This document shows positions 1-64,000 of a stretch of DNA of 64,000 bases, piece by piece (the first letter of the stretch is position 1; each line of letters begins with the position of its first letter). The stretch lies in NCBI RefSeq assembly GCF_014652875.1, contig NZ_BMZQ01000002.1, positions 248,001-312,000 of the forward strand. The letters run 5' to 3'. The translations under genes were made by a program, and so were the position numbers. Under the pieces are notes generated by a model, which searched no databases, was not told where the DNA came from, and saw only the letters and a list, made by a program, of their open reading frames with translations. The DNA comes from Tianweitania populi (lineage in GTDB: Bacteria > Pseudomonadota > Alphaproteobacteria > Rhizobiales > Rhizobiaceae).

Positions 1-1
1 G

Positions 2-928
2 CTCGCCTACATGGTCAGCGGTCCCGCGATCACGCTGGTCAACGATGCGCCCTCGATCGGCCGCACGCTCGCCGAACGACTGCGCCATGTTCAGCGGCCG
101 CTCGACCGCGTCAACGACATCATGCACCAGTTCGACATGATGACCGGCCAAGTCAGCGATCCCAATGTTGCGGAAGTCACGCTGGCTCAGCCGGGCGTCA
201 TCAGCCGGGCCGCCGGCTCCGTTTTATCGGGCGCGACATCGATTGGTATCACACTGGTGCTGGCGCTGTTCCTGCTCGCATCCGGCACGATGTTTTATGA
301 AAAGATCGTGCAGTCGTTTGGGCGTATGTCCGACAAGAAGCGTGCGTTACGCGTGGTCTATGATGTCGAGCGCGAAATCTCGCGCTACCTGCTGACCATC
401 GCCTTGATCAATGCGGGCCTTGGCGTGGCGATCGGCACCGGTCTCTGGATCATCGGCGTGCCGAATGCGGTGGTCTGGGGAGTCATGGCCGCCCTCTTGA
501 ACTTCCTGCCTTATATTGGCGCCCTGACCACGATGGTCGTGGTTGCGGTGATCTCGATCGTCAGCTTTGACTCGCTGGGCTTCGCGCTTCTGGCACCAGC
601 CTATGTGCTGCTTTGCAACATCATCGAAGGCCAGTTCCTGACCCCGTTGATCGTCGGTCGCCGGCTGGAGCTGAATGCGGTCGCAATCTTCATCGCGGTG
701 GCGTTCTGGTCGTGGCTGTGGGGTCTGGTCGGCGCGCTGATCGCGGTGCCTTTGCTCGTGGTCATCAAGGTGTTCTGCGACAACTTTGAGAACCTGCAGT
801 CCATGGGCAACTTCCTTGCCGCCCAGCAGACGATGGACCCTGCGGAAACGGCACCCGAACCCGCCGTTTCCAGCGCGCCCCATGCCGGTCCGGCCGTTCT
901 GGACGTGGTGACTAGCGCACAGCCTTGA
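2..928 (+). CDS. AI-2E family transporter (PerM/TqsA-like), 5' end cut off by the window edge
   Basis: Multi-pass inner-membrane permease of the AI-2E/PerM family; members export small molecules or signals, but the substrate of this one cannot be read from sequence. The frame is open from base 2 (Leu-Ala-Tyr before the first Met at 11), so the real start lies outside the window and about 308 residues remain. Hydrophobic helices are visible around residues 70-95, 130-155, 155-185, 195-215 and 230-260. The family-typical loop with the LNFLPYIG motif sits near residue 170. The C-terminal 45 residues are Pro/Ala-rich and probably cytoplasmic. It ends 17 bases inside the 3' end of the convergent transglycosylase gene. 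The family call is firm; the function is not. Confidence 0.85.
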   Translation, partial: LAYMVSGPAITLVNDAPSIGRTLAERLRHVQRPLDRVNDIMHQFDMMTGQVSDPNVAEVTLAQPGVISRAAGSVLSGATSIGITLVLALFLLASGTMFYEKIVQSFGRMSDKKRALRVVYDVEREISRYLLTIALINAGLGVAIGTGLWIIGVPNAVVWGVMAALLNFLPYIGALTTMVVVAVISIVSFDSLGFALLAPAYVLLCNIIEGQFLTPLIVGRRLELNAVAIFIAVAFWSWLWGLVGALIAVPLLVVIKVFCDNFENLQSMGNFLAAQQTMDPAETAPEPAVSSAPHAGPAVLDVVTSAQP

Positions 929-2144
929 TCAGGCTGGCGCTCGGGAAGCAGGTGGGCGTCAGGCCGTTCTTGGCCTGCCATTCGCCGATGGAGCGCCGGG
1001 TTTTATAGCCCGGGAGACCATCCGAGCCGCCTACATCATAGCCCTTCTTTTCGAGGCTGCGCTGCATGGCGGCGACGTCTGAGCGGTAGAGTTTATCCAC
1101 GCTCCCCCAACTACCTTTGAAGGCGCTGCCTCCCGATGTGATCCGATCCGCGGCGTTGCCAACGAACAGCGCGTAGAGGTCGCTCGTGTTGTAGTCCTTC
1201 AGCACGTAGAAGTTCGGCGTTACGATGAAAGCCGGCCCGTCTGTGCCCGCTGGCAGCAGCAAAAAGCCTGTTTTTGCGGTCTCACCTGCCGGAAATGCGC
1301 TGCCATTTACCCGTTTTACGCCGAGTTTCGCCCATTCTGCGCCGGTTTTTCCGCGATCTGGCCCCTCCAAAGAGCAGGAAAGCGAGGGCGGCAAGGTGAC
1401 CTCGAAACCCCAGTCGCGACCCTTCTGCCAGCCATGATGAACGAGGTAATTGGCGATCGATCCAAGCGTATCCGGAACCGAATTCCAGATGTCGCGACGA
1501 CCATCGCCATCCATGTCGACGGCATGCTCGATCAGGGATGACGGCAGGAACTGCGGCTGGCCCAAAGCGCCCGCCCAAGAGGATTTCATGTCCGACTTGG
1601 TCGCCCAGCCTTTTTGGAGGACCTGGAGTGCGGCCAGCGTTTCCTTCCGGAACAAGTCTTTGCGGGTAGAGAGGAAGGCCTTGGTGCTTAGGACTTCGAT
1701 CGCATCATAGGGGATCTTGGCGCGGCCGAAGCCGGACTCACGGCCCCAGATCGCCAGCACGATGCCGGAAGGCACGCCGAAGCGCTGTTCCACCGCGCGC
1801 AGGGTGCGTGCCTGTTCGCTCAGCCGAGCACGGCCGCCGGTTTGCACCGAACCGATTGTTTTCTCGGCAAAATAAGCACCTGGCGCGCCGAATTCCGCTT
1901 GATGCTGGTCCTTGGGCATCTCAGTCTTTTGACCGGGCAGAACGAGATCCGGCAGCTTCAGGTTCGGCGTTACGCCCTTGAAAGCAGCGTCGAAAGTCGC
2001 ACGCGATACGCCGGCTGCCTTGGCGTCCGGCCACAAGCTTTGGTCGAGCCATGTGCGGAACTGCGCATCTACGGATTGCGCATGGGCAGCGCTGGAAAAA
2101 CTCAGCAGGATCAGGGCGATGAATGTGGGAACAAGCTTCTTCAT
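912..2144 (-). CDS. Lytic murein transglycosylase (MltB-like, SLT_2 plus peptidoglycan-binding domain)
   Basis: Periplasmic enzyme that cleaves the MurNAc-GlcNAc bond of peptidoglycan with formation of 1,6-anhydro-MurNAc. About 410 residues: a Sec signal peptide ending at AHA-Q, an SLT_2 domain with the WGRESGFG motif (catalytic Glu near residue 136), then a C-terminal PG_binding_1 domain over the last 60 residues. Family members are 390-420 residues, so it looks complete. Two ATGs lie close together; the second (2144) has AGGAAG six bases upstream, whereas the first (2150) directly abuts that sequence, so 2144 was chosen. It is convergent with the AI-2E permease and lies just downstream of recR, with an 18-base gap. 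Confidence 0.92.
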   Translation of the reverse strand: MKKLVPTFIALILLSFSSAAHAQSVDAQFRTWLDQSLWPDAKAAGVSRATFDAAFKGVTPNLKLPDLVLPGQKTEMPKDQHQAEFGAPGAYFAEKTIGSVQTGGRARLSEQARTLRAVEQRFGVPSGIVLAIWGRESGFGRAKIPYDAIEVLSTKAFLSTRKDLFRKETLAALQVLQKGWATKSDMKSSWAGALGQPQFLPSSLIEHAVDMDGDGRRDIWNSVPDTLGSIANYLVHHGWQKGRDWGFEVTLPPSLSCSLEGPDRGKTGAEWAKLGVKRVNGSAFPAGETAKTGFLLLPAGTDGPAFIVTPNFYVLKDYNTSDLYALFVGNAADRITSGGSAFKGSWGSVDKLYRSDVAAMQRSLEKKGYDVGGSDGLPGYKTRRSIGEWQAKNGLTPTCFPSASLIKAVR

Positions 2145-2162
2145 CGTCATCTTCCTAGCCGT

Positions 2163-2768
2163 CTAGAATGCAGTGCGCGAGCGCAGCGCCGCTGTCAGCG
2201 TGCCTTCGTCGAGGTAGTCCAACTCGCCGCCCACCGGTACGCCATGCGCGAGGCGGGTGATCTTCACGTTCATGTCAGCCAGCTGGTCGGTGACGTAATG
2301 CGCGGTGGTCTGCCCTTCGACCGTGGCGTTCACGGCGATGATGACCTCCGTGACCCCGCCTTCCGCCACGCGCGAAACCAGGCCGCGGATATTGAGATCG
2401 TCTGGCCCCACACCATCCAGCGGCGAGAGCGTTCCGCCCAGCACGTGGAACTGCGCGTTCATGGCGCCGGCGCGTTCCAGCGCCCAGAGATCGGAAACAT
2501 CTTCAACCAGAATGATCGTCGCGGCATCGCGACGCGGGTCGCTGCAGATCATGCAGGGATCCACCGTATCGATATTGCCGCAGCGTGAGCAAACCCGAAC
2601 CTTTTCCAGAGCATCACCCATTGCGACCGTCAGCGGTCCGAGCAGCTGCTCCTTCTTCTTGATGAGGTGCAAAGCCGCGCGCCGGGCCGAGCGGGGGCCG
2701 AGCCCAGGTACTTTTGCCAGCAGCTGGATCAGCTTCTCGATCTCGGGTCCGACGATGCGTTTGGACAT
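2163..2768 (-). CDS. recR: Recombination mediator protein RecR
   Basis: Recombination mediator that works with RecF and RecO to load RecA on gapped DNA. 201 residues from the Met of [11 protein letters not shown]; the longer reading (Met at 2789) only adds seven atypical residues. Visible parts are the N-terminal helix-hairpin-helix ([10 protein letters not shown], residues 21-30), a four-Cys zinc finger (Cys60, 63, 72, 75) and a Toprim domain (about 83-178). The C-terminal segment [19 protein letters not shown] is typical of the family. It belongs to the block dnaX-ybaB-recR, all on the minus strand, an arrangement conserved in many bacteria. Confidence 0.98.
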
Positions 2769-2834
2769 AGGTTTGTCACCAACAGGCAAGGGGCCGGCAA
2801 AAGCCAGCCCCGAAGACGTTCAAGCGTTCTTTGC

Positions 2835-3158
2835 TTAGAAAGGCAGCTTCATGCCGGGGGGCAGAGGCAGGCCGGAGGTCATCTCGCGGGTTTTTTCCTG
2901 CGTAATGGCCTCGACCTTGGCGCGCGCATCGTTATGCGCGGCGAGGATCAGGTCTTCCAGGATCTCGGCCTCGTCTTCCTTGATGAGCGACGGGTCGATC
3001 TTGAGCGCCTTCATCTCGGACTTGCCGGACAGCGTGACCGAAACGAGGCCGCCGCCGGACTGGCCGGTGGCTTCGATATTGGCCATCTCTTCCTGCATAG
3101 ACTGGAACTTGGCCTGCATTTCCTTGGCCTTGCTCATCAGGCCCATGAGATCCTTCAT
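2835..3158 (-). CDS. ybaB: YbaB/EbfC family nucleoid-associated protein
   Basis: Small DNA-binding, nucleoid-associated protein that forms a dimer with a tweezer shape in characterised homologues. 107 residues with the family pattern: N-terminal helix [15 protein letters not shown], Gly-rich turn [13 protein letters not shown], then the [14 protein letters not shown] helix and a C-terminal [12 protein letters not shown] tail. It sits 27 bases downstream of dnaX and 66 bases upstream of recR on the same strand, the usual operon order dnaX-ybaB-recR, which supports the identification. Confidence 0.96.
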
Positions 3159-3185
3159 GCGGACATCCTTGTTCTAGAGCTTGTT

Positions 3186-5012
3186 TTAGAGTTCATCGGG
3201 ATCGTCGACGCCCGGATCGATACCTGGATCAATCATGGGATTGTCCATGTCGGGTTCGACATCGTTTGCGGCTTCCGGAATGCGGATGTCGATGATCTTG
3301 GAGCGCGGGAAAGCAGCGAGGATGGCAGCGACCGTCGGATCGGCCTCGGCCTCCATCCTGGCGCTTTCGCGCTTCTGCGTTTCGATCTCGGCCAGCGTCT
3401 GGCCGCCTTCTTCACGCGAAACCGTGACCAGCCAGCGCATGCCTGTCCATTTGGACAGGCGGTTCTGGATGTCGGTCAGAAGCGTACGCGGCGCGTCTTC
3501 GGTGAGGTTGATCTCGAGCTTGCCGGGCTCGATGCGAACCAGCCGAACACAGGCTTTGACGCCGATCTTGAACGGCATGTCGCGCGCGGCATCGGCCAGC
3601 GCCACGATGTCGGCGAGCGAGGCGACCTTGACGGTCGGTTCGGGTTCGGGCTGAACAGCCGGCTGCATCGCCAGGACGGGTGCCGCCTCGGTTTGCACCA
3701 ACCGCATCGTTTGCGCGCCGCCGCCCGCAGGCATCACGCGCGCCGTTGCCACGGCCGAAGCTGCGCCGCCACCATTGCCGCCACCGGAAGGAAGCGACGG
3801 ACGGACGCCGTTGCCGGACGGCCGCGTTTCCGACGGTAGGGGCCCGTTGCCCTTCAGCACGTCATCCAGCGTCGGCAGCTCCGCGGCATGCGCCAGACGG
3901 ATCAGCACCATTTCGGCAGCACTCACAGGCCGCGCCGCAGTTTGCACCTCGGTGATGCCTTTCAACAGCATCTGCCAGGCGCGCGACAGAACACGAACCG
4001 ACAGCGTCTGCGCCAGCGCCGAACCGCGCGTGCGCTCGGCTTCCGACAGCGAGGCGTCTTCGGCGGCTTCCGGCACATAACGAAGACGGGTCACGAGATG
4101 GGTGAATTCGGCGAGGTCGGTGAGCACCGTCGCAGGATCGGCGCCGGTGTCATATTGCACGCGCAACTCACCGAGAGCTGCCGCGACATCGCCCTGCATG
4201 ACATGCTCGAACAGGTCGATGACACGCGTGCGGTCGGCCAGGCCCAGCATGGCGCGCACGGCATCCGCCGTGACCGTGCCGGAACCATGGGCGATGGCCT
4301 GATCGAAGATCGACAGGGAATCGCGCACCGAGCCTTCGGCCGCACGCGCGATCATCGCCAGCGCTTCCGGCTCGACGGTGATCGTTTCCTTCTCGGCAAT
4401 GGAGCCGAGATGGCCCGTGAGCAATGCTGCATCGACGCGGCGCAAGTCGAAGCGCTGCGTGCGCGACAGGACCGTGATCGGCACCTTGCGGATTTCGGTG
4501 GTCGCGAAGATGAATTTCACATGCTGCGGCGGTTCTTCCAGCGTCTTCAACAGGCCGTTGAAGGCCTGCGTCGACAGCATGTGAACTTCGTCGATGATGT
4601 AGACTTTGTAGCGCGCGGAAACCGGCGCATAGCGCACCTGCTCGATGATCTCGCGGATATCGTCGATGCCTGTGTGCGAGGCTGCGTCCATCTCGATCAC
4701 GTCGACATGGCGGCCTTCCATGATGGCCTGGCAGTGTTCGCCGAGGGTTTCGAGCGCAACGGAGGGACGGTCGATCTCGGGCGTCTTGTAGTTCAGCGCG
4801 CGGGCGAGAATGCGGGCGGTGGTGGTTTTGCCGACACCGCGCACGCCCGTCAGCATCCAGGCCTGGGCGACGCGGCCGGTGTCGAAGGCGTTGGTGAGGG
4901 TGCGCACCATCGGCTCCTGGCCGATCAGCGTGGTGAAATCGGCCGGGCGGTACTTGCGGGCAAGAACGCGGTATCCCGCGGCGCTCGACGACCCTTGTCC
5001 GGCTTCGCTCAT
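3186..5012 (-). CDS. dnaX: DNA polymerase III subunits gamma and tau
   Basis: Clamp-loader ATPase of the replicative polymerase. 608 residues. The AAA+ module is clear: Walker A GVRGVGKT (56-63), Walker B DEVH (141-144), sensor-1 region TTEIRKVPITVLSRTQRF (171-188). The middle lid and collar region follows to about 370; a Pro/Gly-rich linker (about 385-430) and a C-terminal tau domain complete it. In the segment where E. coli DnaX has four zinc-binding Cys only Cys94 remains, so the zinc module looks lost. No run of A bases typical of programmed frameshifting was noticed, so a separate gamma form is not indicated. AAGGAAGAG lies upstream of the ATG. Confidence 0.97.
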   Translation of the reverse strand: MSEAGQGSSSAAGYRVLARKYRPADFTTLIGQEPMVRTLTNAFDTGRVAQAWMLTGVRGVGKTTTARILARALNYKTPEIDRPSVALETLGEHCQAIMEGRHVDVIEMDAASHTGIDDIREIIEQVRYAPVSARYKVYIIDEVHMLSTQAFNGLLKTLEEPPQHVKFIFATTEIRKVPITVLSRTQRFDLRRVDAALLTGHLGSIAEKETITVEPEALAMIARAAEGSVRDSLSIFDQAIAHGSGTVTADAVRAMLGLADRTRVIDLFEHVMQGDVAAALGELRVQYDTGADPATVLTDLAEFTHLVTRLRYVPEAAEDASLSEAERTRGSALAQTLSVRVLSRAWQMLLKGITEVQTAARPVSAAEMVLIRLAHAAELPTLDDVLKGNGPLPSETRPSGNGVRPSLPSGGGNGGGAASAVATARVMPAGGGAQTMRLVQTEAAPVLAMQPAVQPEPEPTVKVASLADIVALADAARDMPFKIGVKACVRLVRIEPGKLEINLTEDAPRTLLTDIQNRLSKWTGMRWLVTVSREEGGQTLAEIETQKRESARMEAEADPTVAAILAAFPRSKIIDIRIPEAANDVEPDMDNPMIDPGIDPGVDDPDEL

Positions 5013-5150
5013 GCGCTCGCGCTCTTCCTTTGCAACTGGCTTTTCGACTCAAGGCGCGCCGATTGTCCTGCGCCCGGTACGCCGCGTCAACGCGGGTGAT
5101 GCTTCCCCGAACTTAACGGGGGCTTGCCCGACTTTAACGGACAAGACGGT

Positions 5151-5247
5151 GGGAGGCTGACGAAATGACCCGTTCCAGAATCGTTAGGGCTGCTTCCTTC
5201 CGGACCTGACCCGGTTGGCGAGTGGATCGTCCACCAGCCAACCTCCC
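5151..5247 (-). ncRNA. ffs: Signal recognition particle 4.5S RNA (small bacterial type)
   Basis: Read on the minus strand, the window contains the near-invariant SRP core GGTCAGGTCCGGAAGGAAGC followed by AGCC. The ends pair: GGGAGGTTGGC at the 5' side with GTCAGCCTCCC at the 3' side gives an 11-bp closing stem (one or two G-U pairs), which sets the limits at about 5151-5247, 97 nt, the usual size for the small form. It lies upstream of dnaX on the same strand, the common order in Hyphomicrobiales. Between its 5' end and the HIT gene (5248-5424) nothing further was recognised. The exact termini are uncertain by a few bases. Confidence 0.95.
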
Positions 5248-5424
5248 GCGGCTCATATCGTCAATCGGCGCAGCATTTGCAAGCGGTGAGTGTCGATGGA
5301 GGCGTGGCAAATGTGTGATGCTGAAAATGAATCTTTACCCCGTGCACCACCATGGCTTGCGGGCTTTCGAAGGCGCGACTAGCCTCCTGCTTTCACGGTT
5401 TTCGCTGTTATACGGGGATTGTTC

Positions 5425-5847
5425 ATGGACACGCCGCACCACACGGCCGGGTTTGCGCTCGATGCGTGTCTCGAAGCCGATAGCGAGCACGTGATGTGGC
5501 TGAGCCTGTGCGAGCTGCGGCTCATGAATGACAGCCGCTGGCCGTGGCTGATTCTCATTCCACAACGGCAGAAGATCACAGAAGTGCATGATCTCACGCC
5601 GCTCGACCAGACCATGCTGACCTTTGAAACCAACATGGTGGCGGAAGGGCTGAAGAAGCTGACCGCTTGCGAAAAGATCAACACCGGCGCGCTGGGCAAC
5701 ATCGTGCGCCAGCTGCATGTGCATGTCATCGCGCGCAACACCGGCGATCCCGCTTGGCCCGGCCCGGTTTGGGGCCACGGTCTACGCGAGCCTTATCGTC
5801 GCGAAGCGCTACATGAGTTCTCGGCACGGGTGCAGACCGCACTCTGA
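5425..5847 (+). CDS. HIT domain protein
   Basis: Histidine-triad superfamily protein, a cytosolic nucleotide-binding hydrolase or transferase. 140 residues. The triad region reads QLHVHVIARNTGD (about residues 97-109) and the N-terminal half has the WPWLILIP strand of the family. The last histidine of the classical HxHxH triad is replaced (H-V-H-V-I-A), as in several proteobacterial HIT proteins, so catalysis is not certain. The ATG at 5425 follows GGGGAT by five bases; the TTG at 5419 overlaps that site and was rejected. It is followed after 16 bases by nudC, probably co-transcribed. Confidence 0.88.
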   Translation: MDTPHHTAGFALDACLEADSEHVMWLSLCELRLMNDSRWPWLILIPQRQKITEVHDLTPLDQTMLTFETNMVAEGLKKLTACEKINTGALGNIVRQLHVHVIARNTGDPAWPGPVWGHGLREPYRREALHEFSARVQTAL

Positions 5848-5863
5848 TTAGGCCGGAGTTCCC

Positions 5864-6805
5864 ATGTCCTTCTTTCTGTTCGACCGCCCCGAGCGCGAGC
5901 CCAGCGCCTTTGTCGGCTTTGCCGGCAATGTGCTCGACCGCCAATCCGAAACGCGTGACGATGATTGCGTCGCCCGCGCCTTGCAGGACGAAACCACGCG
6001 ACTGATGCTGCTGTCGGGCGCAAGGTTGCTATTGCGCTTGGATGGCGAAATGTTCGCGCCGTTCTTCACAAGCCAGGAGGCGGAAGCGCTTGGCCAGCAA
6101 CCGGCCGACGCGGTCCTGCTTGGGCGCGACGAGCAAGGCCCGCTGCTTGCGCTGGATACAGATCTTGATCCAGAGACCCTGCCCGCGTACATCAAGGCGA
6201 TCGATCATCGCTCGATCTACTCTCAAGGGCTGCTCGGCGCGGCCGACCTTGGCGCGCTGGCCCAGGCCGCGTCGCTGATCACCTGGAATCGCACGCATCG
6301 TTTCTGCGGCCGCTGCGGCCATCAAACCGAGAGCCGCATCGGCGGCTACAAGCGTTCCTGCCCGAATTGCGGCGCCGAGCATTTTCCGCGCACCGATCCG
6401 GTGGCGATCATGCTGACGGTCAAGGACGACCGCTGTCTGCTCGGCCGCAGCCCGCATTTCGCGCCCGGCATGTTTTCCACGCTGGCCGGCTTCATCGAGC
6501 CGGGCGAAACGATCGAGAACGCGGTGCGGCGCGAAACGCTGGAAGAATCCGGCATCCGCATCGGGCGAGTCGCTTATCACGCGAGCCAGCCCTGGCCGTT
6601 TCCCTATTCGCTGATGATCGGCTGCTTTGGGGAGGCGTTGAGCGACGAGATCCAGGCGGATCTGACGGAACTCGAAGATTGCCGCTGGTTCAGCCGGACC
6701 GAGGTTCGCGCCATGATCGCCGGCACGCATACCGACGGTCTGCTCGTGCCGCCTGGAGGCGCGATCGCCAGCCACCTGATCCGCTTCTGGGCGGATCAGG
6801 ACTGA
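5864..6805 (+). CDS. nudC: NADH pyrophosphatase (NudC, Nudix hydrolase)
   Basis: Hydrolyses NAD(H) to NMN(H) and AMP; E. coli NudC also removes NAD caps from RNA. 313 residues. A four-Cys zinc ribbon (Cys148, 151, 166, 169) precedes the Nudix box (about 209-231, from GFIEPGET to EESG). The diagnostic SQPWPFPYSLM array after the box (241-251) marks NADH diphosphatases. The N-terminal domain (1-140) is the usual variable NudC part. It lies 16 bases after the HIT gene and ends 14 bases before the 3' end of the convergent pheA. Confidence 0.95.
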   Translation: MSFFLFDRPEREPSAFVGFAGNVLDRQSETRDDDCVARALQDETTRLMLLSGARLLLRLDGEMFAPFFTSQEAEALGQQPADAVLLGRDEQGPLLALDTDLDPETLPAYIKAIDHRSIYSQGLLGAADLGALAQAASLITWNRTHRFCGRCGHQTESRIGGYKRSCPNCGAEHFPRTDPVAIMLTVKDDRCLLGRSPHFAPGMFSTLAGFIEPGETIENAVRRETLEESGIRIGRVAYHASQPWPFPYSLMIGCFGEALSDEIQADLTELEDCRWFSRTEVRAMIAGTHTDGLLVPPGGAIASHLIRFWADQD

Positions 6806-6819
6806 GGGCTGCCGGCGTC

Positions 6820-7683
6820 TCAGTCCGACAGCTTCCACTCGTCGCGTGACTGGCTTGCGGGATAAACACCAAGGATGCGCACTTCGCGCGAGAAGAACTG
6901 CAGTTCCTCTAGGGCCAAAGTCACGTTGTGGTCGTCTGGATGGCCTTCGATGTCGGCATAGAACAAGGTCGCTGTGAACTCGCCGAGCTGATAGCTTTCC
7001 AGCTTGGTCATGTTCACGCCGTTGGTCGCAAAGCCGCCCATTGCCTTGTAAAGCGCGGCCGGCACGTTGCGGACGCGGAACATGAAGGTGGTCATCATGC
7101 GCTCGTCGGCAGCAAGGCGCGGCGCGCGCTTGTCTTCCTTGGACAGAACCACGAAGCGCGTGACGTTGGTGTCGGTGTCCTCGACATTTTCTTCTAGGAT
7201 ATCGAGACCATAGAGGCTGGCGGCAAGCCTCGGCGACAGGGCTGCCATGGTGCGGTCGGCGGTTTCCGACACGAGCTTGGCGGCACCCGCCGTATCGCCG
7301 GCAATCACCGGCTTCCAACCATTGGTGCGGATGTATTTGCGGCACTGGCCCAGCGCATGGATGTGGCTGTGGACGGTTCTGATCTCCTCACGCGCCACGC
7401 CGGGCAGCACCATCAGCTGGAAATGGATCGGCAGGAAATATTCGCCGACGATATGGAGACGCGACTCCGGCAGGAGGTGATGGATGTCAGCGACGCGGCC
7501 GGCGATCGTGTTTTCGATCGGGATCATTGCGAGATCAGCAGCACCAGATTCCACGGCGTTGAAGGCGTCCTCGAAGGTCGGGCACGGCAGCGGTTCCATG
7601 TCCGGGAACATGTCGCGGCAGGCGGTATCCGAATTGGCGCCGGGCTCGCCCTGGAACGAGATGCGGTTGGTTTTAAGCGTCAT
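6820..7683 (-). CDS. pheA: Prephenate dehydratase with ACT domain
   Basis: Converts prephenate to phenylpyruvate in phenylalanine synthesis. 287 residues from the ATG at 7683; the TTG at 7692 would add three residues and overlap kdsB. The catalytic dehydratase domain spans about 5-185, with the NVTRFVVL stretch holding the conserved Thr-Arg-Phe. A C-terminal ACT regulatory domain follows, including KLESYQLGEFTATLFYADIE, the place of the ESRP phenylalanine-sensing motif. It is monofunctional, without a chorismate mutase domain, as in other alphaproteobacteria. It begins five bases after the kdsB stop and is probably translated from the same mRNA. Confidence 0.96.
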   Translation of the reverse strand: MTLKTNRISFQGEPGANSDTACRDMFPDMEPLPCPTFEDAFNAVESGAADLAMIPIENTIAGRVADIHHLLPESRLHIVGEYFLPIHFQLMVLPGVAREEIRTVHSHIHALGQCRKYIRTNGWKPVIAGDTAGAAKLVSETADRTMAALSPRLAASLYGLDILEENVEDTDTNVTRFVVLSKEDKRAPRLAADERMMTTFMFRVRNVPAALYKAMGGFATNGVNMTKLESYQLGEFTATLFYADIEGHPDDHNVTLALEELQFFSREVRILGVYPASQSRDEWKLSD

Positions 7684-7688
7684 AACAA

Positions 7689-8420
7689 TCAATTCCGGGA
7701 CAGGAGTTCACGGGCGCGTTCGAGATCTTCGGCGGTATCGACGCCGAGCGGGACGGCATCGACGAGTGCCACATCAATACGCATGCCGTCTTCCAGAGCA
7801 CGCAGTTGTTCGAGGCTTTCGCGGCGCTCGAGGGTGGAGGGTGACAAGGACACGAAGCGCTCGAGCGCGCGGCGTCGGTAAGCGTAAAGGCCGACATGGT
7901 GGTAGAGCGGCCCCTGCCCCCACGGCGCGGTGGCGCGGGTAAAATAGAGCGCGCGCAGGCGGTTCTTGGCCGTCGGTGAGCCGACGATCTTCACCACGTT
8001 CTTGTTGGTCTTTTCTTCCTCGCGGGTGATGTCCACGCCCAGCGTGCCGATGTCGACGAGCGGATCATCCAAAAGATCAACGGCGGCGCGGATGATCGCC
8101 GGTTCCACCGTCGGCAGATCGCCCTGGACGTTGACGATGGTGTCGACCGTGCCTGTGGGGTCGAGCAGGGTCAGCGCTTCATGGATGCGATCCGAACCGG
8201 ATTCGTGGCCGACCCGCGTCATCACCGCTTCGAAGCCATGCGCCACCACGGCATCGAAGGTTTCCTGCGCATCAACGGCTACAACCACGCGACCGAGATG
8301 AGCGGCGGTGGCTTGTTCGGCCACGCGCACGATCATCGGCTTGCCGGCAATATCGGAAATCGGCTTGCCAGGCAGGCGGGTGGAGGCCAGGCGGGCGGGG
8401 ATCAGAACGAGCGTCGACAT
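7689..8420 (-). CDS. kdsB: 3-deoxy-manno-octulosonate cytidylyltransferase
   Basis: Activates Kdo to CMP-Kdo for lipopolysaccharide inner-core synthesis, in the cytosol. 243 residues starting [20 protein letters not shown], which carries the nucleotidyltransferase signature ([11 protein letters not shown]). Downstream motifs [12 protein letters not shown] and [12 protein letters not shown] match the family. The ATG at 8420 was preferred over 8441, which adds seven residues without homology features. It is divergent from the cytochrome c gene; the 195-bp spacer carries a perfect palindrome at 8489-8500. Confidence 0.96.
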
Positions 8421-8615
8421 GGGCTGCGCAGTCCAGTTCAAAAGGGCCAGAAAGTGTCAAATCGCCACATGGGGCGGGGTCCTTATAGGTGTTGCAACAC
8501 TTCCGCAAAAGACCTAGTTTCCCGCCGATTTTACTGGTTTTGCGGCCAGTATGGGGATTCGGCGCGGGCAACAAAATGCGCCGACCGGGAGATCGAGGCA
8601 GGGAGCGGTATCCGC

Positions 8616-9611
8616 ATGGATTCTTTCGAAATGAACAAGATCATCGGCGCTTTGCTGGGGACCGTGTTCATCATGTTCTCGATCAGCATTGTGTCCGAAG
8701 CCCTGTTCGCGGCACCGACGCCGGAAACGCCTGGTTTTGCCATCGCGGCTGCCGAACCGGAAGCCGGCGGCAAGACAGACGATGCGGCTCCAGCAGAAGC
8801 ACCGATCGCCGTGCGCATGCAGAGTGCCGATGCGGCTGCCGGTGAAGCGCTGTTCAAGCGTTGCGCCACCTGCCACACCGATGATTCCGGCGGCGCCAAC
8901 AAGATCGGCCCGAACCTCTGGAACATCGTGAACCGCCCGATCGCGTCTCACGAAGGCTTCAGCTATTCGGCGGGCATGAAGGAATTCGCTGCGGCGGAGA
9001 AGACCTGGGATTACGACCACATCGACCACTTCATCGCAGCGCCGAAAGCTGTCGTGAAGGGCACGGCCATGAGCTTTGCTGGTTTGAAAAGCCCGACCGA
9101 CCGCGCCAACTTGATCGCTTATCTGCGCACTACTGCCGATTCCGAAGCCCCGCTTCCGGAAGCGCCGGCTGCGGGTGCCGCTGCAGAAGCTCCGGCAGAG
9201 TCTGGCGCGAACGCCAAGGGCGCATCGCCGGAAGCGCCGGCTGCCAACACCGGTCAGGCCGCCAATCCGGCAGCCGTGGAAGACAGCGGTTCGTCAGGCG
9301 TCACCGGCGCTCCGCTGCCGCAGACCCCTGCCGTTGAAACGCCCGATGGCGATGCGCCGACAGCTAACCCGTCTTCGGGTGGCGTGCCGCAGCATGGCGA
9401 AGGCGCTGCTCCGCAGACCGAGGGTGCTGCTCCGCAGGGCCAGGCCGCTCCGGCCGCCAACCAACCGGCTCCTGCTGCTCCAGCTGCGCCTGCTGCTCCT
9501 GCCGAAGGTGGCGCCGCTGCGCCTCAGGGCAATGCTGCACCGGCTGAAGGAGGTGCTGCGCCTGCTGAAGGTGGCACCGCTCCGGCAGCACCGGCAACGA
9601 CGACGCCCTGA
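8616..9611 (+). CDS. Membrane-anchored class I cytochrome c with long Ala/Pro-rich tail
   Basis: CycM/cytochrome c552-like electron carrier. 331 residues: an uncleaved N-terminal anchor (about 9-32), then a cytochrome c domain with heme motif CATCH (83-87) and the likely axial Met152 in [10 protein letters not shown]. The domain ends near residue 170. The remaining 160 residues are low-complexity Ala/Pro/Glu/Gly/Gln with blocks such as APAEGGAAP, an extended periplasmic tail. ATG at 8616 follows GGGAGCGG. The same frame is open further upstream (to 8181), but that part is a shadow of kdsB. It probably links the cytochrome bc1 complex to cytochrome c oxidase; this role is inferred from CycM homologues. 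Confidence 0.9.
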
Positions 9612-9673
9612 TCGCGATCAAGCGCGGCAGGCTTCCATGCGCCGCGTCACGCGATTGTCATACACCATCCATG

Positions 9674-9700
9674 AAAAAGCCGGGTTCGCCCCGGCTTTTT
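9674..9700 (+). terminator. Rho-independent terminator after the cytochrome c gene
   Basis: Perfect 11-bp inverted repeat AAAAAGCCGGG / CCCGGCTTTTT with a five-base loop, ending in a run of five T. It lies 63 bases past the cytochrome c stop and before the next operon. Confidence 0.88.
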
Positions 9701-9789
9701 CTGTTTCGGCTCAGGCTTCCGCCGTGCCACCTTGTTTTGCCGGTTTGCTTCTCGCTAAATCCGCATCTGTTTCTGATCCTGAGGTGACG

Positions 9790-11670
9790 ATGTCCCATCG
9801 CTTGCGCAGCAGCCTTGTTCGAACTGCCGGAGCCGCGGCCTTGATCTGGCTGGCCGCCGCCCAGCCGATGGCTGCGCAGGAGTGGCGCACATCTTCGTCG
9901 CTGATCGAGAGCGAGAAGACCGACACGCCGTTCGAGCGCTATTCCTATGTCAATCCGGATGCGCCGAAGGGCGGCACGCTGAACTCCGTGGTTGCTGGCA
10001 CTTTTGACAGCTTCAACCCGTTTATCGTTCGTGGCACGGCCGTTGCGGGTCTTTCCGATTTTGGCGGCATCCTGTGGGAAACACTGTTCCAGCAATCGCT
10101 TGAACAGCCAGGAACCAGCCAACCCCTGCTCGCAGATGCGATGAAGCATCCCGACGATTTTTCTTCTGCGACCTATCGGCTGAACCCGAAAGCCCGTTGG
10201 CACGACGGCAAGCCCGTCACATCAGAGGATGTGGTGTGGTCGTTCAACGTGCTGAAGACAAACAGCCCGCTCTACAATCGCTATTACGCCAATGTCACGG
10301 AAGCCGTAGCGCTCAACGATCGCGAGATCGAGTTCCGTTTCGACCAAAAGGGCAATCGCGAACTGCCGCATATCTTAGGCGATCTCGCCGTGCTGCCGAA
10401 GCATTGGTGGGAAGGCACGGATGCGCAGGGTCGCAAGCGCGACATCACCCAGCCGACGCTTGAAGCCCCGCTTGGCTCAGGTCCCTACAAGATTGGACCG
10501 TTCCGACCAGGCGCGGAAATTACCTGGACGCGTGTCGAGGATTATTGGGGCGCCGATGTCGGCGTGAATGTCGGGCGTAACAATTTCGACCGGCGCAAGT
10601 ATGTCTACATCCAGGACGACAACGCCGCCTGGCTTGCCTTCACCAAGGGTGGCATGCAGGATATTCGCATGGAAAACAGCTCGCGGCGCTGGTCGACCGA
10701 GTATAATTTTCCGGCGGTCGAAGCTGGCGACGTCGTGAAGGCGGAGTATCCATCTACTGCCCGCATCAACATGCAGGGTTTCGCTCTCAACCTGCGCCGG
10801 CCTCAGTTCCAGAACCGTGATGTCAGGCACGCCTTGACGCTCGCCTATGATTTCGAAACGCAGAACCGTCAGGCATTTTTTGGTTTGAACACCAGAACGT
10901 CCAGCTTCTTCCCGGGTGGCGGACTCGCGTCCGGCGGCGTGCCGGAAGGTCGTGAGTTGGCAATTCTGGAACCATATCGGGATCAACTGCCGCCTGAACT
11001 CTTCACCGAGCCGTTCAAGCTCCCGGTGTTCGACACGCCGCAATCCGAACGCACGCATTTGCGCGAAGCAGTTCAGCTCATGCGCAAGGCCGGTTGGGAG
11101 ATTAAAGGTGGTAAGCTTCTGAACGCCCAGGGCGAGCAGATGAAGATCGAGTTCCTTGGCAGCGGTCCAACCGACGAGATCATCGCGGGTCCCTTCCTCC
11201 AAAATCTTCGAAAGATCGGCATCGATGCTTCGCTTCGCGTGGTTGACGCAAGCCAGTATGTGAACCGGACCCGCGCTTTCGAGTTCGACATGATTACGGA
11301 AGTGCTGGCTCAGACTGAATCACCAGGTAACGAGCAGCGCGATTTTTGGAGCAGTCAGGCCGCTGATACGCCAGGCTCGCGCAACACGATGGGTATCAAG
11401 AACCCGGTCATCGATGCCCTGATCGATAAGGTCATCTTCTCAACAGATCGCGACGACCTGACGGCAGCCACCAAGGCGCTCGATCGCGTTCTCTTGTGGA
11501 ACTATTATGTCGTGCCCCAATATCACCGACCCAATATGTGGGTCGCCTATTGGAACAAGTTCGGCATCCCGGAAAAGCAGTCTGAGTATATGGGCGTGGA
11601 TGCGGATTCCTGGTGGATCGATCCGGCCAAGGAACAGGCTCTTGCGGCCAAATACCGGAGCGTGAATTGA
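9790..11670 (+). CDS. yejA: YejA-like extracellular solute-binding protein (peptide/microcin C importer), paralogue 1
   Basis: Periplasmic binding protein of family 5 for an ABC importer; the E. coli Yej system takes up oligopeptides and microcin C. 626 residues with a Sec signal peptide ending near AAAQPMAAQ. The family motif SYVNPDAPKGGTLN follows, with FDSFNPF, GSGPYKIGPF and the C-terminal VVPQYHRPNMWVAYWNKFG. GAGGTGACG directly precedes the ATG at 9790. Its stop overlaps the start of a second YejA-like gene, then yejB, yejE and yejF follow on the same strand, so it is the first gene of a five-gene operon. The frame is also open in a long reading from 9175, which is a false extension through the cytochrome tail. 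Confidence 0.93.
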   Translation: MSHRLRSSLVRTAGAAALIWLAAAQPMAAQEWRTSSSLIESEKTDTPFERYSYVNPDAPKGGTLNSVVAGTFDSFNPFIVRGTAVAGLSDFGGILWETLFQQSLEQPGTSQPLLADAMKHPDDFSSATYRLNPKARWHDGKPVTSEDVVWSFNVLKTNSPLYNRYYANVTEAVALNDREIEFRFDQKGNRELPHILGDLAVLPKHWWEGTDAQGRKRDITQPTLEAPLGSGPYKIGPFRPGAEITWTRVEDYWGADVGVNVGRNNFDRRKYVYIQDDNAAWLAFTKGGMQDIRMENSSRRWSTEYNFPAVEAGDVVKAEYPSTARINMQGFALNLRRPQFQNRDVRHALTLAYDFETQNRQAFFGLNTRTSSFFPGGGLASGGVPEGRELAILEPYRDQLPPELFTEPFKLPVFDTPQSERTHLREAVQLMRKAGWEIKGGKLLNAQGEQMKIEFLGSGPTDEIIAGPFLQNLRKIGIDASLRVVDASQYVNRTRAFEFDMITEVLAQTESPGNEQRDFWSSQAADTPGSRNTMGIKNPVIDALIDKVIFSTDRDDLTAATKALDRVLLWNYYVVPQYHRPNMWVAYWNKFGIPEKQSEYMGVDADSWWIDPAKEQALAAKYRSVN

Positions 11671-13547
11671 GGTTTGGTCCTCCCCTTCCGCGGCGCTCGT
11701 TCCTCGCACTGGCCGGCGCCGCTGCTCTGTCGCCCGTTATCGGTCGTGTTGCCTTTGCGGCGACACCGACCGATACGCCGCTGCATGGATTGTCGGCTTT
11801 TGGCGATCTGAAGTATCCGCCGGAAGCCACTCAGCTTGATTATGCGTCGCCGGAAGCGCCGAGCGGGGGCACGTTCAACTTCACGCCCTCTTCCTGGTAC
11901 TTCAACCAGAACACGCAGACCTTCAACACGCTGAACAGCTTCATTCTGCGCGGCGACGCGCCGCCGCGCATGGAGCTTTGCTTCGATTCCCTCATGGGAT
12001 CGGCGCTGGATGAGCCGGACACCCTGTATGGCCTCGTTGCCGAGACCGTTTCGATCGCGGCTGACCGCAACAGCTGGGTGTTCAAGCTACGGCCGCAAGC
12101 CCGCTTCCATGATGGCGCGCCGATCACGCCCGAGGATGTGGCTGCGAGCTACATGCTGCTCAAGGATCAGGGGCATCCCGACCTGGCCTTGCCGCTGGTC
12201 GATCTGCGTGCGGCGGAAGTTCTCTCGTCCGATACGGTGCGGCTGGTGTTTGACGGCAACCAGTCGCCGCGGGCGATCCTGGCCGTTGCCACTTTCCCAA
12301 TTCTGTCGCGCGCCAATATCGAGGATCGCAACGGCTTCGACGGCGATCCAATGACCGCGCTTCTTGGATCGGGTCCCTACAAGGTCGGCCTCGTGCAGGC
12401 CGGTCAGACGATCGAGTATGAGCGCGTGCCCGATTATTGGGGCCGCGATCTGCTGTTGAACAAGGGGCTGCATCACTTCGACCGCATCCGCATCGAGTTC
12501 TACCGCGAACGGCAGGCAGAGTTCGAGGCGTTCAAGAAGGGCGAGATCCTGTTCCGCGAGGAATATACGAGCCGCGTTTGGGCGACCGGCTATGATTTTC
12601 CGGCGATCAACCAAGGCCGCGTCGTGAAGCGGGAGTTCCCGGCGGAAAAGCGGCCATCGATGCAGGCCTGGGCAGTGAACCAGCGCCGCAATCGCTTCAA
12701 GGATGCGCGGGTCCGTGAGGCCATTGGGCTCTGCTTCGACTTCGAGTGGACCAACCGCAACCTGTTTTACGATGGCTACAACCGCTCCGACTCCCTGTTC
12801 GAACGCTCGGAGTTCAGCGCGGATGGTCCTCCGCAGGGCGATGAACTGGCGCTGCTGGAACTGCTGCGCAGCCAGCTTCCGCCGACCGTGTTCGGCGAAC
12901 CGATCATGCAGCCGCGCTCAAACGGCTCGGGTCGCGACCGCGCATTGTTGTCGCGCGCGCAGAGCCTGCTGGGGGATGCCGGGTTCGAGCGGCGGGACGG
13001 CTTCTTTCATGCCCGCGAAGGCGAGCGCCTGACACTGGAGATGCTGGTCAACGATGACGGCCTGGCGCGGCGCGATGCGCCCTTTGTCGAGAACATGCGC
13101 GCGATCGGCATCGATGCATCCGTGCGGCTGGTCGATCCCGCGCAATATCAGGCGCGGCAGGCGAGCTTCGATTTTGACATGATCAGTGTTGCGGCCAGCT
13201 TCACGGCCACGCCGACGCGCGACGAAATGGAAAGTTTCTTCCATTCGAAGACCGCAAACCGGGAAGGATCGCGTAATCTGCCGGGGATCGCCGATCCGGC
13301 CGTGGACGCTTTAGTGGACGCCGTAGGGCGTGCGGAAACCCGCGAGATGCTGGTCGTGGCCATGCGGGCGCTCGACAGGGTCTTGCGCGCGCGGCGCGAT
13401 TGGATTCCACAGTATTACCTGGCGAATCATCGGGCGAGCTTCTGGGACATGTTCGGCTTCAAGGAGCCGAAGCCCGACTACGGCTTCCCCGTGGAACGCT
13501 TGTGGTGGGTCGACGCGGCAAAGGCCAAGGCGATCGGCAAGGCGTGA
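11667..13547 (+). CDS. YejA-like extracellular solute-binding protein, paralogue 2 (Tat-type signal, TTG start)
   Basis: Second family-5 binding protein of the Yej operon, also 626 residues. The chosen start is TTG at 11667, overlapping the stop of the first gene as TTGA, with GGAG six bases upstream. This gives the leader LRFGPPLPRRSFLALAGAAA, a twin-arginine (RRSFLA) signal, followed by an Ala-rich core and the likely site VAFAA. The GTG at 11613 lies inside the preceding gene and would bury the signal. The body shows the same landmarks as paralogue 1 (LDYASPEAPSGGTFN, GSGPYKVGLV, WIPQYYLANHRASFWDMFG). The two proteins are clearly diverged. A second ligand range is inferred, not shown. Confidence 0.9.
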   Translation: MRFGPPLPRRSFLALAGAAALSPVIGRVAFAATPTDTPLHGLSAFGDLKYPPEATQLDYASPEAPSGGTFNFTPSSWYFNQNTQTFNTLNSFILRGDAPPRMELCFDSLMGSALDEPDTLYGLVAETVSIAADRNSWVFKLRPQARFHDGAPITPEDVAASYMLLKDQGHPDLALPLVDLRAAEVLSSDTVRLVFDGNQSPRAILAVATFPILSRANIEDRNGFDGDPMTALLGSGPYKVGLVQAGQTIEYERVPDYWGRDLLLNKGLHHFDRIRIEFYRERQAEFEAFKKGEILFREEYTSRVWATGYDFPAINQGRVVKREFPAEKRPSMQAWAVNQRRNRFKDARVREAIGLCFDFEWTNRNLFYDGYNRSDSLFERSEFSADGPPQGDELALLELLRSQLPPTVFGEPIMQPRSNGSGRDRALLSRAQSLLGDAGFERRDGFFHAREGERLTLEMLVNDDGLARRDAPFVENMRAIGIDASVRLVDPAQYQARQASFDFDMISVAASFTATPTRDEMESFFHSKTANREGSRNLPGIADPAVDALVDAVGRAETREMLVVAMRALDRVLRARRDWIPQYYLANHRASFWDMFGFKEPKPDYGFPVERLWWVDAAKAKAIGKA

Positions 13548-13596
13548 CAGGATAGGTGTTGAAGCACACTCCAGTTGATTTCGGGATGGTGATCTA

Positions 13597-14679
13597 GTGG
13601 GCGCTTACATCCTGCGCCGATTGCTGCTGATGGTTCCAACCATCTTCGGCATCATGGCCGTGTCCTTCCTGGTGATTCAGTTCGCGCCCGGCGGTCCCGT
13701 CGAGCAAGTCATCGCCAAGCTGTCCGGCCAGGGCAGCGACATGCTTTCGGGCGGTGGGGGCGATAGTGGCCAGGCTGGCGGCGGTGGCGAGAGTTCGCAA
13801 TATCGCGGCGCGCAGGGGCTCGACCCCGCCTTCATCAAGCAGCTGGAAGCGCAGTTTGGCTTCGATAAGCCGTGGTACACCCGCTTCTTCGGCATGCTGG
13901 GCAGCTACCTGCGGTTCGATTTCGGCGAGAGCTTCTTCCGCGATATTTCCGTGCTAGACCTGATCATCGAGAAGATGCCGGTCTCGATCTCGCTGGGGCT
14001 CTGGATCACGCTGATTTCCTATGTGATTTCGATCCCGCTGGGGATCCGCAAGGCGGTCAAGGACGGGTCGAGCTTCGACGTCTGGACCTCCGGCATCGTC
14101 ATCATCGGCTATGCCATTCCCGGCTTTTTGTTCGCGATCCTGCTGATGGTGTTGTTTGCCGGCGGATCGTTTTTCGACTGGTTCCCGCTGCGCGGGCTGA
14201 CCTCCGAAAACTGGTCGCAGCTGTCGTGGCCGATGAAGATCATCGACTACTTCTGGCATCTGGCGCTGCCGTTGACCGCGATGGTTCTGTCCGCTTTCGC
14301 CACAACGACCCTGCTGACCAAGAACTCGTTTCTGGAAGAAATCCGCAAGCAGTACGTCGTGACGGCGCGTGCCAAGGGCCTGTCTGAGCGGCAGGTGCTT
14401 TATGGCCACGTGTTCCGCAATGCGATGCTGATCGTGATCGCGGGCTTCCCTGGCGCCTTCATCTCGGCCTTCTTCACGGGGTCCCTGCTGATCGAGAACA
14501 TCTTCTCGCTCGATGGGCTTGGCCTGCTTGGATATCGCTCGGTGATCGACCGCGATTATCCCGTGGTGTTTGCCACGCTCTTCATCTTCTCGCTGGTGGG
14601 GCTGTTGGTTGGCCTGCTTTCGGATCTTCTTTACACCTGGATCGATCCGCGCATCGACTTCGAGAGCCGGGACGTTTGA
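13597..14679 (+). CDS. yejB: Peptide ABC transporter permease YejB
   Basis: Inner-membrane permease of the Yej importer. 360 residues, GTG start at 13597. Six transmembrane helices are visible: an N-terminal helix (about 7-27), then about 130-155, 160-190, 225-245, 280-310 and 325-350. The DppB/OppB-type cytoplasmic coupling segment [18 protein letters not shown] is present. A Gly/Ser-rich periplasmic insert (about 45-70) is typical of YejB proteins. It starts 49 bases after the second binding protein and overlaps yejE by one base (TGATG), a sign of translational coupling. Confidence 0.96.
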
Positions 14680-15830
14680 TGTCGGAAATCCAGCTCAAGG
14701 CCGAAGTGGAACAGGTGCGCGAACGCGTGTCGCGCCCATGGCTGTCGCCGTTGAACGCCAGGCGATTGGAAAGCTTCAAGGCGAATCGGCGCGGGTACTG
14801 GTCGCTCTGGATCTTCCTCGTCCTGTTCGTTCTGTCGCTCGGCGCCGAATTCATTGCCAACGACCGGCCCATCCTCGCCTCCTACAAGGGCGAGATCCTC
14901 GTGCCGGTGCTGGTGGACTATCCGGAAGAGAAGTTCGGCGGTTTTTACGCCGTGACGGACTACCGCGACCCCACGATCAGCGACGAGATCGAGGCTAATG
15001 GCTGGGTGATCTGGCCGCCGATCCGCTATTCCTACAACACCGTCAACAACGACATTCCGGCTGCGGCGCCTGCCAAGCCCTCCTGGATGTATTCGGTGGA
15101 AGAGCGTTGCTCGCGCTATCCGCTGGGCGTGGACGATCCGAACTGCACGCTGGGCAACTGGAACTGGCTGGGCACGGATGATTCCGCGCGCGACGTGCTG
15201 TCGCGCGTGATCTACGGCTTCCGTATTTCGGTGCTGTTTGGTCTGGTGCTGACCCTGGCATCGGCGGTGATCGGTGTTTCGGCTGGTGCCGTGCAGGGTT
15301 ATTTCGGCGGCTGGACCGACCTGCTGCTGCAGCGTTTCATCGAGATCTGGTCGTCCATCCCGGTGCTCTACCTCATCCTGATCATCGCCGCCGTGCTGCC
15401 GCCGGGCTTCTTCATCCTGCTCGGTATCATGCTGCTGTTCTCGTGGGTGGCCTTTGTGGGCGTGGTGCGCGCGGAGTTCCTGCGGGCGCGCAACTTCGAA
15501 TATGTGAATGCCGCACGCGCGCTCGGCGTCGGCAACCGCACGATCATGACGCGGCATCTCCTGCCCAACGCCATGGTTGCGACGCTGACCTTCCTGCCGT
15601 TCATCCTCAACAGCTCGATCACGACGCTGACCTCGCTCGACTTCCTGGGCCTTGGACTGCCGCCAGGATCACCGTCGCTGGGCGAACTACTGCGTCAGGG
15701 CCAGCGCAACCTCAATGCGCCGTGGCTCGGCATTTCGGGCTTCCTCGTTTTGTCCATCATGCTGTCGCTGCTCATCTTCATCGGCGAGGCCACGCGCGAC
15801 GCCTTCGATCCGCGCAAGACGTTCCGGTGA
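14679..15830 (+). CDS. yejE: Peptide ABC transporter permease YejE
   Basis: Second permease of the importer, DppC/OppC type. 383 residues; ATG at 14679 shares one base with the yejB stop. An N-terminal cytoplasmic stretch and helix (about 40-60) are followed by a large periplasmic loop with two Cys residues, which contains the LGTDDSARDVLSRVIYGF motif of OppC-type permeases. Five further helices come after it, with coupling motif EYVNAARALGVGNRTIMTRH. The loop between helix 1 and the motif is longer than in generic DppC proteins, as expected for YejE. The next gene, yejF, starts within a few bases. Confidence 0.96.
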   Translation: MSEIQLKAEVEQVRERVSRPWLSPLNARRLESFKANRRGYWSLWIFLVLFVLSLGAEFIANDRPILASYKGEILVPVLVDYPEEKFGGFYAVTDYRDPTISDEIEANGWVIWPPIRYSYNTVNNDIPAAAPAKPSWMYSVEERCSRYPLGVDDPNCTLGNWNWLGTDDSARDVLSRVIYGFRISVLFGLVLTLASAVIGVSAGAVQGYFGGWTDLLLQRFIEIWSSIPVLYLILIIAAVLPPGFFILLGIMLLFSWVAFVGVVRAEFLRARNFEYVNAARALGVGNRTIMTRHLLPNAMVATLTFLPFILNSSITTLTSLDFLGLGLPPGSPSLGELLRQGQRNLNAPWLGISGFLVLSIMLSLLIFIGEATRDAFDPRKTFR

Positions 15831-15835
15831 GAAAC

Positions 15836-17464
15836 GTGACCCAGCCGCTTCTTTCCGTTCGCGACTTGTCGGTTGCCTTCACCCAAGGCGGGCACGAAAG
15901 CCTCGCCGTGGATCACGTGTCCTTCGACATCGCCAAGGGCGAAACCGTGGCGCTGGTGGGTGAATCCGGTTCGGGCAAGTCGGTATCGGCGCTTTCCGTG
16001 CTGAAGCTCCTGCCCTACCCGCCCGCCCGCCATCCAAGCGGGCAGATCCTGTTCGATGGCGTTGATCTGCTGTCGGCCGATGAAATCGCCTTGCGGAAGG
16101 TGCGCGGCAACGACGTCACCATGATCTTCCAGGAGCCCATGACGTCGCTCAATCCGCTGCATACGATCGAGCAGCAGGTCGGCGAAGTGCTCAAGCTGCA
16201 TCAGGGCATGCGCGATGCTCAGGCTCGGGCACGCACGCTGGAGCTTCTGAACGAAGTCGGTATTCGCGAGCCGGAAAAGCGGCTGTCCGCCTATCCGCAT
16301 CAGTTGTCGGGCGGGCAGCGGCAGCGCGTGATGATCGCGATGGCGCTGGCGAACCGGCCGAAGCTGCTGATTGCCGACGAGCCGACCACCGCGCTCGATG
16401 TCACCGTGCAGGCGCAGATCCTCAAGCTGCTCGGCGAGTTGAAGGCGACGCATGGCATGTCCATGCTGTTTATCACGCATGATCTGGGCATCGTCCGACG
16501 CATTGCCGATCGTGTCTGCGTGATGACCAAGGGCAGGATCGTGGAAGAAGGGCCGACGAAGGAGATCTTCGCCAACCCGCAGCACGAGTACACGCGCCAT
16601 CTGCTGGCGGCCGAACCAAAGGGCGCGCCGCCGCCGGTTGATCCCACGGCCAAGACGGTGATGTCGGGGCGGGACATCAAGGTCCATTTCCCGATCAAGC
16701 AGGGCTTTTTCCGCAAGACCGTCGATTATGTGCGGGCGGTGGACGGCATCGATGTCACGGTGAAGGCCGGGCAAACGCTTGGCGTGGTCGGCGAATCCGG
16801 TTCGGGCAAGACGACGCTCGGCCTGGCACTGGCGCGCATGATTTCGTCCAAGGGCGACATTCGCTTCGAGGACAAGGCGATCGACGGCCTGTCGTTTAAG
16901 GAGATGCGGCCGCTCCGCAATGAATTGCAGATCGTGTTCCAGGACCCGTTCGGGTCGCTGAGCCCGCGCATGTCGGTTGGCGAGATCATCCAGGAAGGGC
17001 TGAAGATCCACGCCCGCGATCTGTCCGCAGACGAGCGCGATGATCGTGTTGTCGATGTGCTGCGCGAAGTCGGGCTCGATCCGGCGACCCGCTTCCGTTA
17101 TCCGCACGAGTTTTCCGGCGGCCAGCGCCAGCGCATCGCGATTGCACGCGCCATGGTGCTGAAGCCGCGCTTCGTGATGCTGGACGAGCCGACTTCGGCG
17201 CTCGACATGAGCGTGCAGGCGCAGGTGGTGGATCTGCTGCGTGATCTCCAGAAGAAGCACGACCTCGCCTACCTCTTCATCAGCCACGATCTGAAGGTCG
17301 TGCGCGCGCTGGCCAACGAAGTGATCGTGATGCGCAACGGCCAGGTGGTGGAGCACGGTCCGTCGACGCAGATCTTCGACAATCCGCAGACCGATTACAC
17401 CAAGGCGCTGATCGCGGCCGCCTTCAAGATCGAGACGGCTGCGGATAGTGCCATCAGCCAGTAA
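15836..17464 (+). CDS. yejF: Peptide ABC transporter fused ATPase YejF
   Basis: Double ATP-binding subunit that powers YejBE. About 542 residues with two complete ABC cassettes. Cassette 1 has Walker A GESGSGKS, signature LSGGQRQRVMIA and Walker B LLIADEP. Cassette 2 has Walker A GESGSGKT, signature FSGGQRQRIAIA and Walker B FVMLDEP. Each half ends with an oligopeptide-transporter C-terminal segment (HEYTRHLLAAEP and TDYTKALIAAAF). GTG at 15836 has GGTGAG upstream; GTG at 15827, overlapping the yejE stop, is the alternative and would add three residues. It closes the Yej operon; the dehydrogenase gene follows after 13 bases. Confidence 0.96.
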   Translation: MTQPLLSVRDLSVAFTQGGHESLAVDHVSFDIAKGETVALVGESGSGKSVSALSVLKLLPYPPARHPSGQILFDGVDLLSADEIALRKVRGNDVTMIFQEPMTSLNPLHTIEQQVGEVLKLHQGMRDAQARARTLELLNEVGIREPEKRLSAYPHQLSGGQRQRVMIAMALANRPKLLIADEPTTALDVTVQAQILKLLGELKATHGMSMLFITHDLGIVRRIADRVCVMTKGRIVEEGPTKEIFANPQHEYTRHLLAAEPKGAPPPVDPTAKTVMSGRDIKVHFPIKQGFFRKTVDYVRAVDGIDVTVKAGQTLGVVGESGSGKTTLGLALARMISSKGDIRFEDKAIDGLSFKEMRPLRNELQIVFQDPFGSLSPRMSVGEIIQEGLKIHARDLSADERDDRVVDVLREVGLDPATRFRYPHEFSGGQRQRIAIARAMVLKPRFVMLDEPTSALDMSVQAQVVDLLRDLQKKHDLAYLFISHDLKVVRALANEVIVMRNGQVVEHGPSTQIFDNPQTDYTKALIAAAFKIETAADSAISQ

Positions 17465-17477
17465 CGGAACGCTTCGC

Positions 17478-18431
17478 ATGACCGACGGAACGCGGGGCAA
17501 GGTGCTGCTTGCCACCAACAAGACCGACAACGCGCTTTGGGTCGATCTTCTCGGCCGCACCGGACGCGAGGTGGTGACTGCGCCCGATGGCGCGGAAGAT
17601 CCCAGCATCCATTATGCCGTGGCCTGGCATCAGCCGCATGGCGTGCTCGGCAATCTGCCTAACCTGAAGGCGATCTTCTCGCTGGGTGCAGGCGTCGATC
17701 ACGTGCTGCGCGATCCGACCCTGCCCGACCTGCCGATCGTGCGCGTGGTGTCCGAGAACCTGGCGCAGCACATGGCGGAATATGTGACGTGGCGGGTGCT
17801 CGATCATCACCGCCGAGGCGCGCAGTACCAGCGGCAGCAGGCCGCAGGCGACTGGAACGAACTGACTCAGCCGACTTCAGCGGAAACAAGCGTCGGCTTC
17901 ATGGGCATCGGCGAGCTGGGACGTACCGCTGCGCGTGCCGTCGGTTCGCTCGGCTTCAAGCTCAACGGCTGGAGCCGCCGCCCCGCCGACGTGCCTGACA
18001 TGACCACCTATGCCGGTGCCGAGGGCTTGCCGGACTTTCTTGCGAGTACAGACATTCTCGTCGTGCTGCTGCCGCTGACCGACGCCACACGCGGCATCAT
18101 CACCTATGATCTCCTGAGACAACTGCGCCGCGACAATGCGATCGGCGGCTCGGTGCTGATCAATGCCGGCCGTGGCGGCTTGCATCGTGAAGCCGATATT
18201 CTGCGCGCGCTGGAAGATGGTTCGCTCGGCGAAGCCAGCCTAGACGTGTTCGAGACAGAGCCGCTACCGGAAGCCTCGCCGCTGTGGCAGCATCCGAAGG
18301 TTTTCGTCACGCCGCATGCGGCAGCGCCGTCCGATCCGCGCGCCATTACCATGCCGATGCTGGAACAGATGGACGCGTATGACCGCGGCGAGCCGCTGCA
18401 GAACCTGGTGGATCGCGCGGCCGGCTATTGA
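17478..18431 (+). CDS. D-2-hydroxyacid dehydrogenase (glyoxylate/hydroxypyruvate reductase A-like)
   Basis: NAD(P)H-dependent reductase of 2-oxoacids, GhrA subgroup by its short length (317 residues) and motif set. The dinucleotide fold has GFMGIGELGRTAARAVG (about 140-156). The substrate Arg lies in NAGRGG (229-234) and the catalytic His is His280 in TPHAAA, with the Glu in VFETEPLP. The ATG at 17478 gives a start matching the family; the longer reading from 17448 overlaps yejF. It lies 13 bases after yejF and may be co-transcribed, although no functional link is obvious. Glyoxylate or hydroxypyruvate as substrate is a family inference. Confidence 0.9.
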   Translation: MTDGTRGKVLLATNKTDNALWVDLLGRTGREVVTAPDGAEDPSIHYAVAWHQPHGVLGNLPNLKAIFSLGAGVDHVLRDPTLPDLPIVRVVSENLAQHMAEYVTWRVLDHHRRGAQYQRQQAAGDWNELTQPTSAETSVGFMGIGELGRTAARAVGSLGFKLNGWSRRPADVPDMTTYAGAEGLPDFLASTDILVVLLPLTDATRGIITYDLLRQLRRDNAIGGSVLINAGRGGLHREADILRALEDGSLGEASLDVFETEPLPEASPLWQHPKVFVTPHAAAPSDPRAITMPMLEQMDAYDRGEPLQNLVDRAAGY

Positions 18432-18452
18432 TCTGAAAAGTCCGCCGAGCTT

Positions 18453-18971
18453 CTAAAGGCTCGGACCGTCAATCTTGTCCTTCTTGGCCGAAAGCTTGTC
18501 GATATAGGCCAGGAACAGGGCTGACACGACGAAGGCCAGGTGGATGATGGTGAGCCACATCAGCTGGAACGTCGTGTAACTCGTACTGTTCAGGAACACC
18601 TGCAGCAGGTGGATGGACGAGATGGCGACGATGGTCGAGGCGACCTTGATCTTCAGCGAACCCGCATCGATCGTGCCCAGCCAATGAACTTGATCGCCCG
18701 ACTGGTCGAAGCGGGAAACAAAATTCTCGTAGCCTGAAATGATGACCATGACGACAAGGCTGGCGACAAGGGCTGCATCGATCAGCCCGAGCATCTTCAG
18801 GATCGTATCCGTGTCGTTGAGCAGCGTGACATTGCTCGCAAATTCGAACAGCTTGCCCGCAAAGGACACCGCATAGATTGCCAGTGCGACCGCCAATCCC
18901 AGGTAAAACACGACCAGCAGCCAGCGCGACGCCAGGATCACCGATTCAACCAGCAGTTCAAGGCGCTTCAT
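18453..18971 (-). CDS. UPF0114/YqhA family integral membrane protein
   Basis: 172 residues with four hydrophobic helices (about 10-35, 55-80, 108-130 and 137-155) and the family pattern ESVILASRW at the N-terminus. The segments GYENFVSRF and KIKVASTIVAISSIHLL are typical of YqhA/UPF0114 proteins, whose function is unknown. ATG at 18971 follows GGAGCCTTT; the longer reading to 19037 would precede this site. It converges with the dehydrogenase gene (21-base gap) and stands alone on its strand. Confidence 0.9.
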   Translation of the reverse strand: MKRLELLVESVILASRWLLVVFYLGLAVALAIYAVSFAGKLFEFASNVTLLNDTDTILKMLGLIDAALVASLVVMVIISGYENFVSRFDQSGDQVHWLGTIDAGSLKIKVASTIVAISSIHLLQVFLNSTSYTTFQLMWLTIIHLAFVVSALFLAYIDKLSAKKDKIDGPSL

Positions 18972-19080
18972 AAAGGCTCCAGCACAGGACAGACACAGCG
19001 CCACTTTTGCGGAATGGCGAATGTCGCCCATAGCCAAAGGAACAAGGCGAGCAAAGGGCGGCTCTTCGAATCCGCTATGA

Positions 19081-19112
19081 AAAAGCCCGGCTGCATGCGC
19101 AACCGGGCTTCA
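19081..19112 (-). terminator. Rho-independent terminator of the OmpA-domain gene
   Basis: Inverted repeat AAGCCCGG / CCGGGCTT (19084-19091 and 19104-19111). On the minus strand it is followed by five T, 22 bases after the stop of the OmpA-domain gene. Confidence 0.85.
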
Positions 19113-19133
19113 ACTTCGCGTTAGAAGGCGCGC

Positions 19134-21230
19134 TTACTTGGCGCTGGCGCTCGCGGGGGCCACAAGCGCCGTGATGCGGCGGATGGCGACGCGGCGGTTT
19201 TCCTGCTCCGCACCATCCGTCTTGATCTTCAGATAACGCTCACCGTAGCCCTGCGTGGTCAGGTTCTCCGGCGGGATATCGAAGTAGCGCGACAGTGCAT
19301 CGGCGACGGCTTCCGCGCGGCGATCCGACAGAACCAGGTTGGACTGGTCGCTGCCAACCGCATCCGTGTGACCTTCGATCAGGAAGGTCTCGGCCGGGTT
19401 GCGCTTCAAGAGCTTCTGCATGCCCTGTGCCACGCCTTCGAGACGATCGACCTGGCTTTCGGCGACTTCTGCCGAACCGGTTGCGAAGGTGATCGTGTCG
19501 AGGTCGACGCGGCGCACCGTGTCACGAACGCGGGCCGAACGCTTCACTTCTTCAACCGAGTAAAGACGCTCGATGCGCTCCACCGGCGGCTGGTCGAGGA
19601 AGTCGTAGTAGCGCTCGGGCTCGTCATCCACCGTACCGGCGTCGAGAATGTAATCGCGCGCAGGGATGGTGAGGACGAGCGGCGGCAGGTCCTCGCCGGG
19701 ATCGCGCCATTCGCGGCCACGATCGCGGTCGTACTCATCCTCATCCACATAGGACAGCACGTATTCGCGGTTGTCCGGCGTGATGCGCGAACGACGAACC
19801 ACATCGCCATAGGCGTTGCGGATGGTCACGACCTGCGTGCCGTCCTGGCGCACGATGGTTTCGCGGGTGCGGCCACGCGGCAGCTCCTCGTAATAGGTAT
19901 CGCGGGAGTCACGTCCCATACGATCACGGTCCGAGCTTTCCACGAAGTCCTGGCCGCCGAAGTTCAGGATGATGCGGTTGTCGACTTCCTTCACGACGTC
20001 GACATTTTCGCGACGCTCCCAACGACGCGGCTGATCGCGGTCGACCTCGATGCGCTGGCCGCGCTCTTCGCGAGCCGAGCGGATGTCGGTTGGACGCGCC
20101 CGGTCACTCTGCGCGGCAGCATCCGAGGTCGGAGGCGGTGCGGCAGGCTGTGCTGGCTGTGCCTGCTGAGGCTGACCGGCAGCACCCGGCTGAGGAGCCG
20201 CACCAGGCTGGCCGGCTGGCGCCTGCGGCACTTCCTTGGCGCTATCCAGAACCGGCGCGGCATTCTCCGGCAGCGGCGATCCGGCGACAGGCTCGCGCGC
20301 GGCAGGTGCGGCTGCGGCGGGTTCGCGTGCCGGTGGCTGTTCGATCTGGGTCGGCTGGGCTGGTTCAGGCGCAGCACCTGCTGGCGGCGTTGCGGCTGGC
20401 GGGGTCTGGCCGGCTGGGGCTCCGGCTGGTGGCGTTTGAGCCGGTGCTTCCGACGGTGCTGCGGCAGGAGCCTGTTCGGCTGCGCCAGCAGCAGGCTGCT
20501 CGCCTCCCTTGTTGCCACGCTGTCCATCACGACGCTCGCCATCACGGGGACGACGGCGTTCGCCGCCCTGTTCGCCATTGGCGTCGCCCTTGCGCATATC
20601 CTGGCGCATGCGCTCTGCACCGGACTTTGGCTCACCGGCCGGTTGTTCGGGTGCTGCTTCGGATTTCGGTGCAGCTTCGCCTTCAGGGGCTGCTGCCGCA
20701 GGCGCCTGCTGGGTGTCGCTCGACTCGGTTTCTGCCGGCTTGGCTTCTTCGGAATTGCGCTGCTGACGGCGCTGCGGGCGGGCTTCAGGCTTTTCTTCGG
20801 CCTGTGGTGCAGGCTCTGCCTGAGGTTCTGGCTGCGCTTCAGGCTGAGACTCTGCCTGCGGTGCGGCTTCCGGTTCTGCAGCACGCTTGCGGCGCGGTTC
20901 TTCTGCCTTCGGCTGTTCGGCCTGGGGTTCGGCAGCCTGGGTTTCAGGCTGCGCCTGCGGCTCTGCGGCAGGCTCATCAGCAGGGGTGTTGGCAGGCTCT
21001 TCGGCAGGCGCCGGACGCTCGGCTGGCGGTTGATCCGTTTGCGGCAGAATCTCTTCCGCCGGCTGGCTGTCCGTTCCCGATTCAGCCTGTGCGAGCAGGA
21101 TCGAACGCTGCATGACCGTTTCGCCTGAAGTCGGCGCGAGGCTGGTCGGCAGCGATGCGGCGCGCACCGGTGCCGTGGCCATCAACAGGCCAAGCGCCGT
21201 TCCCGCCAGAATCGTGTTGCGACTTTTCAT
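19134..21230 (-). CDS. OmpA-family protein with very long Ala/Pro/Glu/Gln-rich region
   Basis: Envelope protein expected to bind peptidoglycan through its C-terminal OmpA domain. 698 residues: a signal peptide (MKSRNTILAGTALGLLMATA...VRA-A), then about 380 residues of low complexity (repeated PAEE, AEPQAQ, EAPKSEA, PPAGA types). A charged Arg/Asp-rich middle follows (about 385-560, with RDQPRRWERRENVDVV), then the OmpA_C domain (about 575-690). The domain carries the signature IEGHTDAVGSDQSNLVLSDRRA and TQGYGE. ATG at 21230 has AAGGAG eight bases upstream; the ORF start at 21332 was rejected. The long tail-like region could span the periplasm or cell-wall space. Confidence 0.88.
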   Translation of the reverse strand: MKSRNTILAGTALGLLMATAPVRAASLPTSLAPTSGETVMQRSILLAQAESGTDSQPAEEILPQTDQPPAERPAPAEEPANTPADEPAAEPQAQPETQAAEPQAEQPKAEEPRRKRAAEPEAAPQAESQPEAQPEPQAEPAPQAEEKPEARPQRRQQRNSEEAKPAETESSDTQQAPAAAAPEGEAAPKSEAAPEQPAGEPKSGAERMRQDMRKGDANGEQGGERRRPRDGERRDGQRGNKGGEQPAAGAAEQAPAAAPSEAPAQTPPAGAPAGQTPPAATPPAGAAPEPAQPTQIEQPPAREPAAAAPAAREPVAGSPLPENAAPVLDSAKEVPQAPAGQPGAAPQPGAAGQPQQAQPAQPAAPPPTSDAAAQSDRARPTDIRSAREERGQRIEVDRDQPRRWERRENVDVVKEVDNRIILNFGGQDFVESSDRDRMGRDSRDTYYEELPRGRTRETIVRQDGTQVVTIRNAYGDVVRRSRITPDNREYVLSYVDEDEYDRDRGREWRDPGEDLPPLVLTIPARDYILDAGTVDDEPERYYDFLDQPPVERIERLYSVEEVKRSARVRDTVRRVDLDTITFATGSAEVAESQVDRLEGVAQGMQKLLKRNPAETFLIEGHTDAVGSDQSNLVLSDRRAEAVADALSRYFDIPPENLTTQGYGERYLKIKTDGAEQENRRVAIRRITALVAPASASAK

Positions 21231-21374
21231 GGTGTCTCCTTGTCCATTTCGTCCCGTTGCGCAGCCAAATGGAGCGCGTTGCGCCAAGTTCCACCCGGAT
21301 TCGCCTGAACAGCGCGTGAATGTGGTGTTCACCTAGATCGTGAACGCCTTGATTTGGCCGCTGCGAAGGATCAC

Positions 21375-21830
21375 ATGGCACCCATGGATCTGCCCTTCTG
21401 GAAACGCAAAAGCTTGGAAGCGATGACACTTGCCGAGTGGGAGTCGCTTTGCGACGGCTGCGGCAAGTGCTGCCTGGCCAAGCTCGAGGACGAAGACTCG
21501 GGCGAGATTTACTGGACCAGCGTCGCCTGCCGCCTTTTCGATGCCGGTTCATGCCAGTGCAGCGATTACGTGCAGCGCAAGCGCAAGGTGCCGGATTGCG
21601 TCAAGCTCACCCCGAAAAAGGTGCGCGAGATAGACTGGCTGCCGCGCACCTGCGGTTATCGCCTGGTGGCCGAGGGCAAGGACCTGTTCGACTGGCATCA
21701 CCTGATTTCGGGAAGCCGCGATACCGTTCATAGCGCCGGCATTTCCATGCTCGGCCGCGTCACCGCGCTTGAAAGCGACATGACCGACGACGAGGATTAT
21801 TTCGACCACGTGCTGGACGAGCAGCCGTGA
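21375..21830 (+). CDS. YcgN family cysteine-cluster protein (UPF0260)
   Basis: 151 residues with the UPF0260/YcgN pattern: [15 protein letters not shown] near the N-terminus, then [14 protein letters not shown] and TCGYRLV. The Cys-rich set suggests a metal or Fe-S site, but the function is not established. The C-terminus SGISMLGRV region (here [10 protein letters not shown]) is also family-typical. ATG at 21375 has GAAGGA upstream; ATG at 21384 is also possible. It is divergent from the OmpA-domain gene, with a 144-base spacer. Confidence 0.9.
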
Positions 21831-21967
21831 GTGAGGGGATTCGCGGCCGTATCTCGCGAGACTGTTGGCGGCTGAACCCGATATGAACGATCGGTTCGAT
21901 TAAAGTTCAGGCCGGAAGTGGCAAACGCATCCTCATCGCCGAAACAGGCCATGAGGAGACGCTGTTC

Positions 21968-22306
21968 ATGCTCAAGATCGTCCAAACCACCGCACTGTCC
22001 CTGAGCGTTCTGCTCGGCAGCTTCGCCACCCTTCCCGCCGCCCAGGCCGCAAGCGTCAGCGTTACCGTCGCGCCTGAGACGGTGCAGTATCGCCACGAGC
22101 GCGACTGGCGTCATGAGCGTCATCGTGATCGTCCGCGCCGCGCCTGCACCCCGGAACGCGCGACCGAAAAGGCGTGGAAGATGGGCATCAACCGTCCCCG
22201 CGTTTCCAACGTCAACCGCAACACGATCGCCGTTCGCGGCTTCCAGCGCGGCCATACCGTGCGCGTCCTCTTCGCGCGGGCTCCGAACTGCCCCGTCATC
22301 CGCTAA
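21968..22306 (+). CDS. Small exported protein of unknown function
   Basis: 112 residues with a clear Sec signal peptide (cleavage likely after AQA, residue 27). A short His/Arg-rich stretch (HERDWRHERHRDRPRR) follows, then a compact C-terminal part (about 58-112) with two Cys, of the form CTPERATEKAWKMG ... APNCPVIR. I recognise no characterised family; similar small secreted proteins occur in rhizobia. GAGGAG lies ten bases before the ATG. It has its own terminator at 22331. A single disulfide between the two Cys is possible. Confidence 0.75.
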   Translation: MLKIVQTTALSLSVLLGSFATLPAAQAASVSVTVAPETVQYRHERDWRHERHRDRPRRACTPERATEKAWKMGINRPRVSNVNRNTIAVRGFQRGHTVRVLFARAPNCPVIR

Positions 22307-22330
22307 AAGGGTTTTTCGGTTCCAGCGAAG

Positions 22331-22360
22331 AAAGGCCGGTGGAGCGATCCACCGGCCTTT
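22331..22360 (+). terminator. Bidirectional terminator between convergent genes
   Basis: Perfect 13-bp stem AAAGGCCGGTGGA / TCCACCGGCCTTT with a GCGA loop, T-rich after the + side. It lies between the small exported protein (+) and the SIMPL gene (-). Confidence 0.85.
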
Positions 22361-22415
22361 TCCTTGTTCACGTCAGCGCTTTTACGCTGCTGGGACAGCG
22401 CGTTTGCGCTGGAGA

Positions 22416-23135
22416 TCAGCGATCGATCGCGAAGGTGACGGAGACCTGAACGCGATAGGAATTCTCACCGGCTTCAACAGGGGCCGGGGCGGGCGCCACC
22501 GCACGCGCCTCGAAGCTCTTCGCCATCATCGGCATGGGCGGCTGGCGCATCGAGTTTTCCGAGATTTCCATGACCTGGCCGAGCTTGATGCCGGCAGCCT
22601 CAGCCAGAGTCTTGGCACGCTCCATCGCATCCTGCACCGCACGCTTGCGCGCTTCGGCGAAGACCTTGGTCGTGTCGGCGGAATCGAAGTTGATCTGGCC
22701 GCCCTGGTTGACGCCGAGCGACACAGCCTTGTCGAGAAGCGCGCCGACCTTGTCGATCTGGCGCACGCGCACGCCGAGCGAATTCGTCACCTGATAGCCA
22801 ACGAGCCGCGTTTCGGTCTCCTTGTTCTCTTCGGTGGGATAAACGTAGCGCGGCTCGATCGACAGGCTGCTGGTCTGCAGGTCGGCATCTGCAATGCCTT
22901 CCGCCTTCATGGCGCTGATCACCGCCGCCATCGCCGAACTGTTGGCGTCCAAGGCTTCGCGCGCAGTCTTTGCTTCGCGCATCACGCTCAAGGACAGCAT
23001 TGCGAGATCCGGCCGCGCCGTCGCCTCGCCCTCGCCCGTGACCACGATCTGCGGGGTCGGTGCGGGCGGCACCGGCTGCGCGAAAGCTGAGGCGGAACCG
23101 AGCATCAGGAAAGCAAACGGAAGAGTGGCGCGCAT
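22416..23135 (-). CDS. SIMPL domain protein (DUF541)
   Basis: Periplasmic or outer-membrane-associated protein of the SIMPL family. 239 residues from ATG 23135 with a signal peptide (MRATLPFAFLMLGSASAFA-Q). The domain signature IVVTGEGEATARPDLAMLSLSV opens the mature part, with RYVYPTEENKETETRLVGYQVTN split over the middle. Family members have been linked to stress tolerance in E. coli (YggE). GGAGAC precedes the start. It is convergent with the small exported protein. The start at 23159 (TTG) is less likely. Confidence 0.92.
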   Translation of the reverse strand: MRATLPFAFLMLGSASAFAQPVPPAPTPQIVVTGEGEATARPDLAMLSLSVMREAKTAREALDANSSAMAAVISAMKAEGIADADLQTSSLSIEPRYVYPTEENKETETRLVGYQVTNSLGVRVRQIDKVGALLDKAVSLGVNQGGQINFDSADTTKVFAEARKRAVQDAMERAKTLAEAAGIKLGQVMEISENSMRQPPMPMMAKSFEARAVAPAPAPVEAGENSYRVQVSVTFAIDR

Positions 23136-23298
23136 CGTGTCAGTGTCTCCATCGAACAAGGATCATCCCTCGCCCCACGCCTAGGTGGCGATTATGGAGC
23201 GAATACGACGCGGGCTGCATCATCATTGCTGCCTTGCGCAGAAGCGCGACGCGGAACTTGTGCTAGTCGCGCAAATTGCCTAGTGGTTCCCCTGGGTG

Positions 23299-23374
23299 GG
23301 GCCTGTAGCTCAATGGTTAGAGCCGGCGGCTCATAACCGCTTGGTTGGGGGTTCGAGTCCCTCCGGGCCCACCA
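23299..23374 (+). tRNA. tRNA with CAT anticodon, judged tRNA-Ile2 (CAU, lysidine type)
   Basis: Cloverleaf can be drawn by hand: acceptor GGGCCTG / CGGGCCC, D arm GCTC...GAGC, anticodon stem GGCGG / CCGCT with loop CTCATAA, T arm with GGTTCGAGTCC, encoded CCA. The anticodon CAT fits Met or Ile2. The C4-G69 and C5-G68 pairs are the acceptor pairs recognised by TilS on E. coli tRNA-Ile2. The string CGCTTGGT after the anticodon also matches that tRNA. Elongator Met tRNAs usually differ there. So Ile2 is preferred; automated tools often label such genes Met. Confidence 0.95.
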
Positions 23375-23410
23375 ACAATCATCCCCTCTGGTCTTCGAAC
23401 CAGCGTCGTA

Positions 23411-24655
23411 TCAGCCGTGGTCGGCGGCCTTGAGTTGGGTTATCAGGCTGAGATTGGATGGGGTTTGAAGGTTGTGCAGCGCCTGCACGCCTTCTTCGCC
23501 GAGCAGTGGTTCGGGCATCGGGCAGATGCGGTTTCGGCCTGTTTCCTTCGCGTGATAGGCTCTGGCGTCAGCGCGGGCGAGCAGTGTTTCGAACGTGTCT
23601 GCTGCCTTCAATTCGGCGATGCCGCCGCTGACCGTAATGGCTGGATGATGGGCGCCGAGATGCGGCAGGTCTGCGCGGATCGCTTGAGCCGTCAGCCATG
23701 CGCCGCGCAGCGTCGTGCGCTCCAGAACGACAATGAATTCTTCGCCGCCGATGCGGGCGACCAGTGAGGTCGGCGGCGCCTTGCTGGTCAGAACGGCGGC
23801 AAATGCGCGAAGCACGGCGTCGCCAGTCGCATGCCCGTAGCCATCGTTCACCCGCTTGAAGTGGTCGAGGTCGAAGAGCAGCACCGCCACGGGCTGACCT
23901 GCCTGCCGGGCGGCATCGATGATGCGGGGCGCGTGCCGGTCGAAGCCCCGGCGGTTGGCAATGCCGGTCAGCGCATCGGTTTCGGAGTCGCGGATCGACG
24001 ATGACAGCACCGACTGAACGAGCATGAGCAGGATCAGCAAGCCCGCCATGACGATGAGAATGCCGCCGAGCGCCTGCGAGAACAGGGCATACGGACTTGC
24101 GGCATAGACCTTTGCGGACACACCGGAGCCGAACGCGGCTGCAAAGAAGGGCTTTGCCACGAAGTAGGCGGTCATGACGCCCAGTAGAATAGCCAAGGCA
24201 AGCCACATCAAGCTTCGCGTTCGGCGGGCAGCTGCAATGGCTGTTGCAGCGGAACAGGCCGAGATCGCGATGAAGGGCGCCTGGTAGACCAGCTCATACC
24301 AAAGCTCGTTCCGCGGTCCATTCCAGATCGCAGCGCGACCGATGATGCCGGCAAGCAGAAGGCTGACCAAAATCTTTCGCGGCTGTTCCCTCCCTGCAAG
24401 CGACGTCACCCCCATGAGGAAGGTGAGCATGGACAACAGGAAGGTGCCGTAGCTGGTCGCCAGAAAGAGGGCGGTGTGATCGAGAAAGCGGACGGCCAGT
24501 TCGCTGAGCGGCGTCAGCATGCCGAGAAGGTAGACCGCACTGAACCAGGTTGCCGCGCGCTGCTGAGGATAGGAAACCCGGACAACCGCGAAGGTCGTCG
24601 CGAAAAGAAGCGCTACGCAAACATTCACGACGATTGCGTAAACAGCTCCGTCCAC
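23411..24655 (-). CDS. Membrane-bound diguanylate cyclase (GGDEF)
   Basis: Makes cyclic di-GMP. 414 residues: six to seven transmembrane helices in the first 215 residues, then a GGDEF domain (about 220-385) whose active site reads GGEEF (303-307), preceded by DLDHFKRVNDGYGHATGD. The inhibitory I-site (RxxD five residues before the motif) is absent here, so product inhibition may be weak. The start is GTG at 24655, preceded by GGGGGGAG. It lies alone, convergent with the tRNA gene. The membrane sensor part has no recognised domain. Confidence 0.92.
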   Translation of the reverse strand: MDGAVYAIVVNVCVALLFATTFAVVRVSYPQQRAATWFSAVYLLGMLTPLSELAVRFLDHTALFLATSYGTFLLSMLTFLMGVTSLAGREQPRKILVSLLLAGIIGRAAIWNGPRNELWYELVYQAPFIAISACSAATAIAAARRTRSLMWLALAILLGVMTAYFVAKPFFAAAFGSGVSAKVYAASPYALFSQALGGILIVMAGLLILLMLVQSVLSSSIRDSETDALTGIANRRGFDRHAPRIIDAARQAGQPVAVLLFDLDHFKRVNDGYGHATGDAVLRAFAAVLTSKAPPTSLVARIGGEEFIVVLERTTLRGAWLTAQAIRADLPHLGAHHPAITVSGGIAELKAADTFETLLARADARAYHAKETGRNRICPMPEPLLGEEGVQALHNLQTPSNLSLITQLKAADHG

Positions 24656-24752
24656 AAGCAGCTCCCCCCATTGAGCGACGGATGTTACGTTACAGGAGCT
24701 GAGCCACTTTTTCGTTAATACCGAAATCCGCTAAACGCCCCTCAATCCCGTG

Positions 24753-25205
24753 CTACCCCGCGTCCTCCGTCGGAATAATCGTGATCTTGCCGCCGGCTTC
24801 AAGGATGGCGAACTTGATCTGTTCGAGGCGTTGAAGGCCGTGTTGTTCGCGGCCTGCCGCCAGGATCTCGTCGATCGAGACGCGGGACTCGCGCAGAGCG
24901 TGCCAGTCCGGTTTGCAGGAGGCGATCAGAACCGTCGGGGCACCGTCCATCCAGCGGGCGAGCCGTGGAGCTTTGGTCTTGAAGGCGTTGAGCGCGATGT
25001 CGGTCAGGAACAGGGTGATGATCAGAACCACCGAGTTGACGATGGAAAAATCGTCGCCCAGCAGCGCCTGCTGCGTGGTTTCGGCGATGATGAGCAGCAG
25101 AACAAGATCAAACGGCGTCATTTGCGCCAAAGTGCGGCGGCCGCTCAAACGCACGATCAGAAGAAGGACGATGTAGATGCCTACACCGCGCAGAACGCTT
25201 TCCAA
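24753..25205 (-). CDS. DUF421 (YetF/YcaP-like) membrane protein
   Basis: 150 residues: three transmembrane helices in the first 80 residues, with LLLIVRLSGRRTLAQMTPFDLVL, the DUF421 signature, split over helix 1-2, then a soluble domain (about 85-150). The function of the family is unknown. The start is TTG at 25205 with AGGAG nine bases upstream. It lies 11 bases after the preceding gene on the same strand, and the two are probably co-transcribed. Slightly shorter than YetF-type members, which carry a duplicated C-terminal domain. Confidence 0.88.
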   Translation of the reverse strand: MESVLRGVGIYIVLLLIVRLSGRRTLAQMTPFDLVLLLIIAETTQQALLGDDFSIVNSVVLIITLFLTDIALNAFKTKAPRLARWMDGAPTVLIASCKPDWHALRESRVSIDEILAAGREQHGLQRLEQIKFAILEAGGKITIIPTEDAG

Positions 25206-25216
25206 CGGCTCGGCTC

Positions 25217-25729
25217 CTAGGGAAGAATAACGGTGGTAAGCGCTGAGGGCGCTGCGTTGTCGATGGCGATCGCGTAATCGGCGATGCCGGGATGGATGGG
25301 GCGCAGATGCAGCTGAACAAGGATCGGCTGTTTGTCTTCGGCCTTGATGACTAGGGTCTGCTTGCCGCCTTGGCCGATGACATCCGTGGTTTGCGGCTGA
25401 ACGGCTTCCAGCTGGAACTGTTCGAAGAAACTGTCCGAGAAGGTGATGCGCCGTTCCGCGCCGCCGGGCGCAAGGCGCAGCGTGATCATGTCGCTTGTTT
25501 GCCAGCGGCTGACGCGGGGATAGTCGATCTGGCTGTCGCCCTGCTGCTGCGAGGCCGCGGCCAGCATGCCGCCACTTCCGGTGAGGCCAACAAGGCTGGC
25601 AACCACGATCAGCCCATAGAATACCCAGGCGATGCGCTCGACCTTCCAGAAACGCTCCTGGAAGGTGCGATGCTCTTCCAGCTGCAGCCCATCTTCGCGG
25701 ATTTTGGGAATGTCGCGCTCGGCGGCCAT
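25217..25729 (-). CDS. Single-pass membrane protein of unknown function
   Basis: 170 residues from the ATG at 25729, which has GGAAGGA four bases upstream. The first 45 residues are charged and cytoplasmic (IREDGLQLEEHRTFQERFWKVER with a Glu/Arg pattern), followed by one hydrophobic helix (about 34-57). A C-terminal beta-rich domain with no Cys ends in TTVILP. I do not recognise a family. It is immediately upstream of the DUF421 gene, which suggests a joint membrane function. The longer start at 25804 lacks support. Confidence 0.75.
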   Translation of the reverse strand: MAAERDIPKIREDGLQLEEHRTFQERFWKVERIAWVFYGLIVVASLVGLTGSGGMLAAASQQQGDSQIDYPRVSRWQTSDMITLRLAPGGAERRITFSDSFFEQFQLEAVQPQTTDVIGQGGKQTLVIKAEDKQPILVQLHLRPIHPGIADYAIAIDNAAPSALTTVILP

Positions 25730-25843
25730 GATGTCCTTCCCGACGAATGGTCCGTTCTGGACCGATGTTTGAGGATGAACATCAGAGGGTCGGCTTTGTG
25801 GCAAGCGTCTAATCGACCGGCAGGCGCTCTCTCCCCAGCTGTG

Positions 25844-26188
25844 TCAGCAAGGCGTCAGCATCAGGGTTCCGGCAAAGGTGAAGGCGGTGGAGAACACGGC
25901 GGCGATCGCGGCATAGAAGGCCACCGTCTGGAGAAAGGCAGCTGCTCCGGATGTGAACTGACTGCGGCGCAGGAAAACCACTAGGCCGAGCCCGGCCAGA
26001 AGGTGCAGGACGTAAAGTGCAACCAGTTGCACGCGCTGGAGCGACAGGCCGGCGAGGAGATGAACATCGCTCCAACCCTGGCGGCAGCCGATCGACAGGG
26101 CGCTGTAAAGCACGACGAAGGCGACGGACCAGATCACGAAGCCGGCCGCCAGCGCCAAAAGCCGTTTGCCGGATGCTACCTCCCCCAT
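25844..26188 (-). CDS. Small membrane protein of the caa3 oxidase cluster
   Basis: 114 residues, mostly hydrophobic, with three transmembrane helices (about 9-32, 45-68 and 80-108). Its ATG at 26188 shares one base with the stop of the fused subunit I-III gene (TGATG), so it is translationally coupled to the oxidase. No conserved metal ligands were noticed. It has the size and place of accessory or subunit IV-like proteins in caa3 clusters, but no homology can be claimed. Confidence 0.75.
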   Translation of the reverse strand: MGEVASGKRLLALAAGFVIWSVAFVVLYSALSIGCRQGWSDVHLLAGLSLQRVQLVALYVLHLLAGLGLVVFLRRSQFTSGAAAFLQTVAFYAAIAAVFSTAFTFAGTLMLTPC

Positions 26189-28701
26189 CACGGCCTCCCG
26201 CCAACGGACCAGCAGAGAGCGACCACCGCCAGAAGCGCGACGACGCCGGCAACGGCGGCATAGTCATGCCACAGGCTGCCGATACGAAGGTCGAGGCTGC
26301 GAAGCGCGGACAGTTTGCCGTGACGCTGCCGCTGCACGCCGTACAGCGCCAGGATGCAGCCGACGCCAGAGTGCAGGAAGGCGTAGCCGAGAATGGCGAA
26401 GAGCGTGGCGTGATGGGCGTGCAGCGTCGGGTCGGGGATGTCCGACGCGATCACGGCGGCAACGACCGCGCAAACGCCGGCATGCGACAGCGCGCAAAGG
26501 CCGAGCCACGCTGAGGGCGAGCGGGTGCGAGCGAGATCGCGCAGTGCGAGGCGGCCATAGATCGCGGCGGCGATCATGAGCAAGGCGGCGAGCGCAAGCA
26601 AGCCGTAGCTCGGCGAGACGACCACCGGGGGCGGCCAGGCAGGCGCGATCAGGGCCAGAAACACGCAGCCGAACAGAAGCGAGGCGAAGAAGGTCGCGTC
26701 GGCGCCGAGCGTAAAGACCATGGCCCACCAGGACGGCGGCCGCTCCGCTTCCCAATGCACGGCCGCTGATTGACCATGGCCGATCGGCAGCGGGCCGAGA
26801 TCGGACTGCGCGCCGGTTGTGCGCGTCCAGGACAAGAGCAGAGTCACTGTGATCGCAAGGGGTAGCAGGGCCAGCCAATAGGCCTTGAACAACAGGCACA
26901 AAACGATCGCGCCGGTGGCTAGCCCGGTCCACAGGGGCAGGATCGTAGGCTTGGGCAAAACGATGACCTGATCCGGCTCGCCTTCGATCATGCCGACGCC
27001 TAGCGTTTCCATCCAGCCATAGCGCGCAAAGCCGAGGTAACCGCGTCCGGCGGCCAGCTTCACGGCGTGGTCTTCCGGGTCGAGCCAGTCGGCACGGCTT
27101 TGCACGCGCGGAAGAGAGGCGAAGGCATAGGCGGGCGGCGGAGTGGGTGTCGCCCATTCCAGGCTGCGCGCACCCCAGGGATTGCGCCGGAAGGCTTTGC
27201 CGAAGCGCACTTGCAAGATGATGTCGACCACGAAGAGCGCAAAGCCGATCGCCATCAGAAAGCTGCCGACCGAGGAGAGGAGGTTCAGCCATTCCCACTT
27301 GGCTTCAGGCGGATAGGACGCGATGCGGCGGGGCATGCCGAGCAGGCCCGTCAAATGCATCAGGAAGAACGTCATGTTGAAGCCGCCGAAGATCAGCCAG
27401 AAGGCCGGCACGGACAGTTTGTGGTCGGACACCCGTCCGGTGATATGCGGCAGCCAGTAATAGGCGGCGGCAAGCATGGGAAACACGAAGCCACCGACCA
27501 GCACGTAGTGAAGATGGGCCACCACGAAATGCGTGTCATGCGCTTGCAGGTTGAAGGGCACCATGGCGAGCATCACGCCGGTCAGCCCGCCGATTACGAA
27601 GATCACGAAGAAGCCGGCGAGATAGAGCATCGGCACATCAAAGCGCGGGCGTCCCGATGCCAGCGTGGCGATCCAGGCAAAGATCTGCAGGCCGGTCGGG
27701 ATCGCCACTAGCCCGCTGGCAGCGGAAAAGAAGGCGAGCGCCAGATGCGGAATGCCGATGGCGAACATGTGGTGGACCCACAGGCCGAAGGACAGGAAGC
27801 CCACCGCGATGATGGCCGCAATGATCGCGCGGTAGCCAACCAGCGGATGCCGCGCAAAGGTCGGGATCATCATCGAGATGGCTCCTGCCGCCGGCAGGAA
27901 GATGATGTAGACTTCCGGATGGCCGAACAGCCAGAACAGGTGCTGCCACAGCAAACTGTCGCCGCCGCGTACCGGATCGAAGAACGGCAGGTCGAAGGCG
28001 CGTTCTAGCTCGAGCAGGATCGAGCCGAGGATCAGCGGCGGAAAGCCGAACAGCATCATCAGCGCGGTGACCAGCAGATACCAGGCCATAATCGGCAGCC
28101 GGTCGATCGACATGCCGGGCGCGCGCAGCTTCAGGATCGAAACGGTGATCTCGATCGCCGCCGACAGCGCCGAGATTTCCACGAAGGTGATGCCGAGCAG
28201 CCAGATATCGGCATTGATGCCCGGCGAATAGGTGGATGAACTGAGCGGCGTATACATGAACCAGCCGCTGTCCGGCGCAACGCCGAGAAGCAGCGCCGCG
28301 ATCAGGATCGAACCGCCGAAGACATAACACCAGAAGCCGTAGGCGGTGAGGCGCGGAAAGGCCATGTCGCGCGCGCCGAGCATCTTGGGCAGGAGATAGA
28401 TCGCGAAGCCCTCGAACATGGGGATCGCAAACAGGAACATCATCACCGTGCCATGCATGGTGAAGAGCTGGTTGTAGATGTCAGGCCCGACAAAAGCGCT
28501 GCGCGGGGTGGCGAGTTGCGCGCGGATCAGCATGGCCAGCACGCCGCCGATCGCGAAGAACACGAAAGCCGCGATGATGAAGCGCTTGCCGAGCACGGTG
28601 TGGTTGACGGCCGACAGGCGGCCCCATCCGGGCTTGGTGTCCCAGATGGCTTGAAGGTCGTGGTGCAGCTTGATCGGCGAACTGGGGCTTGGCTGGTCCA
28701 T
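26188..28701 (-). CDS. Cytochrome c oxidase subunits I and III fused (caa3/aa3 type)
   Basis: Catalytic core of a proton-pumping heme-copper oxidase. 837 residues from ATG 28701, which overlaps the subunit II stop by one base. The subunit I part (about 1-570) has 12 helices with the CuB/Tyr motif WLFGHPEVY (His, Glu and cross-linked Tyr of A-type enzymes), HHMFAIG, and the heme histidines in FVVAHLHYVL. A linker (about 570-620) leads to a subunit III-like part of six to seven helices (about 620-837). Such I-III fusions are known from caa3 oxidases. The longer reading to 28809 is not supported. Confidence 0.94.
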   Translation of the reverse strand: MDQPSPSSPIKLHHDLQAIWDTKPGWGRLSAVNHTVLGKRFIIAAFVFFAIGGVLAMLIRAQLATPRSAFVGPDIYNQLFTMHGTVMMFLFAIPMFEGFAIYLLPKMLGARDMAFPRLTAYGFWCYVFGGSILIAALLLGVAPDSGWFMYTPLSSSTYSPGINADIWLLGITFVEISALSAAIEITVSILKLRAPGMSIDRLPIMAWYLLVTALMMLFGFPPLILGSILLELERAFDLPFFDPVRGGDSLLWQHLFWLFGHPEVYIIFLPAAGAISMMIPTFARHPLVGYRAIIAAIIAVGFLSFGLWVHHMFAIGIPHLALAFFSAASGLVAIPTGLQIFAWIATLASGRPRFDVPMLYLAGFFVIFVIGGLTGVMLAMVPFNLQAHDTHFVVAHLHYVLVGGFVFPMLAAAYYWLPHITGRVSDHKLSVPAFWLIFGGFNMTFFLMHLTGLLGMPRRIASYPPEAKWEWLNLLSSVGSFLMAIGFALFVVDIILQVRFGKAFRRNPWGARSLEWATPTPPPAYAFASLPRVQSRADWLDPEDHAVKLAAGRGYLGFARYGWMETLGVGMIEGEPDQVIVLPKPTILPLWTGLATGAIVLCLLFKAYWLALLPLAITVTLLLSWTRTTGAQSDLGPLPIGHGQSAAVHWEAERPPSWWAMVFTLGADATFFASLLFGCVFLALIAPAWPPPVVVSPSYGLLALAALLMIAAAIYGRLALRDLARTRSPSAWLGLCALSHAGVCAVVAAVIASDIPDPTLHAHHATLFAILGYAFLHSGVGCILALYGVQRQRHGKLSALRSLDLRIGSLWHDYAAVAGVVALLAVVALCWSVGGRP

Positions 28702-29360
28702 TATTGCTGCCCTGCCCCGGATGCATTCAGCGGATCGACGATTTCGGTGAAGCGCTGCGGCTCGTGTGCTTCCACCGCAAAGCGCATCACAGCATGGCCT
28801 TCGCCACAAAATTCGGCGCAGATGCCGCCATAGTGACCGGGCTTTTCAGCCAGCAGCCGGATCGTATTCGTATGGCCGGGAATGGCGTCGATCTTGCCGC
28901 CGAGACGCGGGATCCAGAAGCTGTGGATGACATCGCCGCTGGTGACCGTGAAATCCACCGGCCGGCCGGCGGGGATGTGCAGCTCGTTGAACGAGAGAGC
29001 CCCATCGCTGCCGGGATAGCGAAACTCCCACTGCCATTGCCGCGCCGTGGCTTCGATACGGACCGGCGCTTGTTCGGCATGAACGAGCAGCCTTTCGCCC
29101 AGTGCAAAGGAAGTCGCGACCAGAGCGGCGATTACGGCGGATGGCATGACGAGCCCGCCGCCCACGATCAACCAGCGCGCGGAAAGCCAGTGGCGACCGG
29201 GCTGGGTGAAGGAGAGGCACAGGATCGCGCCGACCAGAACAAAGATCGCGGCGGAGCCCGCGACCATGATCCACCAGAGATTGGCGACGTTGCGCGCGTT
29301 CGGGCCGGCCGCATCCAGGGCAGACAGATCGCCTGCGCAGGCACTGAGCAGCAGGACCAT
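28701..29360 (-). CDS. Cytochrome c oxidase subunit II (CuA site complete, lipoprotein-like)
   Basis: Entry point for electrons from cytochrome c. 219 residues from ATG 29360. It has a lipobox-like LLSAC very near the N-terminus, two helices (about 26-50 and 64-88) and a periplasmic cupredoxin domain. The full CuA set is seen in HSFWIPRLGG and CAEFCGEGHAVM, so this is a cytochrome c oxidase, not a quinol oxidase. No fused cytochrome c domain is present. The start is uncertain: from the ATG the signal has almost no charged n-region, and in-frame TTG 29453 or GTG 29462 would give a longer leader overlapping the divergent gene's control region. Confidence 0.88.
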   Translation of the reverse strand: MVLLLSACAGDLSALDAAGPNARNVANLWWIMVAGSAAIFVLVGAILCLSFTQPGRHWLSARWLIVGGGLVMPSAVIAALVATSFALGERLLVHAEQAPVRIEATARQWQWEFRYPGSDGALSFNELHIPAGRPVDFTVTSGDVIHSFWIPRLGGKIDAIPGHTNTIRLLAEKPGHYGGICAEFCGEGHAVMRFAVEAHEPQRFTEIVDPLNASGAGQQ

Positions 29361-29465
29361 ACCTAGGATTGGGGCTGGACGAAGCAGCCGGGATGCATAT
29401 GTCGTGGAGGACGCTATTGCGCGGGACTTGGTTGAGCCGAGGCCTGTTTTCAAAGGAGACACTGC

Positions 29466-29963
29466 ATGTCCGATGCCAGCGGCAAGGGTCCGGTGATCGA
29501 GGAAGTCCTTGACGAGGACGTGCAATCCACCGTCGCCGTGGCCGGTCATCCTCTGCATGCGATGGGCGTGCATTTCCCGATTGCCCTCGCGATCGCAACG
29601 CTGGGTGTCGACGTTTTCTACTGGTTTACCGGCGATCCGTTCTGGGTGCGGGTCAGCCTCTGGTCGAGCGGTTTTGCCTTCGCAACCGCTGCCTTGGCCG
29701 GTTTGATCGGCACGGCGGAGCTCGTTCTGGTGCGAGGTATCCGCATCCGGGTTGCCAGCTGGACGCATGCGATCGCGGCCATGATGCTGATCGCCGTGCT
29801 CGGTTTGAACTGGGGTTTTCGCATGCAAAACCCGGAAAATATCCTGCCTCACGGCCTGCTTTTGTCCGTTCTGGCGAGCCTTTTTACCGGTTTGGCGGGC
29901 TGGCACGGGGGAAAACTGGTGTTTGATCACGGCATCGGCCTCATCATCTCGGATAAGGAATGA
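29466..29963 (+). CDS. DUF2231 membrane protein of the caa3 cluster
   Basis: 165 residues with four transmembrane helices and the family opening AVAGHPLHAMGVHFPIALAI, whose His residues could bind heme or metal. The core GLIGTAELVLVRGIRIRVASWTHAIAAMML is also typical, spread over helices 2-3. AAAGGAGA lies before the ATG. It is divergent from the subunit II gene and its last 20 bases overlap the convergent CopD/HemJ-like gene. DUF2231 proteins often accompany heme-copper oxidases; their role is unknown. Confidence 0.87.
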   Translation: MSDASGKGPVIEEVLDEDVQSTVAVAGHPLHAMGVHFPIALAIATLGVDVFYWFTGDPFWVRVSLWSSGFAFATAALAGLIGTAELVLVRGIRIRVASWTHAIAAMMLIAVLGLNWGFRMQNPENILPHGLLLSVLASLFTGLAGWHGGKLVFDHGIGLIISDKE

Positions 29964-30438
29964 GGTCGCCGAGCAGGCGCGACAGTCCGCCGGGTTCGCG
30001 AAGCACATCGGGGAGAAGATCCGGCACGATCGGCTTGGCGAGAACCACGAACAGAACCAGCGTGACGGTCAGCACGGTCGTGGCCGTGGTCGCGACGAAG
30101 CGCCAGGGTGGATAGATATAGCCTTTGTCGAACAAGCGGATGATGACCATGCCGGTCAAAGCGTGGATCAGCACCATCACGCCGACAAAAGCGAGCTTGA
30201 GCGAGAACCAGGCCTCGAAGGTTTCGCGCAGGAAGATCAGAACCGTGCCGCTGCCGATCGCAATGAATGCGGCGGGCGAGAGGATCACGACGTAAAGGTA
30301 GCGCACCAGCGCCTGCAGCTCGTGCAGCGCTGCCTGGTTGGGAACAAGCGCGCGGCGCATGTAAAGGCCGGGCAAACAGATCAGCCCGGCGCTCCAGATT
30401 GCGATGGCGGTGATGTGGAGGAATTTCAGCCAGACCAT
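29944..30438 (-). CDS. CopD/HemJ-like membrane protein
   Basis: 164 residues with four transmembrane helices. The N-terminal WLKFLHITAIAIWSAGL resembles CopD-domain and HemJ-type (UPF0093) proteins, including the His in LHI, and the C-terminal FVVLAKPIVP is also shared. ATG at 30438 lies 13 bases inside the 3' end of ctaG, so the two genes are coupled. A copper or heme-related role in oxidase assembly is likely from context but is inference. Confidence 0.8.
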   Translation of the reverse strand: MVWLKFLHITAIAIWSAGLICLPGLYMRRALVPNQAALHELQALVRYLYVVILSPAAFIAIGSGTVLIFLRETFEAWFSLKLAFVGVMVLIHALTGMVIIRLFDKGYIYPPWRFVATTATTVLTVTLVLFVVLAKPIVPDLLPDVLREPGGLSRLLGDLIPYPR

Positions 30439-31160
30439 GAAGCCTGGCTCTCTCCTGAAGGTTTCAGCAGCGTCAGCAATCGAACAAGCGCAACGATCAG
30501 ATAGGGTGCGGCAGCGGGCACCCACATGATGAGGCCAGCCAACTGTTGGTCTTCAAGGGGCGACAGGCCGAAGGGCTGCGTGGTCAAAGCGTGGGTCTGA
30601 TAGAGTTCGGTGGTCTGGAAGGTCAGCAGCGCGCCGAGCATGCCCATCTGCACGACTGTGGCGAGCAGAGCGAGGATTGCAGCGGCGGGTTGCGGACGGT
30701 GGAACACCTGCTGCCACATCCAGAAAGCAGAGCCGAAGATCGTCGCCTGCATCAGCCAATACAGCGCGGCGGAGACCACGGCGTGATCATACACGGCCGG
30801 TGCGTGCCAGAACCAGAAGGTGGCGGCGTGGAGGAGCACGACGAGGGAAAGCGATGTGCGCGCGGAAGACAGTGGGGGCACCGGCAGTGCCCAGGCGAAC
30901 AAAGGAGCGAGGACGGCCGCCAGGACGACGTGATGGACGGTACGAACGGAAAACAGCGCGGCGGTCAGCCCGCACAAGGGCGAGATGAACAGGATGGTGA
31001 CGCCGAGCGTGCCGAGCAGGAAGGCTACGCGGCGGCTGGGCTCTATACGGGGCAGGCCGAGCAGGAGCAGCGCGCAGAGGCCGACCGCAACGGGATCGAA
31101 ATTCCATTGGGTTGCCCAAGTTTCCGGAACGGGCGCAGGCCCGCAATAGGTCGTTTCCAT
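30426..31160 (-). CDS. ctaG: Cytochrome c oxidase assembly protein CtaG (caa3_CtaG family)
   Basis: Assembly factor needed for formation of caa3 oxidase in Bacillus; note that it is unrelated to the Cox11-type copper chaperone also called CtaG. 244 residues with seven hydrophobic helices. Family landmarks are VRTVHHVVLAAVLAPLFAW, FWFWHAPAVYDHAV and the C-terminal LAGLIMWVPAAAPYLIVAL. The start ATG at 31160 is clear. Together with the downstream CopD-like gene and the fused subunit I-III it defines a caa3-type cluster. Confidence 0.92.
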   Translation of the reverse strand: METTYCGPAPVPETWATQWNFDPVAVGLCALLLLGLPRIEPSRRVAFLLGTLGVTILFISPLCGLTAALFSVRTVHHVVLAAVLAPLFAWALPVPPLSSARTSLSLVVLLHAATFWFWHAPAVYDHAVVSAALYWLMQATIFGSAFWMWQQVFHRPQPAAAILALLATVVQMGMLGALLTFQTTELYQTHALTTQPFGLSPLEDQQLAGLIMWVPAAAPYLIVALVRLLTLLKPSGESQASWSG

Positions 31161-31250
31161 CGTTGTTCACTTCACCGCCGCCGCTCAACTACGACATAAC
31201 GGATCAAGCGAGCCCGGCAACCGCAATCAAAGGAGTTTGATCGCGGTTCG

Positions 31251-31952
31251 CTATCTTGCTGGCCTGCCGACCGTTTCCGCTCTGCGCCGGCGCTCCGCAT
31301 GAACCTCCACCTGGCGGAAGATCAGGTCGAGATCCTCACGGCTGACGTCGAAGGTTTCGCCGAGATCTTCCAGCGCACGGTCGATATCCTCGGGATGCGG
31401 GATGATCGTGGCGGGCGGCGGCTGATGGCCGGCGACCGGAACCGAGCGGTGCGGGTAGGAATGGCCGGACACGCGATGGAAGATCAGGCCGGCCAAAACC
31501 AGAACCAGCGAGTTGGCGGCAACCGGCACGATCGGAAACCCATAGCCGGTGGCCGCAACCAGCGGGCCGCCCAGCACGGCCGTCAATGCAGCCGCACCGC
31601 CAGGCGGATGCAAACAGCGCGTCAGGGACATGATGAAGATCGCACCGCCCACGCCTACGCCCGCAGCCAGCGGCAAGGACGGAATGAGATGCCCCGCCAG
31701 CAGGCCGACGAAAGCGGAAATGACATTGCCGCCGATCACCGACCAAGGCTGCGCCAGCGGGCTGGCCGGAACGGCAAAGACCAGCACGGCCGAGGCGCCC
31801 ATTGGGGCGACGAGCAGCGGAAGGCTCGCCACCGGCAGCGGGATCATGAAGCACACGGCACCAGTGATGGCGATGCCGAGCATCGCGCCCAGGGATGCAA
31901 GCGATCGGTCGCGAAAGCTGGCACCCGCAAGAAGCAGGCGGGGGAAAGGCAT
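31251..31952 (-). CDS. HPP family membrane protein
   Basis: 233 residues with about five transmembrane helices in the first 160 residues and the name-giving motif in SLTRCLHPPGGAAALTAVLG. The C-terminal 70 residues are soluble and charged, including ATIIPHPEDIDRALEDLGET. Some HPP proteins have been implicated in nitrite transport in plastids and cyanobacteria; the substrate here is unknown. ATG at 31952 follows a weak GGACAG; GTG at 31958 would add two residues. It stands alone, with 90 bases before ctaG. Confidence 0.9.
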   Translation of the reverse strand: MPFPRLLLAGASFRDRSLASLGAMLGIAITGAVCFMIPLPVASLPLLVAPMGASAVLVFAVPASPLAQPWSVIGGNVISAFVGLLAGHLIPSLPLAAGVGVGGAIFIMSLTRCLHPPGGAAALTAVLGGPLVAATGYGFPIVPVAANSLVLVLAGLIFHRVSGHSYPHRSVPVAGHQPPPATIIPHPEDIDRALEDLGETFDVSREDLDLIFRQVEVHAERRRRAETVGRPAR

Positions 31953-32184
31953 GGGCACTGTCCAAGAAGGCGAACAGACACGGGAGGTGCCAATCGCAAC
32001 GCCTTGGTCATAACAGAGGCTGATCCTCCATCAAGGAACACCATGCTCTCCAAACGGCGCTGAGCGGAGCTGTCTTGCTCACTCGTCCGGCTTGGCAGGA
32101 AAATGGATGGCGCGCCGGATCGTTTCGGGCGCTTGCCGGTTATGCGCGCACTTCGCTGCATCGTCGATCTAAGGGATGAGATCC

Positions 32185-33303
32185 ATGAAACCCCACTCTT
32201 TGTTGTGGCTGTCGGTAGCTTTCCCGATGGCCTTTTCCGCAGGTTTTGCGCCTGCATCCGCGCAGGAACAGCCGAAGCTGGAACAGGTCGCGGCGTTCGA
32301 TCATCAGGTTACCGGCGTGACGGTGAGCGAAGACAACCGCATCTTCGTCAACTTCCCGCGTTGGAGCGACGATGCGCCGGTGTCGGTGGCCGAGGTGAAG
32401 CCGGACGGCACGATCGCCGCCTACCCGAACGACGAATGGAATGCGTGGCGCAATGCCAAGCGTTATGAGCTTGGCGCCGGCGATCACTTCGTTTGCGTGC
32501 AGAGCGTCGTTGCCGACAAGCGCGGCAGCCTGTTCGTGCTCGATGCGGCGGCTCCCGCGCAGAGCCATGTGGTGGCGGGCGGACCGAAGCTGGTGCGCAT
32601 CGACCTGAAGACCAATGCGGTCACCAAGACCTACAAGTTCGACGAAAAGGTCGCTCCGCAGGGCAGCTACCTCAACGACGTGCGCTTCAGCCCCGACGGC
32701 AAGTTCGCCTATATCACCGACTCCGGCGTCAAGGGCGCGATCGTCGTGCTGAACCTCGATACGGCTAAGGCCTGGCGGGCGCTGGATAGGCACAAGAGCA
32801 CGCAGGTCGAGCCGGAGGTCGTTGTCAGCATCGACAACAAGCCGCTGCGCCAGCCCGACGGGCGCGGTGTCGAGTTCTCTGCCGATGGCATTGCTTTGTC
32901 GAAGGACGGCAAGTGGCTCTACTGGCAGGCGATCAAGGGCAAGACGCTGTACCGTGTCGACACCGCCGCCTTGCAGGATGAAGCGATGTCATCAGACGAT
33001 CTGGCTCAAAAGGTGCAGAAGGTCGGGGAGAACGGCGTTGCCGATGGTCTGCTGATTGCTTCGGACGGCGCGATGATCGTGACGGCGCCGGAGCAGAACG
33101 CGCTGCTGCGCCGCGAAGGCGAGGCCGACCCGAAGATGTGGGTTCAGGACGAGCAGCTGATCTGGCCGGATACGCTGTCGGAAGCGCCAGATGGCACGAT
33201 CTACGTGACCTCGTCGCGCATTCAGGACATGGCCTGGTTCAAGCCCGGCAATCCAGCCAGCCTGCCAACCAAGCTGTTCCGGGTACCTGCTGCCAAGAAG
33301 TAG
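32185..33303 (+). CDS. Secreted Yellow/MRJP-like beta-propeller protein (L-dopachrome tautomerase-related)
   Basis: 372 residues: a signal peptide (MKPHSLLWLSVAFPMAFSAG...ASAQ), then a predicted six-bladed propeller. The motifs match the bacterial major-royal-jelly/Yellow family: VTVSEDNRIFVNFPRW, SYLNDVRFSPDGKFAYITDS and DGLLIASDGAMIVT. Bacterial members are exported and of unknown enzymatic activity. The ATG at 32185 has AAGGGA about eight bases upstream; ATG 32176 overlaps this site. A terminator follows at 33347. Confidence 0.88.
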   Translation: MKPHSLLWLSVAFPMAFSAGFAPASAQEQPKLEQVAAFDHQVTGVTVSEDNRIFVNFPRWSDDAPVSVAEVKPDGTIAAYPNDEWNAWRNAKRYELGAGDHFVCVQSVVADKRGSLFVLDAAAPAQSHVVAGGPKLVRIDLKTNAVTKTYKFDEKVAPQGSYLNDVRFSPDGKFAYITDSGVKGAIVVLNLDTAKAWRALDRHKSTQVEPEVVVSIDNKPLRQPDGRGVEFSADGIALSKDGKWLYWQAIKGKTLYRVDTAALQDEAMSSDDLAQKVQKVGENGVADGLLIASDGAMIVTAPEQNALLRREGEADPKMWVQDEQLIWPDTLSEAPDGTIYVTSSRIQDMAWFKPGNPASLPTKLFRVPAAKK

Positions 33304-33346
33304 ACGGCTAAGCTTCTAGCTAGGGCAGCAACCTGCTCCACTGTCG

Positions 33347-33375
33347 ATGGCTCTCGTTCAAGCAACGGGAGCCAT
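33347..33375 (+). terminator. Terminator after the MRJP-like gene
   Basis: Twelve-bp stem ATGGCTCTCGTT / AACGGGAGCCAT with one G-U pair and loop CAAGC, followed by TTCTTGTT. It lies 43 bases past the stop. Confidence 0.8.
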
Positions 33376-33454
33376 TTCTTGTTGGCTGACTGGCTTGTGC
33401 CAAGTCTTGGATCGTACATCCAGCCTTGCATTAGCCACTTCTTTGCAAGGAATG

Positions 33455-33479
33455 GGAACATGACTCGGTTTGGCGGGTT
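33455..33479 (+). promoter_or_regulatory. Candidate ECF-type promoter, GGAAC-N16-GGTT
   Basis: GGAAC at 33455-33459 and GGTT at 33476-33479, 57 bases before the start of the DUF3618-type module. It resembles the EcfG general-stress promoter (GGAAC-N16/17-CGTT) with one mismatch in the second box. The same element with the same spacing lies at 38418. A motif match only. Confidence 0.4.
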
Positions 33480-33535
33480 CTCTTCGCCGAGGAGGCAGCA
33501 CACCGACTGCCAATCCGAAGATCGAGAGGAAGACC

Positions 33536-34354
33536 ATGGCCAACGACGAGACTCTATCCGGCGACAAGCCGGACGTCCGCGCAGACCTTGCGCAAACGAC
33601 CTCGCAAATCCGCGACAGCGTGAACAAGGAAGTGAGCGAAGCCCGCTCGACCCTGCACGATGCGCGTGACGCTGCTTACGATAAAGCGAGCAGCCTTGCC
33701 GACGAGGCCAAAACCATTGCAGCCGACAAGACCCAGGCCGCGCAGCAGTCGATTGCCGGCAGCCTGCAGAGCTTCGGCGAAGCGCTGCGCGCAGCCGGCG
33801 AGCAGCTGCAGGACAAGGATCAGGGCCAAGCTGCCAAGCTGATCAACGGCGCAGCCGGCAGCATCGACAGCATCGCAAGCTCGTTGAAGGACAAGCCGAT
33901 CGGGGACGTGATCGGTGAAGTGCGCAAGTTCGGCCAGGCCAACCCGACCGCTCTGATAGCAGGCTCCGTGCTTGCCGGTTTGGCGCTTGGTCGCTTTCTG
34001 AAGAGCTCGGCTCCGCGTACTTCGGGCGAAACCGGCGGTTCGGATTACCGAGGCGGCGGCAACTATAGCGGTGCTGGTTCTTCCGGCCGACCTTCCAGCC
34101 AGACGCGCTACCCGACGCCTGCCGACCGTGCAGGTGCGGTTTCCAGCGCCGATCGCTTGTCGGGCGACGAGACGTTTACCGGCTTCCCGGAAGGCGGGCA
34201 GACGTCGACATCGCCGATTACCGGCGCTGGCGCAGGCTCAACCTCCAGCTCGGCATTCGGGTCTTCCGGCTCGGACTCGCCGTTTGAGGTCGACGTCAAG
34301 GACACGACCTCGTCCAGCTATTCCTCGACTTCGGGAACCGGAGGTGACCGATGA
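33536..34354 (+). CDS. Envelope-associated protein with YqjD/ElaB-like helix and Ser/Gly-rich tail
   Basis: 272 residues. The first 150 residues are Ala/Lys/Asp/Glu-rich amphipathic helix (DARDAAYDKASSLADEAKT and similar) of the kind seen in stress-induced YqjD/ElaB and apolipoprotein-like proteins. One hydrophobic segment follows (about 142-160, TALIAGSVLAGLALGRFL), then a disordered Ser/Gly/Thr tail. No family name can be given firmly. GAGGAAG precedes the ATG at 33536. The stop overlaps the next gene by four bases (ATGA), so three genes form one operon, probably from the promoter candidate at 33455. Confidence 0.78.
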   Translation: MANDETLSGDKPDVRADLAQTTSQIRDSVNKEVSEARSTLHDARDAAYDKASSLADEAKTIAADKTQAAQQSIAGSLQSFGEALRAAGEQLQDKDQGQAAKLINGAAGSIDSIASSLKDKPIGDVIGEVRKFGQANPTALIAGSVLAGLALGRFLKSSAPRTSGETGGSDYRGGGNYSGAGSSGRPSSQTRYPTPADRAGAVSSADRLSGDETFTGFPEGGQTSTSPITGAGAGSTSSSAFGSSGSDSPFEVDVKDTTSSSYSSTSGTGGDR

Positions 34355-34752
34355 GCGATCCCGTTGATTTTCGCGACAATCGCGGTGTCGGCACGCTGAT
34401 CAGTGACCTGATCCAGCAGGTGTCTTCGCTGATGCAGACCGAAATTCGTCTTCTGCGCGCCGAAATGGGCGACAAGCTGAAGACGATGCTCGGCGGCGCG
34501 GTGGAAGTGCTGGCGGGTGGCCTTCTGCTGATGGCCGCACTGCTGATCCTGTTGCAGGCGCTTGTGGTTGCGCTCGCCCATTGGGTTGGAGCCGGCTGGG
34601 CTTCGCTGATCGTCGGCCTCGTGGTCGCCGTTATCGGCGTGATCCTCGTCAAGCGCGGCACGTCCAACATCGAACCGAGCAATCTTACCCCTGATCAAAC
34701 GACCAACCAGCTGGCTCGTGATGCCGCTGTGGTGAAGGAGCAGTTCAAATGA
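34351..34752 (+). CDS. Phage-holin-superfamily/YqjE-like inner membrane protein
   Basis: 133 residues: a charged N-terminal part (VGTLISDLIQQVSSLMQTEI), then two transmembrane helices (about 50-75 and 80-100). The pattern matches Phage_holin_3_6/DUF1469 and YqjE proteins. Despite the family name, no phage genes are near. A strong GGAGGT lies before the ATG, and both ends overlap the neighbouring genes by ATGA, which shows tight coupling. Likely a membrane partner of the two flanking proteins. Confidence 0.85.
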   Translation: MSDPVDFRDNRGVGTLISDLIQQVSSLMQTEIRLLRAEMGDKLKTMLGGAVEVLAGGLLLMAALLILLQALVVALAHWVGAGWASLIVGLVVAVIGVILVKRGTSNIEPSNLTPDQTTNQLARDAAVVKEQFK

Positions 34753-35897
34753 GCGAGTCCACAAGCAGCCTCGAACGCGAAGCCGAAGAGACCCGCGCGC
34801 GCATCGCCGATACCGCCGAAACGCTTCGCGCCAAGATGACGCCCGGCCAGATGGTGGACGAATTCACCTCGATCTTCCGTGGCGGTGACACGCAGACTGC
34901 CCTGGTGAACCTCAAGAACCAGGTCCGAGACAACCCGTTGCCTCTGGCGCTGGTTGGTGCCGGTCTGGCCTGGCTTGCCATCGGCAAGGGCACGTCGGTT
35001 TCCACCTCGTCGTTCCGCGACTACGATCGCGACGAACTTCGCGATTATCCGGCGCGCTCCTATCCGGCTGCGGGCTATGAGAGCGATGACCGCGATTTCG
35101 GCGATACCTATGGCGACCAGGATTATTCCCGCTCGACCTATGGTGCTTCGGGTTCAACCTATCGCGGCAGCGGTTCGTCCGATTACGAGCCGGGTACGTC
35201 GGGCAGCGACAATGGTCCGGGTGTGATCGAACGCGCAACCGGTGCCGCTTCGGACGCCTGGGATTCCGCAACGGGTGCTGTCAGCGATGCAGCCGGCGCG
35301 ATTGGCGACAAGCTGTCGGGCGTCGGGTCGTCCGCTCAGCAGGCTGGCTCGCGGGCTGCTCGTGGTGCCGCCGATTACGGTTCGCGCGCTGCTCGCGGCG
35401 CTGCGGATTATGGTTCGCGCACGGCTCGTGGCACGGCGCGTCGTGCCCAGGGTCTAGCGGATTCCGCGTCCGACCTGTTCAACCGCGAACCGCTGGCGAC
35501 GGCGGCTGTTGGTCTTGCCATCGGCGCGCTGATCGGCACGCTTCTGCCGCGCACGCAGACGGAAGACGAGCAGCTCGGCAAGTATAGCGACAACCTGAAG
35601 GAGCAGGCGAAGAACCTGGCTTCCGAAGGTCTCGACCATGCCAAGGAAGTTGCAACCGAGACCTATGCCGCGGCCAAGTCCGAAGCTGAGAAGCAGGGCC
35701 TGAATCCGGCTGGCGTCGAAGTCGGCGACCTGCATCTGGCCGATCGTGTCAGCTCGGTGATCAAGTCGGCCGCACGCGCCGGCGAAGAAGCTGCCCGTGA
35801 CAAGCTCGGCTCAGCTTCGTCGGACGAAGACAAGTCTTCAGATGACAACCAGGGTTTTGAAGGCTCGAAGCCCACGCAAGGTTCGTCGCAGTTCTAA
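34749..35897 (+). CDS. DUF3618 domain protein with disordered repeats
   Basis: 382 residues. The N-terminal DUF3618 segment (EREAEETRARIADTAETLRAKM, residues about 7-28) is followed by a short hydrophobic stretch near LPLALVGAGLAWLAIG. Then comes a long Ser/Gly/Asp/Tyr-rich region with a 33-base tandem repeat (11 residues, GSRAARGAADY). A second hydrophobic segment lies around 260 (LATAAVGLAIGALIGTLLP). The C-terminal 100 residues form charged helices with Ala/Lys/Glu. The function is unknown; the family is linked to envelope and stress loci. It ends the three-gene operon, with a strong terminator after it. Confidence 0.85.
   Translation: MSESTSSLEREAEETRARIADTAETLRAKMTPGQMVDEFTSIFRGGDTQTALVNLKNQVRDNPLPLALVGAGLAWLAIGKGTSVSTSSFRDYDRDELRDYPARSYPAAGYESDDRDFGDTYGDQDYSRSTYGASGSTYRGSGSSDYEPGTSGSDNGPGVIERATGAASDAWDSATGAVSDAAGAIGDKLSGVGSSAQQAGSRAARGAADYGSRAARGAADYGSRTARGTARRAQGLADSASDLFNREPLATAAVGLAIGALIGTLLPRTQTEDEQLGKYSDNLKEQAKNLASEGLDHAKEVATETYAAAKSEAEKQGLNPAGVEVGDLHLADRVSSVIKSAARAGEEAARDKLGSASSDEDKSSDDNQGFEGSKPTQGSSQF
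35346..35435 (+). repeat. In-frame 33-bp tandem repeat inside the DUF3618 gene
   Basis: Two full copies and a partial third of a 33-base unit (35346-35378, 35379-35411, 35412-35435) encode GSRAARGAADY twice and GSRTARGT once. The copies are diverged at third codon positions, so this is an old duplication. Confidence 0.85.
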
Positions 35898-35917
35898 GAA
35901 CCTGTAAGTGCACATCT

Positions 35918-35951
35918 AAAAAGGCCCGGCTGTTCGCAGCCGGGCCTTTTT
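35918..35951 (+). terminator. Strong bidirectional terminator
   Basis: Perfect 15-bp stem AAAAAGGCCCGGCTG / CAGCCGGGCCTTTTT with a TTCG tetraloop. It serves the DUF3618 gene on the + strand and purU, ending at 35960, on the - strand. Confidence 0.93.
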
Positions 35952-35959
35952 GTTTGGGA

Positions 35960-36868
35960 TCAGCCCATGCGTTCTGATGCGTAGCTGCCGGGGCTCGCCG
36001 GGAAGACGATGGTCTTGTTGCCGTTAAGGAAAACGCGGCGGTGGATATGGGCATGGATGGCGCGGGCCAGCACCTGCGCTTCCACATCGCGGCCCATCGA
36101 GACATAATCTTCCGGGCTCTGCGCATGGGTTACGCGCACCGTGTCCTGCTCGATGATCGGACCTTCGTCGAGATCGGCCGTCACATAATGGCCTGTCGCG
36201 CCGATCAGCTTCACGCCGCGCTGATAGGCCTGCTTGTAGGGGTTGGCGCCCTTGAAGGACGGCAGGAAGGAATGGTGGATGTTGATGATCTTGCCCGACA
36301 TTTTTTGGCACATCGTGTCCGACAGAACCTGCATGTAGCGGGCGAGCACGATCAGGTCCGTGCCGGAGCTTTCCACCAGCTCCATGATGCGGCCTTCGGC
36401 CTGCTGCTTGTTTTCCTTGGTGACCGGGATGTGGTGGAAGGGGATGTCGTGGTTCACGACGACCTTCTGGTAGTCGAGATGGTTCGACACCACGCCGACG
36501 ATGTCGATCGGCAATGCGCCGATGCGCCAGCGGTAAAGCAGGTCGTTCAAGCAATGGCCGAAGCGCGATACCATCAGCATGACCTTCATGCGCTTGTCGG
36601 CATCGTGGATCTCGGCACTCATGTCGAAGCGCTCGACGATCGGTTGCAGGCCTTCGGTGAGTTCGTCCAGGCTGACGCCTTCTTCCGACACGACGCTGAT
36701 ACGCACGAAGAAGCGGCCGGTATCGAGATCGTCGAACTGCGAGGCATCGATGATGTTGCAGCCCTTTTCGGCGAGGTAGCCGGACAGCGCCGCAACGATG
36801 CCGCGTGTGGATTTGCACGTGACCGTCAGGATGAACTTCGTTGCAGGCATTGATGCAGCTTTCGACAT
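35960..36868 (-). CDS. purU: Formyltetrahydrofolate deformylase
   Basis: Hydrolyses 10-formyl-THF to THF and formate, balancing one-carbon pools. 302 residues: an N-terminal ACT domain (about 8-85, TCKSTRGIVAALSGYLAEKG) and a C-terminal formyltransferase-like hydrolase domain. The catalytic segment is NIHHSFLPSFKGANPYKQAY, with GATGHYVTADLDEGPIIEQD carrying the conserved Asp. ATG at 36868 has GGGAGGG five bases upstream; 36850 is a shorter alternative. It is divergent from the gluconokinase gene. Confidence 0.96.
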   Translation of the reverse strand: MSKAASMPATKFILTVTCKSTRGIVAALSGYLAEKGCNIIDASQFDDLDTGRFFVRISVVSEEGVSLDELTEGLQPIVERFDMSAEIHDADKRMKVMLMVSRFGHCLNDLLYRWRIGALPIDIVGVVSNHLDYQKVVVNHDIPFHHIPVTKENKQQAEGRIMELVESSGTDLIVLARYMQVLSDTMCQKMSGKIINIHHSFLPSFKGANPYKQAYQRGVKLIGATGHYVTADLDEGPIIEQDTVRVTHAQSPEDYVSMGRDVEAQVLARAIHAHIHRRVFLNGNKTIVFPASPGSYASERMG

Positions 36869-37066
36869 TGGAACCCTCCCCTTGGCCGGCCGTCTAGGAT
36901 TTCGCTGAAGTTTCACTCAACGGCTCGTCAGAAATCGACGTCCCCTGATAATCCAGCGTCTTCCCGGTGCAAGGGCTTTCTGTGATGCGAAAAGATGCGC
37001 ATGCCGAGATCGGAGCCCACCGCTTTCCGGCTTGGGCGGTTGGCAGCCTTGCTTTATAGAAGTGCC

Positions 37067-37606
37067 ATGCAGACCATCACCGCACGGCTCGTTTCCACCC
37101 ACTTCGTCATCATGGGCGTGGCGGGATCGGGCAAGACCTCTATCGGGCAGATGCTTGCCGCGAAGCTCGATGCCGACTTCATCGATGGCGACGACCTGCA
37201 TCCGCAGAGCAATATCGACAAGATGGCGCATGGCATTCCGCTGACGGATGCCGACCGCGCACCGTGGCTGCAGGCTGTCGGAGAAACGCTGCATGGGCAT
37301 GCGCAGCGTTTGATCGTCGGTTGCTCGGCCTTGAAGAGAAGCTACCGTGATCAGATCCGGGCCGCTGCCGGGCGGCCGGTGACGTTCCTTTACCTTGACG
37401 GTTCGCGGGCTTTGATCGCCGAGCGCATGGGCAAGCGCGAACGGCACTTCATGCCGCTGTCACTGCTGGACAGCCAGTTCGCTGCCTTGCAGGTGCCTGA
37501 GCCCGACGAAGATGCGATCACCGTTTCGATCGATGCCGAGCCCGGTGCCGTGGTGGACGCGCTGGTGAGAGCGATTAATGACGGCGCAGAGCCGACCGTC
37601 GCCTGA
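37067..37606 (+). CDS. gntK: Gluconokinase
   Basis: Phosphorylates gluconate to 6-phosphogluconate, feeding the pentose phosphate or Entner-Doudoroff route. 179 residues, the usual size for GntK. The P-loop is MGVAGSGKTSIG (about 16-27), then the family motif FIDGDDLHPQSNIDKMAHGIPLTD, in which the Asp-Asp-Leu-His-Pro stretch is diagnostic. CSALKRSYRDQIR and KRERHFMPLSLLDSQ follow. The ATG at 37067 was preferred to the ORF start at 36995, which lies in the intergenic region. It ends two bases before the 3' end of the convergent sigma factor gene. Confidence 0.95.
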   Translation: MQTITARLVSTHFVIMGVAGSGKTSIGQMLAAKLDADFIDGDDLHPQSNIDKMAHGIPLTDADRAPWLQAVGETLHGHAQRLIVGCSALKRSYRDQIRAAAGRPVTFLYLDGSRALIAERMGKRERHFMPLSLLDSQFAALQVPEPDEDAITVSIDAEPGAVVDALVRAINDGAEPTVA

Positions 37607-37608
37607 GA

Positions 37609-38235
37609 TCAAGCTGCCGCGCTTGCCTGCAGCGGCCTGACCATCGGCGTAAAGGCTTCGATCGCCGTTCGCGGCGACGTTTCACCCAGAAGCTCCAGCA
37701 GCGTGGATCGCGCGCGGTTGAGCCTGCTTTTGATCGTGCCGATGGCGCAATTGCAGATGCGGGCGGATTCTTCATAGGAAATGCCGAGCACGCCGATCAG
37801 GATCAGCACCTCGCGCTGCTGCGATGGCAGAGCATTGATGGCGACTTCAATTTCCGTGCCGCGAATGGTCCATTCCTGCGTGGCTTCCGCCGTCGGCAGC
37901 GACGAAACGCAATCCGCCCCACCCGGCGCTTCGCGCTTGCGCAGCTTGGCGCGCGTGTAGAACGTGTTGCGCATGATGGTGAAGAGCCAGGATTTCAGCC
38001 GCGTTCCCGGCTGGAACTGGCGGATGTTGGCGATGCCTTTCATCAGCGTTTCCTGCACGAGATCGTCGGCATCGGACGGGTCCGGGCAGAAAGTTCGTGC
38101 AAAGGCCCGCAAGGCCGGGATCAGCGCGACCATTTCAGCCGACGCCTGCGGCATGGCGGAAGCCGCGCCTTGCTCCTGATTGTCGGAAGCGTCGCTGTCC
38201 TGATCGGCAAAACGGTCTTCTGCGTCCAAGCTCAC
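37609..38235 (-). CDS. ECF-type RNA polymerase sigma factor
   Basis: 208 residues. Sigma-70 region 2 (about 37-100) reads ADDLVQETLMKGIANI and WLFTIMRNTFYT; region 4 (about 130-190) has LPSQQREVLILIGVLGISYEE and AIGTIKSRLNRARSTLLELL. A 30-residue acidic N-terminal extension precedes region 2. The sequence resembles the EcfG/ECF15-like branch of alphaproteobacteria, but no PhyR or NepR gene is beside it, so an EcfG role is not proven. GTG at 38235 is preceded by GGGGAG. No anti-sigma factor is adjacent. A GGAAC-type promoter candidate lies in the divergent spacer. Confidence 0.9.
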   Translation of the reverse strand: MSLDAEDRFADQDSDASDNQEQGAASAMPQASAEMVALIPALRAFARTFCPDPSDADDLVQETLMKGIANIRQFQPGTRLKSWLFTIMRNTFYTRAKLRKREAPGGADCVSSLPTAEATQEWTIRGTEIEVAINALPSQQREVLILIGVLGISYEESARICNCAIGTIKSRLNRARSTLLELLGETSPRTAIEAFTPMVRPLQASAAA

Positions 38236-38417
38236 TGATCACTCCCCTTCCAAGACATTGGTAGGGTTTCACAGGCATGGGCGGGCCACGAGCACATAAG
38301 TTAAGAGGAACGCAATAAATGCGCGGACTTCAGGCGGGCCGCTTTGACGGCCGCAGGGCCAACAACCTGTCGGCTAACATATGACAGATAAGACGCTTCT
38401 AATACGCTGAAATCAAA

Positions 38418-38442
38418 GGAACTTTCGGTTGAGCTCTCGGTT
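38418..38442 (+). promoter_or_regulatory. Candidate ECF-type promoter, GGAAC-N16-GGTT
   Basis: GGAAC at 38418-38422 and GGTT at 38439-38442, 30 bases before the exported esterase gene. Spacing and both boxes are identical to the element at 33455. It lies in the spacer next to the sigma factor gene. A motif match only. Confidence 0.42.
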
Positions 38443-38471
38443 GCGCAGGACACCCAACACGAGGCAAGCCC

Positions 38472-39521
38472 ATGCACATGACATCGAACCGGTTCGCAGC
38501 CGTCGCTCTGCTCGCGGCCAGCGTTATCTTCCCGCCCGCAGCATTTGCTGCAGACCCCTCTCCGGAAATGAAGGCCGTGCTCGACAAGCTGACCGATCTC
38601 GAGGTCAAGCCGATCCACACGCTGTCCGTGCCGGATGCTCGCAGCCAGGCGACGCCTGCCGATGCCGCCAAGGCTGTGCAGCTGGAAAAGAGAATTCCGT
38701 CTGCGCCGGAATCCAAGGTCCTCACCAAGGACATCAGCATTCCTACGAAAAACGGTGCCCTTGCCGCCCGCGTTTACACGCCGGATGGTGCTGCCAAGGA
38801 GGCCTTGCCGGTGGTCGTGTATTTCCACGGCGGCGGCTGGGTCATTGCCGACATCAACGTGTACGATTCAACGCCGCGCGCGCTTGCTGCCGGTGCCAAT
38901 GCGATCGTGATTTCGGTTGAGTATCGCCACGCCCCTGAAAACAAGTTCCCGGCAGCGCATGAAGATGCGTGGAATGCCTATACCTGGGCGGTCGAGAATG
39001 TTCATACGCTGAACGGCGACGCCAAGCGCATCGCGGTTGCAGGCGAAAGTGCTGGCGGCAACCTCGCTGCCAATGTCGCGCTGATGGCCAAGAAGAACGA
39101 GACCACTCAGCCGGTTCACCAGCTGCTGGTGTACCCGGTGGCCGGCAACGACATGAACACTGAATCCTACAAGGAAAACGCGGAAGCCAAGCCGCTCGGC
39201 AAGGCCGATATGGAATGGTTCGTGAAGAACGTGTTCCCGTCCATGGACGAAACCAAGGACGAGCGTTTGAACCTGGTTGGCCGCACCGACCTCAAGGGTC
39301 TGCCATCGGCAACCGTGATCACCGCCGAGATCGATCCGCTGCGTTCCGAAGGCCAGGCCTATGCCGCCAAGCTGAAGGAAGCCGGCGTCGAGGTGAATGC
39401 CAAGACTTATCCCGGCGTGACGCATGAGTTCTTCGGCATGGCCAAGGTCGTACCAGCCGCCAAGGAGGCCACGGATCTCGCCGTTGCCGACCTGAAGGCT
39501 GCTTTTGCCAAGACCAAGTAA
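38472..39521 (+). CDS. Exported alpha/beta hydrolase (HSL family esterase/lipase)
   Basis: Serine esterase of the hormone-sensitive-lipase type. 349 residues with a signal peptide (cleavage after AFAA, about residue 27). The oxyanion motif HGGGW lies near 119, the nucleophile elbow GESAGG near 193. The acid and base are in ITAEIDPLRSEG and GVTHEFFG. GAGG lies seven bases before the ATG. Periplasmic location is indicated by the signal; the substrate is unknown. It is followed after 25 bases by the DUF4142 gene, probably as a two-gene unit under the GGAAC element. Confidence 0.92.
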   Translation: MHMTSNRFAAVALLAASVIFPPAAFAADPSPEMKAVLDKLTDLEVKPIHTLSVPDARSQATPADAAKAVQLEKRIPSAPESKVLTKDISIPTKNGALAARVYTPDGAAKEALPVVVYFHGGGWVIADINVYDSTPRALAAGANAIVISVEYRHAPENKFPAAHEDAWNAYTWAVENVHTLNGDAKRIAVAGESAGGNLAANVALMAKKNETTQPVHQLLVYPVAGNDMNTESYKENAEAKPLGKADMEWFVKNVFPSMDETKDERLNLVGRTDLKGLPSATVITAEIDPLRSEGQAYAAKLKEAGVEVNAKTYPGVTHEFFGMAKVVPAAKEATDLAVADLKAAFAKTK

Positions 39522-39546
39522 CTGTCCCTTTAAAGGAACCAGACCC

Positions 39547-40065
39547 ATGAAACAGGTCCTCAGTGCCGTTGCCATCAGCCTTCTTCTCGCCTCCTCCGCG
39601 ATGGCGCAGGAAAAGGCCGGCGATCCAGACATGGCCGCTGCGGCGATGAAGGTGGAAACGCCGAAATTCGTCGAGATGGTCGCCAGCTCGAACATGTTGG
39701 AGATCGAGTCCAGCAAGCTTGCCGAAAAGAAGTCCAAGGATGAAGACATCCAGGCCTTCGCCAAGCATATGATCAAGGATCACACCAAGGCTGGCGAAGA
39801 TCTGAAGGCGACGGGACAGACCCCGCCAATAAAGTATGCTCCCAAGCATGCCGCGATGATGAAGCTGTTGGAAAATGCCGAAGGCAAGGACTTCGACGCG
39901 CTTTACATCGACATGCAGACGCAGGCGCATATGGAAGCCGTGATGCTGTTCCGCACCTATGCAGGTTCGGGTGACGACGAGAAAGTCGTCGCCTTTGCAA
40001 AGAACACTTTGCCCGCACTCGAGATGCACATGGATCACATCAAGAAGATCGTCGCCAAGAAGTAA
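39547..40065 (+). CDS. DUF4142 exported protein
   Basis: 172 residues: a signal peptide (MKQVLSAVAISLLLASSAMA-Q) followed by an all-helical ferritin-like DUF4142 domain. Family features are FVEMVASSNMLEIESSKLA, IQAFAKHMIKDHTKAGEDLK and the C-terminal LPALEMHMDHIKKI. Members are periplasmic, often near stress-response genes, and of unknown function. AAAGGAACC precedes the ATG at 39547. A terminator follows at 40084. Confidence 0.9.
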   Translation: MKQVLSAVAISLLLASSAMAQEKAGDPDMAAAAMKVETPKFVEMVASSNMLEIESSKLAEKKSKDEDIQAFAKHMIKDHTKAGEDLKATGQTPPIKYAPKHAAMMKLLENAEGKDFDALYIDMQTQAHMEAVMLFRTYAGSGDDEKVVAFAKNTLPALEMHMDHIKKIVAKK

Positions 40066-40083
40066 GTGTGTGACATCAATGAA

Positions 40084-40117
40084 CGGCCCGCACATCAAGC
40101 GCGGGCCGCTTTGTTCT
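40084..40117 (+). terminator. Terminator after the DUF4142 gene
   Basis: Eight-bp GC stem CGGCCCGC / GCGGGCCG followed by the T-rich stretch CTTTGTTCTT, 18 bases past the stop. Confidence 0.75.
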
Positions 40118-40214
40118 TGAGACTGAAAAGCTTGAATATCGACTGTTTCGGCAACGACTTCTTAGGTCGTTCGCGCCGACACTGCTCCCCGCAAGATCTG
40201 CCGGGACTTGATTT

Positions 40215-41258
40215 ATGCCGCATCCTTCAACGCAAATGCGTATGCCGCGCCTCGATGGCGGAACCGTCGATGAGCATCTGCGTCTGGCGGCCCTGCAAAG
40301 CTACGACATTCTCGACACGCCGCGCGAAGAAGCCTTCGACCGGGTGGTGCGGCTGGTGCGCAACATCTTCGATGTGCCGATCGCCTTTATCTCGATGATT
40401 GCGGCCGACCGGCAATGGACGAAAGCCTGCATCGGCCTGCCCGACAACAATCTTGACCGCAAGGTCACCTTCTGCCGCCTGGTGCTGCAAAGCGGCGAGC
40501 CAGTCGTCATTCCCGACCTCAGCGAAGATGACAGGCTGAAGGACAATCCGTTTGTGACCGGTCCGGCGCATATGCGCTTTTATGCCGGCATCCCCTTGCG
40601 CACGCTCGAAGGCTTTACCCTCGGCACGCTTTGCGCGATCGACAACAAGCCGCGATCGTTCACGCCAACCAACCTTGAGGTGCTGACCGACCTGGCCGCC
40701 ATCGTCATGCACGAGCTCGAACTGCGCCGTACGGCCGAAGTCGATGTGCTCACCAAGGTCCTGACGCGGCGCGCCTTCAACGGCCAGGCCAAGCAGGTGC
40801 TGGCGCTGATGGACCGACAGGAGCGCCCCTCCTCCATCATCATGCTCGATATCGACCGCTTCAAATCGATCAACGACACTTATGGCCACGCTACGGGCGA
40901 CCGCGTTCTGTCCGAAGTTGCCGGTATCTGCCAGGCGCAGATCCGCTCCACCGACCTGATCGGCCGGCTCGGCGGCGAGGAGTTCGCCATTCTCCTGCCC
41001 GGCAGCGAAGGGAAAGACGCTCTGCGGATCGCCGAGAAGATCCGCAAAGCGATTGCCGCGGCCAGGATCGACGTTGGCAATGTGGCGCTGTCGGCGACGT
41101 CCAGCTTCGGCATTGCGACGGTGGAGACAGAGGCGAAAGACCTGAATGCCCTGCTCGGCCTTGCCGACGCCGGCCTATACATGGCCAAATCGCGTGGGCG
41201 CAATTGCGTGGTCAATCTTCAGGCCGAGATGAAGATGGACCAGCAGAAACAAGCCTGA
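40215..41258 (+). CDS. GAF-GGDEF diguanylate cyclase
   Basis: 347 residues without transmembrane segments. A GAF sensor domain (about 25-170, with FDVPIAFISMIAADRQWTKA and AGIPLRTLEGFTLGTLCAID) is followed by a GGDEF domain (about 178-340). The active site is GGEEF, preceded by an intact I-site RSTD five residues upstream, so product inhibition by cyclic di-GMP is expected. MLDIDRFKSINDTYGHATGD carries the metal-binding Asp. It is monocistronic, with ATG at 40215. The GAF ligand is unknown. Confidence 0.92.
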   Translation: MPHPSTQMRMPRLDGGTVDEHLRLAALQSYDILDTPREEAFDRVVRLVRNIFDVPIAFISMIAADRQWTKACIGLPDNNLDRKVTFCRLVLQSGEPVVIPDLSEDDRLKDNPFVTGPAHMRFYAGIPLRTLEGFTLGTLCAIDNKPRSFTPTNLEVLTDLAAIVMHELELRRTAEVDVLTKVLTRRAFNGQAKQVLALMDRQERPSSIIMLDIDRFKSINDTYGHATGDRVLSEVAGICQAQIRSTDLIGRLGGEEFAILLPGSEGKDALRIAEKIRKAIAAARIDVGNVALSATSSFGIATVETEAKDLNALLGLADAGLYMAKSRGRNCVVNLQAEMKMDQQKQA

Positions 41259-41381
41259 TCGTTCTTCTTTATCGAACGATCAATCGCCGAACCGTGACCT
41301 AGCGTGAACGATATGGCGTAGGCATCTTAGGATCATGCAGCGGCAACACAGCCGCGCCCTGCAATGGGAGCAAGATCCTCG

Positions 41382-42245
41382 ATGCCGACCCCTGTCACCT
41401 CATCTTCCACGCCGCTGCGGATCGGTAAGGTCACGCTGACGGTGAACGATCTCGCAGGAGTCAGCGCCTTTTACCAGAAGGTGTTGGGTCTTGCCCTCTT
41501 GGACCAAACGGATGGCGTCGCGCGGCTCGGCGCGGGAAGCAGCGTCTTTCTGGAGTTGGTGGGTGATGCCTCAGTGCCCCGCTCGTCGGCGCGCGAGGCC
41601 GGTCTGTTTCACACCGCCTTCCTGCTTCCGACCCGCGCCGATCTCGGCAGCTGGATTGACTATCTCGCCCACAACCGCTTCTCCATCCAGGGCGCATCCG
41701 ACCATGCGGTGAGCGAAGCGCTTTATCTGGCGGACCCGGAAGGCAACGGTATCGAAGTCTATGCCGACCGCTCCTCTTCGGAATGGCCTTATCCCGATGG
41801 CAAGCTCGGCATGACCACGGAGCGGCTCGATATCGACAACCTGCGAGCTGCGGCGGCCGGTCTGGAGTGGCAGGGCGCGCCGGCGGGATCGACCGTCGGG
41901 CACGTGCATCTGCAGGTCGGCGCCACGCCTGACGCCGATGCCTTCTATGCCGATGCGCTCGGCCTCGATATCACCGCGCGCTATCCCGGCGCGAGCTTCT
42001 ACAGCTCGGGCGGCTATCATCACCACTTCGCCGGCAACATCTGGAACAGTCGCAATGCTGGCAAACGTGTGCCCGGTTCTACCGGCCTGCGCGAGGTCGA
42101 ACTGCTGGCCGCCGATCCCGCGAGTTACAATAAGACGACTGCCCGGCTCGAAGCAGCGGGCATCGCAGTCCACCAGCAAACGAGCGGCATCCGGTTTGAA
42201 GATCCGTGGGGCACAGCGCTCAGCCTCAGCCAGAAGGAAATCTGA
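41382..42245 (+). CDS. VOC family protein, two glyoxalase-like domains (CatE-like)
   Basis: 287 residues made of two vicinal-oxygen-chelate units (about 12-135 and 165-285). Unit 1 begins LRIGKVTLTVNDLAGVSAFY; unit 2 has VGHVHLQVGATPDADAFYAD and GGYHHHFAGNIWNS. The His and Glu positions (HVHLQV, HHHFAG, GIEVYADR) resemble catechol-2,3-dioxygenase CatE-type proteins. The exact reaction is not known. The start at 41382 is preferred to ATG 41364 because only it has GGGAG upstream, though at long spacing. The hydroquinone reductase gene follows after two bases, so aromatic or quinone metabolism may be shared. Confidence 0.85.
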   Translation: MPTPVTSSSTPLRIGKVTLTVNDLAGVSAFYQKVLGLALLDQTDGVARLGAGSSVFLELVGDASVPRSSAREAGLFHTAFLLPTRADLGSWIDYLAHNRFSIQGASDHAVSEALYLADPEGNGIEVYADRSSSEWPYPDGKLGMTTERLDIDNLRAAAAGLEWQGAPAGSTVGHVHLQVGATPDADAFYADALGLDITARYPGASFYSSGGYHHHFAGNIWNSRNAGKRVPGSTGLREVELLAADPASYNKTTARLEAAGIAVHQQTSGIRFEDPWGTALSLSQKEI

Positions 42246-42247
42246 TC

Positions 42248-43225
42248 ATGCTGGTTGACGGCAAGTGGACGGAAGACTGGCAGCCGGTTCAGGCCAAGGA
42301 TGCCAAAGGCGGCTTCGTTCGCCAAACATCGAGCTTCCGGAACTGGGTGACGCCCGATGGCAGTGCTGGCCCCACCGGCGAGGGCGGCTTCAAGGCGGAA
42401 GCCGGTCGATACCATCTTTACGTCGCGCTGATCTGCCCTTGGGCCTCGCGCACGCTGATCGGCCGCAGACTGAAGGGGCTGGAAGATGCGATCTCATTGT
42501 CGATCGTGGAGCCGGTGCTGACCGACCAAGGCTGGCGCTTCGGCTCCTACCCCGGCGCGACCGGGGATGCGGTCAACGGCGTCACCTATATGCACGAGCT
42601 TTATACGCGCGCCGACCCGCATTTCACTGGCCGCGCCACCGTGCCAGTGTTGTGGGACAAGCAGCGCGGCACGATCGTCAACAACGAGTCCGCCGACATC
42701 CTGCGCATGCTCAACAGCGGCTTCGGCGATCTGGCGGATGACACCTTCGAGTTCTACCCCGAAGCCTTGCGTGAGGAGATCGATGCGCTGAACGCTGAGA
42801 TCTATCCCAAGCTGAACAATGGCGTTTACCGCGCCGGCTTTGCCACTACGCAGATTGCTTATGAAGAAGCGTTCAACGATGTGTTCGCCACGTTGGAAAC
42901 GCTGGAAGGCCGGCTAAGTGACGGCCGGCGCTTCCTGGTTGGCGAGTCGTTGACGGAAGCCGATATCCGCTTGTTCGTGACGCTGGTGCGGTTCGATGCC
43001 GCTTATTACGGGCTGTTCAAGACGAACCTCAAGCGCATTGCCGATTATCCGCATCTGTCTGGTTATCTCGATACCATGCTGGCGGTGCCTGGTATTCGCG
43101 AGACAGTCGATATCGACCACATCAAGCAAGGCTATTACTCGATCAAGGCGCTGAACCCCAACGGTATCGTGCCGGTCGGTCCGGATCTGCCGGGATTGGA
43201 CCCGGTAGAGCCTGCGGCCGCTTGA
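42248..43225 (+). CDS. Glutathionyl-hydroquinone reductase (Xi-class GST, YqjG/ECM4 type)
   Basis: Reduces glutathionyl-hydroquinones with glutathione. 325 residues, the expected length. The catalytic Cys63 sits in ICPWASRTLIGRRLKGL, the Xi-class hallmark. Other landmarks are VPVLWDKQRGTIVNNESADI, the C-terminal helical domain with ADIRLFVTLVRFDAAYYGLF, and NPNGIVPVGPDLP. ATG 42248 has AAGGAA upstream and lies two bases after the VOC gene stop. A terminator follows directly. Confidence 0.94.
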   Translation: MLVDGKWTEDWQPVQAKDAKGGFVRQTSSFRNWVTPDGSAGPTGEGGFKAEAGRYHLYVALICPWASRTLIGRRLKGLEDAISLSIVEPVLTDQGWRFGSYPGATGDAVNGVTYMHELYTRADPHFTGRATVPVLWDKQRGTIVNNESADILRMLNSGFGDLADDTFEFYPEALREEIDALNAEIYPKLNNGVYRAGFATTQIAYEEAFNDVFATLETLEGRLSDGRRFLVGESLTEADIRLFVTLVRFDAAYYGLFKTNLKRIADYPHLSGYLDTMLAVPGIRETVDIDHIKQGYYSIKALNPNGIVPVGPDLPGLDPVEPAAA

Positions 43226-43240
43226 TCCGCCTTCAAGCGA

Positions 43241-43275
43241 AAGGCCCGCGCCGTTTCCGACGCGGGCCTTCTTTG
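43241..43275 (+). terminator. Terminator between GS-HQR gene and autotransporter gene
   Basis: Ten-bp stem AAGGCCCGCG / CGCGGGCCTT followed by CTTTG. It lies between two convergent genes and could act for both. Confidence 0.82.
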
Positions 43276-43294
43276 TTGGTGCGGCTCAGTTTGA

Positions 43295-46200
43295 TCAGAA
43301 GTTCAGGCTGAACCTGGCCTTGACGGCGTTCTGGGTGAAGTCTGAGCCGAACTGGCCGCCATATTGCACACCGAGCGTGGCGTTCTCGCTCAGGGTAAAG
43401 TCGATGCCGGCTTCAACCAGAGCGGTGTCTTCCGCAACCGCTGCACCCGTGACATCGAACGCGCCGCCGCCGGCGAAGGCGACATTGGTGTTGGGCGTCG
43501 TGTCGCCATAAGCGTGCTGCCAGCCGATCAGACCGCGAGCCTGTGCGACCACGCTGCCGAGGTTGAACGGAGCCGAAGCCCGCAGACCCAGCGTGGTGAG
43601 GGTCGTGTCCATCGAGTCTTCGCCGATCGACAGAGCTGCCGCCCCGCCGCGTTCGCTAAAGCCGTCCGTGTTCAGGCTGACATAAGCCAGGTTGGCGAAG
43701 GGCTCGAGTGCGGCTTGACCGACATCGAAGCGATGCGACAACTCACCAAAGGCCTGGAACGTGCCGGCATCATAGTCGCCCAACAAACGGTCGCTGAAGC
43801 CGGGGAAGGCAACCGAGCGGCTGGTTTCCACGGAATGCCAGCTGTAGCCGATGCCGGCGCGGAACGCTGTCTTGTTCCACTCGCCGCCGCCGTAAACGCC
43901 GAGATGGTAGTTGTCGCTGTCGGCCGACGAGCGGAGAGCATCCACGTCGAAGGAGGAGCGGCTGTAACCTGCCATCAGGCCCAGGCGCCAGGTTTCAGAC
44001 AGCGCACCGTCGAAGCCCGTGAAGAAGCCGCCGGTGGACTGTTCGAGTTCAGCCGTTTCGCTGGTGGATTTGGTTGTGCTCCACACGCCGAAGGCCTGGG
44101 TCCAGAGAGCCGGACCGGAAGGGCCAGCCGGCTGAACGGCTTGGGCGCCGTCCGCATAGGACATCACCGGCATGTCAACCGACCCCGAACCGGCAAAGGC
44201 AGCGCGGATGCGCTCATTGGCAGCGTTGCGCAAAGAGGCGCTGTCATTGATCAGCGCCGTCTTGGTGGAGGCGTGGATTTCGCCCGAAAGCGCATCGAAT
44301 GAGGCACGCGCGGCCTCTTCGCCATCCTGCCATACAACCGCATCATAGAGCGAATTGCCACCGCCGAGGGCTTCCACTGCAGTCGCCACCGCACGCTGGT
44401 TGGCGGTTTCGCCGACAGTCGGGAAGGCCACGTCGTTGCGTTGGACGTCGAGCGTCACGCGCGTCGGATCATAGGTGAAGCCGAGATCGATGAAGGGCAG
44501 GTTCTGGTTGAGCGCTGCAAAGCGCCCGTCCACACCGCCAGCCGCCGTCAGGATCTCATAGGACCGACCCGGCGTATAGGTGCCCGGCGCCTTTTGAACG
44601 AAGACGTTGGCGCCGTCGATCTGCGCGAAACCGGCAGCACTAATGCGGTCGCCGGCGCCCGACGGGTCGATCTCGACCTGGTAAGTCGAACCGGCCTGCA
44701 GGGTGAGATCGCCGGCAACGTTGAGCGTGCCGATGGAATTACCCGGTGCAACGCTTGCACCGGAAGCGACGGTGAGGCCGCCGAGTGTGCCGCTGCCGGC
44801 AAGGATCGCACCGTTGGACACTGCGACATTGCCCACAATGGACGCGCCGGCATGATTGGCATCGCCGACGATCAGGCCACCGTTCTGCACCGTGGTGCCG
44901 CCGGTGTAAGTGTTGACGCCGTTGAGCGTGAGCCAGCCTGCGCCTGATTTGGTCAAGCTGCCCGCGCCTTCGATGCTGCCATCGAAGCGGGTGTTGATCG
45001 ACTGGTCGAGGGTGAGCGAGGCATCGCCCAAGGCAACCGTGCCGCCCAGACCCGACAGGGAGGCTGCCGTCAGATCGAAACCGTTGAGGTCGAGCTGACC
45101 GCCATTCACCGCATAGTGCATGCTGTTGGACAGAGCGCCTGCAACGCCGGCACGCAGGGTGCCGGCTTCCACCATCGTGCCGCCGAGATAGCTGTTGGCG
45201 GCATCGAGCGTCAAAGCACCGGCGCCGCGCTTGGTCAAACTGCCCTGCCCACTGATCGCTTGGCTCACCGACACGTCATTGCCGGCATCCGCCACGTCGA
45301 TAATGCCCGCAGCGTCGAGCTTCACTTCGCGGTCGAGGCTGGTCATCGTCGTGCCGACAACGCGCAGACGGCCATTGGCCAGCCGCAGATCGGCATCGAC
45401 GCCGCCGAGTGCGGCATCTTCATCCACGATCAGCGTGCCGCCATCGGTGACCAGCGTTTCGCCGATGAAGGAATGGTCGTCGATGCAGTAGTCCTGGACG
45501 GCTTTCGCGAACCGCGCATCCGTGCCGGCGCAATCCAGCAGCGTCTTCTTCTCGTCCAGCGTCAGGTCGGCGAGGATCGGATTGCCGTTCTCATCCGCGA
45601 TCTGGCCGAGATAAACGTCCTTGCGCATGTTGTTGCGCGTAAGGAAGAACTCCTTGTTGCGGCCGTTGAAGTCGTAGGCGCCTTCACCCCAAACCAGGCG
45701 GGTCTTGGCGGTGGCGCCGGATGCGTAGGTTTCAAGCTTGGGGCCGATCCAACGGAATTCATGCGCGACGGCGTCGTGGTCGGATACGGGGCGAGCTGGA
45801 TCCTCGTTGGAGTAAAGATCACGCAAGGTGCCGAGTGACTTGTCGGCCGGATCATCGGCAATGACGTACCACTTGCCGAATGGACGGGACGCCAGGAAGT
45901 GGTCGATCTTCACGCGATCCCAGCTTGGCCACACGCTTCCGGTTGCATCCTCACCTTTCGATGGCCAGGTCACGCTGCCATCATTCAAAGTATGGGGAGA
46001 AAAGGGTTCGCGTTGAGAGTCGGTCTGAAGAAGCATGAACTGCTTTTTAAGGACGTTCATTGTCACCGGCGTATTGCTAGCGACCGGGTAGGTTTCTGGC
46101 GTGAGGCCGATGTCCTTGCCCTGATTGTAAGCGCCTTCCAGCGCGTTCGCCCATTGCTTCCAGGTCAGCTTATTGATGTCCTGACCCGGGAAAGCATCTT

Positions 46201-46897
46201 GAATGACCCGAAGCGATTGCGCCCGGTTGCCGGCATCCAGATATTGGTTGGACAGTGATGCGTACAATGAATTGCCGTCGGCGCTCTTCATCGTGCGCAG
46301 TTGTTGCACGACCCGATGCAGCCCGCGTTCTGAAACATCACCGGCATTGAAGTCGCCTGATACGATCAACGGCGCAGCGACCTGCTTGGCCCAGGCATTG
46401 AGCGCCTTCGCTTCAAGCAGCCTTTTAGCCGAACCATCAGAGTAATCCATGTGGATGCTGCCGATGGTGGTTTGCGGACGCGAGCCGGAGGCGTCGATCG
46501 TGGCAAACGGCACATTCTTGCCCTGGCTATCAAAGCCCTGAGCCTGGAAGTGGTCGATCGTACCCGGAAGGCGCGTCAGGATGGCCGCGCTGCCGTCGCG
46601 TCGACCCAGATATGTCCCACGGCCGGCATCCCTGAGGATTTCCGGAATGCGCGTCATGTAGGAATCCTTGGCCTCTTGGAACATGATGGCGTCGTAGTTG
46701 CCGTCGACGATGAAGCCGGCCATCGGCGTCGGATCTTTTTCGAACTTGTTCCAGATGTTCAGGTTGAGCAGGCGGATCGTGTCGCCCTTTGGTGCTTCCT
46801 GCGCCAGCGCCCCCGCGCCGAACGCCAGCAGCATCGCGCCGGCTGTTGTTGCCTTGAGTGCCACAAGCGTGCGGCCCCTCGCCCTTGTGTTAGCCAT
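43295..46897 (-). CDS. Autotransporter with an N-terminal endonuclease/exonuclease/phosphatase (EEP) passenger
   Basis: 1200 residues from ATG 46897. A signal peptide (about 1-32, ending GALAQ) is followed by an EEP-fold domain (about 40-385). The full active-site set is visible: Asn47 (LNLNIWN), Glu75 (FQEAKD), His149, Asp182 and Asn184 (GDFNA), and Asp373-His374 (VSDHDAV). Next come autotransporter stalk repeats (about 560-830, with NTYTGGTTVQNGGLIVGDA and GTLGGLTVASGASVAPGNS) and a beta-barrel translocator (about 930-1200, ending in Phe). So a metal-dependent phosphodiesterase, DNase or sphingomyelinase-like enzyme is placed at the cell surface. The substrate is unknown. The upstream start at 46957 lacks a ribosome site; GGGGG lies before 46897. 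Confidence 0.9.
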   Translation of the reverse strand: MANTRARGRTLVALKATTAGAMLLAFGAGALAQEAPKGDTIRLLNLNIWNKFEKDPTPMAGFIVDGNYDAIMFQEAKDSYMTRIPEILRDAGRGTYLGRRDGSAAILTRLPGTIDHFQAQGFDSQGKNVPFATIDASGSRPQTTIGSIHMDYSDGSAKRLLEAKALNAWAKQVAAPLIVSGDFNAGDVSERGLHRVVQQLRTMKSADGNSLYASLSNQYLDAGNRAQSLRVIQDAFPGQDINKLTWKQWANALEGAYNQGKDIGLTPETYPVASNTPVTMNVLKKQFMLLQTDSQREPFSPHTLNDGSVTWPSKGEDATGSVWPSWDRVKIDHFLASRPFGKWYVIADDPADKSLGTLRDLYSNEDPARPVSDHDAVAHEFRWIGPKLETYASGATAKTRLVWGEGAYDFNGRNKEFFLTRNNMRKDVYLGQIADENGNPILADLTLDEKKTLLDCAGTDARFAKAVQDYCIDDHSFIGETLVTDGGTLIVDEDAALGGVDADLRLANGRLRVVGTTMTSLDREVKLDAAGIIDVADAGNDVSVSQAISGQGSLTKRGAGALTLDAANSYLGGTMVEAGTLRAGVAGALSNSMHYAVNGGQLDLNGFDLTAASLSGLGGTVALGDASLTLDQSINTRFDGSIEGAGSLTKSGAGWLTLNGVNTYTGGTTVQNGGLIVGDANHAGASIVGNVAVSNGAILAGSGTLGGLTVASGASVAPGNSIGTLNVAGDLTLQAGSTYQVEIDPSGAGDRISAAGFAQIDGANVFVQKAPGTYTPGRSYEILTAAGGVDGRFAALNQNLPFIDLGFTYDPTRVTLDVQRNDVAFPTVGETANQRAVATAVEALGGGNSLYDAVVWQDGEEAARASFDALSGEIHASTKTALINDSASLRNAANERIRAAFAGSGSVDMPVMSYADGAQAVQPAGPSGPALWTQAFGVWSTTKSTSETAELEQSTGGFFTGFDGALSETWRLGLMAGYSRSSFDVDALRSSADSDNYHLGVYGGGEWNKTAFRAGIGYSWHSVETSRSVAFPGFSDRLLGDYDAGTFQAFGELSHRFDVGQAALEPFANLAYVSLNTDGFSERGGAAALSIGEDSMDTTLTTLGLRASAPFNLGSVVAQARGLIGWQHAYGDTTPNTNVAFAGGGAFDVTGAAVAEDTALVEAGIDFTLSENATLGVQYGGQFGSDFTQNAVKARFSLNF

Positions 46898-47082
46898 GAT
46901 GTAGAACCCCCGAGTGATGTAGAAAAACCAGCAGCGAAAATGTTGGTTTTCGGACATTAGCGGGGATGTATGTCAGTTACGCTACAGCCGATCTCACCTA
47001 TGGTAAATCACGCCTTGATGTTCGCAGGGATGCTCGCGCCGGCTGAGTGGACGTCGGAGCCATGACGATCCCAGAGGCAGGC

Positions 47083-47868
47083 ATGGAAGCGGCGAACAAG
47101 AAAGAGCGGCGGCAGGCTTCGTTGCTGCGGGAGATCGAGCAGCGGCATTACGTTTCGATCGAGGAGATCACCCGGCGCTATTCTGTCACGACGCAGACGG
47201 CGCGGCGCGATATCATGGCGCTGGAAGAACAGGGCAAGGTGCGGCGCCTGCATGGCGGCGTGGCGCTTGCTGTTCCGCTCGATCCGGGAACCTACCGGCA
47301 GCGGCGCACCGACCAAGCGGCGGAGAAGACACGGATTGCCGCGGTTGTCGCGAGCCTCATCCCCGATGGCGCGACGCTGTTCCTCGATACCGGCACGACC
47401 TGCGAGGCAATTGCCCGGGCATTGGTGACCAAGGAACGATTGCGGATCGTCACCTATAGTCTGCGCGTCGCTTCCCTGATCAGCGAGCATTCCGACTTCA
47501 CACTGGCCATTCCCGGGGGCTTCGTGCGGCCGATTGATGGCGGCGTTTCGGGCGAAGACACGGCCGATTTCATCAGGCGCTTCAAGTTCGATTATGCCGT
47601 GCTTTCGGTGAGTGGCATTGATGATGACGGCGATCTTTGTGACGATGACCACACGGAAGTCGCGATCGTGTCGGCCGCGATGAAGCAGGCGACGCAGTGC
47701 GTTCTGGCAGTCGACAACAGCAAGTTCGGCAAGGGCGCTTTGGTGCGGCTTGGCTCCATGCGTGACGTCGATTTACTCGTCACGGATCGCGCGCCGCCGC
47801 CTTCCCTGGCTGAGCGCTTGCCCGACTTTGGCGTCGCTCTGCACCTGCCGCAGAAGGCGAGTGCCTGA
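47083..47868 (+). CDS. DeoR/GlpR family transcriptional regulator
   Basis: 261 residues. An N-terminal winged helix (about 6-60, EEITRRYSVTTQTARRDIMAL then GKVRRLHGGVAL) precedes a sugar-phosphate sensing domain. The domain shows FLDTGTTCEAIARAL, SGEDTADFIRRF and AVDNSKFGKGALVRLGSM, as in GlpR. The effector is probably a phosphorylated sugar or glycerol phosphate, but no sugar operon is adjacent. Three starts are possible: 47047 (GTG), 47062 and 47083 (ATG); AGAGG suits 47083. It is divergent from the autotransporter gene, which it could regulate. Confidence 0.92.
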   Translation: MEAANKKERRQASLLREIEQRHYVSIEEITRRYSVTTQTARRDIMALEEQGKVRRLHGGVALAVPLDPGTYRQRRTDQAAEKTRIAAVVASLIPDGATLFLDTGTTCEAIARALVTKERLRIVTYSLRVASLISEHSDFTLAIPGGFVRPIDGGVSGEDTADFIRRFKFDYAVLSVSGIDDDGDLCDDDHTEVAIVSAAMKQATQCVLAVDNSKFGKGALVRLGSMRDVDLLVTDRAPPPSLAERLPDFGVALHLPQKASA

Positions 47869-47872
47869 GCCG

Positions 47873-48406
47873 TCAGGTCACGCGGCGCTTTTCCAGCTTC
47901 CGCGCCAACGTGCGGCGGTGCATGCCGAGGCGGCGGGCAGTTTCGGAAATGTTGAAGCCGGTATCCACGAGGGTTTCGTGAATGCGTTCCCATTCCAGGT
48001 TCTTCAGCGAGGTCGGACGTTCGGTGAGCGGCACGGCGGTGTCGCCATCGACGCGGCCGAAGGCTTCCTCGATGTCGTCGGTGTTGGCGGGCTTGGCGAG
48101 ATAGTGCCGTGCACCGAGCTTGATGGCTTCAACCGCCGTTGCGATGCTCGCAAAGCCGGTGAGAACGACGATGCGGGTGTCAGTGTCGTGCTCGTGCAGG
48201 GCCTGCACGCATTCGAGGCCGGAGCCGCCGACGAGCTTGAGATCGACGACGGCATAAGCCGGCGCGAAGTCGGTCAGCAGATCGCGCAGAGCGGGCACGG
48301 AATCGCATAGCCGCACCGTATAGCCGCGCCGCTCGAAGGAGCGCTTCAAGGCGCGCGCGAAGCTGGCATCGTCTTCCACGATCACGAGCGAGCGGTCAGT
48401 GGCCAT
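47873..48406 (-). CDS. regA: Redox response regulator RegA/ActR/PrrA
   Basis: 177 residues: a receiver domain with phospho-acceptor Asp55, Thr83 and Lys105, and a C-terminal Fis-type helix-turn-helix (ISETARRLGMHRRTLARKLEK). RegA homologues are short and have this exact layout. In alphaproteobacteria they control respiration, terminal oxidases and related processes in response to redox state. The start overlaps the end of regB by 11 bases. Its position downstream of the oxidase genes supports control of cyo expression, which is inference. Confidence 0.95.
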   Translation of the reverse strand: MATDRSLVIVEDDASFARALKRSFERRGYTVRLCDSVPALRDLLTDFAPAYAVVDLKLVGGSGLECVQALHEHDTDTRIVVLTGFASIATAVEAIKLGARHYLAKPANTDDIEEAFGRVDGDTAVPLTERPTSLKNLEWERIHETLVDTGFNISETARRLGMHRRTLARKLEKRRVT

Positions 48407-49742
48407 TGCCGCTCCCCTTTACCGACAAGGAGGACAGAGGCAGTTCCAGCGTGACACTGGCGCCGCCTTCCGGGCGATTGCGTGCCGATACGGTGCCACT
48501 GAGCTTGCGCACGACATTGACCACGAGAAACAGGCCCAGACCGCCGCCGGGACGCCCCTTGCTGGAGCGGTAGGGACGGCCGATCTCGGCCAGCATTTCC
48601 TGCGAGAAGCCCTTGCCCACATCGGTGACGGTGAGCTGCAGATTGTCCCCCTGGCGCATCGTTACGACCTTCATCCAGCTGGGCGATTCTTCATGCGCGT
48701 TGTCGAGCACGTTGAAGATGACCTGCTTCAAGGACAGGTCGGACACGATCGCTGCGTCGGGCGTAAAGCCGTTCTGGAATACCAGATGACGCGGCGAGCG
48801 GCTGGCGCGCCATTCGGCAACGAGATCGTCAAAGAAGCCGGTGACGGTGGTACGCACCATCCCTTCGCCTCGAGCCTCGCCGGACGACATCAGGATACCG
48901 GAAACGATGGCCTTGCAGCGGGCAAGCTGACCCTGCATTTCAGTGATTTCTTCTGTGAGTTCCGGCTCCTTGCTGAACAACGGCATGCGCTTCCAGTCGT
49001 TCAGGATCACCGACAAAGTGGCGAGCGGCGTGCCGAGTTCGTGCGCGGCACCCGAGGCCAGCAGGCCCATGCGGACGATGTGATGCTCTTCCGCCGATTG
49101 CTGGCGCAGATCGGCCAAGCGGGCGTCACGCGCGCGCAAATTGCTGCTGGCGCGGATCAGGAACAGGACGACGAGCCCGGCGGTCAATACGAAGCAGAAG
49201 AACATGCCCTGGATATGCAGCTGCAGCAGGCCGCCTTCGTGGAGATGCGGCAGGGCCAGCGGCTGGAAGAACAGCGACAGAAGGATGAAGCAAAGCGCCG
49301 TCAGCGCCACCAGCGCCCAGCTCGACCACGGCTGCAGCAGCACAGCGCCGAGCGTGACCTGCAAGAGATAGAGCGAGATGAAGGGGTTGGTCGCGCCGCC
49401 ACTGAGATAAAGCTGCGCGGTCAGCGTCGCGACATCGAGCAGAAGCTGGATGAAAAGTTCAGTGTTGGTCAGCGCCGATTGGCTGCGGGCGCGCAGCAGG
49501 CTGAACACGTTGAGCGCCACGAGCGCCATAAGGATCAGCGCCATCGGCAGGAAGGGCAGATCGACGCCCAGCCCGAAGCCTACGAACAGGATGGTGATGA
49601 TCTGTCCGCACACCGCCAGCCAACGCAGCTGCACCAGCAAAAGAAGGTTGTTCTTGTTTGTGGCGTCGTGGCTCAGCGTCGGGCTCCAGGCGGGGCGGAG
49701 ACGATCGTACCACAGGTTGTGTTGCCGTTCCGATCCCCGCAT
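48396..49742 (-). CDS. regB: Redox sensor histidine kinase RegB/ActS/PrrB
   Basis: 448 residues with six transmembrane helices in the first 200 residues. The quinone-sensing motif GGATNPF (115-121) of RegB is present. The H-box is HELGTPLA with His234, and the redox-active Cys equivalent is Cys276 in LARCKAIV. The catalytic domain has NVLDNAHEESP, DVGKGF and GGGLGLFLVVNVV. ATG at 49742 shares one base with the SURF1 stop (TGATG). It senses quinone and thiol redox state in studied homologues. It is in one run with SURF1 and cyoABCD. Confidence 0.95.
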   Translation of the reverse strand: MRGSERQHNLWYDRLRPAWSPTLSHDATNKNNLLLLVQLRWLAVCGQIITILFVGFGLGVDLPFLPMALILMALVALNVFSLLRARSQSALTNTELFIQLLLDVATLTAQLYLSGGATNPFISLYLLQVTLGAVLLQPWSSWALVALTALCFILLSLFFQPLALPHLHEGGLLQLHIQGMFFCFVLTAGLVVLFLIRASSNLRARDARLADLRQQSAEEHHIVRMGLLASGAAHELGTPLATLSVILNDWKRMPLFSKEPELTEEITEMQGQLARCKAIVSGILMSSGEARGEGMVRTTVTGFFDDLVAEWRASRSPRHLVFQNGFTPDAAIVSDLSLKQVIFNVLDNAHEESPSWMKVVTMRQGDNLQLTVTDVGKGFSQEMLAEIGRPYRSSKGRPGGGLGLFLVVNVVRKLSGTVSARNRPEGGASVTLELPLSSLSVKGSGNGH

Positions 49743-50500
49743 CAAGCTGAACGCGCCCGGCGCGCGCGTTGTTCGTCTCGCACGAGATAAAAAGCGGCCA
49801 CCAGCATCAAAAGTGCCAAACCGAACCAGGTCAGCGCATAAACGAGATGGGTGTTGTTGAAGCGCAGCACGGTCAGTCCGCCGACCGGCGCATCCGGTAA
49901 CAGCACGGCTTGTGCGTCCACGAAGAAGGGAGCGGCGTTGTCGAAGCCGCGCGCTTGTGCGATTGCCGCGACATCGCGCGAAAACCAGCGATTGCCAGTG
50001 GGATCGTTGCTGCGCAGGAAGCCGCCACCGGGCTCGCTGATGCGCAGCAGGCCGGTGACGGTCGTTTCAACGGCGATCTGGCCTTGCGGACGGGAGGACG
50101 GATCGCGCTTGTTTGGCGGCACGAAGCCGCGATTGACAAGGACGGTGGTCGATTCATTGGTCTGGAAGGGCGTCAGCACCCAGAAACCGCCGCCGCGTTC
50201 GGTCACCGCCTGCACCAGCGTTTCGCGGTCGTTCAGGTAGCGGCCGGTTAGAGAGACGCGCCGGTATTCATCGTCACCCGCATTGATCCCCGGCCATTCA
50301 GCTGGGCCCGGTGCGGGCACGGGTCCGGCATGAACCCGCGCTTCCACGCGCTCGATCAGGTCGAGCTTCCATGCGCGGCGCTCGATCTGCCAGACGCCCA
50401 ACGCGCAGAAGCCGGCGAACAGGAGAGCAGCCAGGCCAAGCAGCAGGCCGACTACCCATGGCCGGCGTGCGGGTCGCTCCTCATTGGCCCTGCTGGTCAG
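49742..50500 (-). CDS. SURF1 family protein with likely CTG start
   Basis: Assembly factor for heme-copper oxidases, anchored by an N- and a C-terminal helix. The in-frame part that has a standard start begins only at TTG 50401, which would cut off the first helix. Upstream in the same frame lies RRPWVVGLLLGLAALLFAGF, a typical SURF1 first helix, but no ATG, GTG or TTG. A CTG at 50500 has AGGGGGA four bases upstream and gives 252 residues, the usual SURF1 length. Landmarks are LGVWQIERRAWKLDLI, LVNRGFVP and the C-terminal HLVYALTWFGLALLML. It overlaps the cyoD end by 20 bases. Confidence 0.85.
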   Translation of the reverse strand: MTSRANEERPARRPWVVGLLLGLAALLFAGFCALGVWQIERRAWKLDLIERVEARVHAGPVPAPGPAEWPGINAGDDEYRRVSLTGRYLNDRETLVQAVTERGGGFWVLTPFQTNESTTVLVNRGFVPPNKRDPSSRPQGQIAVETTVTGLLRISEPGGGFLRSNDPTGNRWFSRDVAAIAQARGFDNAAPFFVDAQAVLLPDAPVGGLTVLRFNNTHLVYALTWFGLALLMLVAAFYLVRDEQRARRARSA

Positions 50501-50957
50501 GACTTCCCCCTGGTGCCGGGTTCGAGGTCTGCGGACCCTGCCCGTCCATTTCCATGCCCGGCATCATGTTGGTATTGAGATGGTACATGACCCAAAGCGA
50601 GCCGGCGAGCACGATCACCACGATGATGAGCGTGAAGAACAGCGCCATCAGGCTCCAGCCAGCTTCCGACTTCGCGTTCATGTGAAGGAAGAAAATCATA
50701 TGAACGACGATCTGCACCACGGCTGCGGCCATGACGATGAAGATCGTCCAGTTCTTGTCGAGCGTGCCGTGCATGACGAGCCAGAACGGAATGGCGGTCA
50801 GGATGACGGACAGCACGAAGCCCGTGATGTAGCTCGTATAGCTGCCATGGTTCTGGCCTTCGTCGTGAAGGTCCTCGGCATTGTCCTGCGCGTGCTTCTC
50901 AGCCGTCTTGGTCTGGCTGCCGGCGCCATGCGTGGCGGTGTGGGCGTGCTGGCTCAA
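50481..50957 (-). CDS. cyoD: Cytochrome o ubiquinol oxidase subunit IV
   Basis: 158 residues with a hydrophilic His-rich N-terminus and three transmembrane helices (about 48-70, 76-98 and 108-130). The family core is [20 protein letters not shown] and [14 protein letters not shown]. The C-terminal 30 residues are Met/Gly/Pro-rich. The start is TTG at 50957, overlapping the cyoC stop as TTGA, with GGGGA upstream; it gives the expected leader [11 protein letters not shown]. The long ORF reading to 51464 is false, since its first half is a shadow of cyoC. Confidence 0.93.
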
Positions 50958-51598
50958 CGGAGCATCCCCATCAGGTAAACGAAGGTGAAGACGCCGATCC
51001 AGATGACGTCGAGGAAGTGCCAGAACATCGACAGGCACATGAGCCGGCGACGATTGGCAGGGATAAGGCCGTGCATGTTGACCTGCACCATCAGCGTCAC
51101 CAACCAGATGATGCCGAAGGTGACATGCAGGCCGTGCGTGCCGACCAGCGTGAAGAAGGCCGACAGGAACGCACTGCGCTGCGGCGTCGCGCCGATCTCG
51201 ATCAGATGGTGGAACTCGTAGAGCTCGATGCCGAGGAAGCACAGGCCGAACACGCCGGTGATCGCCAGCCAAAGCTGCGTGGCGCGCACATTGCCCTTGT
51301 CCATCTGGAGCATGGCAAAGCCATAAGTGATAGACGAGAACAGCAGCATCGCCGTGTTGACCGCGACGAGTTCGAGCTCGAACAGGTCCTGCGGGCCAGG
51401 GCCGGCCGCATAGCTCGTGCCGAGCACGCCATAAATGGCGAACAGGATCGCGAAGATGAGGCAATCGCTCATCAGGTAGACCCAGAAGCCGAGCGCCGTA
51501 CTCGAGCCTTCGGCGTGTTCGTGCTCGTCCTCGAGGTAGAAGACGACTTCGTCGGAGTTCGTGGCCGCGTGGTCGGCCGTATTCACTGCGCTTGCCAT
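50954..51598 (-). CDS. cyoC: Cytochrome o ubiquinol oxidase subunit III
   Basis: 214 residues with five transmembrane helices and family motifs [31 protein letters not shown] and [17 protein letters not shown]. The C-terminus reads [22 protein letters not shown] at 51598 lies two bases after the cyoB stop. The Glu of the lipid or proton entry region (ELYEFHHL) is visible. It is part of the cyoABCD operon. Confidence 0.95.
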
Positions 51599-51600
51599 GG

Positions 51601-53610
51601 TCAGTGTCCCGCCACTGTTGCCAGCAGCTTGCTGCGCGAGGCTTCCGTCGCGGCGACCGTTTCCGCAGGGATATGGAAGTCCCGGTGATAGTTGAAGGTG
51701 TGCGCGATCGCCACCGCCAGGATGGCGATAAAGGAAAGCGCAGCCAGCCACCACATGTACCAGATCAGGCCGAAGGCGAGTGCGACGCTGAGCGCTGCAA
51801 TGAACACGCCCGTGCCGGTGCTGCTCGGCATGTGGATGGCGCGGTAGCCTTCTAGCGGACGCTTGTAGCCACGCTTCTTCATGTCGGCGAAGGCGTCATT
51901 GTCGTGGATCACCGGCGTGAAGGCGAAGTTGTAATCCGGCGGTGGCGATGCTGTCGCCCATTCCAGAGTGCGACCGTTCCAAGGATCACCGGTCGTGTCG
52001 CGAAGCTTGTCGCGGCGCATCACGCTGACGGCAATCTGGATCAGGAAACAGGCGATGCCGCAGGCGACGAGGAAGGCGCCGAAGGCCGCGATCTGGAACC
52101 AGATCTGCAAGGACGGATCCTCGAACACGCGCAGGCGACGCGTCACGCCCATGAAGCCGAGCACGTAAAGCGGTGTGAAGGCGACCCAGAAGCCGACAAC
52201 CCAGAACCAGAAGGACAGCGTGCCCCAGAACGTGTCGAGCTTGAAGCCGAACGCCTTCGGGAACCAGTAGTTGATGCCGGCAAACAGGCCGAACAGCACG
52301 CCGCCGATGATGACGTTGTGAAAATGCGCCACCAGGAACAGCGAGTTGTGCAGCACGAAGTCGGCCGGCGGGATCGCCAGCATCACGCCCGTCATGCCGC
52401 CGATCACGAAGGTCAGCATGAAGGCGACCGTCCACATCATCGGCAGTTCGAAGCGAATGCGGCCGCGATACATCGTGAACAGCCAGTTGAAGATCTTCGC
52501 ACCCGTCGGGATCGAGATGATCATCGTGGTGATGCCGAAGAAGGAGTTGACGCTGGCGCCCGAACCCATCGTGAAGAAGTGGTGCAGCCACACGAGGTAG
52601 GACAGGATGGTGATCACCACCGTCGCGTAAACCATGGACGTGTAGCCGAACAGGCGCTTGCCAGAGAAGGTCGAGACCACTTCGGAGAAGATACCGAAGG
52701 CCGGCAGCACGAGGATGTAGACTTCCGGGTGGCCCCAGATCCAGATCAGATTCACGTACATCATCGGGTTGCCGCCGAAGTCGTTCGTGAAGAAGTTGGT
52801 GCCGACATAGCGGTCGAGGCTGAGCAGGACGAGCACGGCCGTCAGAACCGGGAAGGTCGCCACGATCAGCACGTTGGTGCAGAGCGAGGTCCAGGTGAAG
52901 ACCGGGATCTTCATCATGGTCATGCCGGGTGCGCGCATCTTTACGATGGTGACAAGCAGGTTGATGCCCGACAGGGTGGTGCCCACGCCCGCGACCTGCA
53001 GGCCCCAGATATAATAGTCGACGCCGACACCGGGGCTGTACTGGATGCCCGAGAGCGGCGGGTAAGCCAGCCAGCCGGTTTGCGCGAACTCGCCGACGAA
53101 CAGCGAGATCATGATGATGATCGCGCCGGCTGCCGTCATCCAGAACGAGAAGTTGTTCAGGAAGGGGAAGGACACGTCGCGCGCGCCGATCTGCAGCGGC
53201 ACGACGAAGTTCATCAGGCCGGTGACCAGCGGCATGGCCACGAAGAAGATCATGATCACGCCGTGGGCGGTAAATATCTGATCGTAGTGATGCGCGTTGA
53301 GGTAGCCTTCGGAACCGTTGAAGGCGAGAGCCTGCTGCAGGCGCATCATGATCGCATCGGCAAAGCCGCGCAGAAGCATGACGATGCCAAGCACCATATA
53401 CATGATGCCGATCTTCTTGTGGTCGACCGAGGTGAACCATTCGCGCCACAGGAAACCCCAAAGGCGGTAGCGATGCAGTGCGTAGATGAGGCCGAGGCCG
53501 CCCAGCGCCACCACGATGAAGGTGACGATCAGGATCGGTTCGTGGATCGGGAACGACTCGAAAGTGAGCCGGCCGAAGATGGCAGTCAGGAGAGGAGATG
53601 ATTCAGGCAT
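51601..53610 (-). CDS. cyoB: Cytochrome o ubiquinol oxidase subunit I
   Basis: 669-residue catalytic subunit with 15 helices. The heme and CuB sites are visible: [24 protein letters not shown] (His-Pro-Glu-Val-Tyr), WLHHFFTMG, and [12 protein letters not shown]. The quinol-site residues of E. coli (Arg71, Asp75, His98, Gln101) are matched by Arg81, Asp85, His108 and Gln111 at identical spacing, so ubiquinol is the donor. The adjacent subunit II lacks CuA, in agreement. ATG at 53610. It is between cyoA (7-base gap) and cyoC. Confidence 0.97.
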
Positions 53611-53617
53611 GATGGCT

Positions 53618-54802
53618 TCAGCTGTTCGACGGCCGCAAGGAGCCGAATGTCTGTGAAAGCGACGGGTTGACCGAGCCGGTGCCGGGCCGCGGCAGGCTCA
53701 TTCCGCGCAGCGGCGTGCGGTCGACGATGGAGGCCGGCTTGGAGGGATCGGCCTGGCCGGCCGCGAGCGCTTCCTCGATGGTGCAGATATTGGCGACGAA
53801 GGTCGGTTCCGAGCCAAAGATCGAGCCGCGACGCGCATCCTTGTCGTAGGTCAGCGGCAAGAGGTTGTTGAGACCGGCCAGGCCGGTGCCGCCCTTGGCA
53901 TCGATCATGGCCATTTCGCTCATGCACATCTTGCCGGGCTCGACGCAGAAGTTGCGGATGGCATTGAACAGGAGTGGATCGACGGTGGCGAAATACTGCA
54001 CCGGCACGTTTTCGCTCGGGCGCTCCAGCTCAAGATAGTCCGGGCGCTGCAACGAACCGCCTTCGGCCTTCGCCTTTGCAATCCAGCCATCGAAGCCAGC
54101 CTGGTCAAGGCCGTGGAAGCGGAAGCGCATGCCCGAGAAACCGTGGCCGCTGTAATTGGCGGAAAAACCTTCGTAATCACCGGGATTGTTGATCACGGCA
54201 TGAAGCTTCGTTTCCATGCCGGGCATGGCGTAGATCATGCCGGCCAGCGCCGGGACATAGAAGGAGTTCATCACCGATGACGAGGTGATGCGGAACTGGA
54301 TCGGACGATCAACTGGCGCTGCCAGTTCGTTGACGGACGCAATGCCGTATTCGGGATAGATAAAGAGCCATTTCCAGTCGAGCGCGACGACATTCACTTC
54401 CAGCGGCTTGGTATCGGCAGCCACGGGACGCGCGGCATCGATCCGGTCAAGTGGACGGTAGGGGTCGAGCAGATGCGTGCCCATCCAGGTCACCGCGCCC
54501 AGACAGATGATGATCAGCAGCGGAATGGCCCAGATCACCAGTTCGAGCTGGGTCGAGTGATCCCAATCCGGATCATAGGGCGCGTCGGTGTTGGATGCGC
54601 GATACCGCATGGCAAACACCACGGTCAGGACCATCACCGGAATGATGATGATCAGCATCAGCACCACGGAAATGATGATCAGGTCGCGTTGCTGCGCGGC
54701 GATATCACCCGATGGCGACATGACCACGAAGTTACAGCCACCCAACAGAAGAAGGGCAGGCAGGATGGCGAGGGAGATCAACCGGCGAAGAAATGGAGGC
54801 AT
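53618..54802 (-). CDS. cyoA: Cytochrome o ubiquinol oxidase subunit II
   Basis: 394 residues. A lipoprotein signal (lipobox LLGGC, Cys21), two helices (about 36-60 and 78-100) and a periplasmic cupredoxin fold without CuA ligands ([27 protein letters not shown]) are seen, plus a C-terminal COX_ARM. Residues [16 protein letters not shown] follow the lipobox. The start is uncertain: ATG 54802 gives a compact signal, but GTG 54832 is in frame too and no strong ribosome site is visible. The N-terminal coding region holds the first copy of a 12-bp direct repeat. Confidence 0.95.
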
Positions 54803-54805
54803 AAG

Positions 54806-54915
54806 CGGCACACTTGCTTTTCTGCTCGTCACCTAGCTTTATCACGGATAGATCCACATTGGACAATTTGCCCAATGCCGAAGTGGCGCATTGCGCTGCA
54901 AAACGGCACACTTGC
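54806..54915 (+). repeat. Direct repeat CGGCACACTTGC flanking the cyoA/MFS divergent promoter
   Basis: Exact 12-base copies at 54806-54817 and 54904-54915, 98 bases apart, bracket the region between cyoA and the MFS gene. Between them lies an inverted pair CATTGG / CCAATG (54857-54862, 54872-54877). They may be binding sites for a regulator. Confidence 0.5.
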
Positions 54916-54976
54916 GAATGGGAACCGCTTGAGCGGGCCAATCGCAGCATTCTCGAAGTCTGACGGTACGAAGACC

Positions 54977-56281
54977 ATGGTTCATCCGACTACCACTGCC
55001 GAACGTGACGCCCGGCTCATCAACGCCCGTCACGAAGATGTGAATCCCAACGACATCGCTGTTGGCGTCGTGATCGGCCGCACTTCGGAATCCTTCGACT
55101 TCTTTGTTTATGCGATCGCGTCCGTGATCGTGTTCCCGAAGCTGTTTTTCCCCTTCGTCGATCCGCTGATGGGGACGCTTTATTCCTTTGCCATTTTCGC
55201 CCTGGGCTTCATCGCTCGCCCGATCGGTACCATGATCTTCACAGTGGTTGACCGCATCTACGGTAAGGGCGTGAAGCTGACGATCGCGCTGTTCGGCCTC
55301 GGCACCTCTACCGTCGCGGTAGCCTTTATTCCCGGCTATGAGACGATCGGCGTGGCGTCCATCTGGGCTTTGACGCTGTTTCGTATCGGCCAGGGGCTGT
55401 TTCTCGCCGGAACTTGGGACGGCCTTGCCTCGCTGCTCGCCTTGAACGCGCCGGAAAAGCGCGGCGGCTGGTATGCGATGGTGCCGCAGCTCGGCGCACC
55501 GATCGGGCTTCTGGTTGCCAGCGCGCTGTTCGCCTTCTTCGTCGGCAATCTCGGGGCAGAGGACTTCTACGACTGGGGCTGGCGTTATCCCTTCTATGTC
55601 GCTTTCGCCATCAACGTCGTGGCGCTGTTTGCACGCCTGCGTATCGTGTCGACACCGGAATACACGCATCTGTTTGAAACACGCGAACTTCAGCCTTCGC
55701 CGGTATTCGACACGCTGCGCTCCCAGGGTGCGGCCATCATTCTCGGCGGCTTCGCACCTTTGGCGAGCTTTGCACTTTTCCACATGGTGACGGTGTTTCC
55801 GCTGTCTTACGTGTTTCTTTACACGGATGAAGGCCCTGCCCGCTTCCTGATCATCGAGGGCGTCGGCGCGGTGTTCGGCATCGCCTCCGTTGTTCTGTCC
55901 GGTTATCTCGCTGATCGGCTTGGCCGTCGTACGCTGCTTGCAGGCTCGGCCGTCGCTATCGCAGCCTTCAGCGGGTTCGCGCCGCAGCTTCTTGATGCCG
56001 GTCCAGCAGGTGAGACCGTCTTCATGATCACCGGCTTCATCCTGCTTGGCCTGTCGTTCGGGCAATCTTCGGGCGCGCTCGCAAGCCACTTCCAGAAAGG
56101 CTACCGCTACACCGCATCGGCTTTGACCTCGGATTTGGCCTGGCTGTTCGGCGCCGGCTTCGCACCGCTTGCCGGCCTGCTGCTTGCCGCCAATTTTGGC
56201 CTGATCGCGGCCGGCGGTTATCTTTTGTCGGGCGCCGTGGTCACACTGCTCGCGCTGTATTTCAGCCGCTGGGAAAAGTAA
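54977..56281 (+). CDS. MFS transporter (metabolite:H+ symporter-like)
   Basis: 434 residues with 12 predicted transmembrane helices. The first loop has the DFFVYAIASVIVFPKLFFP pattern, followed by GFIARPIGTMIF, typical of the sugar/metabolite:H+ symporter branch (ProP/ShiA-like). A central LFETRELQPSPVF loop separates the two halves. The substrate cannot be told. The ATG at 54977 fits the divergent arrangement with cyoA; the frame is open upstream only as a shadow. MFS genes are often beside cyo operons in rhizobia, but the link is not understood. Confidence 0.9.
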   Translation: MVHPTTTAERDARLINARHEDVNPNDIAVGVVIGRTSESFDFFVYAIASVIVFPKLFFPFVDPLMGTLYSFAIFALGFIARPIGTMIFTVVDRIYGKGVKLTIALFGLGTSTVAVAFIPGYETIGVASIWALTLFRIGQGLFLAGTWDGLASLLALNAPEKRGGWYAMVPQLGAPIGLLVASALFAFFVGNLGAEDFYDWGWRYPFYVAFAINVVALFARLRIVSTPEYTHLFETRELQPSPVFDTLRSQGAAIILGGFAPLASFALFHMVTVFPLSYVFLYTDEGPARFLIIEGVGAVFGIASVVLSGYLADRLGRRTLLAGSAVAIAAFSGFAPQLLDAGPAGETVFMITGFILLGLSFGQSSGALASHFQKGYRYTASALTSDLAWLFGAGFAPLAGLLLAANFGLIAAGGYLLSGAVVTLLALYFSRWEK

Positions 56282-56559
56282 GACGGGATACGCCACCGCT
56301 GATTGCGGCAGCAGTTTCGCTGCCGCCGTATGACCGCACCATGAACGCTGCTTCCCGGTGGCAATCCACATGTAAGTTGCCGGCTGCAAAGAGGATCGAG
56401 GCTTGCTTTTTGCGCTGAACATCCCTTGCAAGACCCACGACGGCATCTACTTTACGTTGGGTAAAAGCGGGAACACAAACCGTTCTACTCGAAAACTCTA
56501 CTTGCCTATACCTCTGTGCCCGCGTAATCCCTCCCTATTGCTATAAGGAGCTTGATTTG

Positions 56560-57075
56560 ATGGCGAATGATGTAGAGGAACTCGACAATAGTAGTTTGGC
56601 CGAGCTTACGGCGGACATTGTTTCGGCCTATGTTTCGAAGAACGCGGTGCGGTCCAACGACCTGCCGATCCTGATCAGCGAAGTTCATGCAGCCCTTGCA
56701 GGCCTGCGCAACGAGCAGAAGGCGCCTGAGCCGGTGGAAGCGCCGAAGCCAGCCGTGCCGATCAAGAAATCGATCACTCCGGACTATCTGATCAGTCTGG
56801 AAAACGGCCAGAAATTCCGCTCGCTGAAGCGTCATTTGATGACCAGCTATGGCATGACGCCGGACGATTACCGCACCAAATGGGGTCTGCCGGCCGATTA
56901 TCCGATGGTTGCGCCCAACTACGCCGCGCAGCGTTCGGAACTCGCCAAGAGCCTCGGTCTAGGCCGCAAGGCTGGTGAGGAAGCGGAGGTGCAGCCTGAG
57001 CCGGAACCCGCACCCGCCCCAAAGAAGCGCGGCCGCAAGCCGAAGGCTGCGGCTACTGAATCATCCGACGCGTGA
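56560..57075 (+). CDS. MucR/Ros family transcriptional regulator with degenerate zinc finger
   Basis: 171 residues. MucR proteins are global regulators of exopolysaccharide, motility and cell cycle in rhizobia and Brucella. The conserved core is LTADIVSAYVSKN (about 17-29), then SLKRHLM and DDYRTKWGLPADYPMVAPNY (about 88-122). The basic tail has KKRGRKPK, an AT-hook-like motif. In Ros numbering the zinc ligands are Cys79, Cys82, His92 and His97; here they are Ser79, Asn82, His92 and Tyr97 (Ser96), so zinc binding is very unlikely. AAGGAG precedes the ATG. A long leader (56282-56559) has a GC hairpin at 56305-56326 and no other gene. Confidence 0.93.
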   Translation: MANDVEELDNSSLAELTADIVSAYVSKNAVRSNDLPILISEVHAALAGLRNEQKAPEPVEAPKPAVPIKKSITPDYLISLENGQKFRSLKRHLMTSYGMTPDDYRTKWGLPADYPMVAPNYAAQRSELAKSLGLGRKAGEEAEVQPEPEPAPAPKKRGRKPKAAATESSDA

Positions 57076-57098
57076 TTTAAGTATTTCTTCTATTCGAT

Positions 57099-57131
57099 AT
57101 GAATATAGCGGGCTGGACCCGCTATATTCAT
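57099..57131 (+). repeat. Perfect 14-bp inverted repeat between mucR-like gene and convergent gene
   Basis: ATGAATATAGCGGG and CCCGCTATATTCAT with loop CTGGA. It lies 24 bases after the MucR stop and 18 bases before the stop of the convergent gene. No T run follows, so it may be a terminator-like hairpin or an operator. Confidence 0.65.
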
Positions 57132-57148
57132 GTTTAGTCCCTGCCTGC

Positions 57149-57673
57149 TTACTGCGTGGTGGAGGGGCTTTGTGACTGACCATTCTGCAGATTGAGCTGC
57201 GCCGGGTCGCTGTTTGGCTCGTTTGGTGCCGGAATGTCTGGCGCATTCGGCTGATCGATGATGCTTTGCGGGGGCGTCACCGCCGGGGCCGGCGTCCGCT
57301 CGATCCCTTCCGTGCCAGTCGTGGCAGACGTGCCCGTCGTGCCATTCGCGTTCGGAGTGCCAGCGGTCCCGTTTGAACTGGCAGCGCCGGTCGAGCGGTT
57401 GATCTGGCTGCTGGAATTTGCGTTAGGGCTGTTTGGCGTGACCGGTGAACCGGGCGCCGGCCTCGTATTGCCAACGCCGCCACTGCTGCCGCTTCCGCTT
57501 GAGCCGCTGCCGCCGCCGATGGTGGCACCGCCGACCGATCCACCGCCGCCAACCGTGCCGCTGCCACCGATTGAGCCGCCTCCGACCTGGGCGCTTGCAA
57601 CTGCGGTTGAGAAAGCGAGGGCAGACGCCGTCACGACAGTGATTTGCTTGAAAGACATCTTCTTGAAAGACAT
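57149..57673 (-). CDS. Exported Gly/Ser/Asn/Pro-rich protein of unknown function
   Basis: 174 residues. ATG at 57673 has AAAGGA upstream. A signal peptide (MSFKKMSFKQITVVTASALA...ASAQ) is followed by a Gly-rich block (GGGSIGGSGTVGGGGSVGG) and a Ser/Asn/Thr/Pro-rich tail that ends NGQSQSPSTTQ. No domain is recognisable and the protein is probably disordered. It reads away from dppA, and the 246-base divergent spacer holds no further gene. Coding is likely because of the signal and ribosome site, although the composition gives little homology. Confidence 0.75.
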   Translation of the reverse strand: MSFKKMSFKQITVVTASALAFSTAVASAQVGGGSIGGSGTVGGGGSVGGATIGGGSGSSGSGSSGGVGNTRPAPGSPVTPNSPNANSSSQINRSTGAASSNGTAGTPNANGTTGTSATTGTEGIERTPAPAVTPPQSIIDQPNAPDIPAPNEPNSDPAQLNLQNGQSQSPSTTQ

Positions 57674-57919
57674 GGGTCTTTCCTTTCTTTGGGGATACAA
57701 TGACCCAACGATCAAATCCTCTGCTTGTTTCCCCCTCCCCGCAAAGTGATTGGCCCATGGGGCCTGCGGCAAGATAGCTGTGCGCAGTGTTCCGGCACGC
57801 GTTTACCAACGCCTGCAAAACGAGCAATGGGGCTTTTCAAATCGATTTTCCCGCTGTTTATATGCGGGCTCGAGGGCTGCACTGGGATGCAAGCTCCAAC
57901 CACTTCAGGGGAGTGCGTA

Positions 57920-59515
57920 ATGTTGAAAAAAATGACCTTTGCGGCCGCGCTGGCGACTGCAACGATCCTAAGCGGAGCGGCGAGCGCAAAGACGTTCGTG
58001 TTCTGCTCGGAAGGATCGCCGGAAGGCTTCGATCCGGGCCTTTACACCGCCGGCACCACGTTCGATGCGGCAGCACACACGGTCTATAACCGCCTTCTCG
58101 AATTCAAGAAGGGCACGACCGAGACCGAGCCGGGCCTGGCCGAGAGCTACGAAACCTCCGCGGACGGCCTCGAATACACGTTCAAGCTGCGTTCGGGCGT
58201 CAAGTTCCAGACCACCGACTACTTCACGCCGACCCGCGATCTGAACGCCGACGACGTGATCTTCTCCTATGATCGCCAGATGAACAAGGACAACCCCTGG
58301 AACCAGTACATCGCTGGCGGTTCCTGGGAATATTTCGCCGGCATGGGCTTCCCGGATCTGATCGCTTCGATCGAGAAGGTCGACGACATGACGGTCAAGT
58401 TCAAGCTGAAGCGCAAGGAAGCGCCGTTCCTGGCCAATGTGGCGATGCCTTTCGCCTCGATCATGTCCAAGGAATATGCCGACAAGCTCGAAGCTGCCGG
58501 CACCAAGGAAAAGCTGAACCAGCAGCCGCTGGGCACCGGCCCGTTCCAGTTCGTCGCCTACCAGCAGGACGCCGCGATCCGCTACAAGGCCAATCCGGAT
58601 TACTGGGGTGGCAAGCAGAAGATCGACGATCTCGTTTTCGCGATCACCACGGATGCCGCCGTTCGCTACCAGAAGCTGCAGGCCGGCGAATGCCACCTGA
58701 TGCCTTATCCGAACGCTGCCGACGTGCAGGCGATGAAGTCAAACCCGGCTCTGACCGTTCAGGAGCAGGAAGGCCTCAACATCGCTTATGTCGCGTTCAA
58801 CACGACGCAGGCGCCGTTCGACAAGGTTGAAGTGCGCAAGGCGCTTTCGATGGCCGTCAACAAGCAGGCGATCGTCGATGCCGTGTTCCAGGGCGCGGCA
58901 ACGCCGGCCAAGAACCCGATCCCGCCGACGATGTGGTCCTATAACGACGCCGTTCAGGACGACACCTACGATCCGGAAGCCGCCAAGAAGATGCTGGAAG
59001 ATGCCGGCGTCAAGGATCTGTCGATGAAGGTCTGGGCGATGCCGGTTGCACGTCCTTACATGCTGAACGCGCGGCGCGCGGCCGAGCTGATGCAGTCCGA
59101 CTTCGCCAAGGTCGGCGTGAATGTCGAGATCGTGTCTTATGAATGGGCCGAATATCTTGAGCGTTCGAAGGCCAAGGACCGCGACGGCGCGGTTATCCTC
59201 GGCTGGACCGGCGACAATGGCGATCCGGACAACTTCCTCGACACCCTGCTCGGCTGTGACGCCATCGGCGGCAACAACCGCGCGCAGTGGTGCAACAAGG
59301 AGTTCGACGATCTGGTCACCAAGGCGAAGGAAAGCTCCGACCAGGCCGAGCGCACCAAGCTCTACGAACAGGCCCAGGTGATCTTCAAGAAGGAAGCACC
59401 CTGGATCACGGTCGACCACTCCCTGTCCGTCGTCCCGATGCGCAAGGAAGTCACCGGTTTCGTGCAGAGCCCGCTCGGCGACTTCGCCTTTGACGGCGTC
59501 GATCTGGCGGAATAA
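57920..59515 (+). CDS. dppA: Dipeptide-binding periplasmic protein
   Basis: 531 residues with a signal peptide (MLKKMTFAAALATATILSGA-ASA). The mature start KTFVFCSEGSPEGFDPGLYT is very close to E. coli DppA. Further landmarks are GTTFDAAAHTVYNRLLEFK, LGTGPFQFVAYQQD and YLERSKAKDRDGAVILGW. It binds di- and tripeptides (and heme or aminolevulinate in some species). GGGGAG lies seven bases before the ATG. It is the first gene of the dpp operon; a strong hairpin separates it from dppB, which often allows more binding protein than permease to be made. Confidence 0.95.
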   Translation: MLKKMTFAAALATATILSGAASAKTFVFCSEGSPEGFDPGLYTAGTTFDAAAHTVYNRLLEFKKGTTETEPGLAESYETSADGLEYTFKLRSGVKFQTTDYFTPTRDLNADDVIFSYDRQMNKDNPWNQYIAGGSWEYFAGMGFPDLIASIEKVDDMTVKFKLKRKEAPFLANVAMPFASIMSKEYADKLEAAGTKEKLNQQPLGTGPFQFVAYQQDAAIRYKANPDYWGGKQKIDDLVFAITTDAAVRYQKLQAGECHLMPYPNAADVQAMKSNPALTVQEQEGLNIAYVAFNTTQAPFDKVEVRKALSMAVNKQAIVDAVFQGAATPAKNPIPPTMWSYNDAVQDDTYDPEAAKKMLEDAGVKDLSMKVWAMPVARPYMLNARRAAELMQSDFAKVGVNVEIVSYEWAEYLERSKAKDRDGAVILGWTGDNGDPDNFLDTLLGCDAIGGNNRAQWCNKEFDDLVTKAKESSDQAERTKLYEQAQVIFKKEAPWITVDHSLSVVPMRKEVTGFVQSPLGDFAFDGVDLAE

Positions 59516-59532
59516 GCACGTCTGACTTAGAA

Positions 59533-59567
59533 AAGCGGGGACGGCCGGTACGCGGCCGTCCCCGCTT
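59533..59567 (+). terminator. Intercistronic hairpin between dppA and dppB
   Basis: Perfect 15-bp GC-rich stem AAGCGGGGACGGCCG / CGGCCGTCCCCGCTT with a five-base loop, 17 bases after dppA. No long T run follows, so it is probably a partial terminator or an mRNA 3'-end stabiliser. Confidence 0.75.
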
Positions 59568-59619
59568 CGTTCATTGAAGACCGCCGGCCAGCCCGGCTTC
59601 TCGTTTTATTGGAGCCGAC

Positions 59620-60624
59620 ATGGTCCGCTTCCTGCTTGGGCGCCTTGCAGTGCTCATTCCCACATTCATCGGCGTGTCGATCATCGCCTTTTCGTTTATC
59701 CGCCTGCTTCCCGGCGATCCCGTCGCGCTGTTGTCCGGCGAACGCGTGATGTCGCCTGAGCGCCACGCGATCATTTCGGCGCAGCTCGGTTTTGACCGCC
59801 CGATCGTGGTGCAATATCTGGATTATATCTGGGGCATCCTGCGCGGCGATTTCGGCACGTCGATCGTCACCAAGCAGCCGATCCTGGAATCCTTCTTCGC
59901 GCTGTTTCCGGCAACCCTCGAACTCTCGATCTGCGCTATCCTGTTCGCGATCATCCTGGGCATTCCGGCCGGCATCTTCGCGGCGATCAAGCGCGGCTCC
60001 TTTTTCGACCAGACCATCATGGGCACCGCTCTCGTCGGCTATTCCATGCCGATCTTCTGGTGGGGCCTGCTGCTGATCATCCTGTTTTCCGGCATCCTGC
60101 AGTGGACCCCCGTTTCGGGCCGCATCTCGCTGCTGTACTTCTTCCCGCCGGTCACTGGCTTCATGCTGATCGACAGCCTGATCTCGGGTCAGGCCGGCGC
60201 TTTCAAGTCGGCGGCAAGCCACCTGATCCTGCCGACCATCGTTCTGGGCACCATTCCGCTTGCCGTGATCGCACGCCAAACGCGCTCGGCCATGCTGGAA
60301 GTGTTGTCGGAAGATTATGTCCGCACCGCCCGTGCCAAGGGCTTGTCGCCCTTACGCGTCATCGGCGTCCATGCGCTGCGCAATGCGATGATCCCCGTGA
60401 TTACCACGATCGGCCTGCAGGTCGGCGTGATGCTGGCTGGCGCCATTCTCACCGAAACGATCTTCTCCTGGCCGGGCATCGGCAAGTGGATGGTCGATTC
60501 CGTGTTCCGGCGCGATTATCCCGTTATCCAGGGCGGTCTGTTGATGATCGCCGCCATCATCATGGTGGTGAATTTGATCGTGGATCTGCTCTACGGTTTG
60601 ATCAATCCCCGTATCCGGCACTGA
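59620..60624 (+). CDS. dppB: Dipeptide ABC transporter permease DppB
   Basis: 334 residues with six transmembrane helices. The N-terminal FLLGRLAVLIPTFIGVSIIAF and the coupling segment [20 protein letters not shown] are typical of DppB. The C-terminal LLYGLINPRIRH also matches. ATG 59620 stands 104 bases after dppA, behind the hairpin. It is followed by dppC after 10 bases. No oddities. Confidence 0.96.
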   Translation: MVRFLLGRLAVLIPTFIGVSIIAFSFIRLLPGDPVALLSGERVMSPERHAIISAQLGFDRPIVVQYLDYIWGILRGDFGTSIVTKQPILESFFALFPATLELSICAILFAIILGIPAGIFAAIKRGSFFDQTIMGTALVGYSMPIFWWGLLLIILFSGILQWTPVSGRISLLYFFPPVTGFMLIDSLISGQAGAFKSAASHLILPTIVLGTIPLAVIARQTRSAMLEVLSEDYVRTARAKGLSPLRVIGVHALRNAMIPVITTIGLQVGVMLAGAILTETIFSWPGIGKWMVDSVFRRDYPVIQGGLLMIAAIIMVVNLIVDLLYGLINPRIRH

Positions 60625-60634
60625 GGAAAACACC

Positions 60635-61543
60635 ATGTCCAATGATGCCGTAACCCTGACCACGGAGCCGGTGGTGAAGCGCGACCGCCGCGCTGCCGAG
60701 TTCTGGTATTACTTCAGCGAAAACAAGGGCGCCGTTCTCGGCCTGATCGTTTTCGCCCTGCTGGTTGTCATCGCGCTGCTCGCCTCCGTCCTGGCACCGC
60801 ATGCGCCCTCGGCGCAGTATCGCGACGCCATTCTCGTTCCGCCGCTGTGGTTGGAAGGCGGCCGTTCGGCCTACCCGCTCGGCACCGACGCAGTGGGTCG
60901 CGATATCCTGTCTCGCCTGATTTATGGCGCGCAGTATTCCCTGTTCATCGGCGTGGTTGTCACCACCATCGCCCTGGTTGGCGGCATCGTGATCGGCGTG
61001 ATTGCCGGTTATGCGCGCGGCTGGGTCGATACCGTGATCATGCGCGTGATGGACATCATCCTGGCCTTCCCGTCCCTACTTCTCGCGCTGGTGCTGGTGG
61101 CGGTTCTCGGACCCGGCCTTACCAATGCGATGATCGCAATCGCGCTCGTGCTGCAGCCGCATTTCGTGCGTTTGACGCGAGCGGCCGTGATGGCCGAAAA
61201 GAGCAAGGACTATGTGACGGCAGCGCGCGTTGCGGGCGCCGGCCACTTCCGGCTGATGTTCAAGACCATCCTGCCGAACTGCATGGCGCCTTTGATCGTG
61301 CAGGCGACTTTGTCTTTCTCCAACGCGATCCTGGATGCGGCAGCGCTCGGCTTCCTCGGCATGGGTGCACAGCCGCCGACGCCGGAATGGGGCACGATGC
61401 TGGCCGAAGCGCGCGAGTTCATTCTGCGGGCCTGGTGGGTCGTCACCTTCCCCGGCCTTGCGATCCTCATCACGGTGCTTGCCATCAACCTCGTCGGCGA
61501 CGGTTTGCGCGATGCGCTCGATCCGAAGCTGAAGCGGAGCTGA
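60635..61543 (+). CDS. dppC: Dipeptide ABC transporter permease DppC
   Basis: 302 residues with six helices. The N-terminal cytoplasmic stretch, the periplasmic motif PLGTDAVGRDILSRLIYGAQ and the coupling motif KDYVTAARVAGAGHFRLMFK identify it as DppC. The C-terminus reads LAINLVGDGLRDALDPKLK. GAGGAAA lies before the ATG. The next gene on the strand is not dppD but a small membrane protein that starts two bases after the dppC stop. Confidence 0.96.
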   Translation: MSNDAVTLTTEPVVKRDRRAAEFWYYFSENKGAVLGLIVFALLVVIALLASVLAPHAPSAQYRDAILVPPLWLEGGRSAYPLGTDAVGRDILSRLIYGAQYSLFIGVVVTTIALVGGIVIGVIAGYARGWVDTVIMRVMDIILAFPSLLLALVLVAVLGPGLTNAMIAIALVLQPHFVRLTRAAVMAEKSKDYVTAARVAGAGHFRLMFKTILPNCMAPLIVQATLSFSNAILDAAALGFLGMGAQPPTPEWGTMLAEAREFILRAWWVVTFPGLAILITVLAINLVGDGLRDALDPKLKRS

Positions 61544-61544
61544 G

Positions 61545-62072
61545 GTGGAGGCGTGGATCGGTCCAGCCCTCCTTGCGGCAGTTATTGCCGGTCTCGTCAA
61601 CGTCGCGGGTTGGTATGTGACCTATGCCCGCGAGCGACGGCTTGAATCGGAACGGCGGCGGGAAAAGGTGCGCGACTATCTGACAGCTTTAAGAGCCGAG
61701 ATCCGCGCGCACAACTTCCGCTGGACGAAGGCAGAAGCTGATGAGGATTTAGTTGCGATGGAAAGAAAGTTGCAGGCGGATCCGCGGTTCACGGCCTTCG
61801 TCCCAAAAGAAGCGGAAAGCATCATTTTCCCGACAATCGCCAGGGAGCTGCATATTCTGCCGGGCGACGTCATCGACCCGGTCGTACGCTATCAAAGACA
61901 GCTGGCGTCTTTGGCCTTCATCGTGGAAGACTTGCGGTCAACGGGCTACGCCGAGCTTGCGGCGGATAGGAAACTGGCGATGTATGCGGATTATATCCAT
62001 CTGCGCGTCGAGGCAGGTCATTTGGCAGAATCCACTCTCGACGCTATCAAGGCATCAAGAGTGGTGGAATAA
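61545..62072 (+). CDS. One-helix membrane protein of unknown function inserted in the dpp operon
   Basis: 175 residues from GTG 61545, with CGGAG six bases upstream and two bases from the dppC stop codon, so translation is likely coupled. One N-terminal helix (about 5-27, IGPALLAAVIAGLVNVAGWY) is followed by a charged coiled-coil stretch (RERRLESERRREKVRDYL). An alpha-helical soluble part follows. I recognise no family; similar one-helix proteins with an ERRRE-type linker occur as uncharacterised proteins in many proteobacteria and phages. It has no obvious role in peptide transport. Confidence 0.8.
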   Translation: MEAWIGPALLAAVIAGLVNVAGWYVTYARERRLESERRREKVRDYLTALRAEIRAHNFRWTKAEADEDLVAMERKLQADPRFTAFVPKEAESIIFPTIARELHILPGDVIDPVVRYQRQLASLAFIVEDLRSTGYAELAADRKLAMYADYIHLRVEAGHLAESTLDAIKASRVVE

Positions 62073-62150
62073 TCAATAGCTTGGGCGCGGACCGGTAGGG
62101 CCGGTAACCGGCGTAACAGGTGGCAGCGGAAGCTGGTTGGTGTTGGCCAT
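62073..62150 (-). CDS. Candidate 25-residue proline-rich small protein
   Basis: A 25-codon frame on the minus strand encodes MANTNQLPLPPVTPVTGPTG followed by PRPSY and TGA. It is preceded by AAGGAGGT seven bases before the ATG, the strongest ribosome site in the neighbourhood. Its stop is directly adjacent (0-base gap) to the TAA of the convergent one-helix gene. It contains seven Pro residues, no charged residue except one Arg, and no membrane helix. It is too short for homology by eye. It would be divergent from dppD. Whether it is expressed is unknown. Confidence 0.5.
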   Translation of the reverse strand: MANTNQLPLPPVTPVTGPTGPRPSY

Positions 62151-62278
62151 GGCGGACCTCCTTGAAAGCTGAATATAGTTCATCTGGATGAAATTGTGAA
62201 GAAACACACATGGCCGCATTCCCGCACAAAGGTTGCAACCATGCGCCAGGGAGCGCGGCCTCGAAGAACGGTAGGATA

Positions 62279-63154
62279 ATGCCCCTTCTCGATATCAAGA
62301 ATCTGACAGTCTCGTTCGAGACTTCGACCGGACCATTTATGGCCGTCAATGGCATCGACATCACGGTCGAGCCGCGCGAAGTGCTGGCCGTGGTCGGCGA
62401 AAGCGGCTCGGGCAAGTCCGTGTCGATGCTTGCCGTCATGGGCCTTTTGCCGTCTTCGGCGACGGTGAAGGCCGACTCCATGATGTTCGATGGCCGGGAC
62501 ATGCTCGCAATGTCTGCGAGCGAGCGTCGCAAGATCATCGGCCGCGAGGTCGCCATGATCTTCCAGGAGCCGATGGCCAGCCTCAATCCCTGCTTCACCA
62601 TCGGCTTCCAGATCGAGGAAGTGCTGCGCAAGCACTTAAGCCTCGGCAAGTCCGAGCGGCGCAAGCGCGCCATCGAACTGCTGACGCTGGTCGGCATTCC
62701 CGATCCGGCCGACCGCCTCAATTCCTATCCGCACCAGATGTCCGGCGGTCAGTGCCAGCGCGTCATGATTGCCATTGCCATTGCCTGCAATCCCAAGCTT
62801 CTGATCGCCGACGAGCCGACAACCGCACTCGACGTGACGATCCAGAAGCAGATCCTTGACCTCCTCATGAAGCTCCAGGAAGAGCACGGCATGGGGCTGA
62901 TCATGATCACCCATAATATGGGTGTGGTCGCTGAAACCGCCGATCGGGTCGTCGTGCAATACAAGGGTCGGAAGATGGAAGAAGCCGATGTGCTTTCCCT
63001 CTTCGAAAACCCGCAAAGCAACTACACGAAAGCCTTGCTCGCCGCCCTCCCCGATAATGCGACCGGCGACCGTCTGCCCACGATCGGCGATTTCCAACAT
63101 CAGTTCGAAGCGGCGTCTGCCGTGAAAACGCCCCCTCTGGAGGCCCCGCTATGA
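62279..63154 (+). CDS. dppD: Dipeptide ABC transporter ATPase DppD
   Basis: 291 residues from ATG 62279 (TAGGAT upstream). Walker A is GESGSGKS, the signature is [12 protein letters not shown] (Cys in place of the second Arg-type residue, as often in DppD), Walker B is LLIADEP, followed by the H-loop MITHNMG. The C-terminal oligopeptide-transporter motif is [12 protein letters not shown]. The open frame begins at 62210, but the added part lacks family features. It is coupled to dppF by an ATGA overlap. It lies 206 bases after the one-helix gene, so it may have its own promoter. Confidence 0.95.
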
Positions 63155-63981
63155 GCGAAATCGTTCTTCAAGCCAAAGACATCAAGCGCGACTACCATGT
63201 TCCCGGCGGGTTGTTCGCCAAGGCCAAGACCGTTCATGCGGTCAAGGGCGTTTCCTTCTCTGTGGAGCAGGGCAAGACGTTGGCGATCGTGGGCGAAAGC
63301 GGCTGCGGAAAGTCGACGCTGGCGCGCATCATCACGCTGATCGATCCGGCGACCTCCGGCGAGTTGAAGATCGATGGCCAGACGATCGACATCAACAAGG
63401 CGGCCCTGACGCCCGAACTGCGCCGCAAGGTGCAGATCGTGTTCCAGAACCCCTATGGCTCGCTCAATCCGCGCCAGAAGATCGGCGACGTGCTCGGCGA
63501 ACCGCTCAAGATCAACACCAATGTCGGCGCCTCCGAGCGGCGTGACCGCGCCATGGCCATGCTGAAGAAGGTCGGCCTGTCGGAAGAGCATTACAACCGC
63601 TATCCGCACATGTTTTCGGGTGGCCAGCGCCAGCGCATCGCCATTGCCCGCGCGCTGATGCTCAATCCACGCCTGCTGGTGCTGGACGAGCCGGTGTCGG
63701 CACTCGACCTGTCAGTGCAGGCGCAGGTGCTAAACCTGCTCGCCGACCTGCAGGACGAGTTCCAACTCACTTACGTCTTCATCAGCCACGACCTCTCGGT
63801 CGTGCGCTACATCGCCGACGAGGTGATGGTGATGTATTACGGCGAGGCCGTGGAATACGGCACGCGCGACGCGGTGTTTTCCGACCCGCAGCACGATTAT
63901 ACCAAGACGTTGTTTGCGGCCACGCCGCGCGCGGATGTCGAAAGCATCCGCGCCCGCGTCGCCAGAAAGCGCGCTGCTTGA
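63151..63981 (+). CDS. dppF: Dipeptide ABC transporter ATPase DppF
   Basis: 276 residues. Walker A GESGCGKS, signature FSGGQRQRIAIA, Walker B LLVLDEP and the H-loop FISHDLS are complete. The N-terminal DYHVPGGLFAKAKTVHAVKG is typical of DppF/OppF. The C-terminal HDYTKTLFAATP closes the protein, which ends 19 bases before the window edge. It is slightly shorter than E. coli DppF (334 residues), which is common for alphaproteobacterial members. It overlaps dppD by four bases. Confidence 0.95.
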   Translation: MSEIVLQAKDIKRDYHVPGGLFAKAKTVHAVKGVSFSVEQGKTLAIVGESGCGKSTLARIITLIDPATSGELKIDGQTIDINKAALTPELRRKVQIVFQNPYGSLNPRQKIGDVLGEPLKINTNVGASERRDRAMAMLKKVGLSEEHYNRYPHMFSGGQRQRIAIARALMLNPRLLVLDEPVSALDLSVQAQVLNLLADLQDEFQLTYVFISHDLSVVRYIADEVMVMYYGEAVEYGTRDAVFSDPQHDYTKTLFAATPRADVESIRARVARKRAA

Positions 63982-64000
63982 ATATCGAAAAAGGGAGGCT

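What the first reader, a model, noticed from the sequence alone, without database searches (positions are those of the whole stretch)
43295..46897. Autotransporter carrying a complete EEP phosphodiesterase passenger
Seen: one 1200-residue frame with a signal peptide, an EEP-fold domain having all expected active-site positions (Asn47, Glu75, His149, Asp182, Asn184, Asp373, His374), stalk repeats, and a barrel ending in Phe. Known: EEP enzymes include DNase I-like nucleases, sphingomyelinases and inositol phosphatases; classical autotransporter passengers are mostly proteases, esterases or adhesins. Inference: the cell displays or releases a metal-dependent phosphodiesterase, for example to digest extracellular DNA or host phospholipid. 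The adjacent divergent DeoR regulator may control it.
Basis: partly seen in the sequence, partly recalled or inferred. Interest (0 to 1): 0.62.

Follow-up and report, generated by a model that had tools for sequence, protein, structure and literature searches.

The report
Surface phosphodiesterase with its own repressor
A bacterium carries a gene for a phosphate-ester-cutting enzyme fused to its own outer-membrane exporter, next to a gene for a dedicated switch protein and its DNA target site; the same pair recurs in dozens of related bacteria, and between some close relatives the enzyme part differs strongly while the exporter stayed the same.

Summary
Window 43295-46897(-) encodes 1200 aa: signal-like N-terminus, EEP domain, PATR stalk, autotransporter barrel ending in Phe. 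An AlphaFold2 model of residues 35-500 (pLDDT 94) is an EEP fold. All seven active-site residues are present, and kept in 82 of 85 rows; the other three are broken frames. The host shares a genus with Tianweitania aestuarii.

New: (1) The neighbouring DeoR protein is a dedicated partner. A GlpR-like regulator lies beside the EEP gene in 66 of 79 unique genomes, in three gene orders; four more genomes hold a clade member elsewhere. Those 70 carry a palindrome, ATGT-N10-ACAT, before the EEP gene; the other nine have neither. (2) In three pairs of relatives the EEP head differs (16-26% identity in its N-terminal half) while linker, stalk and barrel are 67-91% identical. (3) Seven paper searches listed no EEP autotransporter.

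Best reading: a GlpR-type repressor, released by an organophosphate, controls a surface phosphodiesterase acting on extracellular phosphodiesters. Substrate unknown; nuclease and phospholipase/sphingomyelinase activity are not excluded. New variant of a known kind.

The parts
43295..46897 (-). EEP autotransporter gene, 1200 aa plus stop
46802..46897 (-). signal-peptide-like N-terminus (residues 1-32)
   Evidence: read from the translation; no predictor run
45728..46789 (-). EEP catalytic domain (about residues 37-390) with N47, E75, H149, D182, N184, D373, H374; the part that differs between close relatives
   Evidence: Pfam; residues; fold; head exchange
45398..45727 (-). strongly conserved linker (residues 391-500, two conserved Cys) after the EEP domain
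44108..45397 (-). stalk (residues 501-930) with PATR repeats (best 554-582)
   Evidence: Pfam PF12951 and TIGR02601; residues 615-825 match the solved chain 8e7f_A
43298..44107 (-). autotransporter beta-barrel (residues 931-1200), C-terminal Phe
   Evidence: PF03797 931-1180; TIGR01414 718-1200
46940..46957 (-). predicted operator 1, ATGT-N10-ACAT
46970..46987 (-). predicted operator 2, degenerate (CTGT-N10-ACAT), 30 bp from operator 1
   Evidence: a 29-31 bp pair occurs in 18 of 85 upstream regions
47047..47868 (+). divergent GlpR-like DeoR-family regulator, 273 aa (in-frame ATG also at 47062)
   Evidence: clade; recognition helix

Best explanation
It is a two-gene module: a type Va autotransporter with an EEP phosphodiesterase head, and a dedicated GlpR-like repressor that binds two palindromes, 30 bp apart, 43-90 bp before the autotransporter start codon. 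Shown by sequence and model: architecture, EEP fold, intact active site, regulator linkage, operator co-occurrence. Inferred: the passenger is placed on, or shed from, the cell surface; it hydrolyses an extracellular phosphodiester with divalent metals; a phosphorylated organic product (glycerol-3-phosphate-like or a sugar phosphate) releases the repressor, so the enzyme is made when its products are around. The most likely substrates are small organic phosphodiesters or headgroup/sugar phosphodiesters, so it would work like a surface-displayed counterpart of the glp-regulon enzyme GlpQ, with a different fold.
For: EEP fold: pLDDT 94, Tdp2 Z 21.9. All seven catalytic residues are present in 82 of 85 rows; the three exceptions are broken frames. 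DeoR-family gene in the same locus in 66 of 79 unique genomes: 33 divergent, 31 downstream, 2 upstream same strand. Palindrome in 70 of 79: all 66 linked plus 4 whose genomes carry a clade member elsewhere. The nine genomes without palindrome have as best regulator only 29-45% matches, none of which joins the clade. The same pattern falls in 77 of 7281 control windows and in 0 of 85 shuffled upstream regions. In the own genome ATGTNNNNAAANNNACAT occurs once, here. Regulator: GlpR model 231 bits, DeoR model 78; the clade groups next to GlpR-like regulators, of which the own one sits beside what reads as glpD and ABC ATPases. The nearest outgroup regulators (4 genomes) have a TTCG/CGAA palindrome of the same frame beside them; in the two of these loci that I scanned, PhnS2- or PhnU2-type organophosphorus ABC genes lie near.
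Against: No activity, secretion or binding was measured. The ligand is inferred from regulator kinship only; the GlpR equivalog cut-off is not met (231 v 331 bits), though the own glycerol-type GlpR, at 264 bits, does not meet it either. EEP structures with nucleic acid substrates score as high as or higher than others. Among the 25 largest neighbour clusters printed, none but the pair itself is shared by more than 18 of 85 rows, so context names no substrate; the clusters were not annotated. No Pho box at this promoter (3 sites in the window, 3.8 expected). No exact ATGT-N10-ACAT lies in the E. coli glpT-glpA gap; best 13 of 18 to the recalled consensus. No sigma-70-type promoter was found at 43100-47200. 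One of 12 order-survey genomes with a strong regulator match (G152) has a clade regulator but no EEP match.
Confidence: 0.5

Rival explanations
1. It is a surface nuclease that digests extracellular DNA or RNA for nutrients or to loosen biofilm matrix; the regulator senses a nucleotide-derived sugar phosphate.
For: Top structural matches are Tdp2 DNA phosphodiesterases, Z 21.9; exonuclease III sequences are among the weak profile matches.
Against: Z differences among EEP classes are small; the regulator is GlpR-like rather than DeoR-like (231 v 78 bits). The family has a long conserved stretch between the DxN and IDH motifs, of unknown meaning.
Confidence: 0.25
2. It is a phospholipase C or sphingomyelinase acting on membranes of hosts or competitors.
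For: Human neutral sphingomyelinase is the top Foldseek hit (E 4.6e-10); sphingomyelinases at Z about 19-20; a GlpR-like regulator fits lipid headgroup catabolism (inference).
Against: No sphingomyelinase-specific element was tested; the sequence match to the human enzyme is weak (E 0.015). Carrier genera named are, as I recall, mostly soil, water and plant bacteria; the titles do not give sources.
Confidence: 0.15
3. The exchanged head makes it an antagonism or evasion factor: the enzyme is diversified because phages, competitors or hosts select against a common form.
For: EEP head differs in three pairs of relatives with linker, stalk and barrel kept.
Against: No third gene, such as an immunity gene, is shared widely beside the pair (25 largest clusters printed); active-site residues are kept; the exchange also fits substrate switching.
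Confidence: 0.1

Closest known systems
Type Va autotransporters of the EprS serine-protease kind
   Same: Stalk and barrel: NCBIfam EprS model 438 bits, best stretch 645-1192; PATR and PF03797; match to 8e7f_A, an extracellular serine protease
   Different: The head is an EEP domain, not a protease; the EprS cut-off (1700 bits) is not met
EEP superfamily (PF03372): Tdp2, exonuclease III, sphingomyelinases, mannosyl-6-phosphatase Bt3783, GlcNAc-6-PC phosphodiesterase
   Same: Fold and the seven catalytic residues
   Different: Fused to stalk and barrel; long conserved stretch inside the domain and a conserved C-terminal linker; substrate unknown. PMC10704324 (abstract and passages seen) shows that an EEP subfamily can be sugar-phosphodiester specific; that enzyme was not compared by sequence here
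GlpR, repressor of the glp regulon
   Same: Best family model, neighbouring clade; outer arms of the predicted operator resemble the GlpR site as I recall it. PMC4659176 (passages seen): glycerol-3-phosphate releases GlpR
   Different: Equivalog cut-off not met; recognition helix QTARRD instead of QTIRRD; inner operator bases changed; the A-rich operator form has one place in the own genome
E. coli GlpQ
   Same: Exported phosphodiesterase; its control by GlpR is recalled; gene order glpT-glpQ seen
   Different: Recalled to be periplasmic and of the GDPD fold; not compared by sequence here

Membership tests
Type Va autotransporter | C-terminal barrel domain | tested here: met
   PF03797 E 3.4e-69 over profile positions 1-255 of 255
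Type Va autotransporter | Sec signal peptide | tested here: inconclusive
   hydrophobic stretch ending ALA-Q read; no predictor run
Type Va autotransporter | stalk repeats before the barrel | tested here: met
   PATR, TIGR02601
Type Va autotransporter | passenger reaches the cell surface | not testable with these tools
   needs surface labelling
EEP superfamily | EEP fold | tested here: met
   Z 21.9, rmsd 2.6 to 4puq_A, 232 aligned
EEP superfamily | catalytic Asn, Glu, His, Asp-x-Asn, Asp-His | tested here: met
   invariant in A1 and A2
EEP superfamily | Pfam PF03372 over its cut-off | tested here: inconclusive
   23.9 bits and 27.9 bits against 24.5
EEP superfamily | metal-dependent phosphoester hydrolysis | not testable with these tools
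   needs an assay
Sphingomyelinase or nuclease subfamilies | clear best match to one subfamily | tested here: inconclusive
   several EEP classes within about 3 Z units in the 50 rows shown
DeoR family regulator | HTH_DeoR plus DeoRC | tested here: met
   PF08220 and PF00455, both over cut-off
GlpR (equivalog) | NCBIfam PRK10906 cut-off 331 bits | tested here: not met
   231 bits; the own genome's best match, 264 bits, also misses it
GlpR (equivalog) | release by glycerol-3-phosphate | not testable with these tools
   needs binding assay

The most novel reading that the evidence does not exclude
A self-contained surface-enzyme module in which one export chassis (linker, stalk, barrel) and one dedicated GlpR-derived switch are kept while the catalytic EEP head is exchanged as a cassette between lineages, re-aiming the cell's surface phosphodiesterase at different extracellular phosphodiesters.
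Probability: 0.4. Interest if true: 0.66.

Novelty: new variant of a known kind. Interest (0 to 1): 0.55.

Why it matters
In the review of type V passengers that I saw in passages (PMC6555100), proteases, lipases/esterases and CDI enzymes are named, and the words phosphodiesterase and phosphatase do not occur. A conserved EEP head with its own repressor would add an enzyme class to classical autotransporters. The operator gives a direct handle on the inducer and so on the substrate. The head exchange gives a natural system for asking what an autotransporter chassis will accept.

Tried and rejected
Pseudoenzyme: rejected, all active-site residues kept in the 82 rows that are not broken. Phosphate-starvation control by a Pho box: 3 sites in the window, 3.8 expected by chance, none at this promoter; the best upstream scores led me to the palindrome instead. 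A conserved metabolic operon around the pair: of the 25 largest clusters printed, the next after the pair covers 18 of 85 rows at scattered positions; clusters were not annotated. Neighbours of the unlinked regulators (two of them annotated) gave no shared clue. Spread outside the order: a phylum sample hit 2 of 398 genomes, own included, both already known; the named scan added, among others, Halomonas, Shewanella and two Pseudomonas records, these four without operator and clade regulator. The Foldseek and VIA lists do not separate EEP subclasses. The linker residues 391-500 gave no match in 11 other fetched loci of the own and sister genome; it was not folded alone. The Fisher values ignore relatedness and the operator table used rows, not genomes, so they are not used. 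One search used a poor motif and was replaced.
Full report
What is there. Window 43295-46897(-) is one open frame of 1200 residues. Pfam gives an EEP domain at 46-374 (E 4.2e-5), PATR repeats (E 1.4e-14) and an autotransporter barrel at 931-1180 (E 3.4e-69); NCBIfam gives the barrel at 718-1200 and a stalk and barrel like the serine-protease autotransporter EprS. The protein ends in Phe and begins with a signal-like stretch (read). The own genome has five matches to the EEP model; this is the weakest of the five.

The head is an EEP enzyme by fold. With 73 aligned sequences, AlphaFold2 gave pLDDT 94.0 and pTM 0.93 for residues 35-500. VIA-align: Tdp2 Z 21.9 (rmsd 2.6, 232 aligned), 3mpr Z 21.0, 4ruw Z 20.6 (rmsd 3.7, 269 aligned), mannosyl-6-phosphatase Bt3783 Z 20.4, human neutral sphingomyelinase Z 20.4, B. 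cereus sphingomyelinase Z 19.7. Foldseek puts the human sphingomyelinase first (E 4.6e-10). The substrate class cannot be read from this. A profile search of PDB sequences gave only weak matches (best E 0.0045).

Relatives. In the genus, 2 of 3 genomes searched, own included, match. In the order, 9 of 397 genomes match, own included: seven with frames of 1078-1225 aa and two with frames of 327-332 aa and weak matches. In the phylum sample, 2 of 398. A profile scan of named genomes gave 77 loci (the scan is seeded by two short peptide patterns, so more distant relatives may be missed). The frame contains a barrel like the window's in 70 of 79; L108 has a barrel by NCBIfam. Of the other eight, L094 and L098 run off the contig, L099 is broken, and L044, L045, L046, L106 and L112 show no barrel in the frame; I did not follow their downstream frames. 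All seven active-site residues are kept in 82 of 85 rows; L099, L109 and L110 deviate and are broken frames. In the plasmid collection 15 records match; in the 5 where a gene is listed it is called an autotransporter-domain protein (4) or an EEP family protein (1).

The regulator. The divergent gene at 47047-47868(+) has HTH_DeoR and DeoRC domains; its best NCBIfam model is DeoR/GlpR PRK10906, 231 bits against a cut-off of 331, with AgaR at 124 and DeoR at 78. A homologue (over 40% identity) lies in the same locus in 66 of 79 unique genomes: divergent in 33, downstream on the same strand in 31, upstream on the same strand in 2. In a tree of 91 regulators the linked ones form one group with an unlinked Labrys gene, next to the own GlpR-like gene; the tool warns that long branches may be misplaced and that the bootstrap had not settled. 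In the order survey, 12 of 397 genomes hold a match at E up to 1e-70: all seven EEP-autotransporter genomes, and five without an EEP match.

The operator. Before the EEP gene lies a palindrome ATGT-N10-ACAT with an A-rich centre. The form [AT]TGT-N10-ACA[AT] within -400 to +60 of the frame start was found in 75 of 85 loci and 0 of 85 shuffles. L109, whose frame start is misplaced by a frameshift, has it further upstream. By unique genome: 70 of 79. The pattern falls in 77 of 7281 control windows of the same loci. Of 13 genomes with no regulator in the locus, 4 have the palindrome (L051, L055, L080, L103); each of these holds a regulator elsewhere at 53-63% identity that falls inside the clade. 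The one of L080 (L157) is reported with one TAG inside its match, but an open frame of 263 aa covers 258 aligned residues. The other 9 have neither: their best regulators (29-45% identity) fall outside the clade (a FastTree tree, no support values read). Across eight whole genomes AATGT-N10-ACATT has 15 places, one of them before the EEP gene in each of the eight (frame positions). The narrower pattern ATGTNNNNAAANNNACAT occurs once in the own genome, at window 46940-46957; in 20 genomes searched, 16 have it, some at other places too. A second, degenerate copy (46970-46987) lies 30 bp away; pairs spaced 29-31 bp occur in 18 of 85 upstream regions, 37 of which have two or more sites.

A specificity change. 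All 78 clade members examined (duplicates included) have Ala at the x of QTxRRD in the recognition helix. The four outgroup regulators of G148, G175, G197 and G316 have Ile; of 33 others, 18 have Ile, 2 Val and 13 were not matched by the motif. In the two of them whose neighbours I scanned (L186, L187) PhnS2- or PhnU2-type ABC transport genes lie near, below their curated cut-offs. This fits a clade that left GlpR-type sites for a private operator.

Head exchange. Window against T. aestuarii L091: residues 37-160 16% identical, 161-232 43%, 233-390 51%, then 391-500 89%, 501-900 82%, barrel 85%. In sliding windows the step lies at about residues 370-395. Genes around the module in the two genomes are mostly 77-96% identical, with one (DUF4142) at 55%. 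Brucella L041 against L079: 26, 50, 57, then 88, 88, 91%. L104 against L103: 18, 36, 49, then 67, 76, 78%; here the rise is less sharp, with dips to 40-60% at about frame residues 450-600. By the N-terminal half, 75 unique rows fall into 62 of type A (window) and 13 of type B at the 1e-18 threshold (L094, L099, L109 and L110 left out, six duplicates removed); at a laxer threshold they merge, at a stricter one L111 and L114 split off. A type B head (L091) also folds as EEP: pLDDT 90.2, 3mpr Z 19.8. Recombination is the simplest reading but was not tested formally, and whether the types differ in substrate is unknown.

How it most likely works. Shown: parts, fold, intact active site, partner regulator, operator co-occurrence, head difference. 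Inferred: export, catalysis, repression, inducer. GlpR is released by glycerol-3-phosphate (PMC4659176, passages; PMC2753651, passages). The own genome also has a GlpR-like gene beside what reads as glpD and ABC ATPases, so the clade is an extra, specialised switch. A GlpR-type switch on an exported phosphodiesterase has a precedent in E. coli glpTQ (gene order; control by GlpR recalled). EEP enzymes can be specific for sugar phosphodiesters (PMC10704324, abstract and passages). I therefore favour small organic phosphodiesters over DNA or membranes, at modest confidence.

Literature. Searches for EEP autotransporters or for an autotransporter under GlpR or DeoR: 0 papers; one found, 30 listed; 168, 20 listed; 13, all listed; 34, 15 listed; 4, all listed; 25, 12 listed; no listing showed one by title or start of abstract. 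Unlisted papers were not seen, and only open-licence papers are held. The one paper holding both domain names (PMC5551000) has them on different proteins in the passages seen.

Noticed in passing
L044 7869-10193, L045 7878-10184: Paracoccaceae relatives have the EEP head and PATR but no barrel in the frame; L044 has a weak VPLPA-CTERM match (18.8 bits, below cut-off), and the regulator lies upstream on the same strand: possibly another way of surface attachment.
   Followed up: partly
L186, L187, L188, L189: Outgroup GlpR-like regulators with a TTCG/CGAA palindrome beside them; PhnS2/PhnU2-type ABC genes near in L186 and L187: probably organophosphorus uptake loci.
   Followed up: partly
L087: A record titled Bacillus subtilis SK6B4 carries this module with a regulator nearly identical to Pseudochrobactrum L090: the record looks contaminated.
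   Followed up: no
G152:C92:29177-29935: A genome of the same genus handle as G123 and G200 (Labrys) keeps a clade regulator but has no EEP match: an orphan regulator or an incomplete assembly.
   Followed up: no
G000:C2:216136-218190 and G000:C3:183503-185254: Two further autotransporter-like frames (1071 and 1911 aa) in the own genome outside the window.
   Followed up: no
window 39505-42245: Near the module: DUF4142 protein, GAF-GGDEF diguanylate cyclase, glyoxalase-family protein; homologues in the same region of T. aestuarii.
   Followed up: no
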